Part shown: piece after piece, positions 1 through 64,000 of the stretch
Numbering within the stretch: position 1 is the first letter of the stretch
How the letters are laid out: every line of letters begins with the position of its first letter
DNA from: Rhyzopertha dominica
Taxonomy: Eukaryota > Arthropoda > Insecta > Coleoptera > Bostrichidae
Assembly: GCA_025024175.1 (NCBI GenBank)
Contig: QCXZ01000041.1
Span: 45,565,786-45,629,785, forward strand
Length of the DNA: 64,000 nucleotides
Direction: 5' to 3'
Translations under genes and position numbers: made by a program
The notes under the pieces: model-generated
The model's input: the letters and a program-made list of their open reading frames with translations, nothing else
Databases searched by the model: none
Told to the model about the DNA's origin: nothing

Positions 1-1828
1 TTATTCTCACCTGTCAGTTATAGCAAATGATAAAAGGACTGTAAAGTGAATAACTGTTTTAATGTTATGTTGTCTACTTCGAAACGTTTTATATCCAGTA
101 TACAATAATTTTACAAATTGAGTATAAACAAAATGCTATTATTTTTGTTGAAACCATGGTGTGCGTCTAAAAGGGCCGAATATTTGAATTTGAACCAACG
201 TGAAACTTACCCATTATTAGATTTTACGTCTTCTTTCTCTATTTGCAAGCATTTTTTGTCATCAAATACAGTTTCTCATGTACTTTTGTTTTGATACTTC
301 TACGCTACGTTAATCTAAAAAACATAAATTCGTCCATTTTAGATCGTTAGAAGCTGATTTTGGTTGTACTGCTATAACGTAATAACGTCTTTTTTCTGTA
401 CCGAGGGCTACCTTGTACTTTATTTCATGTCTTCTTTGGATGTCAATATCAATTAATAAGGAAAACATTACTTTCTTAGATCCCTTGTCTAGGTCATAAT
501 TATTTGTAGCTTTACATTTCTTGTTAAATTAACCATGTCTCTTTTAAAAACATATACGTTATGAAGTACCACTACGTTTTATTCTGCCAAAACTACAGTC
601 TTGGTTAAGCAGCTGCTAGAAAATCTCTATTTAAATTGTTCCTGCGGAATTGCTTAGACAAGGAGAAAGAAGGATGGTGCTGTATTGTGTAGGCAAAAGT
701 TTTACTTAAATTTAAGAAGTAATAGATTTATTTTTCATTTGCCTTGAATGACTAAATCCAGAATTTCACATCAACTGTTAACAAACCTTCCTTAGTAGCA
801 GAGATAACGACAATATACCTATTGATTTTTCTTTTTACTGTTATTCTCTCGGAATTTTGTTTTAGAAAGTTTCTGTAATTCAAGTCATCCTCCATTTAAA
901 TTTCTAGTTATACAAATATTACTAGTACTTTCAGTCTGTCATAGGCCTTCCACTGTCCAACAATACCCTCAAATTGTTGATCATTTTCGAATTCCTCTTT
1001 GTACGAGACACAATAGCAGAGGCAGCAGAGAATCGTTCACGAATACGTGTTAACAAACTGACGTTGAATAGTGGCCCGGTCCAACTTTACAAGCCATAAA
1101 CCCTACAACGACCCTTGCACAGTTTGCTTTACAAAAGGGAAAATTACACATTTCTGTTGGGCAGTTAAATGCCAACGTTGCGCCATATTAACCGAAGCAG
1201 GACACAACCTTTTGTTCGACTTCGAGCATAATTACATTGAATTCAGCTTAATCCAGAGGGCAACCTCAAAGCACTAGCCAAACTCCGCTTTGAGTGCTAC
1301 ACTAATCTTCAATCACAACGGACATACATTTCTATCTATTGATCTATACTGCTTAACAAACAGACTGAAACGACACATCGCATGCCATTAGGCGAGCTTA
1401 TGGTTTGCAATAGCATTTAGCAGGATAGCAAAGGTATTTCTAAGCAAGAATTGTTTTTGAAATTTTGAAATGAAATTTATATCAAACGATCGTATGCGTG
1501 AAAGGAAAAATTCTATTAAACATTTTGTATCTATTGTTTTAACAGTATCAATAGTAGCAACTAAGCAAAACTAAACTAATCACACAATTTCAAAAGAAAC
1601 GGTTAATTATTGCACAATTATAATAGTCTGATTGCTACTACTACTACTACTACTAATACTGCTACTACTCTGCGTTAATGATTTAATATTTACTGAGATA
1701 TTAATGTATAATAACTAAAACTGTAACTACAATTAAAGAAAATTATTAAAAATAAAGAAAAGGCTGCTTTAAAAATCTGTACAAAGCAACTGCTCTGGTA
1801 ATTCTGTACAGCTATAATAATTATTATT
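1..1828. other. gene-free AT-rich stretch
   Basis: I see no coding frame with recognisable motifs and no mobile-element signature here. The only frame of note, near 1071-1277, is short and resembles nothing I know. A CTA/CTG-type trinucleotide run lies at about 1636-1672. Confidence 0.6.
1636..1672. repeat. (CTA)n microsatellite, imperfect
   Basis: About twelve units of CTA, with two interruptions (aatact and ctgcta), followed by unique sequence. Confidence 0.85.
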
Positions 1829-2260
1829 ATGAAATATGGTGGAAGAGCGACCCTCTTCGTTGAGAACACAAAAACAAACTCCAGACAATATAGTATTACG
1901 GTCAACAAAAATAAAGCACAATGTACTTTTTTTAGAAGCCGAGTTTTCGGAAAATTTATTTTCTTCTTCAGGAGCTTACAATACAAAGCATATAACAGTC
2001 CAAAAGCAAGCCGACAGTTGGGTAGCAGGGTGGACGAACACAGAAGAGACGTCAGAAATTTAAAAACTAACTCGGCATTGTCTGAACATTCCACTAGCTT
2101 AAATCATAGTTTCGATTTTGATGGTGTGAGGGTTTTGGAGTTGAAAGAAATTTAAATGAGGGATTATTTCACGAACTGGTCGAGATTTACTACAATTCTA
2201 ATTTAATAAATAAACGATATGTTCGTTGAGAATTTAAGTAACATTTATGGCTTTTGTCTC
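1829..2260 (+). pseudogene. Penelope-like element, GIY-YIG endonuclease C-terminal fragment
   Basis: The frame reads QLGSRVDEHRRDV and then HSFDFDGVRVLE, which is the second half of the GIY-YIG nuclease domain at the C-terminus of Penelope-like retroelements. After a frameshift near 2150 it continues as LFHELVEIYYNSNLINKR and then VENLSNIYG, which fits the usual tail of these proteins (an E-x2-I helix, then an LxxIY block). The reverse transcriptase part is absent or unrecognisable upstream. At least two frame breaks and the missing 5' part make this a 5'-truncated, dead copy. The call rests on recalled family motifs, not on a search. It differs clearly from the Penelope-like copies at 12.2-13.9 and 28.9-30.2 kb, so it is probably another subfamily. 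Confidence 0.7.
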
Positions 2261-3284
2261 TTAACATTAACAGAGGAATCACTTAATCTTGTTGTTTGGC
2301 TCGGCAATAGTTGTGCTGGCATTGTTTTGTTCACTCTAGTAATTTTCACTTGTACAACGGAAATTTCAGGTAGTGGTTTGTTCTTTCTTACTCTGTTACG
2401 AACGAGCGATACCAGTCGATGTAGTGATCACATATTATATTTTTAATCTTTAGTATCAATTCCGTGATGCACTTACCCTCAACTTACCCTAGTGTCTGGA
2501 GCTTGTTTCTATATAATTATTATGATAAGAACATCGCTGCAATACGTTAGTAACTAAAAAGAAATGATTAATAGTCTATCAAATTAAAATTCTGAGCTAA
2601 TCGTTGATACGATAGTTGGCACACTTGTTTATGTTATTGTCTTTGATTTTGATAATCTCCGCCAATCTCCGATTGCTAGCCCTGGTAGAGACAGACAACA
2701 CAAGTTAGTAATCTTTGTGACCTATCGTCTCTTGGTTATTTTCGAAAGCTTGCAATATTTGTCCAATATTTCATTGAAGTAAAGTAAAGGAATATAGGTG
2801 TTCTCCATTCCCGTTGCCACATGTGCAAGGATGATATACCTTGTAAATAATAATTGAACAATGAGTGGTGGTAGGTAGGGTTACATGTATCGAATGAACT
2901 TCTTGTTTTAGGTATCAATATTCTTTGATATTTCATTGGAAAATATCCGTCCATTCATTGAAGTCTCCATACCTTTAATATTATCAGAAACGTCGTTAGC
3001 AATTCTAACCCAGGACAAGTAAAAGTCTTATAAAATGTACATTACATTATTTATTTATTTACTTATCTACTGAACGAAATGTTTTCTTCGAGAAAGACAT
3101 CTCATAAACTGAGCAGGTAAAATAAAGCAATTTTACTTTAAACATACCAGACGTGCATTATTTAAAATATGAACATTTGTATCTCAATAGCAAATTATAA
3201 AGGTGCACGGCAATCAATTACAGTTAAATTTAAATCTGGTTAGCTGTGATTAAAGCTTCTTAGTATTTTTAGCTTTAGTTCATA
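2261..3284. other. gene-free stretch
   Basis: AT-rich DNA with no coding motif or clear repeat found. Confidence 0.55.
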
Positions 3285-3600
3285 CAGCACGGCATAGAAC
3301 TGCTTTTGCCTGTGTACCGTAGTTGAATACAGGTCACTTCCTCTTGGAAGTGTTTGGGAAGTAAGTTCCACTGAGACAGCTAAGTGACTTTGTTATCATG
3401 CCAGTTTATTGCTGACAAATGGATCGTCATCTACTTTTTTCTAACATCATACCACTGCATTGTTAGGCAAAAGCAGTTCTATGCCATGTTGTCTGCACTA
3501 AACCTAAACTGCACTGATGAGCTTTAATAGAAACGAAACAGATCTTCCTGCAGTTGATTGCGGTACAGACAGTATAGCAAACAAACCATATATTTCAAGT
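3285..3600 (+). repeat. hammerhead-ribozyme repeat, decayed copy with inverted arm
   Basis: Second copy of the 54.5-kb ribozyme repeat. Shared sequence starts near 3442 (acatcataccactgc) and runs to about 3580. The core CTGATGA (3514-3520) and GAAA (3535-3538) is intact. The 7-bp inner helix I is perfect: AACTGCA 3507-3513 against TGCAGTT 3549-3555. Helix II is damaged (GCT against AAC) and helix III is largely lost (ACA against TTC), so self-cleavage is doubtful. At 3285-3312 lies an inverted copy of the outer arm (cagcacggcatagaactgc), which can pair with 3465-3492 across about 150 bases. Non-coding; the mechanism of spread is unknown. Confidence 0.7.
3507..3555 (+). ncRNA. degenerate type I hammerhead ribozyme motif
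   Basis: Order: helix I strand 3507-3513, CUGAUGA 3514-3520, helix II region 3521-3534, GAAA 3535-3538, helix III region to 3547, candidate cleavage base C3548, helix I strand 3549-3555. The 15.1-16.1 pair is A-C instead of A-U and only one helix III pair remains. A fossil of the ribozyme seen intact at 54513-54561. Confidence 0.6.
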
Positions 3601-4700
3601 ATGTATATTCTTACATTTTTTCCAGTAGACTTTTGTGCCAAAGGAGGTATTTCCAGTACGTTAGAAAAATCTTCATATCTCTAAAGGTAAAAATCATAGA
3701 GAGATAGGGTTCTCACTATTAGATTAGGCATGCAATATTCTGTTTTTAACACATTTAATAATTTAGTTATGCTAAGATACATTCATAGAGTTCCAATTTC
3801 GTAATTTTCAATCGTGTATAACTTAATTTTTTAAAACAGAATGGTATATTTTCCTTGTGCAATCAATAGTAAACTTCGATTTGATACCTTGCAACTTCAT
3901 TAAGGTATTTTAACGTCTATTATCTCTAACGCTTGAGTTAGTGCCTACCTATTTTAGTTTTGTTTCTCGTTGATCAACACGTTTTTATCAAGTATCCATT
4001 ATTAGCATGTCGTGTTTATATATAAATAGAACTAATAACAATCCAAAGCACCCCAAAAAGTGTAAATTTAAGAGTTTCTGTTAACGATCTTTTGCTCTGG
4101 GTTATGTAGAAAAACATCACTCTACGAGAAAGAAGCAATACAGCAAATATAAGTTTCACCTCTACAAGATTACAATACTCCAACACTTGATCCCTGAGGA
4201 TTTAGCTACAAGGCAAGAATTTTATCGTTTGGGTTGCATGAAGACAAATACTATCCCCGTGATGAGTCCTATTTAGAGACAAGGAAAGATTCCAATCGGC
4301 ATAACTTTCACCACTATGATGAAGCAAACTCTTACCACATCTAAAATACGAAGGTTCAGTTTCGTATGTCTTTAAACTTCTGAGTAGGAATCTTAGAGGA
4401 CCGTTTGTAATATATGGTTAGTCAGACACGTTTACTTTACTTTTTTATTAAGTAATTCAATGGATCTGCTAGGACGATGCTTGACTTCACAAAACTTTAA
4501 ATATTACTTTTTGTATTTTTATGAGGAAAATGGTGACCAGAAAAAATTGGACACATTGTATAATACAAAGCAGGTTCTATATATCCGTATATCGCTAGGT
4601 CTAATTTAGACCATCAGGTCTCAGTGGCAACGACAAATTTTTAATTGAAATTTTGTCAACACATACCTGCCGAATACCGAGCCGCACAGTTAGCTTCCCC
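3601..4700. other. gene-free AT-rich stretch
   Basis: No coding motif, tandem repeat or terminal repeat found. Confidence 0.55.
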
Positions 4701-5060
4701 CTTTTTTTTATTTTCCATTCGTTATGCCGCTGGTACTAATCGACAGCTGCGTTGGAACGACAAAAGCTCCAAATTCGATTTGTAAATCGCTTTGGCACGG
4801 TTATCGATTTAGTTCCATTTTATTGTTACGCGCCATCGTTCCAATTACCGGCTTCAGTCTTCCACCGCGTTATTGGATTGGTATTGGCATGTATCGTTCA
4901 GGATCGGCCGTATCTGATCATATTTCACCGTCTCAGAGACAGCAATATAATTTTCACATATATAACATTTGCAGGGGGAATTTATGAAACTTCACCGTGC
5001 ATCCAGGGCAGACAAAAGGTGAGCCAGCGGCGTCTCGTGGACCATTGAATTGGGTTTTGC
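4700..5060. other. GC-elevated non-coding island
   Basis: Base composition rises sharply against the flanks. Two overlapping frames of 87 and 98 codons cross it, but neither shows a recognisable motif or a convincing gene structure. It could be conserved non-coding DNA or an unrecognised exon. Confidence 0.35.
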
Positions 5061-5399
5061 ATTCACAAACGCTTCTCGAAGAAAAAATTGTAAGAGTAGC
5101 TAAGTTTGCAATTTTGGAGCCTCTTCAATGCAAAACTCTTGGGAAGTAACCAATTAATAGTGGATTTTATAAAAATTACGTGGATAACACCCTTTTAATG
5201 TAAGATATTAAAATGTTGTTTATTTATTGGAAATATCGGATTAATCCTCGAGATAAAAAAAACAGAGAAAAGAAATCATCAATATGTTACTCTGCATTGT
5301 AAGTAAAACATGTGAAGCATTTGTGTGGAGTATATAAAATAACAGATTTGTTTGACACTAGGTACTTTTTTAAATTAATTTAATTGCTTACTACAAGGT

Positions 5400-7253
5400 A
5401 GAAGAAAGCATATGACCAATTCTTAGGTAACTCGGTTAATAAATCTAGGGATGCCTGGAAATTTGAACGAAACCGTAGCAATCAAAAAGTAAATACCGAC
5501 ATTTCTTGTGATGAGTTTAACAACTTTTTTGCTCTATAGCAGGAAAAATAGTAAGTTCAAATAAACTGGATTCTCTTCCAACCTTATGTAAATCTTCAAC
5601 CCACAGTTTGAATAGGCATTCATTCTATTTGGCACCAGTAGCATAAGACGAAATCAGAAATGTAATTTGTAACCTAAACAATTCGAAATGTGATATTTTC
5701 GATCTAGATTCTTTAATACTTAAATCGTCTGAACATGTAGTGACCCCATTTATAACGGAGCTCATAAATAATTGTTTTTCATCTGGAGTTTTTTCTGATA
5801 AGTGCCAAAGTTATCTCAATTTTAAAAAACCAAACAAAAAAATGTTGAAAACTACAGGCCCATTGCAATAATTCCCATCTTAGGTAAAATTATTAAAATT
5901 TTAGTTAAATATAGATTGCTCAGATTCTTTGAAAAACATAATTTTCTAAGCAACAGTCAGTTCGGTTTCAGACGCGGCCGTTCTACAATCAGCGCTCCCC
6001 GAGAAGTGGTGGATCGTATAGTCGGAAATCTGGATGGGGGACATACAGTGGCTGCGGTGCTTTGTGACTCAAGTAGGGCCTTTGACTGCGTGTCTCACAC
6101 TATTCTGTTACATAAGCTCCAGCTTTATGGTATTAGAGGCATCCCGTTAAAGTTCTTTGAATCATATCTACAAAACAGGAGGCAGATAGTATACTCAAAC
6201 AACAAACTTTCTAAAATCGGAAAATTACACTACGGCGTACCCCAAGGCTCGGTGCTTGGACCATTACTGTTTATTATATATATTAATGATTTCTCTCTGC
6301 ATATATCACCTCTTCAAAACATATTATATGCGGATGATGCAACCTTACTTTTCACTTCAAAAAACCGTAATGAGATTAATATTAAATGTAAAGAAGGACT
6401 GAGTAAATCAGTAAACTAAAAAAAATAACAAGAGTTATCTAAAAGGGGACAACGTAAAACTTCTAGGATTGATAATTGATGATGGGTTAAAATGGAATTA
6501 TCACATTGATGAGATGTGCAGAAAAATCTCCAGCCAACTCTTTTTGCTCCGACAACTTAAAAAGTTACTCAATTTCAACAATTTAGTTACTACATATTTT
6601 TCACTAATTCACAGTCTTCTCAGCTATGGTGTTCTTCTTTGGGGAAATGCATCTCAGTCAATAAGGGTGTTCAAACTTCAGAAAACAGCAGTGAGGATTT
6701 TGGGAGGATTATCACAATGCGAAAGTTGTAGAGCTTTGTTTCACAAATTATGCATTATGTCCTTACCTGCAATGTATATTTATTCAACTGTAATTGAAAT
6801 ACACCAATTAAATAACCGTCAAACCCACGGTGAATTACATGGTTACAACACAACACGAACGAATCTTTTAATAACTACAAGGTACAATTTTGTGTCCTTG
6901 GACAAGAATTGCCTGAATTTGAGGATCTACAACAAGCTCAAAACCACTACGAAGCTCATGCAGCGCAACCAGTTCAAGTTAACTGTCAAAATTTTTTAAA
7001 AGATAATGTTTTTATACCATCAATGAATTCCTAGAATCAAAAATATCTATATAATTTAGGAACAGTGTCCCATGCTGTAATGTAATGTAATGTGTTGCAA
7101 TGAAATGTGTATATTAATGTAAAGCTTTATTTTGCTAAAGTTGTAAATCTTGTCTATTTACTGTTAAGTGTTGATGTAGTGACATGCAACAAACAATTAT
7201 CATTTTGTAATATTGTGAATAAATACTATCTATCTATTTATCTATCTAGTTTA
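5400..7253 (+). mobile_element. LINE (CR1/Jockey-type non-LTR retrotransposon), 5'-truncated
   Basis: The element holds decayed upstream reverse-transcriptase linker sequence (about 5400-5915), the polymerase core (5916-6419), the thumb and C-terminal part (6469-6999), a short 3' UTR and a tail. The tail is an ATCT/TATC run at 7226-7248 directly after aataaatac. Such short microsatellite 3' ends are usual for CR1/Jockey-group LINEs. No endonuclease domain is visible, so the copy is 5'-truncated. Confidence 0.8.
5430..6999 (+). pseudogene. LINE ORF2 reverse transcriptase, broken
   Basis: Enzyme of target-primed reverse transcription. Motifs in order: SQFGFRRGRST, then DSSRAFDCVSH (aspartate of motif A region), GVPQGSVLGPLLF (the conserved PQG block) and YADDATLL (catalytic YADD, near 6325). 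A frameshift and stop at 6417-6468 separate the core from the C-terminal part, which starts LLGLIIDDGLKWNYHID and contains YGVLLWGN. Upstream, traces such as DAWKFERN and SCDEFNNFF lie between stops and shifts. Clearly LINE polymerase; the exact clade (CR1, Jockey or relative) is not settled from sequence alone. Confidence 0.85.
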
Positions 7254-10200
7254 GATTAAGAAGAATCTCCACACACCACAGTAAACAGTTTTTAGCTGAA
7301 TGAATTTATATTTGTTTGCAGCTTTAAACTCATATGTTAGCCAGGGCCCAAATTGCTTATTTATATAAAACTTTGTTATGTTTATTCAATAAGAAAATAG
7401 AATTGATGAAAGAAATATATTTGGTGAGTTTCTATATGCTATACATATTTATTATACGACAGATGATGGTCTCTTCACAACATTGCAACTACTAATACCG
7501 TAAAAGCTCTTTACATCAATTTAGATGAGGCAGTATTACTATTAATATATGTGACGAAAGCAGAATGTTCAGCAGATTTGCAGTAAAATCCTCTAAATAC
7601 AACATTGTCACATAAAACGATATATTGAAGCAAGAATTTATCTCGGAAGGTAATCTGAGCTTCTGCGTAAAGTTATTTTTCAGTAAAACATACAAAAGTG
7701 ATATTGGAGTGATTAGAGTAAAGGAGTAAGCCAGTCATGTTGCGGAAAGGTACTCGTATAAAAGGNTGACAAAAATAATTTATTACGTCGATTATTCGGC
7801 ATATATTAAAACACGACCATGCTTTCGGTATTTATTACTTTTTAAAACATTTATCATTGAGCTATTGCATATGCATTTGAATAATGAGTTCTATAAGCTA
7901 AAATAAATACGTTCTGGTTACAGATAACTTGATATTTCATATGAATAAATTACCTGTTTTATATTTGATAGGTTTAAAAATTTGCTGATTTATTTTCATG
8001 TGACAATACAAATAGGTGTACTGAAGAGTTGCACATACATATTTTTTACTAGATAAAAAAGTCACGTCCACTCTTTTGATTAATCTGAATAGGCATAATT
8101 AATGTTCCATCGGAAAAAACCGGAACATGTCTGAAGCATTGTAGGAAAACATATTAAACTTATAATTTTGCGAAACGAATAACGCTAATTGATAGTTGTT
8201 GCCTATAAATTAAAGTAGCGCACTCGATTCTAATTTCCGTGGACTATAGTTATTGCATTTATCATTGGCATGTCGAACATTTTCTTCCACCATTTACTCT
8301 ATACGTGTGTCTGTTATGTCTATTTGGATATGGTTGGTCTAGCAGCCACCACTTGCTTGCATGGTATAATTTAGGTACGTGACATATTACCTTGTGAGTA
8401 AAAGCATCTGGTCACACTCGCGCGCATTTTAGAACGATTCTGTTATTTTATTGATCGCTTAAAGAAAACCGTAAAACGCATATACCAAGACTTCATATAT
8501 AGATCTCTATTCCAACCGGTACATAGTGATGTAACCGCTAGATGGCACTGGTCAACACCGGTATTACACAGAATATACCCCTCAACGAAAGGTAAGACAT
8601 GTTCACGTCAAAAAAATGACGTAATTCCATTTTCTTTGTAGAACTTGCAGTTTTATTTGGGAAGAAGTTTGTGTTACTTTTCAAGATTTACTAGCAAACA
8701 TTCTTACAACCAAGCAGCACACACACAGGGTAGTTAATGTTTCCGTGTGTGGGTTCCGTTGCACAGTGCACAACACTCAGATTTATTGCTAATAAGTAAA
8801 ATTTAGCAATGAGTTCAAGGAAGTTATTAAGAAGCCATGTATATAAATGTTGTACGAAGTTACAGGTGGGCTGTACAAAGGTTGAAAATTAGCCGAACAC
8901 GTAAAACGTCCGAAAATACAATCCAAACGACCTTATTCTTACCAATTTGACATATCTGTTACCTATGTTTGATACAAAGGAGCATTGCTTCCAAATGCAC
9001 AAATCATTTCTTCATTAATTGGTTTTCTATTAAATCTCACAAGCAAACGTCAACATCATCATAAAAGAGCAACCTAAAGCGAAATAAATAATAATAAAAC
9101 GAAATCGAACAACTACATAAAATTCTAAGAGTTTAATTTACAATGCGTTTTAGTGTTATATACTTGTGTTTGCGTTACTATTATTATTGTTGCTGTATCT
9201 ATAGTGAAGTAGTTCTGTGTATCTGGTTAACTGTATACAAGAAATTACAGAATAGTGATACATAAAATCCTGGAAGACGGAAACAGTATGCATAAGTAGG
9301 TGTACATGTCCCAAACGACAGAAGAGCGAATTAGGCAAATAACTCAAGAAATAACAAAATGACAATCTGAGGCAAAAATATCAGCGAATGACGAAGAATA
9401 ATAGCTAGAAATGACAAAAAAGGAGAAATTGATCAAGCGACTCTGAAATGGACCAATGATGTCAACACTATCAAAAAAAACCAAATAATATGAATGTATG
9501 TACATAACCTTCCCATTTCAGTCCTTATATTTCCTTAACATGCAGTTGCACTATTAGCAATCAGCATGTACCCGTCTAACCCAGCGTAAACGGTCGGCCC
9601 GGCGGGATATCAGATAGTGGCAGAAATGCTGACAGTACGCTGGTTTAATCAATTAATCAATCAATTAATAAATAGATAAATATGTTGTTGCACGTAACTG
9701 AAAGCAGGCAATTAATTGAGACAAGGACATTGTAGTCTAGGCTCAAAACTGCTATTTTTTGTTTCAAATTGCGTAAACACCCCTACAGATTTTGTCGCAA
9801 ACATTAAATATGTTTGCAAATTAGACACTGCTAGAGTTCCGTACGATGCCCTATTGACAATTAATTGTCTTAAAGTTTTTTAAGGAAAATTCTGCCAATT
9901 GTCAGCGCACTTCATTTGAGATCTGGCTTTGAAAGGAAGAACACGGCATATGCAAAAATAATTAAAACTGAGTTAGCGGCAAAATTCGGTTCTAGACATC
10001 TTAAATTACATATTTCCATAGTAAAAACATGGTATTTAAAACCCCAAATATATGTTTTTCAAAGAATATTATACCCAGCATCTACAAAAACAGTACAGAT
10101 GTGAACACGCACCAGATCGTAGATATTTGTCCAGTGATTTGTTTTTTTACGTATGACAATTATTTATAATAATTGTGAAGTAAGTGGTTGTTATTTATGA

Positions 10201-10779
10201 AATTATCCTGTGGAAAAAATACTGCATGAGCGTAACCTCTGTGGGTTTACTGAGAATTTTCTAATATAAGTTGAATTTCTTTTCCCAGTATTTACGTTTA
10301 TTAGCAAAAGGTATGAAGTAACTGCATTTTTTCTAAAGAGAAATACAGTTTTTTTGAATACTTATTTAAGTAAAATGAAATCATTTTCATTTGCAGCGTC
10401 GTAAGGATCTGTGTACATTTTAAATTCTGCCTGAATTTTTAACTCAATTTACTCATTATTGTATAAACTGCAGATGCGGTGGTTTTCCTTAATACGGCAG
10501 TATTATACCATAGTACAATCTCTTTGAAATAAAGAAAATTTGGTTAAGCTTTGTGAACGCGTAATTTGTAACCAAAATCGTTTATAATGCATCTGTATTT
10601 TCGATGTGTAGATCCCCCTTAAAGAACCAAACAAATCAAAATGAAGACAAAATATTATTATATATATCCATCGCCAGGTACCCATGTGTAGTCATTTTCT
10701 TTGCATCACATCTAATTTGCAAATTGACCGTGTGATTATTTCACCATAAACTGAACACAGATCCCCCATTAGCATATTT
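7254..10779. other. long gene-free AT-rich stretch
   Basis: No credible coding frame. A short self-complementary segment (cagcgta at about 9582 against tacgctgg at about 9638) is followed by AATTAATC-type simple sequence near 9645-9680. Nothing else recognised. Confidence 0.5.
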
Positions 10780-11170
10780 CGTAAATAGCTGCAGCGATTC
10801 CATGAATCCCGCTCATCAGGCATGAATTTCATTAACCGATGCAACATTTAGCGCAAACCCGAACTTTCTGAGCGCGTATGTGCTTTCATTTCAGCCGCGT
10901 GCATAATCATTTCTGGCTCAACTGCTGCTGTACTCCGCCGACATTCTAGAAGGTAAATTAGTTCATAGTGCATCCGTTTTATCGAAACCACAGCTCCGAG
11001 AGTTCACTCTATCAATAAACGTGGCACGGTGCATTTGCCCCGCGTGCATAGATAAAAATTAAATGCAGTCTGCATGCAGCCTTGCTTTTGTTTGCCTGCG
11101 AGCTTCTGCTTTTTCCCGATGGACACAGCGAGCTGCCTGCCATGCAGATTGACAGTGGCGGCTGGATACG
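10780..11170. other. GC-elevated non-coding island, candidate regulatory DNA
   Basis: No open frame, raised GC, and many short words typical of homeodomain targets (cattaacc, atcaataaacg, gataaaaattaaatgc) plus a TGACAG word near 11150. Candidate enhancer only by composition and motif content. Confidence 0.3.
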
Positions 11171-11544
11171 AAAGTGATTTTGTAAACTATTTGTAATTCT
11201 TGAGTTGCTGAATACATTGTAAGCAACAACGATGAATTTTTACAAAGTAGTATTTATGATTATTTGTATTAAGCGTATAAAATTGTTCCCTAAGCGCGAA
11301 TGCTCTGCAAAATGCAACTTTTTGAAAATCTTCAAGTTTACAGTGTGTTAAACCATTTTAAAACATCTGCGAAACGACAATAATAATTAGAAGGAGGTTT
11401 TAGGACTGGAACTGGAAAGAAAACCGAAAAAAACCGCGTAATTTTTGTCGGAGCGAAAACCGGAAGCGAACCGAAAAAATATCGGTTTATTCTGTTCTGG
11501 TAGAAGAAAATAAAAGTACGTATCCTCATTTATATAAAATTGCT

Positions 11545-11690
11545 ATGGTGGTTTTAGGTACTCCGGCAACACTTGTAAGTATTGAAATGGCGTTTTCTGG
11601 GTTAAGTTTACATTACAGGATAACATAAAGTTTGAATGAAAACATGTTGGAAGATATTTTAATAATATTATAATCAGAGGTAATGTTTTC
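11545..11690 (+). pseudogene. hAT transposase C-terminal dimerisation fragment
   Basis: One frame reads TPATLVSIEMAFSGLSLHYR, a stop, then SLNENMLEDILIIL. This resembles the C-terminal hAT dimerisation block (a P-x-T-S-x-x-x-E-R-x-F-S pattern, then an S-x-E-N-x-E-x-L-L helix). The expected ER is EM here, and stops interrupt it. About 45 residues survive. The flanks at 11395-11480 and 12140-12170 are rich in ccgaaaa words, which may be remains of the same element. Moderate confidence from pattern only. Confidence 0.45.
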
Positions 11691-11892
11691 ATCTTTTAAT
11701 TACACAAATACCTACGAAGCCTGTGTGCTTAAAAAATATAAGAATATAAAAATTTGTGTTGTTTATATATTTTATATATATTAGCTCTCCCTGTTTTATA
11801 GTAGAAATCTAGGTGTCAATGCCATCTGTCAGCATTACGCTAATATGACAAATCACCTAGCTGCCCTAACGGCTAATATTTCCTAAAACAAG

Positions 11893-11970
11893 TGACCTGA
11901 TGAGCTATAATGATAGCAAAATATATCTATCTGCAGATGGTTCGGTGCAGACAGCACAGCACAGACATTT
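11893..11970 (+). repeat. hammerhead-ribozyme repeat, decayed 3' part
   Basis: Third copy of the family. CTGATGA 11897-11903, helix II GCT 904-906 with AGC 915-917 and the same 8-base loop size, helix III ATA 921-923 with TAT 928-930, then C931 and TGCAG. The outer right arm gtgcagacagcacagcac follows. The essential G12 is A (11918), and the upstream helix I strand has been replaced, so this copy should be inactive. Confidence 0.65.
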
Positions 11971-12249
11971 ACTACTTGTTTTATTTTTGTTTAGTAAATA
12001 TTATTATTATTATTTTCATGTACACACACTTTTTTTTATTACAAAAGAAAGAAAAAAGATGTATGCGTATGGATTGAACAAAATGTTTCACACAAATAAG
12101 AGTAAGTACCTTACAATTTTTTGAAAAAGTCATTTTGAACGACCGAAAACCGAAAAAAACATTTTTTTGTGCAAACATTAAATTGATAAATCGGCTGTTA
12201 CTATAAAATACTGAAAAAATTTATTAATCTGATTACGCCTGTAATCCTT

Positions 12250-13890
12250 TTCAAAGATCGTCTGACACGAGTTCAAACAAAATTTTGAAAGTAAATAAAC
12301 AAATCACCAAGAAAGCGAGGACTNATAGAAACGTACCAACCTGATAAAATTGAATCTAACGATGAAAAATGAACTACCTACCTACTAGATATATATACGA
12401 ACTACTTGATAAAAGATAACTACGTCTTTATTAAGAAGATTTATATATCTGTTGAAGCCTAGTAGCACGTATGTGCCCTTTCAAGCGCGTACCTACTTTT
12501 CTTTTGGTTTGACCTATGCAACACTTGCAGGAAGAATAAGTAATTTTGTAAACACCTTCTCTTTCTAAATGTACGTTATCTTTAGTAGAACTTTAGTAGA
12601 CATACTATCAACAACTAAAGTATCGTGATTAATTTAATTTAGTGAAATTAATTTAATTTTTCCGAAAGGCCTTGTTCATAAAGTTAACTCAACTTTAATT
12701 TACTTGGTTTGCACGAGCTCTTTTATCAAAAACTGACCAAATATTCTTATTTCTATCACCATTTCTCACTAGCGGTGATTTAAGATGATCAATTTCTTTT
12801 TGTAAAGAACTTTCGTCCGAGATGCTTTGTGCTCTAACAAATAACGTCCTTATTATAAGACTATTATTTTGGGAGGGAGGGTGGTGNGATGTGGCATGTG
12901 AATATCTGTCTGTGTGTGTTGGTTTTCTGTAAACCTTGTGTCCTAACTGTCCAAGACATCCAAGAAAGGTAAACTACCATTGCTTTCTAATTCCGTAGTA
13001 AATTTTATGTCAGGATTTTGACTCTTCAGATGATTTAGAAACCTACCTAACTCTTCTATACCGTGGGGCCAAATAACAAAAGTATCGTCTACCTACCTAC
13101 ACCAACATTTTGGCTTAAACTGAAAACTGTTGATCGCTACATTTTCAAAATTTTTCATTTACAAATTGACCACTATAGGACTTAAAGCTGAACCCATTGC
13201 ACAACCTGATTTTTCTTCATAAAAATTACCGTTCCATAAGAAATAACTTGATTTTAAACATTGTTTAGATAATCTGACTATCGTGTCACTTGGGGATCTC
13301 TATTAAGCTTGGATTTGATGATATATACCGTTTCAGGTATGGGTACAACGTCAAAACTAACTAAATATCATCTTCTGAAATCCTTAAACCTTTTATAACG
13401 TCAATAAATTCTGAAAAACTTTTGATGAGACTTCTGGTTTTTCCTGTGTAAGGTTAGCACAAAATTTTGCCAATCTGTAACAAGGAGAGCCAATCGTATT
13501 GACTATATAGGCCTTACCGGGACATTAGCTTTATGGATTTTGGGTAAATAATGCAATTTACGTACCTTGCAATCGAAAACAGTTAAAAATACTTCTACTC
13601 TTTCGAAAGACTTGAAGTTTTGATATGATCATTAGTAGTTTTGTAAATTTTTGAGGTAGGATAATTTTTTATATCTTTTCTCATGTAACAGTTCTCTAAG
13701 TTTATTCTTATAAATTTGCTGCGGCTGAACCTTTATCTGTGCTAGTAACTATAATGCACTTCAAATCCTTACGAGCCTTCATTGATAAATCGTTCTTAAT
13801 TTAAATACAATTTATGATTCCAAATTTTTGTTATACGGGTAGAGGGTCCCTTCCGAGGTAATATTGAACAAGATTTTGCTCTAATTTATA
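12250..13890 (-). pseudogene. Penelope-like element: reverse transcriptase plus GIY-YIG, decayed
   Basis: Read on the reverse strand from high to low coordinate. First come traces of the N-terminal RT region with GSPCYRLAKFCANL (about 13490). Next is DVVPIPETVYIIKSKLNR (about 13340-13290), then NFYEEKSGCAMGSALSPIV (about 13230-13180), VDDTFVIWPHG (catalytic DD, about 13100-13070) and GSLPFLDVL. These are followed by HKVYRKPTHTDRY (about 12935-12900) and the linker LQKEIDHLKSPL. Below that the frame EGVYKITYSSCKCCIGQTKR (about 12566-12500) is the GIY-YIG nuclease start. This RT-linker-GIY-YIG order is the hallmark of Penelope-like elements. Numerous frameshifts and stops make it a pseudogene. 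It covers more of the protein than any other Penelope-type copy here. Confidence 0.8.
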
Positions 13891-14099
13891 TCCCATAGGA
13901 AATAGTGAGGATGGTTCGTTTAGTTGAAACACCCGGTATAAGGAAAGTTTTACAAATCACTAGACTCTACAGCACATCAGGAGACGCGACATTTATTATG
14001 ATTTGTCATATCATTGACAATTATATGCTTATTGCGCTTTCAAACAGCCAAAATCCAGAACGTACGTACAATAAATACTTTTTTTAACATATTTAAATT

Positions 14100-14720
14100 G
14101 ATTAAAAGGACAGTTAAGTGATATTTGGAACAGACGGTTCGAGCCGGTTCAGTATCTCAATTCTACTACCCGCTTGTAACAAATTTACATATTCAAATGA
14201 ATATTGCGTTAGNATACCCCTTTCCATGTCGCATAAACCCATAAAAATATTAGATAAGAGTGTTTATATCGCGCCCGACTATTATGTTTACCCTGTTCAC
14301 GAATTATTCGGATGAGAAATTCCATTTTAATAGCTAATCCCGCGACGAGGTCACATTCAGCGTAACTTTCAGGAAGTTCCGCTCCCCCGGGGATTACGCG
14401 AGATTTGGAACTTTTTAACTGTCTTATTGCCCGAATAAATTACGAAATTAGAATTATAATTTCAGTCTATTTGTCCTGGATGTGAAGAGATTTGCCCTTT
14501 AGAGGTGGATCTTGGAATGCGCCCAATTCTGCGAGACTATAAACCGTCGCGGGTAAAAAGCTGAAGCGGTGAGTGTTGTTGCACACGTCGTCGAAGTCGT
14601 CCTTTTCCAACACATATCGCACTTGAGAAATCCCTTCTGTAACTACTCGCTTTGTTCTCGAGAACTTGGACGCACTTTGCAACGTCGACTTATAAAACCT
14701 CGTTAGCATTTTGTTATCAG
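14100..14720. other. GC-elevated non-coding island
   Basis: Two short frames cross it in opposite directions with no recognisable motif. It contains gcataaacccataaaa, which on the reverse strand gives TTTATGGG and TTTATG words. Candidate conserved non-coding DNA. Confidence 0.3.
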
Positions 14721-15419
14721 TTATGCTTCTCTAAGTCCTATATAACAAGGGGTAGTTTTTGACTACATTTGAAAACTTGCATAAGTTGGCATTAGTAAGA
14801 ATACAACAAACAAAACAACGTACTCCAAGGGCAGACTATTTTTGTCTAATTCAGTCAGTATATTTACATTTGAATTCTGTTTATTATCGTATAATAAGTT
14901 TCAATCACAGTATTACTTAGATTACTACAATATATCATTATTAATGATTAGGGATGCATCAAGTCAAGCTTCACTTGACATGAAAAAAACCTGAAAATTA
15001 GAGCTTGACTGGACATGATTTTTCCACTACGCTGCTTGACTTGGTATCAAGCATTGTCAAGCACACTTTAGAAATGCTTGAGTGGAGCCTGTGCGTGGCG
15101 AATTTTGCAAGACGAAAAATATGAAGTAAGCGGGGATGAAAAAAAGTCACAATATAATTGATATTGAAGTTACAGTCCACTTATACGAAGTTCGTTTTGT
15201 CGTTTTCCTTGTTATTTTTGCCCGCGAATAAAGTTCTACCAAGAAATAGCTGCGTATCATCTAAACGCACAGAGCCTAAAATGAAAAGCGCACTGAATAT
15301 ATGTATTATGTGATAATTGGATAATACGAAANCTTTAAATTTATTGGATATTGGATATTTGATAACAAACATTCCGGATAATGCAATACTGTTTAGTGCA
15401 TAAATAACATTTTAATTAG
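14721..15419. other. gene-free stretch
   Basis: AT-rich. Repeated words related to caagc/gcttg at 14955-15065 (tgcttgact, tcaagc) suggest a small degenerate repeat. No coding evidence. Confidence 0.4.
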
Positions 15420-15605
15420 TCTGTTCGTATCGAATACATTCTTCGTTCGAATACGGTAGTGCGGATATTCATTCAAAATTGCCCGAAATAATATTCGATA
15501 CGAATAAACGAATATTCGTATTCGCTTTATTCAGAAGCGAATAATCAAATATTCGTTTTAGAACGAATATTTGTAATTATTCGTTTTATTCGACAAAGCA
15601 AAAAA
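15420..15605. repeat. dense palindromic ATTCG/CGAAT repeat
   Basis: About 15 occurrences of cgaat or attcg on both strands in 185 bases (for example cgaatattcg, acgaatattt, attcgtattcgc). The stretch can fold on itself many ways. Probably the remains of a miniature inverted-repeat element or simple sequence derived from one. Confidence 0.65.
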
Positions 15606-15930
15606 AGTTGAATTTCTTATTAATTTCTTACAAAAAGCTTTTTTTATCTAAGTTAACCTAAACAAACAAAAACGTATCCTTCTTTTTATATTTATCTATG
15701 TACCTATTCTAAATGCTTGTTAATTCTGCGATAAATTGTCTTCAAATTAAACGACTCCTTTCTTGATTTTTTAATTGTTTGTAATACTACATCATTCTAT
15801 AATTGGACAGAAAGCGGTGTGATTGTCAGAACAGTAATAATCTGTCAACATCATCGTACCTTTATCAATGTAATAAGAGAATTGATAACATACGAAGTAC
15901 ATAATGTGGAGGTTTTTATTCATCGCTTGT

Positions 15931-16050
15931 TCAAATCCTGCAGCTTCTTGTAAAATGTTTGTTGAATATTAAATTATTATTATTATGATTTCAAATCCTG
16001 CAGCTTCTTGTAAAATCTTTGTTGAATATCAAATTATTGTTATTATTTTA
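15931..16050. repeat. two-copy 60-bp tandem duplication
   Basis: The unit beginning tcaaatcctgcagcttcttg occurs at 15931 and 15991, exactly 60 bases apart, with few differences (aatgtttg against aatctttg, atatta against atatca). Each unit ends in an ATT-rich run, a likely seed for slippage. Confidence 0.9.
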
Positions 16051-16179
16051 GTTAGTTATTTAGCAAAAATGCGCGGTCATAGAAAAAATACGACCAAACA
16101 TTAAAACATCACAAGCACCTTTTTGATACTGAGAATCTAATTGCGGATAGGCCATAAGACACTGTTCCCTGGAAGCTAA

Positions 16180-16560
16180 AAATTCTGTAACGTGACCCGT
16201 CAGAATGTCAAACAGAAGGTCGTCAAGACAATCGCTCGGAATCTGCCTGACGACGCCGACGCTCGCTTTCCATTTACGGTGATAATGAATCTTAATTATG
16301 CGGCACAAAAAAGTTCCGCCCTCCCTTCGCTCACTTCGTTATGGATGCGGAAGGGAAACTTGAGATTTTCAAAGCAGTACATTAGCGTCAGTATACATAA
16401 TGCGGTGGAAAGTGCTGTATACCGATTATTGTTATTTAATATGGCTCCGGTGCCGGAAGAGAATTTACACTGAGCTAAAGAGCGTGTTTAGGGAACGCCA
16501 GACCGCAGAGGGTTCGAACGTTGTACGGCGCGGATGCGGCGAACTTGCTTATTAATTTAC
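16180..16560. other. GC-elevated non-coding island
   Basis: Crossed by opposing frames of 93 and 82 codons without recognisable motifs. A ggttcgaac word at about 16512 resembles a tRNA T-loop, but no cloverleaf forms around it. No function assigned. Confidence 0.3.
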
Positions 16561-16954
16561 GGGAAAGTACAAATAAGAAATGTTTAGGCAAGTTACAGAT
16601 CCGTGTAATAAGCTTATTATTACATAAATTGCAAAAAAGTGACATTATTCATCATGATTGTTCACAGATCATCTTCACACAACTTTAAATTTGCATCATC
16701 ATGTGATACCACTTTCTTTCATTGCTGTCAGGTTTACTAACTGGACGAAAACTAAGCAATACCAAATTTAACCTCAGAATTGACACTAACATATTGACAC
16801 GTAGTGTATACACAGTACCTGGTGATACTAACTCACTCTAACGCAGACCTGAATTCAATGCCTTAAATATGGTTATTTTCTTATTAGGGCTTCTTACTCG
16901 CATAAAGAATTATGTGCTTAATTGAATAATTATGGTCATATAAATACGTGTGAA

Positions 16955-17122
16955 CGTCGGTTGGAATTGCTTCCTATCGTTTCGCTAGCACGAGTGGCAA
17001 GCTTCTTCAGAGGTCCTTCCATCTCCGGTGCTGGAGGTATACGTAATGACGTAGATCGAAAGACCTCTGAAGAAGCTTGCCACTCGTGCTAGCGAAACGT
17101 TAGGAAGCAATTCAAACCGACG
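16955..17122. repeat. 61-bp inverted repeat with Penelope-type hammerhead-like arms
   Basis: Arms 16955-17015 and 17062-17122 match at 59 of 61 positions around a 46-base centre. Each arm carries CTGAAGA, a stem-forming segment and GAAAC (right arm: 17067-17073, 17075-17093 and 17094-17098). Sequences of this type are known to me as dispersed arthropod repeats linked to Penelope-like termini; that link is recalled, not tested. The centre shows no coding. Confidence 0.8.
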
Positions 17123-17189
17123 CCGGCCTTTAGACCCGAAAAGCCTTAACCAATTCGTCATAATTATGTGTACAAAGTATTTTTGAATT

Positions 17190-18640
17190 GTCTTTGTTAA
17201 TACGCTATTTATTTTGTGTTAAAATTTGCCAAAAAGCATCACTGAATCGCTATGACGTCAGAATAGTACAAATAAACAAGTTAAAGGAAACGGTGCGCCA
17301 CCCTCTGCTTTTAGATGTCATTGCCATTCGTCACTCGTTGTTTGTTTCCTTTTTGCGGGCGTTGAGTATGCGCATAACTGACTCGACTATAGTGACGTGG
17401 ACATCGTTTCTTGTCCAATCGACGTCAGTGCGTGGTTTTGGGAGAGGAGATGTTTCTTCTGGTGTTCCGAAAGGATCCATAATAGGTCCATTGTTTACTA
17501 TTTACTCTTCAAAAATTCGTAGTAGTAGTTTACAGAACGGCCAGTACCATCAGTATGCAGACGATACGCAGGTTTATCTATCTCTTTCCCCTGCTGAGGT
17601 GGATATTGCCAGTGCCCAGCTCACTAGCGATCTCGGTCGTCTTTCATCTCTGTCTACGAGGCACAGCTTGACAATTAACCCAGCTGAATCCAATCTAATT
17701 TTATTTGGAAAGCCAAAATATATTCCTAGCGTGCGATCAAAGCTAGATGTGAGGTTGGATGGAACTGTTTTATGTCATCAAAAAGTGGTTAGAAACTTTG
17801 GACTTTACATGGACGAAAATCTCAGGTTTACACAGCATATTTGTAAATGCATAAGTAAAGCTTTTGGGAATTTGAAAATTCTGTATTGTTGTATGATACA
17901 CTGGTGCTTTATCATTTTAATTTTTATAATTCTGTTTACGGTCAGTGTCTGGATCAAGTTTTCTGCAAAAAAATTACAGCGCGTGCAGAACTCGTGCCTT
18001 GGATTTGTTTATGGCATTCGGCGAAATTCTAAAATTACGTATAAAATGAAGGAAGCTCGTTGGTTGAACATGGAACGTCGTCGTTACTTTCATTCAGTAG
18101 TCTAACATCATAATATAGTTTTATACAAAATGCCTCAGTACCTATACAAATTAATAACTTTTAAAACGGACGTGCATTATGCAACATCAGGAGGAAAAGT
18201 ATTACCATCCCTCAGCGCAAAAGCGCTTTTTTCCAACGAAGCTTCTCTTACAACATTCCCCAATTTTATAACAATTTAGAAACGCGTTTCAAATCTATGT
18301 CCCTGAATAACATAAAGAAGAAGTTGCGTGAATTTTTGCTTGAAAAGGTGTAACCGCAGCGCATAACTTTGGTTTTCTGATACTGCCGGCGGCAGATCTG
18401 TTCCTCGTGTGGTCGCTTACCGCTGTATTTTTCTTTTCTGTTTTCTCCTCTCTTTTCATTTCTTCGCTGTTTTATTTGTTGCATGATATTTCTTTTACCA
18501 TTGTGTTGTCCCTTGTGTCTTCCGCACCCTCTATTGTTGCCCCTTTCTCGCACATTTAGGTACCTTCTCGTATACTATCTGCCCTGTAATTGGAACGTCT
18601 GTTCTGTTAGGTAATAAAGCAATTATTATTATTATTAGTA
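17190..18640 (+). mobile_element. LINE (CR1-like), 5'-truncated, (ATT)n tail
   Basis: Polymerase C-terminal half followed by a 3' UTR with aataaag (18613-18618) and an ATT run at 18622-18636. This layout is that of a CR1/Jockey-group LINE. The 5' end is lost upstream of the PQG block. A decayed relative lies at 43.3-44.7 kb. Confidence 0.8.
17280..18351 (+). pseudogene. LINE reverse transcriptase C-terminal part
   Basis: A frame open to 18105 holds GVPKGSIIGPL (the GVPQGS block with Q changed to K), QYADDTQVYLSL (catalytic YADD, about 17555) and LTINPAESNLILFG, then LGLYMDENLRF-like and QRVQNSCLGFVYG segments. After a stop and shifts, the usual C-terminal tail appears at about 18240-18351 (SYNIPQFYNNL, then NIKKKLREFLLEKV). 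A single-residue deletion after IIGPL and the shift after 18105 mean it is not functional. Good family match; element clade tentative. Confidence 0.8.
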
Positions 18641-19487
18641 CTTATCGGTTCCTTAAAGTGGTTAAAACCGACACACCCACCCTCTACGTCCAACAAAGTC
18701 GCTACTTCACCTAATTTTCTATCTTTCCAGAAAACTAAATTTTTATGTTTAGTACGTCAACATCGGTCCGCACAAACTGAAAGTTTTAACAAGCGGGTTT
18801 ATAAAATTTCCCAGGCAGCGTCCGCGGCGATATCAAAGTTGACACATTAAAAGCTAAAGGGGCTGGAAGTGCACCACAGTGTGGCATTAGCGCGTGGAAG
18901 GCACTCATACCGAACGGGGATCCTTATATATTTACCTAGTTTACACGAGGGAGACGGAAAAGGGACAGAAAATGGGATGTTGCTGGCAGGAGCAAAATGA
19001 GATCCAATGCGTCACAGCGTGTGCCTCCATTTCGGGGATATCAAGATTACCGGGCGGCTTCCTTACCGTGCCAATATCGGAATGGAATTTGTCGATATTT
19101 AGCGTTCCACGATAGGGGAATTATTCCGCTTCCTGCTGATTCTGGTGGGTCCCGGGTTATGCTACTCATGAGCGAAACCGATGTCTCCATGCTATGGCTT
19201 ACGCCATTTCACCGCATTAAGTATAAAACCGTTCGCAGTACAATGGGTTAGTGATCATATGGGCAGTTAATTTCCTGAATATGAACTTCATAAGGAAAAC
19301 ATCTTTAACGGCAGCTTTTTCGCCATATATTCTTTAGTGATGCAGATGTCGTCGGCAAATCTCGACGATCATTAAGTAGGCGCTCCAAAACGGTTTGTGC
19401 AATCCTTTCTTATACTGAATATTAATCGGATTCCTTGACGTTGTATGTATATTATACAATGAAAAATCCGGNANAACAATAAATATA
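18641..19487. other. gene-free interval with GC-elevated island
   Basis: 18780-19260 has raised GC and two overlapping frames (73 and 84 codons) with no recognised motif. Possible conserved non-coding DNA. The rest is AT-rich. Confidence 0.3.
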
Positions 19488-19753
19488 CAGGATCGCTACA
19501 AAGTGTGGAACCAGAAGAATATTTCAGATTCTGTTCGATCGATCTTTCTAAAATTGCGCATGGGCCTATGAGTAACTAAAATGCATTTTCTGGAATTTCT
19601 TTAACTCCGTGTCAGCTCTCGTTTCCGAGATATGGGCGCAAGCTGGATTTTTTTTTAATGGGAAGGCGGGGTCAAAAGGCACATCATTTCAAAAATGTAT
19701 CAAACTTGTACAATTTATTGCTTCTGAGTTGAGAAAAGTGTAAATACAATAAT

Positions 19754-20700
19754 TTATCCTGACAAAGAACGAAAAGAATGAAAACAATTTTCTTTATCGC
19801 TAAAATGGACTAGTGATAGTTTGATCAATTTATTGCGAATCGGGTACCCAAAAAGTAAAAAGAAAATAACGATTCCGTGAAAAATGCTGCATTTTTTCAG
19901 ATTTACATTACAGAAGATGTTCAAAATGTTCCCAACCTGCCAGTAATGTAGCCTAGAGCAAAGCTTTTCTAATGTTCTTTGTAGCATATTCGGAGTTAAG
20001 TTTTGAATTTCTGGCCTGATTCGTCCTTTTAAATCAGTATAAATAAGATTTTTCAGATACCCCCACAGGAAAAAATCAAGTGGCGTCGGATCAGCGGTGT
20101 ACCATCTGGCTGAAACCATATCTGTTGAGAAGGACGCGCAGCATTTCGCATGATTAGGGAACAGGCGAATAAATTCTGGTATGTGATCGCGCAAGAGCTT
20201 AAATACTTGACCGCATTCAAGTTTGTATCGATGGAAAAAGGCCCAATAATGTGTTCACCGATAATACCACACCTGACACACTTTCTGAGGGTTGTTTGTG
20301 GACTTGTGCCATCCCATGTGGATTTGTGTCCGATTAATGTCTGCAATTATGTCTATTCACATTACCATTGAGGCATAAAGTCGCTTCATCACAAAACACA
20401 ATCCAATTAAAATCTTCATCAATAATGTTCAAAGTAGTTTCACAAAAATTTTTCCTGAACAGATCTTCTGCTCTTATGGTGAGTGAGAGCATGCTGTTGT
20501 ACGGAACACTTGGGATTCTCTTGCTCATCTAAAATGACACTCAAGCTACTTTCCTCACTCATAGCAACCTTTGGACGTCCTGGTTTTTGACGATTTAAAC
20601 CACCGCCGGTTTTGTCAAAACGTTGCAATGTTTTAATTACTGTTGAACTGGCAATTGGTTGACGTTCTTCGCGAATTGCATTGTACAGTGCAACTACACT
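19754..20700 (-). pseudogene. Tc1/mariner-superfamily transposase, decayed
   Basis: Reverse-strand frames in order: VVALYNAIRE (start lost), TLQRFDKTGGG, QKPGRPKV, then after a shift FNWIVFCDEATLCLNG (first catalytic aspartate, about 20390), TSPQTT-like spacer, GIIGEHIIGPF, IWFQPDGTP (second aspartate), then an abrupt jump to TPLDFFLWGYLKNLIY. The missing stretch after DGTP corresponds to about 25-30 residues present in the 48.5-kb relative. Such transposases cut and paste DNA at TA sites. The winged-helix N-terminus resembles the type annotated as DUF4817 in many insect proteins (recall). Several shifts make it a pseudogene. Confidence 0.75.
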
Positions 20701-21770
20701 CAGCGGCAGAAAAAACGATCCAGACGTATTTTTTAATATACTTGTTTCTGTTGGAAATGCATCGTGTCGCTATTTGTCCTTAATGTATGAAACTGTTTAA
20801 CAAAGAAGGTAAAAAAGAGACAGAAATAGTGTTTGGACTCGTTCTCTTTTATTTTTTTACAGCGTCGTTTTAACTGTGTTGCTCCTTCTAAACGTTTACA
20901 TCAAAGCATCTCTGGATCGACCTCTAGATAGAAAACATTCGTTAGGTATTTGTCAATTACCTACTGTCATGCTGATAAACAGCTGAAAATCATTGCTAAA
21001 ATGATTTTGAGTGTAACAGACTCAACAAAAGCAATTGCTTCATTTCAAGACGAGCAGTCCCAGTGTTATGCGGCTAGGGTGTTGAAGATTTCGAGATGTA
21101 GTGTTCAGCGAGCATTAAATTGATTCAGAGAAACAGGAGCATACCCAAGAAAAGTTGGGTCGGGCATAAGAAGATGTACAAATCACCAAGATGAACACTT
21201 TATGACGCTAAGAGTGTTGCTTAACAGGGACAGTACTACAATTGGGGTGAGGAATGAATTGGAGGAGTTGAGAGGAATAGCTGTAAGTAAAAGAACTGTA
21301 AGGAGAAGGTTGAAGGAGTATGGATTAAGTGCAAGAAGACCAGCAAACGGTACAAAATCAACCAGGGGTCACCGATTTGAACGACTTCGCTTCGCCAGAG
21401 AACATCGCAACTGGGGCATTGAGGAATGGAGCAAAGATCTGTTCAGCGATGAATATAGATTTTGTCTCCGATCACCAGATAATCGGCAGCGAGTATGGAG
21501 ACGAATTGAAGAAAGATTTGCACAATGCGATATTATTCCAAGGCTTAGCCATGGGGGTGTCTCGATAATGGTGTGGGGAGGTATTGGTGTTGAAGCTCGA
21601 ACGGAATTAGTGGTGGTTCATGGAAACAGACTGAATTCGGATACGTACATTCGCGATATCTTGGAGCCACATGTTGTTCCTTTTGCTCCATCTGTCGGCT
21701 AAAACTTTTGGTTTATGCAAGATAACGCCCGTCCTCACGTTGCACGCATGGTAAATGAATTAAAATTTTC
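20701..21770 (+). mobile_element. Tc1-type transposon nested in the mariner-like element, 3'-truncated
   Basis: The left end starts about cagcggcagaaaaaacgatc (20701). The right boundary near 21770 is where mariner-like sequence resumes, and the Tc1 3' third is gone. No right terminal repeat could be found. The transposase pseudogene lies at 21001-21770. Confidence 0.65.
21001..21770 (+). pseudogene. Tc1 transposase, two stops and truncated
   Basis: From the ATG at 21001 one frame runs to 21702 with a single internal TGA at about 21121 (RALN*FRETGAY, most likely a CGA to TGA change). It shows the helix-turn-helix part (VLKISRCSVQRAL), the second DNA-binding helix (ISVSKRTVRRRLKEYGLSARRP-like) and the catalytic FSDEYRFCL (first aspartate, about 21445). 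It also has GGVSIMVWGGIG and, past a second stop (TAA 21700), MQDNARPHVAR with the second aspartate. The glutamate-bearing end (SPDLNPIEH in relatives) is missing. The frame is otherwise remarkably intact, so decay is fairly recent. Confidence 0.85.
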
Positions 21771-22191
21771 ACCAGTCACGAGAAAAATGGAGACACCTGG
21801 AGTTTTTGTTCTTACTTAGCGAATATGGTTTTTATCCGAAGTTTGTTATCACACCTTTTTCAACTCAGAAGCAATACATTGAATAAGTGTTATACATTTT
21901 TGACATCAGGCAAAAATATCCTATTCAATGATGTGGTTTTTGACCCCCCTTCCCTCCCCGTTAAAAAATGCAACTTGCGCCCATGTCTCGGATACGAAAG
22001 CTGACACGGAGCTGAAAAATTTCATAAAATGCATTTGAATTAAACACAGAAAAAATTGGATATTATCACTTTTTTGAAAATGACGCAAAATGAATCTTGA
22101 AGTGCATATATATCGTACGCCATGTTAAAAAAAAACAAAAAAATATTTGTAGGTAGAGTATTTCAGGTCTGATATTCAAATCTTAAGAGTC

Positions 22192-22902
22192 ACCGCCAAA
22201 ACGCTTCTATCGAAGGTTATTTAACTCGTGACGTCAAGTGTCATGTAAACAGTACCGAGGAGCGTGCTTTTTAATGGTGTAGTATCATTCTTGTATTGGA
22301 AAAGCTTTTGTGTGGTATTTATTGAAAGGACGGTGTAAGAGGTCGCACCAGAAAGTGATTTGTGTAGTTTCACAAGCATCTATTATGTATGGAAAACAAA
22401 ACAAGTGTTGTTTTGTACATGGCTATAAAAGTAGTTCAGCCAGTATAGCTAACAAAATTTTTGTAACCGTTCCTCGAGATTATCAACGTATGAAAAAGTT
22501 GTTTAAGGCCCCTAGACGTGATATGCCGAAATCGAAAAGTCTGTTTTTCTGTTGTGAAGATCATCGTAATTCTTACTGTAAGTTTTATTATTCTTTTTGG
22601 GATTATAAGTGTTTACCATTCAGTTTTGATTTTGTTATACCTTGAAGAGGATATGAAAAATTATATGCGTGTAAGGTTGATAAAAGGAAATGTTATAATA
22701 AAGAACGACGTTGTTTCCCATATATTCGACTGTTAGCCAAACCGAAAACGAGCCGCAAGAGCCCCGAAAATAAATGGCAATTTATATTTATTCTGACCTC
22801 TAAAACTGATGTAAAGTTTAGGGTACGTTTTTGATTCTTACATTTTAGCGGCCATTTACAAGACACCTGACGTCACGGCCAATATGTTCGCGTTTTGGCG
22901 GT
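22192..22902 (+). mobile_element. inverted-repeat DNA element carrying a THAP-like domain
   Basis: Terminal ACCGCCAAAACGC (22192-22204) pairs with the reverse complement at 22890-22902. A second inverted block (GTGACGTCAAGTGTCATGTAAA, 22228-22249, with 22855-22876) agrees at 20 of 22 positions. The target duplication could not be identified. Inside is a two-exon THAP-like pseudogene. This may be a shortened P-type or other THAP-containing transposon. Confidence 0.65.
22385..22780 (+). pseudogene. THAP-like zinc-binding domain, two exons, disrupted
   Basis: Exon 1 (from ATG 22385) reads QNKCCFVHGYKSS, then KIFVTVPRDYQRMKKLFKA and FFCCEDH. That is the THAP pattern (C-C, a phenylalanine-proline core, C-x2-H), but the second cysteine appears replaced by tyrosine (HGY). 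A GTAAGT donor at 22578 and a CAG acceptor ending at 22623 define a 46-bp intron. Joining keeps the frame into LEEDMKNYMRVRLIKGNVII and HIFDC. The frame then meets TAG at about 22734 (probably CAG to TAG) and continues PNRKRAARAPK. THAP domains bind DNA in P-element transposases and related proteins. No catalytic domain is present. Confidence 0.6.
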
Positions 22903-22912
22903 CCCTTTAAAT

Positions 22913-24702
22913 ATTCACATGTTTAATATTAAAAATACCTACACCTTACGATCAATTTTTTCGAATTTATAAGCTATCACAGCTGTTTTGTGGATTAGAT
23001 GCTACCTATTAATAAAATATAAAAACATGGCAAATACCCAATTGGTGGGTGTTACCAAACACCCTAAAAGCGTGACTGAAATTCCACCTCCCAGCGCTAA
23101 TAAACACTCGAAGCTGTCGTCGGCAGCATCTCACCAACTTCCCTGATTTGTTCAAAGGAATGCAATATACCTTTCTATTGTACTGTTTTGTCAGCAGAGC
23201 TCTGCCGTCCTACTGGAAACTAAACTTTAATTCCTCGTAATTTAGAAACTACGCTCGCATTAAAACGGTAGCGGCGTCGTACGGATTCCTGGGGGCGGCC
23301 CCGACCCCAGAAGGCGACAAACTCACCTGGATCCGCACAGAAGTATAAACTTCCCAGCATGCAAACTATAAATCTCCCTGGATAATGCTGTTGCACTCCC
23401 GAACATTCATTTGTGTTTGTCTTTTATCTCAACCACATTGTTGTGTCGCGCGGCGAGTCAGATCGGATAATTTAGTGGATTTATGGGAATCCGAGGCCTT
23501 TAAAACCCCCGGCCGTAACGTACGACTACCGAGCGACCGTTAATAATTCCGATATTAAGGCATCAAAGACAAATGCCTCATTTATTCCGACTTGCAATGA
23601 AAGCTGATATTTAAAATGCAATTTATTCTGCTTTATGCCATTCTCTTTTCAGCTCATTTACTCTCGGGTTTGCGTCCAACGTTAAATTTAAATTGCTTCT
23701 CGGTCGCCCAAGTACTGGCGGGGTATTATGTAAGGGTAGTTATACAAAGATGCTAAAAACAAATTAAAAAAGCTTTCGTGATATAAAAGCGTACTGACAT
23801 CCGTTTAAAAAAATGCAATCTGTTGATAAACCAACAGAACTGTGCATTGCGTATCATGTCCAGGTGCAATGTTAAAAACTTATCTCTATAAGTGAAACTT
23901 AAGATAAATTACGACTACTTTAAATTTGGCGCGAATGATGATCTAATGAGAAGGTTGTCGGGAAAGCAGGCATAAATTTAAAAAAAAGTAACTCGCTGCG
24001 GTCAGGACTCGAAGTCGAATCTCCTGAACGGTACTCAGGTATGTTTACATTAAAATAAGCTTTGTATATTAACATGAAAATATGCATATGTAGCTACATA
24101 CAAAGAAAAAGCATATACGGCTTCTCAAATGAGTACATACGAGCACGTTATATAACTAATTAAAAGTGATGACTTAACAAATGATCGACAAACTGCTAAC
24201 TACAAGAAATGAAGAAAAGCGGGCGAAAAAGAGGCTTATAATGCAGCAGTAAAATAGTTATTGATGTAGATTGCAAATATTTTGTTGACAACTTCTATGG
24301 TAGTGATGGACCTTCAACTTCAAGGCAACGTAAAGTAAGTTTTGCCATAAGACAATTATTTAGAAGCTGTTATTTTCCGAATGGCTGTTGTAAACTTGAT
24401 GAAGGGGTCGGATGCCAGAAGATAGCCATCCAAGGTAAATAATAAAGTTGTCACTTACTGCAAAGAGGGTTTTGATAATTGTCAACGACCATTTCTTAAC
24501 TTCGATGTCTTGGTCTGACTTGATGAATGGGCATCAAATTGTAATAAACAATATTCTAATATTAATCTGCATAATTTAACAATTTATTAACAGCTATTAC
24601 AATAGAAAGATTCATGCCAGCAACAACTCCTATGAAACTTGTGAAAAAATATTAAAAATATTCCATCTGTCTGTGTTGCACTTGGACAATTAATTCATAT
24701 AC
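22913..24702. other. gene-free interval with GC-elevated island 23090-23730
   Basis: The island has no long frame. It contains atttatggga, tttaaaacccccgg, gttaataattccg and several taaattt/aattta words. Candidate regulatory DNA by composition. 23730-24702 is AT-rich with nothing recognised. Confidence 0.35.
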
Positions 24703-25560
24703 AGGGTGATTAATTAAGAATGGGCAATTTCTGAACTGGAGATACTACACACCAAAATATGGTGATTGAGGAGCTTAACATGCCCTATACAAATGTTGCA
24801 GGTTTATGAGTTACAGGGTATTCAAGGTTGGAATTTTAATTTGAAATTTTTCAATAATTTTGTGATTTTAAGCAGTACCGTCTGCAAAATTGACAGCTTT
24901 ATGTTTTTTGGCAAAAGTATTACGAATTTAATGCTAAATTTAGCACCCTGTTACTTAAGTAAATTACAAAATACCTATATATTTTGCCGAACGAGTTATG
25001 GCTAAAATGACTCTTGTTTATTTCATGTAACTCTATCAGTTTTTGAACATTTAATGAATTTTGTTTGTTGTAAAATGAATTTATTCTTTTAAATTACTAC
25101 AATGCGGGTAACAATAGTATAGGCAACAAATAACAATCAGTAACAGTAATAAAAGAAAACTTCGAAGTAAATGCTCAAAATGACCGCCTTCCACTTCAAT
25201 GCATTTTTTAAGGCGTATTCTCAATCATCTTTGAATAGTAAATAACGTTTCTCGATTATTTTTAATAATATTAGTAGCTTCTTGAATTTTCTGTCGTAAT
25301 TCTTCGATGGAATTAATTGTTCTGTTATAAAGCATGACCTTCATTTGTGACCATATTGAGAAGTCTAGAGGGTTGAAATCTGGACTTCTAGGTGACCAAA
25401 CGTTTAAGCTGACATCAGTGTACAATGTTGTCAGATAACTTTCTTTCAAAGCATGTTACCATGTTTAAGGCTGACAGTGACACTTGACATTGACAATCTA
25501 CCCTCCATTTTTTCGCTGTTAGTGCACGTATTTTAAAGTTTCTGGTACTTATATGTAGAA
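24703..25560 (-). mobile_element. mariner-like element, partial, second family
   Basis: The end tacagggtgattaattaag at about 24702 follows ata and has the form of a TA-flanked mariner-type terminal repeat. The subterminal 24720-25190 is non-coding. Reverse-strand coding at 25225-25449 ends in WSPRSPDFNPLDFSIWSQMK. The other terminus was not found, so it is 5'-truncated. Confidence 0.6.
25225..25449 (-). pseudogene. Tc1/mariner transposase C-terminal fragment
   Basis: VWSPRSPDFNPLDFSIWSQM is the third-catalytic-residue block (an S-P-D-x-N-P-x-D/E pattern); the aspartate of SPD and the LDF aspartate are kept. It is followed by the usual IEELRQKIQEA helix. The catalytic core upstream is missing or scrambled. 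Confidence 0.7.
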
Positions 25561-26149
25561 CATAACACAACTGAATTGCAGTTAAACTTGATATGGCTTG
25601 ATATGGCAACAATGAAGACAAGTGACTTCATACTAACGTAATTTTAAAGTTCTGTGAACAGCCGCATACAATGATATCGATTCCCCGCCAAGCTCACGGA
25701 TTTGAAAGTGGTCAATTATTTTAGAGGTCATTTGAAAAGTAGGGTACACCCTAATCAAGCGCACTATTTTTGACCCATTCAAGAACAACATTCTAACATT
25801 ACGAAGACCATACCTGAAAGTGTTATGAAGCATTCTATCGAAAGGGGAAGCATCTGTCTCGCTTCCAGAGGTGACTATTTGGCATCAAGCACGAAGCATG
25901 AATGTCATAAAACAATGAGTGTTATTCGTATATCATGCTTGAAACCGGAAATTCTCAAAATATAAAATATAAAACCAAGCCGTCGCGCGTCATTCTGTAC
26001 ATGCAGATGTCTCACAAAACACGCAGCATCCAATGAAAAATTCATACCCTTCAAAACTAAATCTCTGCAAATCATTTCACGTTCAACGTGAATTGAGTGT
26101 AGCAAATGTTCTCACCTCTTGTAATATTTCACAACGCCCACAAAGCGAC
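25561..26149. other. gene-free stretch
   Basis: Short reverse-strand frames (66 codons each) carry no recognised motif. Confidence 0.4.
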
Positions 26150-26860
26150 ATCTCACCTTTGACATGAAATGCACAATTCACCCCAAATTTGACCCGGCGG
26201 GCCAATATTTTTCAGGCTACTTCAGGCCCGCCGTTACCATTAAATCGCGCGTGATCACCAGACGAGACGTTCCTAAATTTAACCGGCAAACGGCAATCAT
26301 CAAAGTTGGTAAAATAAAAAGGCCGTTGAGCGGTAGTTTACTGCAATAAACGTGGCAAATATAAGTTTAAACGCCGTTTATTAACAGTCCTCAATGGGTT
26401 ATTAAACTTTTTAGAGCGCTTTTTGATGGCGACCGCATTTGCAATTCAAATAGTAAAAAATTCGCAATAAAACTGTCTACAGTATTATTAATGCCGTTCT
26501 GCATGTATTTCGTCTACGTGCAGGGGTAGTAAACACGTTGGTGGTTGCACAGATGCAATTTACAATTACGCGTGCAGACGGGGGTTTCAGATTCTTATTG
26601 CTCTCCGTTTAGTGATCATTACCATTTAGTGGCTGTAGTGGAAGCACACGAACATACGAGAATGTGATTCGGGGTTTTGTAAACTCACGTACACTTACCT
26701 CGTTCGCCATATATGAACATTGTTTCACTTAATGTTGTTACGTCCCAGATTGTTATTTTGATCCGAAATGCCTTGTAAACACAAACGCAACCATAAGACA
26801 TTCGCGGGCCACGGCTTACTGTAGTGGAGACGGTCGTGCAGTTCAAAAAAAACTATAAAG
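26150..26860. other. GC-elevated non-coding island, candidate regulatory DNA
   Basis: Contains gcaataaacgtgg, cgtttattaacag, accattaaatcg and gttattaaac words, each like homeodomain or caudal-type sites, with no convincing coding frame. Inference only. Confidence 0.3.
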
Positions 26861-28869
26861 TTGACAAATAATTTGGGCGCCAGAATAGGCTCTCACCCCG
26901 CCAGGTATTCCCACACCACCCTATCCTGAGCTAGCACGAATGCAAAAAAACAATCTGAACTAAGATTCAATATATTTATATTATATTCGCAACAGAGAAG
27001 TCGTCGAATTACCTACACAAAATAAATCATTCAAATTCAAAAGATTATAAGTATTCGTACTCAATATAATCGCATAACAAATAATAACTGCATTACTCAA
27101 TAAATATCGACAACGCATCAAAGGCCTTTGTAAGCTGTCCGTACAAAATAGCTTACTTCAATACTAGTACCTTTTATCAACAAGCAATCAGTTGACAACA
27201 AAAAGGAATAACACCACGTAACAAAAAGGAACAATCTGATAATATCAAAAGGAAAATTAATTAACTTCGTCCTAAACTGTTGCACATATAACGTATTAGG
27301 TTTACTATATCTTTAATCAATTTAACCGCATAAAATTGACAATTTATCATAAACAAAATATGCGAGGTACTAAACAATCGAAAAAAACGTTTCTATAGTT
27401 GTAGTACTTGTAATTTACAGTTCAGTGACGGTTAGGCGCACTTATTAGCTACTCTTGCTTTGTGGGGTTACCAGCGGCGGAGATTCAGGGCATTAAGCAT
27501 CTAACAACATCAAACTGCGGTCGGCAAGAAACGTATGGAGGTCTAACTGCAGGTCCGTCCCAGGCACACAGCCTTCAGCCCACAAATGGAAAATGCAGAT
27601 CTCTTGTAAGCCCCAGTTGGCATATAGCTTGTCCTTCAGGTTTAACTGATACAAGATGAAATTTCGTTTATGTAGTAATGAACGTCAAAACAAAAAAATC
27701 CTCTGCCAAAACTGGAGAAGGGTTTAAAAAAATCCAACTGATTACGAGTGGCAACCACGTGATGTGGACTCAGCAAATCTTTATCCCTCAGCGAGGTAGG
27801 TGAAATTTACAATCGAATCTCCACAATCAATGCCAGGAAAACTATTAATAAATTCACCCAAAGGTATTCGTGCAGTTTAATCCCATTAATTGGTCGACTA
27901 GCAAAACTAACCAAAAACTAACAAATTCCACTATCAGCGTCGGAACTAGCGCAATTACTTTTGCTGTTGCCACAATGAAAATCAGATCACAAATCCCAAG
28001 TCGAAAAATCGAGAACGAATAAAAAAAGTTTCGAGGAAGAGCATTCCAAAGCAGAGCAAGCAGTATCGGAAAAATACAATAGATACCAGCACTTGTCGGA
28101 ACCATAAATCAAGAATATTAATTGAAAATAAATGACCGTTACAATGTATAGTGGATTTGGGTGTAACCCTTTGATTCACTATACATATCCAGATGATTCG
28201 CAATACACGAAATCAAGCAGAAGGTAATCTTGCGCTATTTGACATCTGATAGCTATACTCCGTTCCAGAAGTAGAGAAATTAATAAATCTAGCACAGCAC
28301 AGCGCACCAGCGACGTGAAGCATAGAACCTTTAAAAGTGTTTAAAGAAATATTCAAACTTCGGCGGCATATTAAATATTAAATAAAGTTATTTGTAGCCG
28401 ATTTCTACAGTATTTTGTTTATAAACACGTTGTTTTGAATTTAACGTACCTTCGCGAAACATCTGCATATATTTTTCTAGGGAACGTAAGGCGATAAATT
28501 TTGATCATTTCTCGCTTTTGACAGCTCCATGCCCCCGCATGATAAACGCGGATGCAGGTAATTGTATTTAAAACGTTTTTCTGCACGAGAGCAGGCACTG
28601 GATCAATTTGCGCTTTATTCTGGTGGTGTAGAGANGGNNACGATATATCAGTGTTATTTGAAATAGAAAACAAATCAGTTGTGACGCCAATGTTTTACCG
28701 CGAATGTTGTAATTAAGATACACGCATTCCATAAATATGTAGCACAGTTATATATAGTAAATTATTTTTTAAACTATTGAGAAGCAACATCAAGAGAATC
28801 AAAACTTGGGGAGGAGATAAACAATACTCGCGTCTATAATTTAATATGTTGAATGGATTCAAAGGTGCA
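26861..28869. other. gene-free interval
   Basis: A ttgggcgccag word at about 26872 looks like the reverse of an LTR-element primer-binding site, but no paired LTR was found. 27440-27660 has raised GC. Reverse-strand frames at 27854-28203 overlap each other and show no known motif. Confidence 0.4.
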
Positions 28870-29425
28870 TTCATTATAAAACATCCTGAACCAATTAGGT
28901 AGCTTGGAAACAAGCTGATTGAACGTATGTGCTTTGTCTCACTTTTTTTTATCAGATAACTCTGATGATCGTTTCGACCTAGAACGGTCATTGTCAAAGA
29001 GATAACAGCGTTATACTAAACTCAAATGTGCAGAATTTTGTTTGTATCCCCTTTTTTACAGGGGTTGTAAAATACAGTTGTAAAATCTNNCGCCTGGGTT
29101 TGAAGGTCGACTTTATAATTTCGGCAATATCAAAGGCGTACTGGACGTGGGAATTTCTATTTGTGTATTTGCCAAATGTTTTTTCTGATGCTGAGCTTTT
29201 TTAATTTCCAAAAGTTCTAAAAGGTTCAGTTTTTTACCTTTCCTTTCGCAATGCAAAATTTTGACGTCGTTTTCATCTAAGTGATGGTTATTTCTTATGT
29301 AATGGTCATTGGTCAGCAAAACCTGTTGTGCTTTTGTTTGAATTTATATTCGAAACGTGTTCTTTAATTCTGTTTTTTAATAGCTCTACCTGATTGTCCT
29401 ATGTATATCATGTCACATTGCATGA
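28870..29425 (-). mobile_element. Penelope-like element, 5'-truncated, reverse orientation
   Basis: Mirror copy of the element at 29430-30250. The C-terminal GIY-YIG part (CDMIYIGQSGRAI near 29410, then NNHHLDENDVKILHC and AQHQKKHLANTQIEIP, ending at 29113) is followed by the shared 3' tail with tacaggggttgtaaaatac, the gaccgttctaggtcg stem region and agcttgtttccaagctac. Confidence 0.8.
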
Positions 29426-29429
29426 AGAA

Positions 29430-30250
29430 AAGAAAGAAAAGAAAGTTTCGAAAAAGAATTGACGACAATTAAACAAATACCCTTTAACAATGGATACGAC
29501 ACAAAAATTGTGGACCAAATACTTAATAAGCAATATGAAATTAGAATACAAAGAATGCTGTACAATGCTAACATCAATGAAAAAGAACATATTTTTGCCG
29601 CAGTAAATTATGTCAAAGGAGTTAGTGTTTGTGTTAAAAATAGGCTGAATAGACTCGGAATAAAAGCAATATAGATTAATAAGTGCAATTTGGGAGGTCT
29701 TTTAGTTAACAATAAGCCAAAATCCAATAAATTGAACAAAAAAGGTATTTACCAAATGAAATGCATGCAACGTGACATGATATACATAGGACAATCAGGT
29801 AGAGCTATTAAAAACAGAATTAAAGAACACGTTTCGAATATAAATTCAAACAAAAGCACAACAGATTTTGCTGACCATTGCATAAGAAATAACCATCGCT
29901 TAGATGAAAACGACGTCAAAATTTTGCATTGCGCAAGGAAATTAAAAAAGCTCAGCATCAGAAAAAACATTTGGCAAATACACAAATAGAAATTCCCACG
30001 TCCAGTACGCCTTTGATATTGCCGAAATTATAAAGTCGACCTTCAAACCCAGGCGAGAGATTTTACAATTGTATTTTACAACCCCTGTAAAAAAGGGGAT
30101 ACAAACAAAATTCAGCACATCTAGTTTAGTCTAACGCTGTTATCTCTTTGACAATGACCGTTCTAGGTCGAAACGATCGTCAGAGTTATCTGATAAATCA
30201 AGTGAGACAAAGCACATACGTTATATCAGCTTGTTTCCAAGCTACCTAAT
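29430..30250 (+). mobile_element. Penelope-like element, 5'-truncated, forward orientation
   Basis: Begins inside the RT-to-nuclease linker (SFEKELTTIKQIPFNNGY, about 29446), runs through the GIY-YIG domain and ends with the same 3' tail as its mirror partner (to about 30250). A purine-rich run (gaagaaaagaaagaaaag) marks the head-to-head junction. Such inverted partial copies are typical of Penelope-like integration products. Confidence 0.8.
29446..29989 (+). pseudogene. Penelope-like GIY-YIG endonuclease domain
   Basis: The first frame (to 29674) is the linker that ends VCVKNRLNRLGIKAI. After a stop, the next frame contains KGIYQMKCMQRDMIYIGQSG (the GIY and YIG tyrosine motifs), RIKEHVSNI (catalytic arginine and helix) and the histidine/asparagine block DHCIRNNHRLDENDVKILHC. 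Compared with the mirror copy, roughly a dozen codons are deleted after KLKKL, which shifts the reading frame of the C-terminus. Confidence 0.8.
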
Positions 30251-31427
30251 TGGTCTATAATTTAATTTCGTGGAATTTGGAAGTTAATTTAAGTCTTTCA
30301 ATCTATTTAAGTTTTGATGTGTATGTGTTTACAGTTGGACCTTAACATTAAAGTTGAAGGTATTGTTCATTACCGAGACAAATGTGCTAGAAAATTCAAC
30401 ATCGTAGCACCAGACAAAGTGTTAGAAAAGGTTGTATAATAATTTGTCAGTGTCCAAATCAACAGTTAGCGAAGTCCAATCAAAATTCGTCAGGAGCTGT
30501 AATTTATTCTACGATTTACTTTTATCCGTTCGATATCTTCATTGCATAAGTTAATGCACAGGCTCAGTACTTGACAGTAACGTTCTGAAACACCTGGTCT
30601 AAATTGTTACATATATATACATCTAAATTACTAATAATATAATCCATCGTAGAGAAAATGGCCCTAGAACACACAATACCTATTCCAGGGGCGTAACAGA
30701 ATTACACAAATTGAATGAGGAAAGAACAACACAAGGCTGGTTGCAGTACATAAAAGCATCTGATACATTAATATTTCAATCTCCACGAAGAACAATTTTT
30801 TTAAATTATGTGATATTTCCACCAATAGTTTAGGTGGTAGTTCAATAAAATTATTAATATCACTAGATGGAGGCCACACAGCACTCAAGGCCAACGGATA
30901 TAGCCGAGCACTAAAATATCACTTTCAATTAGGTTTTTCACAACAGGAGACTTTCGAAGTGGCTACCGGGGGGCACCGGTCAAAACGATGCAGCTTCTTC
31001 TAACGCTACTTAATTCCAACGTTAATCACTAGAGCTGGAAGATTAGATTCGATTCAAATCGTTCAATCAATCGTAGCATTAAGTAATGGGGTTCCTAGCT
31101 GCATTATTTTGATGGATGCCCCTCTACATTCACATTGGAAAGTCACTTATTTTAAAAAGCCTAATAAATTTACGTCATGGAGGCCAACAAACAAAGTTAT
31201 GGGTTAAAATGTGAGGGGTTGGCCGCCTCTCGGCCCCCAAACATTTATTAAAAAATGTGCGCATCATTTTAACGGTTTCCACTTAAAAAAAACTGTTGTT
31301 TTTCCTCCATGTTTAAGAGTCAATATCTCGGTAGGCGGGCGTTATTTCAAAAAAAGTTATAGTGTTAAATAGTGTTATTTTTACATCAGATTTCAGATTC
31401 CGAGGGGTTGCCCACAGAATGCGGGAC
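30251..31427. other. gene-free interval
   Basis: No coding evidence. At 31418-31436 the text gcgggacaccctctata looks like one end of a mariner-type inverted repeat, but no partner end was found. Confidence 0.4.
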
Positions 31428-31439
31428 ACCCTCTATATC

Positions 31440-31530
31440 AAAGATGACCATTAGGTCAAAACGATGGTCAAAGTTATCTGATAAATCGAGTGAGACAAAG
31501 CACATACGTCCATCAGCTTGTTTTCAAGCT
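31440..31530 (+). repeat. isolated Penelope-like 3' tail
   Basis: atgaccattaggtcaaaacg, then agttatctgataaatcgagtg and gcacatacgtccatcagcttg, match the tail at about 30155-30245 and its mirror at about 28905-28990. No coding part is attached. Confidence 0.8.
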
Positions 31531-34032
31531 ACATGATTTAAAAAAAACTTCTAGCTGCAGGAAATAATTTTATACTTTTTTTACTAGCAACTATATTTAT
31601 TAAGAGGACGTAGACAAAACAATGTTTCATTATTGTGAAAAGCTCTCTTCATTGCTCGTTTATTGCAAGCTCGCCCTGCGGCCTGCGACACTTTTCATCA
31701 AATAACTATTACTGGTTGTTCTTATTTCTGTCAATATATAAGAATAACCTTATGTTGTAAATTAATCCCTCTACGAATCTATTACCACCCTTTGAGTCCT
31801 TTCAGAGAAGAAATTAAGAAACAGCATACTCTAAACTTCAAAAAGTACGATGTGCCGTATACACAAGACTTTTAGATAGCCGTATATTTTTAGCCAACCC
31901 TTAGATCTAAGATCCCGTAGGCTTCAATATCAATATCTCGCGCGATGCAAAGTTAAATTAGAAGGCAGGGCGTAAACCTAAATAAACACATTTCGCAGGC
32001 AAGCACAACAACGCGAAATAATAGTATGTAAATTATTTCGTTGTACAGCAGCAGTGTTCGTCTGATTCCGTAATTACTAATTCTAGGGGAAGCCTTTTAA
32101 CTGGTGGATTAATATCGAACCGCGTATTCAAATTTTCACCGCCCGACGGCGCAGCACAGCGGACGGTTTTTGCTTGAACGGAGAAAACACAAAGGAACCA
32201 AGAGGGCACAACTTGTTGACAGGAAAATGCAGGGGAATACGTTTCCCGCCGCGACGAGAACTTGCATGGAAATGCTGCACAGAAACTTTTCAACCATTGA
32301 AGTCGATTGTGTTCACTGTTTCTTGAGCTTTGTGAACTCAGAATCGATAGGAAATTGCACATCAAACCAAGTAATAATATATCACAAAGAAGTAAAAACT
32401 TTCAATCATCCACACGTGTATAAAAAGGAAATTCTTAAGAGAGTCGATTGTACTAAATGAGGTAACGTGCTATTGAATGAAATTTTCGTAAAATCCATAG
32501 TGTCATCTGAAATGACACACCCACACTTGTCGAATAACGATTTATTAATCAGTTACTTCGCAAGTATAACGCACACATCGCTTTATTATTACGAAGCGGA
32601 ATAATATCTGAATAAATGCCTCTCCTCTGTCACTTGCCTTCCGATTCAATGAAGCATTCACTGGGCGCATTACGTGAGCGATTCAAGGACCTTCAAAATA
32701 GATATACTAATAAAACATGCAATAACCGAACTACTGAGGTGCTGGGGATGCAGTCTTGGCAAAGGCGCGGTAATATATGTATTTATATATATTATTATAA
32801 TTAATTTTGGAGCTGTCACTGCCCCTTCTAGTTAATTTTCTTAAAAATATCATTAAAGCTGTTTCAATTGCGGATTATAAGCAAAACGGTTATGTCTTGT
32901 CTACCTTACAATCGCAAAATCGGTAAAAAAGTGGGATAACTTCACAGCTAAAGTTTAGAAGAATATTGTTTTTATTTCTAATTCACTTACACGCTTACAT
33001 ATACAGTTAAAAATTTGTTTTTTGTTAACTGAAATAATAAAACTTTTAGAAATTATAAGGCATTAAAAATTAAATGGATCTGGGACATGAAAAGAGATAA
33101 ATATCAGCATTTTGCAGTGCATAGTTTCAAACTTCTGATTTATTCCAAACATACCAGTTAAAAAACTTAAAAAAGACGTTTTTGTTTTTAGTGCAAATAA
33201 AGAAAAAAGTGTTAGTGTAACCAATAACTAGAATTAGTTCTATGTAAAATGCATGTCTATGCTGTGCTGTCTAAAAATAGCAGAAATAAACAAAAGATTA
33301 TGTTTCTAGTTGCTAGTACCCTAAAGTAACAGATTCAGGTAGTTAGGTACATATAAACATTATTGTAATTATTGTAGTTAATTATTGTAAGTATTTTGTC
33401 AATAATATTCAACTGATATTTAATTAAATTAGTGACAACTGATGTAGCTGATCAAAGAATAACCGCTTGCCGGCGGTAAAATTATTGTGATGTTATATAG
33501 TTCAGAAAGTACGGGTTATTTGTTTTAGTTAAATAACGCATATTTGGATTATTTTTAAGATCCGCAAAAAAAACAGTGCTGAAGCTGCAACAACGGCAGA
33601 TGAAAAAGATTCAACTTTTGTTTCATTTATTTGACCATTTACAAAAGAAATGGTAACTACAACTGATTGTTATGACCTATTAATGTTTTAAAAAAGCATG
33701 CTCCTATGTATTTATTGCAACTAAATTTTTCTTTAATCTTTACAAGCGTGTCTGCTTCATGCTTGCAAAAGGTAAAATGAAATTTTTATAAGATTGGCTC
33801 GTTTATTTGTAGTTGTTGCAGCTTTAGGCATATAGTTTCTATTGTCTAAGAGACTTTAAAAAATTACACTTTATGTGCATTTTTTAAGAATTTCAGATTT
33901 CGTTTGAGTACCAATTATTGCTTATGAATGTGGGGCTAATCCTTGCATTAACTTTGTAGGATTTAATTTCTGCTGAATCTCAGGAATACAATGAGATAGA
34001 GCTCCATTCATTTGATACCAACAATTATCACA
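31531..34032. other. gene-free interval
   Basis: 31890-32460 has somewhat raised GC and opposing frames without motifs. 33249-33277 carries an isolated arm of the hammerhead repeat (atgcatgtctatgctgtgct) in reverse orientation. Otherwise AT-rich. Confidence 0.4.
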
Positions 34033-34199
34033 AGGCGTTTTTTCGCGATGCAGCAGGTTTAACCAGTATTTTAAACTTATTCTGTACTGACGTCATAGTT
34101 TCGTCAATCGCGAAAATACAATAGTTTAAACTGTTTGTTTTGTTTGTGTGAGTATTAAATGCAGTAGATATTCTATGGTCTTACACCCGGCAATATATC

Positions 34200-34552
34200 T
34201 GTTAGCGCCAAATTTAAAACCTTTTGTAAGCACTTGTCATGCGCGCGCCGAAGGTAGAAGCAGTCACAATTTTACCGCCCGTGAAAAGAGTGGCTCTTCC
34301 AGTTATCGTGCCTCCGATAGTTTTTCATCAGCGAATTCCCAAATAAAATCTGACGGCGAAGAGGATTCCATTGGGTTTCTTCAATCCCTTCGTCCCTCCT
34401 CCTTTTGTCTAAGATTCCCTAAGAAAGAGAACCTCTGGCACCCACGGAATAATCATCAGGGTAAGTCATTGCCATTCAATTAAAAATAGTTCCCAAATAC
34501 AGTCCACAAAATATTTAAAATCCGAACCGGCGCTCATAGAAATTACGCCACA
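34200..34552 (+). repeat. 5' LTR of the BEL/Pao element
   Basis: 353 bp, starts TGTTAGCG and ends ACGCCACA, giving the canonical TG...CA ends. It contains an AATAAA polyadenylation-type signal at 34342-34347 and a good splice-donor match (caggGTAAGT, GT at 34461). Confidence 0.97.
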
Positions 34553-34556
34553 TTTT

Positions 34557-34574
34557 TGGCCCTTCGCGCTCGGA
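34557..34574 (+). promoter_or_regulatory. candidate primer-binding site
   Basis: TGGCCCTTCGCGCTCGGA starts four bases after the LTR and opens with TGG, complementary to the CCA end of a tRNA. I cannot name the tRNA with confidence. Confidence 0.6.
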
Positions 34575-34772
34575 TGGCAGTGCTTACTTAAATTTTGATT
34601 AATTCCCGTCGTTGCTTAATTTGCCGTATTTGTTTTCCATTGAGTATAGCTCGAGATTGTAGTTCGCCCAATTTTCCCATATCCAGTATATCAGTGAGGC
34701 ATACCGCCTTTTTTGTCGCTCGGTAAAAACTTGTTTGTTGGCTCCTCTAGTGTTCAGTTTTACTTCTGAACG

Positions 34773-37700
34773 ATGGCCAATAAATCGGAACGCAGGCTGT
34801 CAAAGCTTATAGCAAAGCGAGAAAATTTATTTCGTCGTACACAAATAACGTACGACACAGCAAAACTTTTAGAACAGGATTTAAGTAACCAAACTAATTT
34901 GAAAAATTTTGAAATTCGTGTCATTACTATGCCTCAAACGATAACAGAGTACAATAATATCGTTGATGAAATCATTGACATTGAACAAGAGCTTTCACCC
35001 GATTATGTCCCAAATTATGCCAGTCTTGAAGTATTTCAAGAACTTTGTAATCATATTAATTATATATCGAACAAGATAAAAGGCAATCAGACATCTACCA
35101 GTGCCGTCGAGTCGCGTGTTAAGTTACCTAAAGTTGAACTTATGAAATTCAATGGTGAAGATTTATCTTTATGGCCGCTGTTTTATGAAAACTTTAAAAA
35201 CTTGATTCATTTTAAAGAGTTTTCTAACGCAGAAAAGCTCCAATATTTGCTAGGTAGTTTGTGTGGAAAATCATTAAAATGTGTTTCGTCTATTGAGCCC
35301 TTACCAGAAAATTATGAGATTATCTGGAAATTATTAGAGGAGACTTATCAAGATCGTAAATACTTGGCTGCTTTGTACCTCGATAAATTGTTGTCATTTC
35401 GCCCTGCTTCTAGTGTCCAATCGCACACTTTGCAGACATTTCTAGAACAATTTGATACCAACGTTACCGCATTAAAGCGCCTAAAGTTAGAAAATTTGAC
35501 AGATTTTATCTTTACCCACATAGCGATGTCGAAATTACCACAGGAATTTGTTAATACTTTCGAATTAGTTGAAAACGATGATGAAATACCTACGTATGAC
35601 AAGTTTCTCAAATTTATTAAGCACCAAAGTAAAGTTTTACCCAGAAATGACAAGCAAAAGGCCGTTAGTAACATTAATCATAGATTTAGCAAAACCTTTG
35701 TGACGCAAAGTCAACCCAATAATCATTGTGTAGCGTGCAAGAAATCATTTCATTTACTCGTTGATTGTAAGTATTTTAAGGATTTAAACCCAGATCAGAG
35801 ATTTCAGATCGTTAAAGATAACAATCTTTGTATTAACTGTTTTTCCAGTAAGCATAAATTATTATCATGTACCTCGAGATTTTCCTGCACTATTTGTAAA
35901 TTAAAGCACCATACTTTGTTACACCGCAATACTCTTAAAGACAAGACTAATAACGATCTCCAAAATAGCGCTTCTTCTTCAAAAGATGTACAAATTCTTT
36001 GTAGCACAATATCGAAGTCTATAAAGCCCACTATTGTTCTTTTGTCTACTGCACAAGTAAACGTTGTTGACAGATGGAATAAAATGCAAACAATTCGAGT
36101 TTTGATAGATAGCGGTTCTATGTCCAATTTATTAACAATTGATTGTTGCAAAGCATTAGGCTTACCTTATGAAAAGATATCATCTAATATTTCCGGTGTT
36201 GGTGGTAACTGTCAATTAGTTAAAGGTAAATGTAATATAGTAATATCATCTCGTGTAGATCGTTCAGCCAAGTATGGCTTTGAAGTTTTGTTAGTAGATA
36301 AAATAACAAACCAGTTGCCAGAAGTTCCAGTTAAACTGAACTCGTTAGATTACCTCCAAAATTTACAACTCGCCGATCCAACTTTTCATATACCAGGGAA
36401 TATTCAAGGAATACTCGGTGCCAACGTGTTCGCTAGCATTATAAGATCCCATCACGTAAAAGATTCTTCAACTACCGCACTGGACACCAGCCTAGGCTAC
36501 ATAGTAATGGGTAAGGCATCCACAAGTGAGGCTTTTATCGATAGTTTTTCCAAATCCAGTCATACATTTCTTGCGGTAAATCCCCTTGTTACAATACCCC
36601 GTGCTATTCATTTAACCACTCCAACTCGTAAAGAAGAAGATCCCATCTGCGAATCATTTTTTATACAAACGGTAAAACGTAATCCTGATACAGGACGTTA
36701 TGCTGTTGCCCTACCCTTTAGCGATGATCCTGCGAAATTAGGAAATTCGTATACTTATGCTCAAAATCGTTTATTTTCACTAGAAAAGCGTTTGCACAGA
36801 AACCCTGATCTTAAAGTTGTTTATGCCAATATCTTACGAGATTATATAGATCAGGGGCATATGTCTCTGATACTAGAAGATGATTCAACAATGCCTTCTT
36901 ACTATATTCCACATCATTGTATTTTCAAGCAAAGTTCGTCAACCCCCTGTAGAATAGTTTTCGACGCATCCATGAAAACTGAAAATGGGTTTTCTTTAAA
37001 TGATATCCTTTATACAGGACCCAAGTTACAAAACGATCTTCTACGCATTTTATTAATGTTCCGATTATTTCCGGTAGCAGTAACTGCAGACATCAGACAA
37101 ATGTACCGTCAAATTAATCTTATTGAAGAACATCGTCGGTTCCAAAGGATTCTATGGAGATTTGACGAGACCTCCTCTGTTTCCATCTATGAGTTAAACA
37201 CAGTTACATTTGGGGTCAAATCTTCACCGTACCTTAGTCTTCGTACTATTAAACAGTTAGTTGATGACGAAGGAGCATTATATCCAGAAGCAGTATCTCT
37301 TGTGACCAAAACTTTATATATTGATGACCTGATTTGTAGCTTACCGGATGTCGACAATGCTGTTACAGCCCATTTTTCTCTAGTTAATTTGTTTAATTCT
37401 GGCGGTTTCCAAATGGTAAAGTGGATGTCTAATTCCTCCGAGTTTTTGTCCCAAATTCCAAACCATTATAAGTTGATAGAGAATTTAGATTTTGCTCGCG
37501 ACGATTTGTGTGTGTTAGGCCTTTTTTGGAATCCAAACACTGATACATTTTCTTTTAAGATAGACATGAAAATGGTCGATCCAACTAAACGCAATATGCT
37601 ATCAATAGTAGCCCGCATATTCGACCCATTAAATTTCTTAGCTCCTGTTACTTTGTTTGTAAAGTTACTTATAAAAAGATGTTGGGCATTAAAATTGGAT

Positions 37701-39851
37701 TGGGATGACCCTGCACCTAAAACTATCCGAGAATTGTGGTACATCTTCCAAAAAGAGTTGCATTTGCTTAATACTATCAAAATTCCCCGACATTTAAACG
37801 TGTTTTCAGACACCTTGATCACTTTAATTGGTTTTAGTGATGCGAGTCCGGTAGCGTATGGTTGCGTAATCTACTGCAAAGTTGTTTTGCCACAACAAAT
37901 TCCCAAGGTATTCCTTTTGATCGCAAAATCTAAAGTATCTCCTTCACCCGAACTAACTTTACCTAAATTAGAGCTCTCTGCCGCCGCGTTGTTGGCAAAA
38001 CAGCTAAGGTTCTTAAAAGATACTTACGGTGATCGCATTCACAAGATATATGCTTTCTCCGATTCCACTATAACGTTAGGATGGATTAATTCTCAACCTC
38101 AAAAATGCAAACCCTTCATTTCTAATAGAATCTCGCAGATTCATCAGAATATATCTCCTGATTGTTGGTTTTTTGTCCCTGGCAAAGAAAACGCTGCTGA
38201 TTGTGTTTCCAGAAGTTTGACACCCTCCCAACTAGTAAAAAATGAAACGTGGTTTTCTGGGCCCCAGTGGTTGGGTTTAGATTTCTATCAGTGGCCTGTT
38301 AAAGCTGTTTCTGACTTGAATTCCCCTTCCATAACGGATGAAAATCGTGTTCTTATTGCCACAGAACAAGAAGAATCAAGTTTGTATAACTTGATTAATC
38401 GTTTTTCTTCTTGGTCTAAACTTTTAAATTCAACGGTCTATGTTTTGCGTTTTTTGAAAATTTTGCCTAACCATAGCAGTATAAGCAATGATGATTTATG
38501 CGTTGCTGAAACATATCTAATTCGAGCAGTGCAGCAGAAACATTTTGCAGAGTTATACCTTTCGTTGGAAAAATCAACAATTTTGTCAAATTCTAAATTA
38601 AGAAAATTACATCCATTCATGCATAACAAAGTAATTAGAGTAGGTGGTCGATTATCAAATGCAAATATTAAATTTGATCAAAAGCATCCCATATTATTAC
38701 CCAAATCTGATCCGTTTGTGAGCTTGCTTGTTGATTATTACCATAAAAAATACTGCCACGCTGGAGCTCATCTTTTACAATCATTATTATACCAAAATTA
38801 CTGGATTTTGTCAGCCCGTAGTATGATTCGCCAACGCGTTTGGAAATGCAACACTTGTTTTAAAATAAATCCTAAGCCTATTTATCCTTTTATGGCAGAT
38901 TTACCCTCTGAACGTGTGAATTGCGCTAAAGCCTTTTTAGCGACCGGTGTAGATTACACGGGAGCATTTTCAATTACCATGTCTCGTTACAGGGGTGTAA
39001 AAAGCCAGAAGGCTTATATTTGTCTGTTTATATGCCTGTCTACTAAGGCCATTCATTTAGAACTGGCTTCGGATCTGTCCTCTGATGCTTTTATATCTGC
39101 CTTTAAACGTTTCATATCCCGAAGAGGGAACTGCGCTACTCTCTTCTCTGATTGTGGCACAAACTTTGTCGGTGCAAAAACAAAACTTGATGAAATCTAT
39201 CAGTTAACTCAAAGTCGCGGATTCCAAGATGCTTTTCAAAGAGAATTAAATTCCTTCAAAATTACATGGAAATTTAATCCACCATCATCTCCTTGGATGG
39301 GCGGATTTTGGGAATCCAATATTAAAAGCGTCAAAACCCACTTGAGTCGAGTCATAGGAAACCAGATTTTAACTTACGAAGAGTTTTACACTGTTCTAAC
39401 CCAGATCGAAGCAGTTTTGAATTCGAGACCATTATGTTTACTTAGTACTGATCCTTCTGATCCTGTTGCATTAACTCCAGCCCACTTTTTGTATGGATCG
39501 CCAGTAGCGTCATTACCCGTTGAACATTTTAATGACAAATCACCAAAGGGTTTACTTAATCGTTATAAATTATTAGATTCTTTAGTACAGCATTATTGGA
39601 AGCGATGGTGTCAAGAATACTTATTTACATTGCAGTCCCGTCAAAAATGGAATACAATAACCAACCCCCCATCAGAAGGAATGATCGTTATTATTATTCA
39701 TGATAATCTTCCACCATTGAATTGGCCTTTAGCTGTCATAGAACGTTTATATCCTGGCAAAGACGGCACTGCTAGAGTTGCCCTAGTGAAAACTAGGACA
39801 GGCTCTTACGTACGACCTGTTGCAAAGTTATGTCCTTTGCCGAACCAATAG
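34773..39851 (+). CDS. gag-pol: BEL/Pao Gag-Pol polyprotein
   Basis: Uninterrupted 1692-codon frame, a normal size for BEL/Pao. Order: Gag with the PKVELMKFNGE region (DUF1759-type, from about residue 116) and cysteine-histidine knuckles (C319-C322, C353-x2-C, C372-x2-C). Next come the aspartic protease (VLIDSGS, D446) and the reverse transcriptase (CRIVFDAS at 726; catalytic YIDD 849-852). RNase H follows (FSDAS, D1023; later FSDST and ENAADCVSR). The integrase has a zinc-binding H-C region near 1323 and catalytic D1394, D1460 and E1514 (VDYTG, FSDCGTNF, GFWES). The C-terminal domain matches the DUF5641 type (LNWPLAVIERLYPGKDG). The start is ATG in cgATGGCC. All catalytic residues I looked for are present, so the element appears able to make every activity needed for its own copying. 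Reading frames on the other strand are shadows. Confidence 0.96.
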   Translation: MANKSERRLSKLIAKRENLFRRTQITYDTAKLLEQDLSNQTNLKNFEIRVITMPQTITEYNNIVDEIIDIEQELSPDYVPNYASLEVFQELCNHINYISNKIKGNQTSTSAVESRVKLPKVELMKFNGEDLSLWPLFYENFKNLIHFKEFSNAEKLQYLLGSLCGKSLKCVSSIEPLPENYEIIWKLLEETYQDRKYLAALYLDKLLSFRPASSVQSHTLQTFLEQFDTNVTALKRLKLENLTDFIFTHIAMSKLPQEFVNTFELVENDDEIPTYDKFLKFIKHQSKVLPRNDKQKAVSNINHRFSKTFVTQSQPNNHCVACKKSFHLLVDCKYFKDLNPDQRFQIVKDNNLCINCFSSKHKLLSCTSRFSCTICKLKHHTLLHRNTLKDKTNNDLQNSASSSKDVQILCSTISKSIKPTIVLLSTAQVNVVDRWNKMQTIRVLIDSGSMSNLLTIDCCKALGLPYEKISSNISGVGGNCQLVKGKCNIVISSRVDRSAKYGFEVLLVDKITNQLPEVPVKLNSLDYLQNLQLADPTFHIPGNIQGILGANVFASIIRSHHVKDSSTTALDTSLGYIVMGKASTSEAFIDSFSKSSHTFLAVNPLVTIPRAIHLTTPTRKEEDPICESFFIQTVKRNPDTGRYAVALPFSDDPAKLGNSYTYAQNRLFSLEKRLHRNPDLKVVYANILRDYIDQGHMSLILEDDSTMPSYYIPHHCIFKQSSSTPCRIVFDASMKTENGFSLNDILYTGPKLQNDLLRILLMFRLFPVAVTADIRQMYRQINLIEEHRRFQRILWRFDETSSVSIYELNTVTFGVKSSPYLSLRTIKQLVDDEGALYPEAVSLVTKTLYIDDLICSLPDVDNAVTAHFSLVNLFNSGGFQMVKWMSNSSEFLSQIPNHYKLIENLDFARDDLCVLGLFWNPNTDTFSFKIDMKMVDPTKRNMLSIVARIFDPLNFLAPVTLFVKLLIKRCWALKLDWDDPAPKTIRELWYIFQKELHLLNTIKIPRHLNVFSDTLITLIGFSDASPVAYGCVIYCKVVLPQQIPKVFLLIAKSKVSPSPELTLPKLELSAAALLAKQLRFLKDTYGDRIHKIYAFSDSTITLGWINSQPQKCKPFISNRISQIHQNISPDCWFFVPGKENAADCVSRSLTPSQLVKNETWFSGPQWLGLDFYQWPVKAVSDLNSPSITDENRVLIATEQEESSLYNLINRFSSWSKLLNSTVYVLRFLKILPNHSSISNDDLCVAETYLIRAVQQKHFAELYLSLEKSTILSNSKLRKLHPFMHNKVIRVGGRLSNANIKFDQKHPILLPKSDPFVSLLVDYYHKKYCHAGAHLLQSLLYQNYWILSARSMIRQRVWKCNTCFKINPKPIYPFMADLPSERVNCAKAFLATGVDYTGAFSITMSRYRGVKSQKAYICLFICLSTKAIHLELASDLSSDAFISAFKRFISRRGNCATLFSDCGTNFVGAKTKLDEIYQLTQSRGFQDAFQRELNSFKITWKFNPPSSPWMGGFWESNIKSVKTHLSRVIGNQILTYEEFYTVLTQIEAVLNSRPLCLLSTDPSDPVALTPAHFLYGSPVASLPVEHFNDKSPKGLLNRYKLLDSLVQHYWKRWCQEYLFTLQSRQKWNTITNPPSEGMIVIIIHDNLPPLNWPLAVIERLYPGKDGTARVALVKTRTGSYVRPVAKLCPLPNQ

Positions 39852-40054
39852 AATTTATTCTAATAGGTTCAGATATTAGACTAAGAAATTTGTTTGTTTA
39901 TTTTAACTATTATTGGGTGTTTTTGAACTTTAGATTTATTTGTTATTTCCAAAACCAGTTTGGAATTAAGTTTTTTTTTTCGTATTGATTTTCCTCCTTT
40001 GAGTTTTTTGAAGCTAATTTTTCGTTTACATATATTTATCCTATTCATTTTTAT

Positions 40055-40068
40055 TCGGCGGGGCAGGA
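40055..40068 (+). promoter_or_regulatory. polypurine tract
   Basis: cggcggggcagga lies directly before the 3' LTR, the expected plus-strand primer position. Confidence 0.75.
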
Positions 40069-40421
40069 TGTTAGCGCCAAATTTAAAACCTTTTGTAAGC
40101 ACTTGTCATGCGCGCGCCGAAGGTAGAAGCAGTCACAATTTTNCCGCCCGTGAAAAGAGTGGCTCTTCCAGTTATCGTGCCTCCGATAGTTTTTCATCAG
40201 CGAATTCCCAAATAAAATCTGACGGCGAAGAGGATTCCATTGGGTTTCTTCAATCCCTTCGTCCCTCCTCCTTTTGTCTAAGATTCCCTAAGAAAGAGAA
40301 CCTCTGGCACCCACGGAATAATCATCAGGGTAAGTCATTGCCATTCAATTAAAAATAGTTCCCAAATACAGTCCACAAAATATTTAAAATCCGAACCGGC
40401 GCTCATAGAAATTACGCCACA
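40069..40421 (+). repeat. 3' LTR of the BEL/Pao element
   Basis: 353 bp, same ends as the 5' LTR and no called difference from it; n at 40143 where the 5' copy has a. Confidence 0.97.
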
Positions 40422-40648
40422 ATATCTGTAAAACATAAAGTTTTTTGATTAGGTAAATGTCAGTGTCAAAAGTAAAAGCCAGCAATTTACTTCCCCCACT
40501 TTTTTGAAGCGTTAATCTGGAACGGTTCAAGCCGTCATCAATACGCTTTAAACGGTTTCAATTCCGACGTCATCGTTTGGTCGCGAAAATGCAGTGGTTC
40601 AAACCACTGTGAACTATTTTCAACCCGCTGCGTAGCGAAAAAACGCCT

Positions 40649-43269
40649 GGGAGACCAACTCTCAAGGAAATCGTTGACAACTGATCTTAAAACTTCCTTT
40701 TTTTCGGATGTTAATACTTCATTATAGATGAGAAATGTTTTTTAACAAACAAAAACGGACGAACTAGATTTTTGTTGAAACCCGTATCATTGATAACCAC
40801 TGGACTTTTATCAACCCAAAAATGTTTGGCTAAAAATGCTCCTCTTCAATCCATATGATGTTAGGCAAGAAGTTGGAATCTTCTTGAATGCAAATAGGAA
40901 GAGTAGCACTAAAACGAATCTTCTTCCCATAATCAGTCAGCTTCAAGGTTTAAACTTTGATAAATTTCAAAGGACGGATATTTTTTCAGAAGTTTCCAAA
41001 TAGACGAGCGTGTTATACCTATTCAAATCCTATTCTACACTGCGGATTAAAGCATGTAAATATATATTCACAGAAGTATGTTAATAAATTTTCGGTAATG
41101 TTGTAACTCTCTCTTTTGTTTGGTTCCGTAAAGGACAAAATTATTTTTTAATTGCACAAACTTTCTCACGTCAATTTGTGGTAAATCGGGAAACATGTCA
41201 TTAAACTTTCTGCAAATTCTTGTTATGACTGTGTTTACACTGTCCTCTCAATGTGAAATAAATACGTACTATAAAGCAAACTGTCAAATCTTTGTAACAA
41301 GTACGCTGCGTTCAAAATATCATCTACTGGAAAAACCTGTTTTTTAAGACGCGTTTATTTCGATAACGTCAGGATTTAGGAATAGCAAGGTGGTAACACT
41401 ATGTGAAAGTTTATTTTAATATGGTCTATAGTTTTCACGGTAGGTGTCAATAGTAGCTAAGTTTCCCAGGCCCTTAAGTCGTGAATCAAGCAATATTCTT
41501 CTTTAACAGTTTGGTGACAGACATTTTTACTGTGGTTGGGAACTACACTATAGCCGAGTTGATAACTACCGCAGCTCTAGATAAATCCTGGAAGAAAATT
41601 CCTTGGACCATGGCACAACAGCCGGGAAAGCATTGTTTCTATTATGTTGTGTTAAAAAGTAAGTGTGCGTTTTCAATGCAACAGAAGATTGGTCATATTT
41701 TTAAATAATTTTAGAGATTAATACAGATTTATCCCAAACACTTTTGTACGAAACAGTTTTCTATATGAAAATCTTCATGGAATTAATTTTAGCATTGGTT
41801 TAATCCTAGTATTGTGATTTGAAGAACTGTGATATGGTTTGTTGGTTTCTCAAATTTATCAATACATCAGTGCACAAACGCATTCAGAAAATCAAATTTT
41901 CGGAACTTCTTGACCTTTTCCTTAATATATGAGCGACCTCATACCCACAGGAAAGATCTCTGTTTCCGAAGTATAATAGCAAAACATTGTTCCCCAGAAC
42001 AAAAGAGAAAATCCCCTTTGTCTTCCACGAAGTTAATGGTGTGCATGCAGTTCACAGATTTTCCTCCTGTGATGTCGAGGTGACTGACCGGATGAATAAC
42101 TAAATTCTTTGTTTTGACCCCCGAGTCGACGTTCACATTCCAAAGCTCTTTAAAGCTTGTGAATAACAAACACCAGCAACTCGCCTACGTCATCCGAAGC
42201 TTGGTACACATAAAACCACGCAATCCAAGCAAGCTTTGATTTTTACTCGTGTGGGGTGGGTTGTTATTTGAAACCGCTAATTTGGTGCTCGTTGCTAAAG
42301 GCAGTTTTGTTCTAAACATGTTTCGGGTATATGAAACTGTGGATTGGAGTCCGTGTGAAGTAGCTTCTGTATTTGAATTTGCCTTGCAGTGTCGCCAACA
42401 AATGTGCATGGCACGCTACCTAAATTGCATTCCTTGTCTTGGCATGACTAGAATCACATCAGTTAAATTTAAATTGTATACATTTAAAGCAGACTGTTTT
42501 ACCCGTTTCTCCGTGTAACGCTCCAGAATGACGTCATATAGGTATTGTTGCATATGAATGTAACACGTAACACAGAGCCTGAATAAAGTATTAACAATGG
42601 TTGCTTATGTTTGCTTCCTTTTAGCACTCGCAGTACCCGTAATAAATATTAAAGCGTTATAGGATCAATTTCAAACTTTGGTGTGAACAGCCCGCAATAA
42701 CATTTTACGTTTTCAAGCTAAAAAGTTGTTAAAAACCACTAGAAACCGCTCAACCGAAGCAGTGAACGGATGTGTCTCAATGCTTTGTCTTCGGTGCGCG
42801 CAAGAGTACACGTACCGAAGACAAGACGCCCGTCATGTTCTGAATGTAATAATTTAAATGTTAACTCAAACAATAGCATTAATTCCCAACAGTTTTCACC
42901 ATTTACAGGTTATCTTAATTAATTTACAGGAAATACATTTTTGGCTGCATCCAACATTTCTTTTACAGTGCAGTTAAAAATTTTAGTTATTGAGCAGTGC
43001 TGTCTTAGAAAGAAATGTTGGTTCTCTTTAAGTCGTTATCTTTGATCGTATATCCAAACAAGCTAATGTTTTAAACACACAATATCACTCACTGGAATAA
43101 CTAGTTGAAAACTATACGACTGCTGTTAAAAATGAGAAGAAAGCTCTTTTAATGCATAAGTCCTATGCCTATATGTATGCGTACTTGTATAAAGGAGATC
43201 TTTCTGTTACCTACATTTCTTCTGAATTTTGCAACGCTTATGCAATTAATAATTAACTTGGTTGCGTTA
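40649..43269. other. gene-free interval with one GC-elevated island
   Basis: 42180-42520 has raised GC and opposing frames without known motifs. A short hairpin lies at 42786-42821. The rest is AT-rich and unassigned. Confidence 0.4.
42786..42821. repeat. short hairpin
   Basis: TTGTCTTCGGT pairs perfectly with ACCGAAGACAA (11 bp) across a centre of about 18 bases that can partly extend the stem. Confidence 0.7.
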
Positions 43270-44720
43270 TAAGTCAACATATTAGCGTTGATATGACTGA
43301 AGGCTCTGGTATGGTAGATGTCGATGGCTTAAGAGAAATCCACTCTGGTGTGTTGCCCACGGCGTATGAAGTTTTTAGATTCTGATCGGTGGAAGGTTAT
43401 CAGAAGGCTTGCAATATAATTCATAGTATTATGTGGGGTACGAAATAACTGTGAATATTATGATTAGCGTGTGCTGTTCCACCACCATCCCTTTCAATTC
43501 TCAATGCATGGAAACCAGCTCTAGCGTGCGATCTATTCGAAAGACAGCCAGAGGCTTGAGAGATCTCAGGCCTATTATTATTTTACCAGTTTCTTTTTTT
43601 AGCACAGGTTTAGGCCACTTTATGGTAGTGACACTGCATTATTAAAGGCCACAAATGATATATTCCATCCTACTGATGATGGTAAGCTCACAGCACTAGT
43701 CTTGCTTGACTACCAAAACATATTACCCTCATGAAAGCATTTTGGCTTCAATTATACTGCAATGTCACTGCTCTCAAGTTATTTAGAAAATATATTACAG
43801 TATGTGTTGCTTGAGTTGAATAATAGGTCCGTTCCGATATCCATAGGTACCACAAGGATCTGTTTTAGGACCCGTGCTTGTCTGTATTTACACTTCTGGC
43901 CTTTTCAATTGTTGGTAAGTGTCATTTATATGCTTTGGTTTTAACTTCGTAATGTTAATCGCGCAAATACATTAATTTCCAATGATGTTAACGAGTTGGT
44001 ACGCATTGCTTCTCTACATAAATTGAATATTAACTCCTCTAAATCGGCTATCATGTTATTTGGTAGGCGAAAGGACAGTAAAGAACTCGATATGGTAATG
44101 AATGACATATAACTTCCCGCTACTGATATGGCTGGTAATCTTGATTTATTTAACAATAATACTTTTTGTTTTTTCAGCAACACATTCACATATGCTTTGG
44201 TAAAGAGGAATGGGACCTTAAATTTATTTATAATTGTAGATCCTCTCTGAAACTTCGCATTAAACTGTTATTGTGTGGCAGTTTAGTGCTTTTCTTATTT
44301 AATTATTGTGATTCTGTATTACGATGCTTGTTTGGACAGTGCCTATAAAAAGCGTTTACAGCGGGTATAACAATAGTTGTCTACGGATGTGTTTGGGAGT
44401 GGCTCGTGGACGACGTATTTCAGGAGCGTTATTGCGATCCAAATGACTGAATATAGAGCAGAGACGTTTGTTACACTTTGTTGTTTTTATTCATGAGGTT
44501 ATTCTATTCAGAACTCTGCCGAAACATCGGATTCCTTCTGAACAATCTTTTACTAATTTGTCGAATATTTACAACTCCATTTGAGATTTTTTGCCAGCGT
44601 ATTTATCTTTGCTGCACAAATGCTTTGTTATGCGCTTTGCTGCGTTTTAGCTAGTCCTTCTTTGTCTATCTTGCTTTTTTCTTCTTATGTGATCCTTTTT
44701 CTCACCTTTCATTTGCAACC
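43270..44720 (+). pseudogene. LINE (CR1-like) reverse transcriptase, heavily decayed
   Basis: Pieces in changing frames but correct order: RDLRPIIILP (about 43560), then FRPLYGSDTALLKATNDIF and GKLTALVLLDYQ (about 43608-43720), VPQGSVLGPVLVCIYTS (about 43848-43900), then LHKLNINSSKSAIMLFGRRK (about 44012-44075). Further along are LRMCLGVARGRRI and LNIEQRRLLHFVVFIHEV (about 44445-44500). The YADD segment is not readable. The order and motifs resemble the copy at 17.2-18.6 kb, so it is probably an older relative. Many stops and shifts. Confidence 0.75.
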
Positions 44721-46380
44721 ACGCATCGCAAGTTGTAATTTCTACTTATTCTGAAACATGTACTTGCGCATACGAAGAGAGCATTATAAAAACATGGAGG
44801 CCATGCAAAAAGCTTGGATTGACCCAAAACGTTCGTTCGCTTGCTTATTGGTAGTACAAATCGATGTATAGAGTCTCAGAGNGACTGTTTTAAATTAAAT
44901 AAATGGATTTTGTCAAAATAGCAATATATATCTTTCATCATAATAGCCAGCTACTTCAAAAGAATCTTCTTTAAACTTTTAATTCTTTTAATTGAAATAA
45001 TTTTCATTTTCACATTCCACTACTCTTATTTCCTCAATTGCATTTGATTTTTAACTTGTAAAACATTTTATCAAACTGCATCAATGAACATAATAATGCT
45101 CTATCAAGAAGTTACATGCATTTTACTGTTATTCGTGCTCTGAAAAACTACCTGTGAAGAACTACATTTCCTGGTCCTTCCCACAGTCCCACAGAAAATC
45201 CTTAAAGCAGACGCACAGCGAAATATGAGGCGTGCAACAATCGAACACAGTGAGCAATTGTGTCACAAATCTAGCGAGCTAATATCCTGTGTTAGCTGAA
45301 AGACGTCCAAGTACAACCTTCGCACACGGTTCCGGCAACTTTAAAACAAATATTTCAGGAATGTCGAACATTTCCACGTTCCCTCTCATTGGTTTACGCT
45401 CCATTACCAGCCTCCGTGATTCGGCAGTTGGGTAATGGGATTGATGCCGATGACGAATGTGTTTTTAAAACACTCCAGCGGCAAATAAACTGAACTCTGT
45501 AAATGGACACTGCGTAAACAATCGCAAATATGCAACAGTTTTGTAAGGGAAATATAAATTCGTCCACAGTACCGGTTAGCACGAATATAATTTACATCAA
45601 TAAATCAATAGGATGGGAAGCCGCACTTTTCATGTCTAAATAATAACCAGACTCCCATCTCCCCTCATTCTGACGTTATTCGTAACGCGATAATAATAAC
45701 AATATTTCCCAAATAATTATTAGATAGTTGCCGACTGCCTTTTGTACTTATTACCGATTTTTTTTCTCAAGTTACAATCTTCATAACTTGTAAAAACAAA
45801 TATATTGTTTCGAAAATAATTGTTTATTAAAAGGTTCTACTATTATAGATATTTATTATACATGTACAGCAGATCCATTGCTATATATCCATTAGATGTT
45901 CATTAAATACGTATACACATTTAAAAAATATAATATCTGTTACTACAGATATTATATTTTTTAAATTTTGCTAAAACAGGAATCTGAATAAATGTTACTT
46001 AATTGTGACAGTAATATCGTCTGTTTCATTTGTCATGGCCTTTCTGATGTGATTCGAACATCCCATTTCTGTTTAAATATGTTCGAATAAAATTGTGTTT
46101 ATCTCGAGAACGGTTAATCATATCAACATACAAAAAAATAACTTTTTTGTGAAAGAAGAATTATAGATTTCAAAAATTAGGTCAGAACTGTGAAACCACT
46201 AAAGAATAAAAAATTAGTGAGAAGAAAGAGGAAACTACCCTTAAGTTTTCTACCCCTCACAGAATGTAAGAAAATGAAAGTGTGCCTGAAATCAGGACCT
46301 TCTATAGCTAAATTGATATCCGGAATTTCTATTTCCAGATTACTTAGATTTTCAGAAAAAGTGTTTTTTTTTAATTACAA
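44721..46380. other. gene-free interval with GC-elevated island and a hairpin
   Basis: 45180-45700 has raised GC without a convincing frame. A perfect 22-bp hairpin lies at 45919-45966. A 65-codon lysine-rich frame at 46190-46387 has no known motif. Confidence 0.4.
45919..45966. repeat. perfect 22-bp AT-rich hairpin
   Basis: Arms 45919-45940 and 45945-45966 are exact reverse complements around the loop TACT. The flanking sequence is unremarkable. Confidence 0.95.
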
Positions 46381-46654
46381 CTTATAATGTAACTAGAGAT
46401 AAGCAATATATATGAAATTATGAACGCTTATTTCTGGAGGTTTTAATATTACTGCTTTGGTAAATATACAGGGTCGCTACAAAGTATTGAAGCAGCAGGA
46501 TATTTCAAGTTCTGTTCGACCGATTTTATAATATATATATATAACTTTGAATATGTATAACGGTCGCAACTTGTTGAATGTTCAAGCTCCAGAAGTAGGG
46601 GGTATTCGACCTTTTGATTATATAAAATTAAGCGAACTCTTTTTTCATTGCCAA

Positions 46655-46683
46655 GCTTTCGTCTTTATTTAAGACATCATCAG
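46655..46683 (-). other. hammerhead-like motif, non-canonical
   Basis: On the reverse strand: CTGATGA, one extra T, GTCTT-AAATA-AAGAC (5-bp stem), then GAAAGC. The core words fit a hammerhead, but the extra base before the stem does not. A related layout, with CTGAAGA, lies at 47224-47253. Confidence 0.45.
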
Positions 46684-47053
46684 GGCTTCTACTATAAATT
46701 TACAATGGAGTAAGCATATCATAACAATACTAGGTTTTACATAAATCTTACCGAAAGTGAGATTAATTTAAAAATATTTTATGTTGTGAGTTATTTTCCT
46801 TCAATATACCATGTAATTTCTTCGTGTTCTTGCCTCTAGTAGTTTAAATTAATAAGAAATAGATAATTGATCGTACAATATTCAAATACAGCTTAAAATT
46901 ATACGATTAAATTCAACACAACAGGAAATATAGACAGTGTCAATATGTCGGCGTCAAAAATCACAGCCTTCCATCACAGAAACATTTTCTAGTTTTTATA
47001 TAGTTAATTATTCAAAATCCCTTCCGAAAGTAAGTATGTATAAATATTACTAA

Positions 47054-47054
47054 G

Positions 47055-47081
<27 letters not shown>
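47054..47081. repeat. (AT)n microsatellite
   Basis: About 14 AT units directly left of the 47-bp inverted repeat region. Confidence 0.95.
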
Positions 47082-47085
<4 letters not shown>

Positions 47086-47112
47086 ATTGATAATAATGGT
47101 CGTTTATGTATT

Positions 47113-47304
47113 TTATTTAAGTTTATTAAGGATATTTCGACCTCGATTAAAACTCTATATGTAAGTATTGTTAATAGTTTTGTATTTGCATACATGTTTA
47201 GAGTTGATAACACTTGTAGTTCCCTGAAGAAGACTTGAATAAATCAGTCGAAAGCTTGGAAGTATAGAGTTTTAATCGAGGTCGAAATATCCTTAATAAA
47301 CTTA

Positions 47305-47309
<5 letters not shown>
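47113..47309. repeat. 47-bp perfect inverted repeat, Penelope-type
   Basis: Arms 47113-47159 and 47263-47309 are exact reverse complements. The 103-base centre holds CTGAAGA (47224-47230), GACT...AGTC and GAAA (47250-47253), then gcttgg. The arms contain aggtcgaaatatcc words, like the related half at 46.6 kb. AT microsatellites flank both sides. Confidence 0.9.

Positions 47310-47360
<51 letters not shown>
47309..47360. repeat. (AT)n microsatellite
   Basis: About 26 AT units directly right of the inverted repeat. Confidence 0.95.
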
Positions 47361-47363
<3 letters not shown>

Positions 47364-47704
47364 ATAATTAAAATGCATTTTCTGGAATTGTTTCAAATTC
47401 GTGTCAGCTCTCGTTTCCCGCAAGTTGCATTTATTTAAATGGGTTTAAATGGGAAGGAAGGTCAAAAGGCACTCCATTGAAAAGGATATTTTTTCCTGAT
47501 TTCCAAAAAAGTATCACGCTTGTACAATTTATTGCTTCTGAGATGAAGAAAAGTGTGATAACAATTTTGGGTCTTGCAAAAAACTACGGGATAAAAACCA
47601 TATTCGTTATCGCTAAGTAAAAACAAAAACTCCATGTGGCACAGTGGCACCATTTTCCTCGTGACTGGTGGTGATGTTCATTCACTTTGTTACTTGTAAT
47701 CGCG

Positions 47705-48790
47705 ATGCCTCAGTTAACTAAACATGATCGCATCGAAATTTTGATGATGATTGACTATGGAGATAGAAGGCGAAGTTATTGGGAAGAAGTTGTACTCTAC
47801 AATGCAATTCATGAAAATTGTGAACCAATTGTCAGATCAGTTATTAAAAAATTGCAACGTTTTGACGAAACCGGCGGTGTTAAAAATGGTCAAAAACCAG
47901 GACCTCCAAAGGTTGCTACGAGCGAGGAAAGTAGCTTGAATGTGCTTTTAGATGTGCAGGAGAATACCAAGTGTTCCGTACAACAGCGTGCTCTCACTCA
48001 CCATATTAGCAGAAGATCTATTCAGAAAATTTTGAAGAAAGAGAAGTTTCATCCATACAAAATTTACTTATTACAAGAGCTGAGCGAAGATAGTTTCGAT
48101 CGTAGGATAGAATTTTGCGAAACGGCTATGAACATGATAAATGAAGATAAAAACATTTTAAATTGGATTATGTTTTCTGATGAAGCGACTTTTTGCCTCA
48201 ATGATAGTGTGTATAGACATAATTACAGATATTGGTCGGACACAAATCCACATTGGATTGAACAAGTCCACACACAACACCTGCAGAAGGTGAAATACTG
48301 GTGTGATGTTATCGGTATTATTATTGGGCCTTTTTTCATCGATGGAAATTTGAATGCGGTCACGTATTTACAGCTCTTGTGCGAACACATTATACCAGAA
48401 CTTATTCGCCTGTTCCTTAATCGTGAAAATGCTGCGCGTCCTTCTGAACTGATATAGTTTCAGCAAGATGGTGCACCGCCCTATTTTGCAGTCATGTTCG
48501 TGGAAACTTGAATGCGATATTTTCAGGCAGATGGATTGGTAGGCGCGGAGCGATGTAATGCCCATAACGTTCCCCTGATCTGATGCCGCTTGTTTTTTTT
48601 CCTGCGGGGATATCTGAAATATCGTATTTATGCTGATCGGCCACATAATGCAGAAGACTTAAAAGGACGAATCAGGGCAGATATTCAGAACTTACCTCTA
48701 AATATGTTACAAAGAACATTAGAAAACTCTTATTCAAGGCTGCATTAAGCCAGGAAGTGAATGGGGAACATTATGAGCATCTTCTGTAAT
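47705..48790 (+). pseudogene. Tc1/mariner-superfamily transposase, one stop then frameshifts
   Basis: From ATG 47705 (MPQLTKHDRIEILMMIDYG) the frame is open to a TAG at 48455 (SELI*FQQDGAPP, where the stop replaces the expected tryptophan). It has an N-terminal helix-turn-helix (to about residue 60), QKPGPPKV linker, a second helix-turn-helix (HHISRRSIQKILKKEKFHPY), FSDEATFCL with the first catalytic aspartate (about 48179), a WSDTNPHWIEQV block and WCDVIGIIIGPF. Past the stop QQDGAPP gives the second aspartate (48467). A shifted frame gives SPDLMPL with the third near 48577, roughly 37 codons later if indels are ignored. The RGYLKYRIYADRP block follows. The subgroup is uncertain because of the indels. 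Best-preserved copy of the family in the window. Confidence 0.85.
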
Positions 48791-49297
48791 CTAAATTTTT
48801 TAAAATACAGCATTTTTCACGGAATCATATTTTTCTTTTTTACTTTTTGGGTACCCGATTGATCAAACTAGACAAAAATTATCACCAGTCAAGGAAAAAT
48901 GATATAATACCTGACTCTTTTGTCCATTTTAGCGATAAAGAAAATTGTTTTCATTCTCTTTGTTCTCTGTCGGGCTCAATTAGTGCATTTACACTTTTCT
49001 CAACTCGGAAGCAGTAAATTGTACAAGTGTATACATTTTTGTAATCAGGAAAAAATACGTAAGTTGCGCCCATATCTCGGAAACGAGAGCTGAAACGGAG
49101 TTGAAAAAAATTCCAGAAAATGCATTTTGATTACCCATAGACCCATGCACAATTTCAGAAAAATCTGTCGAATATTTCAGGCTTATATCATGTTGGTTTC
49201 ATACTTTGTTTTATATTTCCCAAAGCAGTAATATTAAACCCTCAAGGACTAAGTATTATATATCGCATATATTGCTTATCTCTAGTACCATTATAAA

Positions 49298-50338
49298 TAA
49301 TCAGAAATAAAATCTTCCTTAATGGTTTAGATGTCATGTGACTCCATTCAACTCGTTAATTCGAGGCATTTGCAGATCCCCTTGCCGATCTCGGTTCAGA
49401 ATTGGATGTCGCACGCCATAAATTATGTACCAAGTTTTCGAAGATGTACACGCCCAAACCCCGGGCGTTTCACAGCTATCGCGTCTGGTGATATCCCTAC
49501 TTGGTTAAAATTCCGTCCGGATTTTAATATAATATTCCTCTGCGGTAGGATCCAACCGAAAACCTGATTGATGTTGACAGCCCTGGGGGGTGCATAACGT
49601 CTACGGTGAAATGTGTGTAAACAGCCCGGCACTCGCGAACGATATCGGTACCTACCCTGCAAATATTAGGTATTAGCGTTTCAATTCCGGTTGTTCGACT
49701 GACGCCCCGCAGGATCTAGGAAAACGCCCGCGGGTCACGGCGGAGGAAACTATCTAGCTAACGGGGACGTTCGACAAGATGTTGATTTAAGGGACGGTTC
49801 GGTATGTGAGCAAATGCCGAGTGGGCCGTGAGGTCTCTTTTCGAGGACCTCGAGACGATTTCAATTTGGATGGCGCTTGATTTGTTTCGTGCTATTGCAG
49901 GACCAGAATATTCTGCGAACACAACTTAATGGTTTATTTAACTTTCGCTAATTTTTAACGACACTCAGCCACAGACTGTTGTAAAACTATTTGTCTGCTA
50001 GGCGGTTGTCGTACACTTCACAGGACCGTGTATTTTGAAAATAATCTAAAAATGCAAATGCATTTATTAAAAGTGCATGTTTTTAGCAAAATTCGGGTTC
50101 TTTATGTTCTGCTGCTTCTTTGCAAACAGACCGCCTGCAAAGTGTTAAGCCGGACGCCGCCAAAAGGTTATTAAAAGGATTTTCAAAATAATTAGTGACC
50201 AAAATTCCCAGAGTGCAACCAATAAAATCATTTCATTCATTTCTTACGACTTCCATTTAGATTTGAGGGTTAAAGAGAAAACTACGATTTAGTTTCATCT
50301 TATTTTGTCACTCAAGTGATTACGGGAAGCATGTAAAA
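49298..50338. other. gene-free interval with GC-elevated island 49330-50170
   Basis: Opposing frames of 78 and 79 codons overlap at 49423-49567 and carry no known motif. Candidate conserved non-coding DNA. Confidence 0.3.
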
Positions 50339-50703
50339 ATGCTAAAAGAAAGTGTCAACAAGTCCGTTCATATCAAGAGATGGATTAATAATAAACCCGG
50401 TTTAAAAATCATTGATGACAATAATAATTTCTGTACAGTTTGCAACGAAAAAGTAAGCTTTTTTATGTCTAATTTTTNAAAAATATGCTTACATATTTTA
50501 ATTTTAATTTTTATAATAAAACTGAAACAATTTTGATATTTAATTTCTTTAATGCATTGATTAAGCTTTTTAACATATTTCACCACATTTTGTATTTTTT
50601 TTTGTTTTAGGCTGTATGTGAAAGGAAATTTCATGTTGATTAATACTTGGGAACCGCAACACAAAGGTCGTCAACAAAAGCCGAAGTTTGGTTCAAGAAA
50701 AAG
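50339..50703 (+). pseudogene. zinc-finger (BED-like) exon pair, probably hAT-derived
   Basis: Exon 1 (50339-50452) reads HIKRWINNKPGLKIIDDNNN and then FCTVCNEK. A GTAAGC donor at 50453 and a polypyrimidine-AG acceptor ending at 50610 define a 158-bp intron. Exon 2 (50611-50703) continues in frame with AVCERKFHVD, a stop (TAA 50641), then YLGTATQRSS, and ends at GTAAGG. The joined pattern (C-x2-C, a KF-x-x-D block, then a degenerate H...H region) resembles the DNA-binding finger found at the N-terminus of many insect hAT-related proteins. The first expected histidine region reads YLGTATQ, so the finger is damaged. Call from pattern recall. Confidence 0.45.
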
Positions 50704-51370
50704 GTAAGGTTATTCAAAAGCTAGGTGTAGTTTTACAACAAAAGAATATACAAAAATGAAGGTAGTACATTTCAACTCAACGACAAAAAATAACATAATA
50801 ATGAGAAAACCGTTACGCCGTCTGTTACACAATTATAAAATGCAACACTCTGTAGAACACAACAAGTAAAACATGTACGTGAGTAAAGATTTGTCACTTA
50901 ATGTGGGAAGCTAGTGTAGAATACACTGATACTTCGTTTCCGAATCGTCACAAAAATTTGTTTTGCCCTAGATTTAGCGTCAAATGTGTTTTAGAAATAA
51001 TAATACAAAAACGATCTAGCTGAACTTTACAAACTAAAGGTACATAATTTTAGCCAAGTATGAGTACGAAAAAGTTGCTTTAAAAGCTTCCTTTCCGTAA
51101 ACAAGTTTTAAAGACAATTCATTCCCGATTGGTTTCTGTAAGTAAATAGCAGAATATGTGACCAACACTTGTTCCTAGCTCTGCTTGGACTTATATAAAG
51201 CCCAGCTTCTCAGCCATTTATTCCTTTAAATGAGTTAGTTTTATATTTTCAGTCTAAGCATTTTTAATCAAGTAATAAAACAAGTGCATGCTTCAGTTAT
51301 AATTATTGTAAAAGAAAGTTAATAAATTAGTTGGAAATAATACAGTCCTCCGAAGTAGTAACTTATATAT
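50704..51370. other. gene-free stretch
   Basis: AT-rich, no motif found. Confidence 0.5.
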
Positions 51371-51378
51371 GCATTTAT

Positions 51379-52470
51379 CAGTGGCGGCTCGTCCGGGTCG
51401 GCAGGGTCGGCACTGCCGACCCAGAATTTTGATCGAACAAGTTATTTTTTTTTCGTATTTTTATGTATATTTTGTTTTATTATGTTCAGATATCTTGAAA
51501 CAGTTGGAACGTATTTTTTTACATTACCATCAAATTAATAATTAGCCAAAATCACATTTTTACGGGTTATCCCGAAAAATTTACGCTACTCGGCAACCGT
51601 GACTGGGCCGTGTTTGTCATCCAAGCCCGTGATCCAACCGCTGCGCTGGGTCGGCAGACCGCATTGTTATAAGGAAGCAATAGCATCGTTTTCCTATGAG
51701 CTGAACAAAGACGCAACCCTGCGCGCATATTGAATCCTGAGGCGAAAATCGAGACTGCAATGCCTGGGGCCGGCAGACAGCATAAAACGTTAAAACGGAC
51801 TTCATCATTTATTTCAATTATTTCAAGTTTTTTTTTTAATCAACCAATTATAGTTCTGTTTTCTACTGAGTATTACAAATTATCTGATTGACACCCTTTA
51901 CATGCTTACAGTTTTTTTATAATCATAATTTAATTTTACGTATATATGTTTTTATTGAAGTTAATAAAGGAGGCCCGGCATTCATAATCGTCGGATTCCG
52001 AAAATTAATTTTGACATGTACATTGAACAACAATTATATATATAGTTCAATACTGAAATCACGAAAAACTACCCGAATGTTCTACGAAATTTTTCATTTT
52101 CCCAAGATTATTCTAAGAGCTATCCTCTTAAATAAACAATTTTAAGCAGATACCTTCAAACATTTAACAGAATTAATTAAATACATGTTATAAATATAGT
52201 CAATCTGAAATCATTGAAGAATTTCACACAAAAAGAAAATAACAAAATAAGTAAGCGCCAATACCCCAGATTAGGCTATTTGTTACCAAATGAACTATCT
52301 TTTTAACTTGCGGCGATATGAAAATTTACAGAAGTAGCAAGTAATAAACAACAACAACTACGAGTATATACAAAATTATTTACTAATTTATAAATAAATA
52401 ATATTGACTAACTAGAGTGGACCAAAGTTTTTACTGCCGACCCAATAGAATTTGTCACCAGCCGCCACTG
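51379..52470. mobile_element. non-autonomous hAT transposon
   Basis: 1092 bp between CAGTGGCGGCT and its inverted copy AGCCGCCACTG, flanked by a perfect 8-bp duplication GCATTTAT (51371-51378 and 52471-52478). An 8-bp duplication and CAG-type ends are hAT features. Subterminal gggtcggca words recur in both orientations. Inside is no transposase; frames of 63 and 85 codons lack motifs. It must have been moved by a hAT transposase encoded elsewhere. Confidence 0.88.
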
Positions 52471-52606
52471 GCATTTATTAAGACATCCCATACTGTGGCT
52501 TATTTTTCGCTACAGATATATTTATCACGGTGGTTAAAAACATCCATAGTCAATGTATTCCTGAGATGAAAACACTTCTACATCAAAACAAACAGGTTAT
52601 TATGTA

Positions 52607-54298
52607 CGAGCCCAGTACCATTTCAATTGGTCCAGTTGCAACTTTTTTAATTTTATTGTATTTAATGGACAGGAGTTGTAATGCTATTATGAAACAGATA
52701 TTTAATCATTTTTCACCACAACTTTTGAGACACTTCCCACTTAATCAATTATTCATTTGTCTAATTCAAACATTTAATTTCTTAACTACCAAGTTGAAGC
52801 AAATAATGAGAAAACCTGAGTTACAAACAACTGACTTAATCTATTTCTTCAAAGGCTACCATTGAGTAGCATCACCTTTACTTTTTTATGACAGGGGTTA
52901 TTCTTCTTTGTTTCTTTCATTGTAATCACTAAATTCTGGCAATCTTGTGGTGTAAACTTATCCCACATAAATTGAAGTATATGCCTTAATTCGGGAATCG
53001 ACCTGGCAGGAGTTGCGCGTAGTTGCTCTCTCATAATGTGCCAAAGAGTTTCTATAGGAGAAAGGTCAGGACTACTGGGTACCCATTTTAAAAGTGGAAG
53101 ACTGAACCTATGTATCATTTGGATACATGACATTCAGCTCCATCTTGTTGAAAAACAAAGTCATTTCCTGACGTCAATTACTCGTCCCTAGTGGGTAGCA
53201 AATATTCGCTTAAGATATTAAGATATTTTCGGTGTTCACAATGCCCTCAAAGAAATGTAATTTTCCTACTCCTCTTGCAAACATTGATCCCCACACCATA
53301 ATCGATGCTGAAAATTAAATTTTTCTCTTCAGACAATCTGGATGATATATTTTTTTTGCCGAATAACTCTGCTGCGACTGTCGCCTACGTAAACTTCAAA
53401 TCTAGACTCGTTGCTCCAATGTACACTGTTCCATTGTTCAGGACTCCAAGTTCTATGTTCTTTTGCCCACTTCAACCGATTTTCCTTTTGTTACGTTGTT
53501 AACAGTGGCTTTTCCTTCGCCTAGACAATAACCACATTTTTGTTGAAAACATTTCGAAAGTTAAAAACAAAAGATTTTACCTTGTAAGTTCCAAAACTCA
53601 ATCTTTGTGCTTCCCGGTGACAGGTGGATCTTGAAACATGTCTTCCCACAGCATCACTCCAAAGTGTGCTTAGTTGACCGTAATTTGCTCTCCTGTTCTG
53701 TTTAATTATTCGTTTTAACGCTCTCCGATCAATATCAGTAAGTGCACTTTTTTCACATACCTCTGATTATAGGCTCGACATTATTGCTTGATTTGAATAA
53801 CTGCACTACGTTGCGAACACTGTATCTTGACAACCCCAATAACTGTCCAATTTCTGCATTAGATCTGCCAGATTTATATAAATGAATAATAATTGAACGA
53901 ATATTCGGTTCAATAACTTTTCCTCGAGTCATTTTTTAATTCTTCAATACACAATTCTATAATTGAAACTACCCAAAACGCTTTTGACGTCTGCTGTCAA
54001 GTAAACAATATCTCTTAGTTGCGCGAAATTGCACAGCCACCTCAAGTGTTACATCCACATGTATGCAAACTTCCGCAAATAATAAGATAGAAACCAGGGT
54101 TCGGCCTAAATAGTTGGTGTTTCTTTACTATACGATTTTGATTATTGAGAACAGTTCAATTGTGCGTAAAATTTAATGGACCATAATGTATAGAAGCCAT
54201 TTATAATAAAAACAAACCCCAAGAAGCGATTTTGTTTAAAATATTTAAGAAATTTTAATAATTCTGTTGATGGGCCAACTGAAATGGGACAGGGCTCG
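52607..54298 (-). mobile_element. Tc1-type transposon, complete ends, broken transposase
   Basis: 1692 bp with inverted ends CGAGCCCNGTNCCATTTCA, flanked by TA on both sides (52605-52606 and 54299-54300). The ends differ at a few positions. The transposase is on the reverse strand (53932 down to 52849). Confidence 0.88.
52849..53932 (-). pseudogene. Tc1-family transposase, frameshifted
   Basis: Reverse-strand start MTRGKVIEPNIRSIIIHLY (53932), helix-turn-helix NAEIGQLLGLSRYSVRNVV, then after a shift SALTDIDRRALKRIIKQNRR and YGQLSTLWSDAVGRHVS. The middle (about 53560-53300) is degraded. MVWGSMFARGVGKLHFFEG follows (about 53300-53240), then a damaged FFNKME/QQDGAECH region (second aspartate). 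The last frame has SSPDLSPIETLWHIM with the catalytic glutamate (about 53070). Glutamate in the third position marks the Tc1-type triad. Several shifts and stops. Confidence 0.82.
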
Positions 54299-54439
54299 TA
54301 TTAAGGAAACGAAAGAATCTCTAAACGGCTCCAAATTTCTATAGTTTCCATCAAAAGGTCAAATGACAAATGCGCTAGTTGTAAACTGTGCATTACGTTT
54401 TGTTCTGGCATTTATTTTAAATTGTGAGATTTATTGCGT

Positions 54440-54595
54440 TTTATTACATCATACCATTGCTTTGTTATATAGGCAAAACCAGATCTATGCTGTGCTGTCT
54501 GCACTAGACCTAAACTGCACTGATGAGCTTTAATGATAGCGAAATAGATCTATCTGCAGTTGGTTGCGGTGCAGGTAGCACAGCATAGACATGCA
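54440..54595 (+). repeat. hammerhead-ribozyme repeat, best copy
   Basis: The left part (acatcataccattgctttg, from about 54446) is shared with the 3.4-kb copy. The right end is tagcacagcatagacatgca. Together with copies at 3.3-3.6 and 11.9 kb and single arms near 3285 and 33249, this is a dispersed family. No coding. The whole repeat is about 150 bp; true boundaries need more copies. Confidence 0.8.
54485..54588 (+). ncRNA. type I hammerhead ribozyme with extended helix I
   Basis: Inner helix I: 54513-54519 (AACUGCA) pairs with 54555-54561 (UGCAGUU), 7 of 7. Core CUGAUGA 54520-54526. Helix II GCU 527-529 with AGC 538-540, loop of 8. GAA 541-543. Helix III AUA 544-546 with UAU 551-553, loop GAUC; A15.1-U16.1 is kept. 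The cleavage base is C54554. Outer helix I: CUGCAC 499-504 with GUGCAG 569-574 (6 of 6), and CUAUGCUGUGCU 485-496 with AGCACAGCAUAG 577-588 (12 of 12). The asymmetric internal loop of 8 and 7 bases in helix I lies where the tertiary contact with loop II is expected. All invariant core bases are present. Known relatives: short-helix-III hammerheads in Penelope-like elements, small circular retrozymes and some insect satellites. Activity is inferred, not shown. Confidence 0.85.
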
Positions 54596-54599
54596 TTTT

Positions 54600-56204
54600 A
54601 ATTTATTACGTTTTGATAATTATTATTTCAAGTTTTAGCCAGCGCGATCGTTGTTTTAGCCAATGCAACTAGCGTCACATAAAAAATATCAAATAGATTA
54701 ATTTGACATTACATTACTAATTTAGTCATAACAGGAACGTAATTAAAACCAATTCACCCTAATTTTTGGTACCACAGTATCAGTGATTTGTGCTTGATCA
54801 CTTATTGCTGCTGAAAGATATGTTGCTAATTTGATACTTATGTTGTTGCTTTTTGTTAACACTTTTAAGAAGAACTAGTTGCTATTAGACTGAATCTTTC
54901 TCTTTTGAGTGGATGATTTTACAAACTAATGTTTAAATGCAACTCATAAGGCATACGCACAATTCACTGCACTGCTATAGCAATATAATTCTTAACTGTT
55001 ATTCGAATGAACCTCATTAACTAGTAAATGCTAAAACGGTGTTACCCAAATTGCCATAAAAGCCAATAGCCACATTTGTTGGCTATTTTGCACGCATCTG
55101 TAACATTAAAGACGATTTATTGTGGCAGTGGATTGTCGCGTTGGTACTTCTGTACGTGCAACAACGAACTGACAGATTTTTTTTTCTGGACGGCTAAATT
55201 TCGGACCAGCGTTAATAACGGCCTGACCTGTGATCGTTTACGCCCGCTTGCGTCCATAACATAATTTTTCGTCGGGAGCATTCACCGGATTAATTTGTGT
55301 GAATTAACATCAACGGCGCGCGATTATACTTTGAACCGAATTTATCTTCCTCTGTTTTAGCGGGCGATATTTATGGGAGCACGGAACAAAACAAGCATAT
55401 GGGCTTTGTCCCATTTATAACATCCATTTATTAGGTGTGTATCGTTAATGTAAAGTCAAACATACAAATGCCGGTGACACATGGGGAGCCTTCGGATCAT
55501 ATTTTCCGGCCTTTCNCCGAACGTTTATTGTGTGATTTATTTTTGTCCTGTGTGCTTTCTGGCCTGCTTGTTTTTCCGATATTTATGTTTGAAACGATGG
55601 CGGAATTTTAAAAACGCATTCGTCATTCGTGTCAGTCATGTTAGGTAACTTGCGGAGCACGGCCGGCAATGAAGCGTGAACCATTGAGAGCTGTTGTGGA
55701 AGTCTCTACGTGCTTATGATATTTGTTGTAGCGTCCGATGAAACCACTTTCGCACTCCTGAAGTTCAGGGTACTTCAACAAAAAAAAACCGCTGGAAATT
55801 GAATCAATACTTCCAAATCCAATTGTCAAAATTACAATTAAGTTTTTATTTTTTATACTATAGGATTAGTAATCAGGTTTTGAGCATATTTTCTCTCTAC
55901 ACATTTTTGCTAAGACAAACAGTCCTCGTGATATTAGCAAAAATATATAAATTTTAAAATCTGTTTTTTCCAAATAACTCGAAAATTATTAATTTAAGTG
56001 CTTTCTGATCAGAAATTTGATTATTTTAAAAAAATCGTACGAGCAGTGTACAAAATAGGTTTTTTGGAAAAATTTCGAAAATGTCAAAATTTTGGATAAA
56101 TTTTCTAAGACACATTCTATAATAAAATGATAATGTAATCATTATGTAATCTTGTGAATCTCTGTGTAATATTTGCGCAAACTTCGCAATCTTAATATAA
56201 TCAC
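54600..56204. other. gene-free interval with GC-elevated island 55080-55680
   Basis: The island contains gtccataacataat, ggattaatttgtgtgaattaac, gatatttatgggagc, atccatttattagg and gaacgtttattgtg: several homeodomain, Abd-B or caudal-like words. No coding frame with motifs. The strongest regulatory candidate in the window by motif density. Confidence 0.4.
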
Positions 56205-57120
56205 ATCTAGGTCCTTTGTTGTTTAATATCTATATAAATTACATTTCCAATTGTTTCAAACATTCAAATTTTTTAATGTATACCGATGATTTAAAAATGT
56301 ATCGTTGTGTTTCTTCTATAGAAAACTGCAAGCTTCTCCAGGAGGATATTGATAGGCTGAAATCGTACTGCCAGAGTAATAGCCTTTTTTTTACATTGAT
56401 AAATGTTGCACGATATCATTTACCAGGAATAAGAGCATTATAAAATTTGATTATAGTATAAACAGTAGCTTGTTGAATAGGGTAAATTCAATTAGAGACT
56501 TGGGTGTTGTGTTTGATTCAAAGGTGCTATTTAGTGAACATATTTCCTATATTGTAAGGAAGGCAAATAATAGTCTAGGATTTATTTTTAGAGTTTGTTC
56601 TGAATTTAGAAAATGGAAATCTTTTAATTCTTTGTTCATGGCTTACGTCAATAGTATTCTGAACTATGCTTCGGTTATTTGGAATCCCCAATATATTGTG
56701 TACATTAATAGCCTTGAAAGGATACAGAACAAATTCCTTATATATGTTGCTTATAAACTTCGTATGGATCTGCAGAGTACTGATCTTATACGTGAACACT
56801 TTCGCGTGCTGCCTCAGGAGCAGCGACGAAGTTTTGCAGATCTCCGTTATCTGCACATCATTTGCAATGGTGCCGTGGACTCGACAATCATTTTGAGTAT
56901 GTTGAATATTTCGGTGCCTTCTGTGTATAACACTAGGTCTCATAATTTGTTTTATGTACCAGTACATTTCACTAATGCATATGCAAACTCCCCACTTCTT
57001 AGAAGTATGAAGTCCTACAATTCATTAAGCGCGTTAATTAATCCATCACTTGAAGTTGATATATTTAGTGATTCTGTATACTCATTTCGGAGAAAAGTTT
57101 TTCAAGTGCTTCACCAATAA
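56205..57120 (+). pseudogene. LINE reverse transcriptase C-terminal part, one frameshift
   Basis: LGPLLFNIYINYIS leads into MYTDDLKMYRCV. The YADD box reads YTDD. A frameshift at about 56440-56465 separates this from a clean 216-codon frame starting RVNSIRDLGVVFDSKVLFSE, with GFIFRVCSEF, YASVIWNPQY and a normal C-terminus ending QVLHQ. Apart from truncation and one shift the copy is well kept, so it is fairly young. Confidence 0.82.
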
Positions 57121-57328
57121 ATTCTTTCTTTTCCTTTCGTATTTTGATAGTTTACTTCTTACATAATGTTATAATTATAAATTGGGTGTTAATTAGGTAT
57201 TAATTTTACATTTTAATAGATTCTGTTTTGGTTTATTCTATACTATGTTAATTTCATTATTGACTAAGTTGTAAGCACTGTTTTAGGTTCGTCCTGTTTG
57301 TGCTTCTGTATATAAATAAATAAATAAT
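56205..57328 (+). mobile_element. LINE (CR1/Jockey-type), 5'-truncated, (TAAA)n tail
   Basis: Starts abruptly in the polymerase core and ends with TAAATAAATAAATAA at 57313-57327. It is related in protein motifs to the reverse-strand copy at 61.1-62.8 kb. Confidence 0.8.
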
Positions 57329-57879
57329 CCGAATATAATCCCAGAAAGAAATTCTTATAATATAATACTTTCTGGGGGTCCTAAAATGTATATTATGTCA
57401 CAGAAAAATTTCAATTGTTTATTAATATTACTTTGAAGGGTTTCTCAAATATGTAGCTTCAAAATCCTAAATATGTGCAAAAATAAAAAATATATAAAAA
57501 CAGTTAAATGCGACAATGGTTTCTGATGGTATATTAAAAAGCGCTATTTCTCTGTGTAGGTACAAATTTATTGTTGTTTTATTGCAAACTACGTCATTGT
57601 ATAATGAAGATCAGAAATGTGAAACTATACGTTTATTGTACAAAAAAAAAATAACATCATATCTCAAACAAGTAAAACAAGAAAATCTCTAAAAAGAAAA
57701 CCACCAATAATTCAAGTCGATGAAAATAAAAAACTGCATATTTTACTTTAATTTGAAGAAGTGAACAATACCTATTTTAATAGATTGCGAAATAAGGTTT
57801 TGTATTAATTTATAAAATTAGAACTTTGAATAAAATTGTCAGAAAGTATTTTTAAATGTCAAGTAAAAAAATTCAGTCA
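57329..57879. other. gene-free AT-rich stretch
   Basis: No coding evidence or repeat found. Confidence 0.5.
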
Positions 57880-58130
57880 ACCGTTATCATCCTTATAAAA
57901 CTTTTCCACTAGGTACAAGAATTGTCTGACGAACATAAAATATAAAGGATGCGGTTTCGAGATGGTATGTTGGATATTTTCAGAAAGATTTTATGAACTG
58001 ATGAAACCACTTTTACAACCGCTGGGGTATTCAATATGCACATGTTTGGTGCGACATCCGTAATGACAGATTGATTTGAGTCAATTATTTTCAGATGCGG
58101 GTTAAAGGGGAGGGGGGGCGAAATATCTTA
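57880..58130 (+). pseudogene. Tc1/mariner-superfamily transposase fragment, third family
   Basis: YHPYKTFPLG, then QELSDEHKI, MRFRDGMLDIFRKIL and TDETTFTTAGVFNMHM (first catalytic aspartate region, about 58000), then a shifted VNYFQMR. This matches the transposase block between the second helix-turn-helix and the first catalytic residue, as in the 47.7-kb copy, but the sequence differs enough to be another family. The catalytic second and third blocks were not found. Traces may continue to about 58500. Confidence 0.6.
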
Positions 58131-58696
58131 ATTTTGCGTAAAATAAAATTGTGCATGTTCCAAAAGAAATCCGCTTAGAGCAATATAACAACATTGTATG
58201 TCAGCGAAAAGTGCTCTCTAGCATAGTGTCTCGCCTGTGATAAATTATTTTGAAACATAGAGTTTGTGAGAATACCTTAAGGAAATGGTCTACGCAATAA
58301 GGAATGGGAATTTAAATAACTTGATTTTTAGTAAATGCGATCAATAAAATTAGCATCGATTATGAAAATTGAGAAAAATAGAGAACATATTCAAAATGTA
58401 TAAATTAGATTATTTAAGGAATCGTTAAACACAGAAACTCAGAAAAAAATTAAAAAGCCGTTATGCAAGCCTTTAAAGATGTATTGTAGGATACAGGGCT
58501 GCCATATACGGCTAGATAAATGACATAACCGCTAGTCAAAAATGTGACAAATTACTTTGATGGTGTGGGTCCATTCATTTTAATATATGGGTTAACATAG
58601 ATTAGATCCAAAATTTTTCTTTGTCAAATAAACTACTGGTGAGTAGCTTACCTGACTAGCATGTGCTACATAACAAGTTTTAGTGAAGAAGCAACT

Positions 58697-59247
58697 ATTT
58701 CCGGACGCCCTAGCTCATTTCTGACTGCATTTTTGGAATCTGGGGCTCAAAATACATCAGTATGCCTATTTTGAGCGAAGAATAATTTCCACCGAAAACT
58801 GCAAAAATAGCAAAGGCTACGTTTTTTCACCTTGAAATTTCATGGTCTCCGATTACGCTAATTTTATGTTCATTTACTAATGTTGACCTGCTGGATTTCG
58901 GGGTGGTGTCAGTTTTTCTCTAGCTGCAACGATTCGTCTGAAAAGTGGCCTAGAGTAGAAGGATCGATTTGCAAAAAATAAATTTCCGGACGTCCTAGCT
59001 CATTTCTGACTGCATTTTTGGAATCTGGAGCTCAACATACATCAGTATGCCTATTTTGAGCGAAAAATAATTTCCAGCGAAAACTGCAAAAATAGCAAAG
59101 GCTTAACAACCCCTTTGTTGTTTTTTCACCGTGAAATTTCATGGTCTCCGATTAAGCTAATCTTATGTTCACTTACTAATGTTGACCTGCTGGATTTCGG
59201 AGTGGTGTCAGTTTTTCTCTAGCTGCAACGGTTCGTCTGAAAAGTGA
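58697..59247. repeat. two-copy tandem duplication, 285-bp period
   Basis: The unit starting atttccggacg occurs at 58697 and 58982. The copies are very similar over about 250 bases, with a 15-base insertion (containing caacccctttgttg) in the second. They are separated by a 33-base linker that belongs to the period. No coding frame is shared. Could be the start of a satellite or part of an unrecognised element. Confidence 0.9.
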
Positions 59248-61080
59248 CATCAATGTGTAATCGTTCTCAACAGGAATCAAACTCTCTCCAAATATATTTA
59301 AACAGTCTCAACAAGCTATGATTTTCTGTGGCTGTGTTGTAATCAGTAATCATGGACCAGTCATCGAGAGGTCCAGTTGCAACAAGTTGCTCAACCTGCT
59401 CCCTCAGTGAAATGTCGGTTTAGTACTTTTTCCTTCATTAAGCTTGCTATTAGTCTATTTATATGCTTTTTCTTACTTTTACTCATCGTGAAATTCCTTG
59501 TAATCGTTTANATCCAGAAATCAGTTATGTGATTAGTGTAATCTCTAGTGCGATTNATGAATCTTTAATGATTGCATGTATCTTTCAGGTAATCTTCTGA
59601 AATCTTATGTAATCTGTAATCAATGGGACACATCTTTCCTTAGTGGTTACCCCTTTGAACTATGGAGTGTTCAACGGGGTTCGAAACGCAGCAAAAAAAT
59701 AACATTTCCCACGTCGCCCCGCAGAACCGCCTCCAAAGTGAGAAATTGGCACGGCCCTCCCAAAAATAACAACAGATAAACCACTTAGCCCTACAGAAAT
59801 TCCGGCGATGCGCCCTTTCAGAACATTTTTGTTCCAATAAAATAATTTATCCTCCTTAGCCGGAAAATTTCCGCTCGGTTGTGGCCGCGGAAAGTTCAAA
59901 TTGAATTCTGTGTCCGAGCTATCGCGGATCAAGAGGCCGGTTCGTTTCGGATTTAGTCGACCTTTTGGACGCCTTTTTTGCGGTCTTGTGCCAGTCTATA
60001 ACTGAAAAGACGAACGCAGGATCAATAACCCGCAGGTCTTGCTTTTTATTGCTTCGCAGGAGAGCTTTCACCGATGGGAGATTGCCCGAGGACCACGTAC
60101 CAAAAGGGGTCGCCCGCAGTATTACGGAGGGGGGGGGGTTAATTCCACCCTCATTCAAACGACCTTTATTGGAAGAGTATTAGGGACATGAAGTGAGGAA
60201 TATTGACATGAAAAAGTATAGATATCTGCAGGCTTTGCTGACGATTTCAGTCTATTGTTATTATGTTATATAATGACCCATAAAAGTGGATACGAGTAAC
60301 AATTAGAAAATTAGATAATACTAGAGGGTCTAGCGGTATAAAGTATGGGAAATATGCCTCAACAGCGATTCGAACCGAAAGACTTACGGTAGATTTACTT
60401 CATAAATAGTGGCTGCTCTGACCTTCTAATATGGGGTTGACAACCCTAAACTATTATGTTTTCTACTCCTCTTCTAGTGAAAGCTGCGTACTGTGCTCTG
60501 TCATGTTAATTTCTTCGAAGTTCTAAATAAAAAAGTAACCTTAAATATAAAAAGTATTATTTTTAAAGGGGTGCGTTTATGATAAACCCTAGAATGACAC
60601 TATCGAAAAAAATTGATAAGAATGCTACAGTAAATATGTAAAAAATGCAAGAGTCGGAACGGGTCAAAAAATGGTTACATACATACTCATTTGTATGAAA
60701 TCAATATGTTAAACATTGACAGCTATTATCTAACATGTATATGTTACATCATGTGCAACTACTGTATTATATAGGAAGTGCAATTACAGCAATAAACCTT
60801 TGAAAAAAATACGATGGAAAATATATGCTTATTACTATAGGAAATTAAATAAAATTGCATTGACTATTGGATCTCTTTTTTTTTGTAGTAAGCGCAGATA
60901 ATTGTTTATAGATATAAGGATACCCCGATATTGGTTTCCAAAAGTGTCACTCTGACAATAATTCTCTGTGAGTACCACTAGAAGAACAGGTATTTTCACA
61001 AAGAGAGATTCATATTTCAAGTAGTAACCGTTGTCAAAAGTTTACAGTAATTGTATCTACATTTCAATATCAGATTTAAC
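59248..61080. other. gene-free interval with GC-elevated island 59640-60170
   Basis: The island has four overlapping frames of 65-90 codons on both strands and no motif I recognise, so it is more likely conserved non-coding DNA than an exon. The rest is AT-rich. Confidence 0.35.
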
Positions 61081-61084
61081 AGAG

Positions 61085-61180
<96 letters not shown>

Positions 61181-61181
61181 T
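61085..61181. repeat. (AAT)n microsatellite
   Basis: About 32 uninterrupted AAT/TAA units, located at the 3' end of the reverse-strand LINE (where it reads ATT), so it probably grew from that element's tail. Confidence 0.97.
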
Positions 61182-61306
61182 TTATTTATTTTTCCTACAG
61201 GTTTAGCGCCCAATAACAGGAAAATTACATTTAGAAAATTATTGGAATATTAATAATACCTTAACCCAACAAAATAAGCATAATATACAGGGTAACCGAA
61301 AACGTA

Positions 61307-62783
61307 CTAAGAATTAACATATTTAACAATTTGGTTTAAAATAAAGGATTTAGAGTTATAGTGTATATGGCAAGAACTACAAATAAAGTTAAAATGGCGG
61401 CACATAAGCACTATAGGCGATCTTAGAAACACATTCGATCGACCAGTGAAATGGGAAAAGGTTAGGTTCTGACGAGAACTGACACGGGGCACAGCATAGT
61501 TAATCTTCTCAAGCAACCAACTACAATCTAAAGTATGGTTAACTAGATTATAAAGAAATGCGGCAATAANACAAGTACGGCGAGTTTCCAGTGAAGCAAA
61601 ATTAAACCTGCTACCTNTCGGTNGATAAAATACCATCGGTTAAAAATGACAAAAATTTAAGAAATTTTCTTTGTACATATTCGAGTTGATCTATATAACA
61701 TCTAAAAATAGAAAACCATATTAACGCCGCGTATTCTAGCCTAGTACGAATAAGAGAACAATATAATAATTGTAAAGTGCGTAAATTAGTAAACTTTTTA
61801 CAGTTTCTATAAATGAAACCATAAGAATTGTATGATTTTGCAATTATAATTAAGATATGGTCGTTAAACGTAAACTTTTGATCAAAAACGACCCCGAGAT
61901 CCTTAAACTTATTGTTTCGATTTAGGACTTCATTATTGATTTGATATTGATAAAGTAATATATTATGTCTACGAGTGAACGAAAGCACATTGCATTTTGG
62001 AATATTTAAATCTAATCTATTCAGATCACACCACATTGTTAAAGAATTTAAGTCGTTTTGAAGGATCAAACAATTGTCTGAAGAAGAAATGTTGGTGGAA
62101 TAATTTAAGGTCGTCTGCAAACAATAATTTATAACAATTTAATTAGTCTGGTAGGTCGTTGATAAATAGAAGAAACAAAAGGGGGCCTAAAATGGGTTAG
62201 AGACAAAGTTAGCATAGCGAACCCTATTTTCTCTCCCAATAAGATATGATTTAATCAGTTGAATAAGTGCAGAAGTGCAACCAAACCCTTCCTATTTGGC
62301 TAGGAGAATGTAGTGACCAACTCGATCAAACGCCTTTCGAAAATCAGTAAATATGACGTCAACTTGACCTTGAGAGTTAAGTACTTCAGAAACTAATTGG
62401 CTGAAGCAGGCCAAGTTGGTCACAGTGGATCTTTTGGGCGTAAAGCCATGCTGAAATGGTGATATAAAATTATTAATACATTTGACGATGTTCTTATACA
62501 TTAAAGATTCGAAGACTTTGGCAAAGTTACAGATGACTGAGATTGGCCGATAGTTTTCAATATAATTGATGTTACCTTTTTTTAATATGGGACATACCTA
62601 GGTTGACTTCCAGAGCTCTTGAAATTTTGATGTTTGAAGTAGAAGGTTGAAAATATAATACAGAGGAGTTGTAAAAATTGAGGCACAGTCTTTTAAAAGA
62701 AAGCTAGGTATTCCATCTACACCAGCAGTTATTGAATTTTTAGTGTTCTTTAGTGCATTTAAAATGAAGTAACCAGCTATCAA
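61307..62783 (-). pseudogene. LINE reverse transcriptase, frameshifted
   Basis: Reverse-strand pieces in order: ITAGVDGIPSFLLKDCASIF (62783 down to 62598), then FISPFQHGFTPKRST and VDVIFTDFRKAFDRVGH (62501-62292; motif A aspartate). After a region with shifts where the box reads FADDLKLF in another frame (about 62110), a 169-codon frame has LNIPKCNVLSFTRRHNI, FKDLGVVFDQKFTFNDHI, YNSYGFIYRNCKKF and YAALIWFS. The C-terminus at 61636-61307 is in one more frame (NFASLETRRTC). Called n bases at 61618 and 61623 fall in the shift area, so some breaks there could be sequencing gaps. Confidence 0.8.
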
Positions 62784-62790
62784 CGCTGAT

Positions 62791-63850
62791 CATTTACTAC
62801 AGATCTTTCGNAAGCATTTGACAATGTTAATCGCAGACTACTTCATAATAAGTTGTCAGCTTTCGGAATGTTGACAGGTTNCTGCGACTCTTCAAGTCAT
62901 TGCTGTTGGGTCGAATGCAGTACGTTGAATGCTTGAACGTTCCTTCATTTACCTATAACACGCTCTCGGGTATAATACAGGGTTTCAGTCTTGGCCCCAT
63001 GTTATTTTTGATCTACTTCTACGATGTTTTTGTTAAATTTAACTGTTCTGTTTTTTTAACTGGGTACGATTGAACGGGATTGGTAATGTTGCAGAATGAT
63101 CTGGAGATCTGTAATAGATTATTGTTAAATATTAGTAAGTGCAAGCTAGTAAGGTTTTCCAGAAAGGCTACTAACGTTATATTCCGTTACAATATTAATG
63201 ATGTCCCTATCGTTGAACTTGATCAAATTAATGATCTTGGGGTGGTTGTAGATTCTCGTTTGTCGTTTGTGCCAGATGTTATATTATACATGTATGTTCC
63301 TAAGGAGTAAGGATTCTGGGATTTATTTTGAGAAACAAAGGGTTTTCGTTCCACTGAACCGTTATTATTACATCATATCTGAAGCTCTACCAGTAGCATT
63401 TACTAGTATGAGCTGGGAAAGTATATTTAAACTGCAGCAAATTTTAACAAAATTGCGATATAGTGGAAACTTGTTTTGAATTTATGATAACTTTTTGCTT
63501 TTTGTTAGTAAATATATAAGTTTATGGGTTTTTCACTTACTTCTGTATTCTTCTTTACTTATGAGTATATCATATGGCTGTCATATGTGGAATTCTAGTT
63601 TTATTTTAATACCTACACGTTGGTTACTAGCTACCAGTAAATTGTGTGCTCTATTAAACAATACCGTTAGTAGCAGGGTACCACCCCTGAATACGATTCT
63701 CATTTACTTTTATCTACCAATCTCAGTTGTTCTAAAACTCTTCTGTTGGCTTAATTTGTTCAACATATCGATTTCGTGCAATAGATGTAAATGGTATGTT
63801 TGTAATAATTTAATTTTTTGACCAAGTTCTACTCCATTGATACTTTCGCA
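62791..63850 (+). pseudogene. LINE (CR1/Jockey-type) reverse transcriptase, forward strand, decayed
   Basis: Starts at TTDLSXAFDNVNRRLLHNKL (about 62796; the X is an n), then SGIIQGFSLGPMLFLIYFYD (the PQG block degraded to IQG), and a lost YADD (TGYD). A frame from about 63080 has LLLNISKCKLVRFSRKATNV and INDLGVVVDSRLSFV. Further decayed C-terminal traces run to about 63830. 5'-truncated directly at the junction with the reverse-strand LINE. Confidence 0.75.
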
Positions 63851-64000
63851 AATTTTACATTTAACAACTTGTAGCGTCGTTACCAATTATTTTCGATGAT
63901 GTCACTCTAGGGATTGAAATAAAATAACCCGTTTGAAAAAAAGCTTTCATTTAATACTTGTGTTAGTAAAATAAAACAATAAAGAAAGAGAAAAAATACA

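Follow-up and report, generated by a model that had tools for sequence, protein, structure and literature searches.

What carries the hammerhead ribozyme at positions 54485-54588 of a 64,000-nt stretch of the Rhyzopertha dominica genome (called the window here; A+T-rich, GC 35%), and which enzyme placed it there? A sequence-only reading of the locus had proposed a complete type I hammerhead within a dispersed repeat. Our answer, to which we give a probability of roughly 0.7, is that the segment comes from a non-LTR retrozyme, of which it forms the hammerhead-bearing part, and that retrozyme RNA would be copied into DNA by the enzyme of another element, in a paired-priming cycle of Penelope-like elements (PLEs). 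Retrozymes are reported from many invertebrates, insects being named among them (PMC7229834). The same paper proposed PLEs as the retrozyme engine on three grounds: type I hammerheads are found in both, both form tandem copies, and the two are present side by side in the genomes that it analysed. Animal retrozymes have no enzyme of their own, and here the insertion record of a single genome points to one by its architecture.

Hammerhead ribozyme and carrier unit in the window

The repeat unit is 351 nt long, as read from the tandem copies L010, L013 and L028. The features in the window are given below with unit coordinates and, in brackets, the basis of each assignment; P1 and P2 denote two fixed ends found in the family.

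54447..54602, plus strand: window retrozyme copy, a 156-bp part-unit from P2 to P1, unit 196-351 (alignment to the L013 natural unit)
54447..54455, plus strand: sequence just 3' of P2, CATCATACC, unit 196-204, at which the window copy starts (outward-end census)
54596..54602, plus strand: P1 end TTTTAAT, unit 345-351, in the family the fixed start of one cDNA arm (outward-end census)
54430..54446, plus strand: probable left target-site duplication (by eye)
54602..54618, plus strand: probable right target-site duplication (by eye)
54485..54588, plus strand: type I hammerhead ribozyme with a 20-bp outer helix I (descriptor scan, fold, family covariation)
54520..54526, plus strand: conserved core CUGAUGA (sequence)
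54527..54540, plus strand: helix II and its loop (sequence, family copies)
54541..54553, plus strand: GAA and helix III with loop GAUC (sequence, pairs re-checked)
54554, plus strand: predicted cleavage after C54554, unit 303 (position in the hammerhead fold)
3231..3579: older family copy in two opposite-sense pieces, 3231-3318 on the minus and 3353-3579 on the plus strand (alignment)
11800..11968: older two-armed copy with a minus and a plus arm (alignment)
33245..33272, minus strand: 28-bp fragment, unit 322-349 (alignment)

The core positions are as the sequence-only reading had placed them, and the pairs of inner helix I (54513-54519/54555-54561), helix II (54527-54529/54538-54540, 8-nt loop) and helix III (54544-54546/54551-54553, preceded by GAA at 54541-54543) held when they were re-checked. 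An internal loop (54505-54512 / 54562-54568) separates the inner part of helix I from the outer part (54485-54504/54569-54588). The outer stem is 20 bp long because two G.U pairs (54497-54498 with 54575-54576), which are also paired in the computed fold, connect its 6-bp and 12-bp segments. The earlier description of these two segments as perfect is correct for the window copy. The perfect 12 bp belongs to this copy and not to the family at large: unit pair 240-331 is a C.A mismatch in 83 of 98 near-full copies and T-A in 10. At the fourth helix II pair the window copy has U.U, in place of the G-C or A-U seen in most of the family.

All the marks of type I are present at the site, namely the complete core, three helices, an open helix I and the H17 cleavage base. 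When a strict descriptor was applied, requiring the full core, at least 5 bp in helix I and at least 3 in helices II and III, it matched once on the two strands of the window, at this very site, and none of 200 dinucleotide shuffles had a match. The site strand is much more stable than shuffles (fold energy z = -6.73). The computed minimum-energy fold of the window copy (-49.9 kcal/mol) does not fully coincide with the hammerhead, which comes to -46.3 kcal/mol with tertiary contacts left out; imposing it costs 3.6 kcal/mol relative to the minimum, equally in the window copy and in the circular unit. The check by covariance model that had been suggested for this locus counts against it. In a permissive cmscan the best match was Hammerhead_HH9 with 24 bits (E 0.15) against a gathering score of 52, so the Rfam cut-off was not reached, and the site is absent from the matches of a genome search with RF00163, in which only 74 of 57,767 candidates were scored. 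This cut-off is a criterion of sensitivity and not of structure, and the catalytic core is identical to that of Hammerhead_HH9 and Hammerhead_1. Rfam by itself would miss the window hammerhead, and as a sole test it was rejected as too weak for this retrozyme family. It was concluded that the window hammerhead is a real type I hammerhead by structure, with cleavage predicted.

Over 54444-54606 the window copy aligns to the L013 natural unit at 94.5%. P1 lies 48 nt past the predicted cleavage site and P2 156 nt upstream of P1. The other arm of two-armed copies has its fixed start at P2; in the window P2 forms the 5' end of a single-armed copy. The duplications on the two sides have decayed, with 14 of 17 bases identical by eye. 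The copy at 3231-3579 is older (about 78% identity) and its hammerhead is degenerate. At 11800-11968 the minus arm has its outward end at unit 193 (P2) and the plus arm ends at unit 341 (near P1).

Family copies, covariation and known relatives

The dispersed nature of the repeat was borne out in the window's own genome (479 Mb, 138 contigs), in which the exact 35-nt catalytic core occurs 1,230 times (605 + 625) and the reversed pattern not once; the pattern leaves position 279 free and takes C or T at 286. A DNA search with 54440-54640 gave 1,023 candidates, and the 40 that were scored are the window copy and 39 others at 90-96% identity. Measured over 77 copies, distance from the column majority has a median of 0.040, and the window copy stands at 0.053. 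L018 and L030 are alike over nearly all of their 3 kb. A 28-letter core pattern had no match in viral contigs.

In two helical pairs both partner bases change together among 98 near-full copies. Helix II pair 279-286 is G-C in 67, A-U in 23 and otherwise in 8, with 74 of the 98 copies fitting the core pattern that restricts position 286 to C or T. Outer helix I pair 250-321 is G-C in 61, A-U in 27 and otherwise in 10. The two pairs vary separately, since G-C is found at both in 33 copies, a change at 250-321 only in 26 and at 279-286 only in 22. Helices I and II are therefore kept by compensatory change, with one G-C/A-U double change each. Rows of inner helix I were left out of this evidence, and a substitution-rate measure of core conservation was discarded because most copies had been chosen by the core pattern. 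We also observed that unit 316 (window 54567), in the internal loop of helix I, tracks the helix II variant, being A with G-C in 62 copies and C with A-U in 23. This correlation fits a loop-loop contact, and it may instead reflect linkage or a subfamily marker.

The carrier had not looked like a known element to the sequence-only reading. The repeat fits the published description of metazoan non-LTR retrozymes (PMC7229834). Like those, the window family is a short repeat with a type I hammerhead, present in many copies and also in tandem, flanked by duplications of more than 4 bp and with no protein of its own implied; its 351-nt unit falls within their range of 150-450 nt. Unlike the retrozyme arrays described there, most loci here are insertions of one or two arms that start at two fixed points. 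The short helix III had been taken as a pointer to animal retrozymes and PLEs, and we judge that it was a good one. The satellite pDo500 of Dolichopoda also carries hammerheads in an insect repeat (PMC2837043, PMC2808323), but is described as satellite DNA, whereas the copies here lie dispersed, as insertions flanked by target-site duplications.

The same genome contains another type I hammerhead family (L001-L008), distinct from that of the window and with a stronger score with Rfam Hammerhead_1 (RF00163). The RF00163 search listed at least 25 matches, at least 22 of them over the cut-off, with 74 of 57,767 candidates scored. We rejected these matches as relatives of the window family on the eight loci compared, which belong to the other one. 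The eight loci are alike around the ribozyme, and inspection by eye showed no PLE-like reading frame there. Among the matches listed, none of the 25 RF00163 places lies within 10 kb of a GIY-YIG match (the nearest, by eye, at about 12 kb).

Insertion ends and target sites

Sixty loci on contig C1 were taken in list order. They contain 62 of the 100 core places listed (of 1,230 in all); one listed place in the sampled stretch (L013) was left out of the 60 loci, and the other 37 lie outside the sample. At 38 of the 60 loci the element consists of two opposite-sense arms joined head to head, with the 3' direction of the RNA pointing outward at both ends. The 98 outward 3' ends are far from evenly placed: a margin of 12 nt around unit 351 (P1) takes in 46 of them, the same margin around unit 195 (P2) another 37, and 15 lie elsewhere, whereas uniform ends would put about 14 of 98 inside the two intervals together. 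The 5' ends of the 22 single-armed loci scatter, with 4 of the 22 within 10 nt of unit 196.

The ends are also paired. By the 12-nt criterion, the 38 two-armed elements comprise 29 P1/P2, one P2/P2, no P1/P1 and eight with at least one other end. In a second set of 30 loci (L009-L038), chosen by similarity to the window, 17 are two-armed, with 13 P1/P2 and four P1/other. One element is shared between the sets (L036 = L044), and therefore 41 of 42 distinct, fully assigned elements have one P1 and one P2 end. Tiling counts L013 as single-armed and L011 as P1/other; the junctions show both to be two-armed with ends near P1 and P2, and the counts were left unchanged. P2/P2 insertions are under-detected because the 60 loci were chosen by an intact core just upstream of P1, and the informative part of the pairing is the absence of P1/P1.

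Same-strand runs longer than one unit (351 nt) occur in 12 of the 60 elements, so that tandem occurrence is found in a minority, and 13 of the 37 P2 arms continue through the predicted cleavage site. Such elements must have been copied from a circle or an uncut multimer and not from a cleaved linear monomer. The inner junctions vary between loci. Read from the copies, the family has two fixed internal starts of reverse transcription, extension of both target strands and head-to-head arms, which are the marks of PLE insertion.

Exact flanking repeats of at least 9 bp (runs cut at 14) were found in 25 of 60 elements compared with 5 of 600 mismatched pairs. When scoring was anchored at P1, a duplication score of at least 7 was reached by 35 of 46 P1-ended elements and by 25 of 290 mismatched pairs. 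Of 30 duplications scoring at least 8, 22 are 12-14 bp long. On their 5' side, A stands at position -2 in 25 of 30 and C or A at -1 in 24; on the 3' side, G or T stands at +1 in 23, and T at +2 in 20 and at +3 in 21. The duplications sit between AA(C/A) and (G/T)TT, in a window that is itself A+T-rich. A dimer cutting both strands would be expected to leave target sides mirrored in this way.

Source of the enzyme and alternative routes

The retrozyme itself is not a PLE, because its 351-nt unit is too small for the frame with reverse transcriptase and GIY-YIG domains that an autonomous PLE holds within the element. The same genome has at least 144 GIY-YIG matches (150 scored of 2,080 candidates), with open frames up to 864 aa. 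Judged by the GIY-YIG domain, these genes probably belong to PLEs; 12 of 14 control genomes of bacteria and archaea also contain the GIY-YIG family, and among retroelement subclasses the domain is described as unshared outside PLEs (PMC12910113). Where GIY-YIG matches lie within 6 kb of each other, 20 of the 21 close pairs among the matches listed are head-to-head and one is a tandem pair 2,780 bp apart. The tandem genes are those at L099 and G000:C53:16176300-16180400, one of them with the 864-aa frame. A 181-base stretch of the latter gene is rich in A and C and has a single open frame. This PLE fragment has no clear sequence in common with the retrozyme; a 9-mer that it shares with the P2 site is the best match (E 0.36) and is kept as an idea only. 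L015:2941-2988, which matches the PLE fragment at 88% and stops at position 54 of that fragment, may be a PLE end, although a search for a repeat beside it found none longer than 8 bp.

PLE biochemistry and PLE copies offer a close comparison. Purified anole PLE protein is reported to cut and extend both target strands, with a preference for ATT, and to start at two adjacent internal RNA sites, the stretch between which forms the tail of PLE copies; its hammerhead was dispensable for insertion in vitro (PMC11167929). Penelope copies of Adineta are described as bearing an inverted terminal repeat and, in some cases, a tail, with duplications of 8, 9 or 10 bp (PMC3846280). According to these sources, PLEs share with the retrozyme the head-to-head inverted end, two starts of reverse transcription, short duplications, extension of both strands and, in many, a hammerhead. 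They differ in that the retrozyme is a non-autonomous unit of 351 nt with duplications mostly of 12-14 bp. The two anole starts lie near each other, with a tail of 30-40 bp, and are alike on both strands, whereas those of the retrozyme are 156 nt apart and strictly paired. The PLE hammerhead is minimal, whereas that of the retrozyme has full helices and loops. Retrozyme insertions look like the PLE layout with more widely spaced starts. The layout shared by retrozymes and GIY-YIG genes, together with PLE biochemistry, supports PLEs as the engine, by an architectural link.

In the cycle that we propose, tandem retrozyme units would be transcribed and the hammerhead, to go by its motif, would cut the RNA after unit C303. 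By analogy with retrozyme biology, monomers would be ligated to 351-nt circles, or multimers would remain uncut. The putative PLE reverse transcriptase/GIY-YIG endonuclease, probably as a dimer, would cut AA(C/A)^~13 bp^(G/T)TT on both strands. One target 3' end would be extended on retrozyme RNA from P1 and the other from P2, and the two cDNA arms, of varying length and some more than once round, would be joined head to head. We think it reasonably probable that PLE proteins insert animal retrozymes in general by such paired, two-site target-primed reverse transcription: a symmetric dimer would make cuts about 13 bp apart and use a different fixed start on each strand, leaving one P1 and one P2 end, and the PLE tail and inverted terminal repeat would follow from the same rule. 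The odd ends of PLEs would then become a testable rule of one start per target strand. In the part of the open-licence literature consulted, we found no description of retrozyme insertion by such a rule of two fixed starts and two arms.

Head-to-head arms within a duplication could also be left by a LINE-type reverse transcriptase through twin priming of the ordinary kind, the second target end then priming anywhere on the RNA. RVT_1-type non-LTR sequences are present in the window, and the overlap of 1-7 nt at the junctions of 17 of the 38 two-armed elements suits this route. Twin priming, however, predicts a scattered second start, but P2 is fixed (37 of 98 ends against 15 at neither site) and P1/P1 is 0 of 38. 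The P1 end had no poly-A or simple-repeat tail in the junctions examined, and the GIY-YIG genes are arranged in the same way as the retrozymes. We regard this explanation as unlikely. Snap-back self-priming of cDNA or antisense RNA, suggested for Adineta Penelope and published as an origin of PLE inverted repeats (PMC3846280), or a source RNA that was already inverted, would be another origin of the inverted copies. The arms do end within 8 nt of each other at three of 38 junctions (L042, L044 and L067), but within 20 nt in unit coordinates at only six of 38, against 4.4 expected if the ends were independent. A single inverted source is excluded because the junctions vary by locus, and self-priming leaves the second fixed outer end with its duplication unexplained; we consider this route very unlikely.

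It might finally be argued that the locus is an old satellite, or that its hammerhead arose by chance or is dead and plays no part in spread; the Rfam score of 24 bits, the U.U pair in helix II and the distance of about 5% from the column majority speak for this. Against this stand the empty shuffles, the 1,230 core copies and the two compensatory pairs, and, against a satellite, the dispersed insertions with duplications. To this explanation we give hardly any weight. The window copy may be inactive, and the retrozyme family, judged from its copies, does not look dead. We therefore keep to PLE-driven insertion of a non-LTR retrozyme as the reading of the locus.

Other mobile elements were also seen in the window. 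A 1,693-aa open frame at 34770-39851 has Pao peptidase, DUF1759 and DUF5641 domains and by this domain content is a BEL/Pao-type retrotransposon with an uninterrupted frame. Non-LTR reverse transcriptase remains lie at 5826-6999 (RVT_1, 87 bits, 5826-6416) and Tc3-like transposase remains at 21124-21702 (46 bits). The Pao-type polyprotein and the Tc3-like transposase suit an insect or other invertebrate host. At 16982-17095 there is a long, near-perfect inverted repeat that matches mir-3688 on both strands (59.5 and 57.6 bits, cut-off 84); it is probably the hairpin of a mobile element and not a microRNA.
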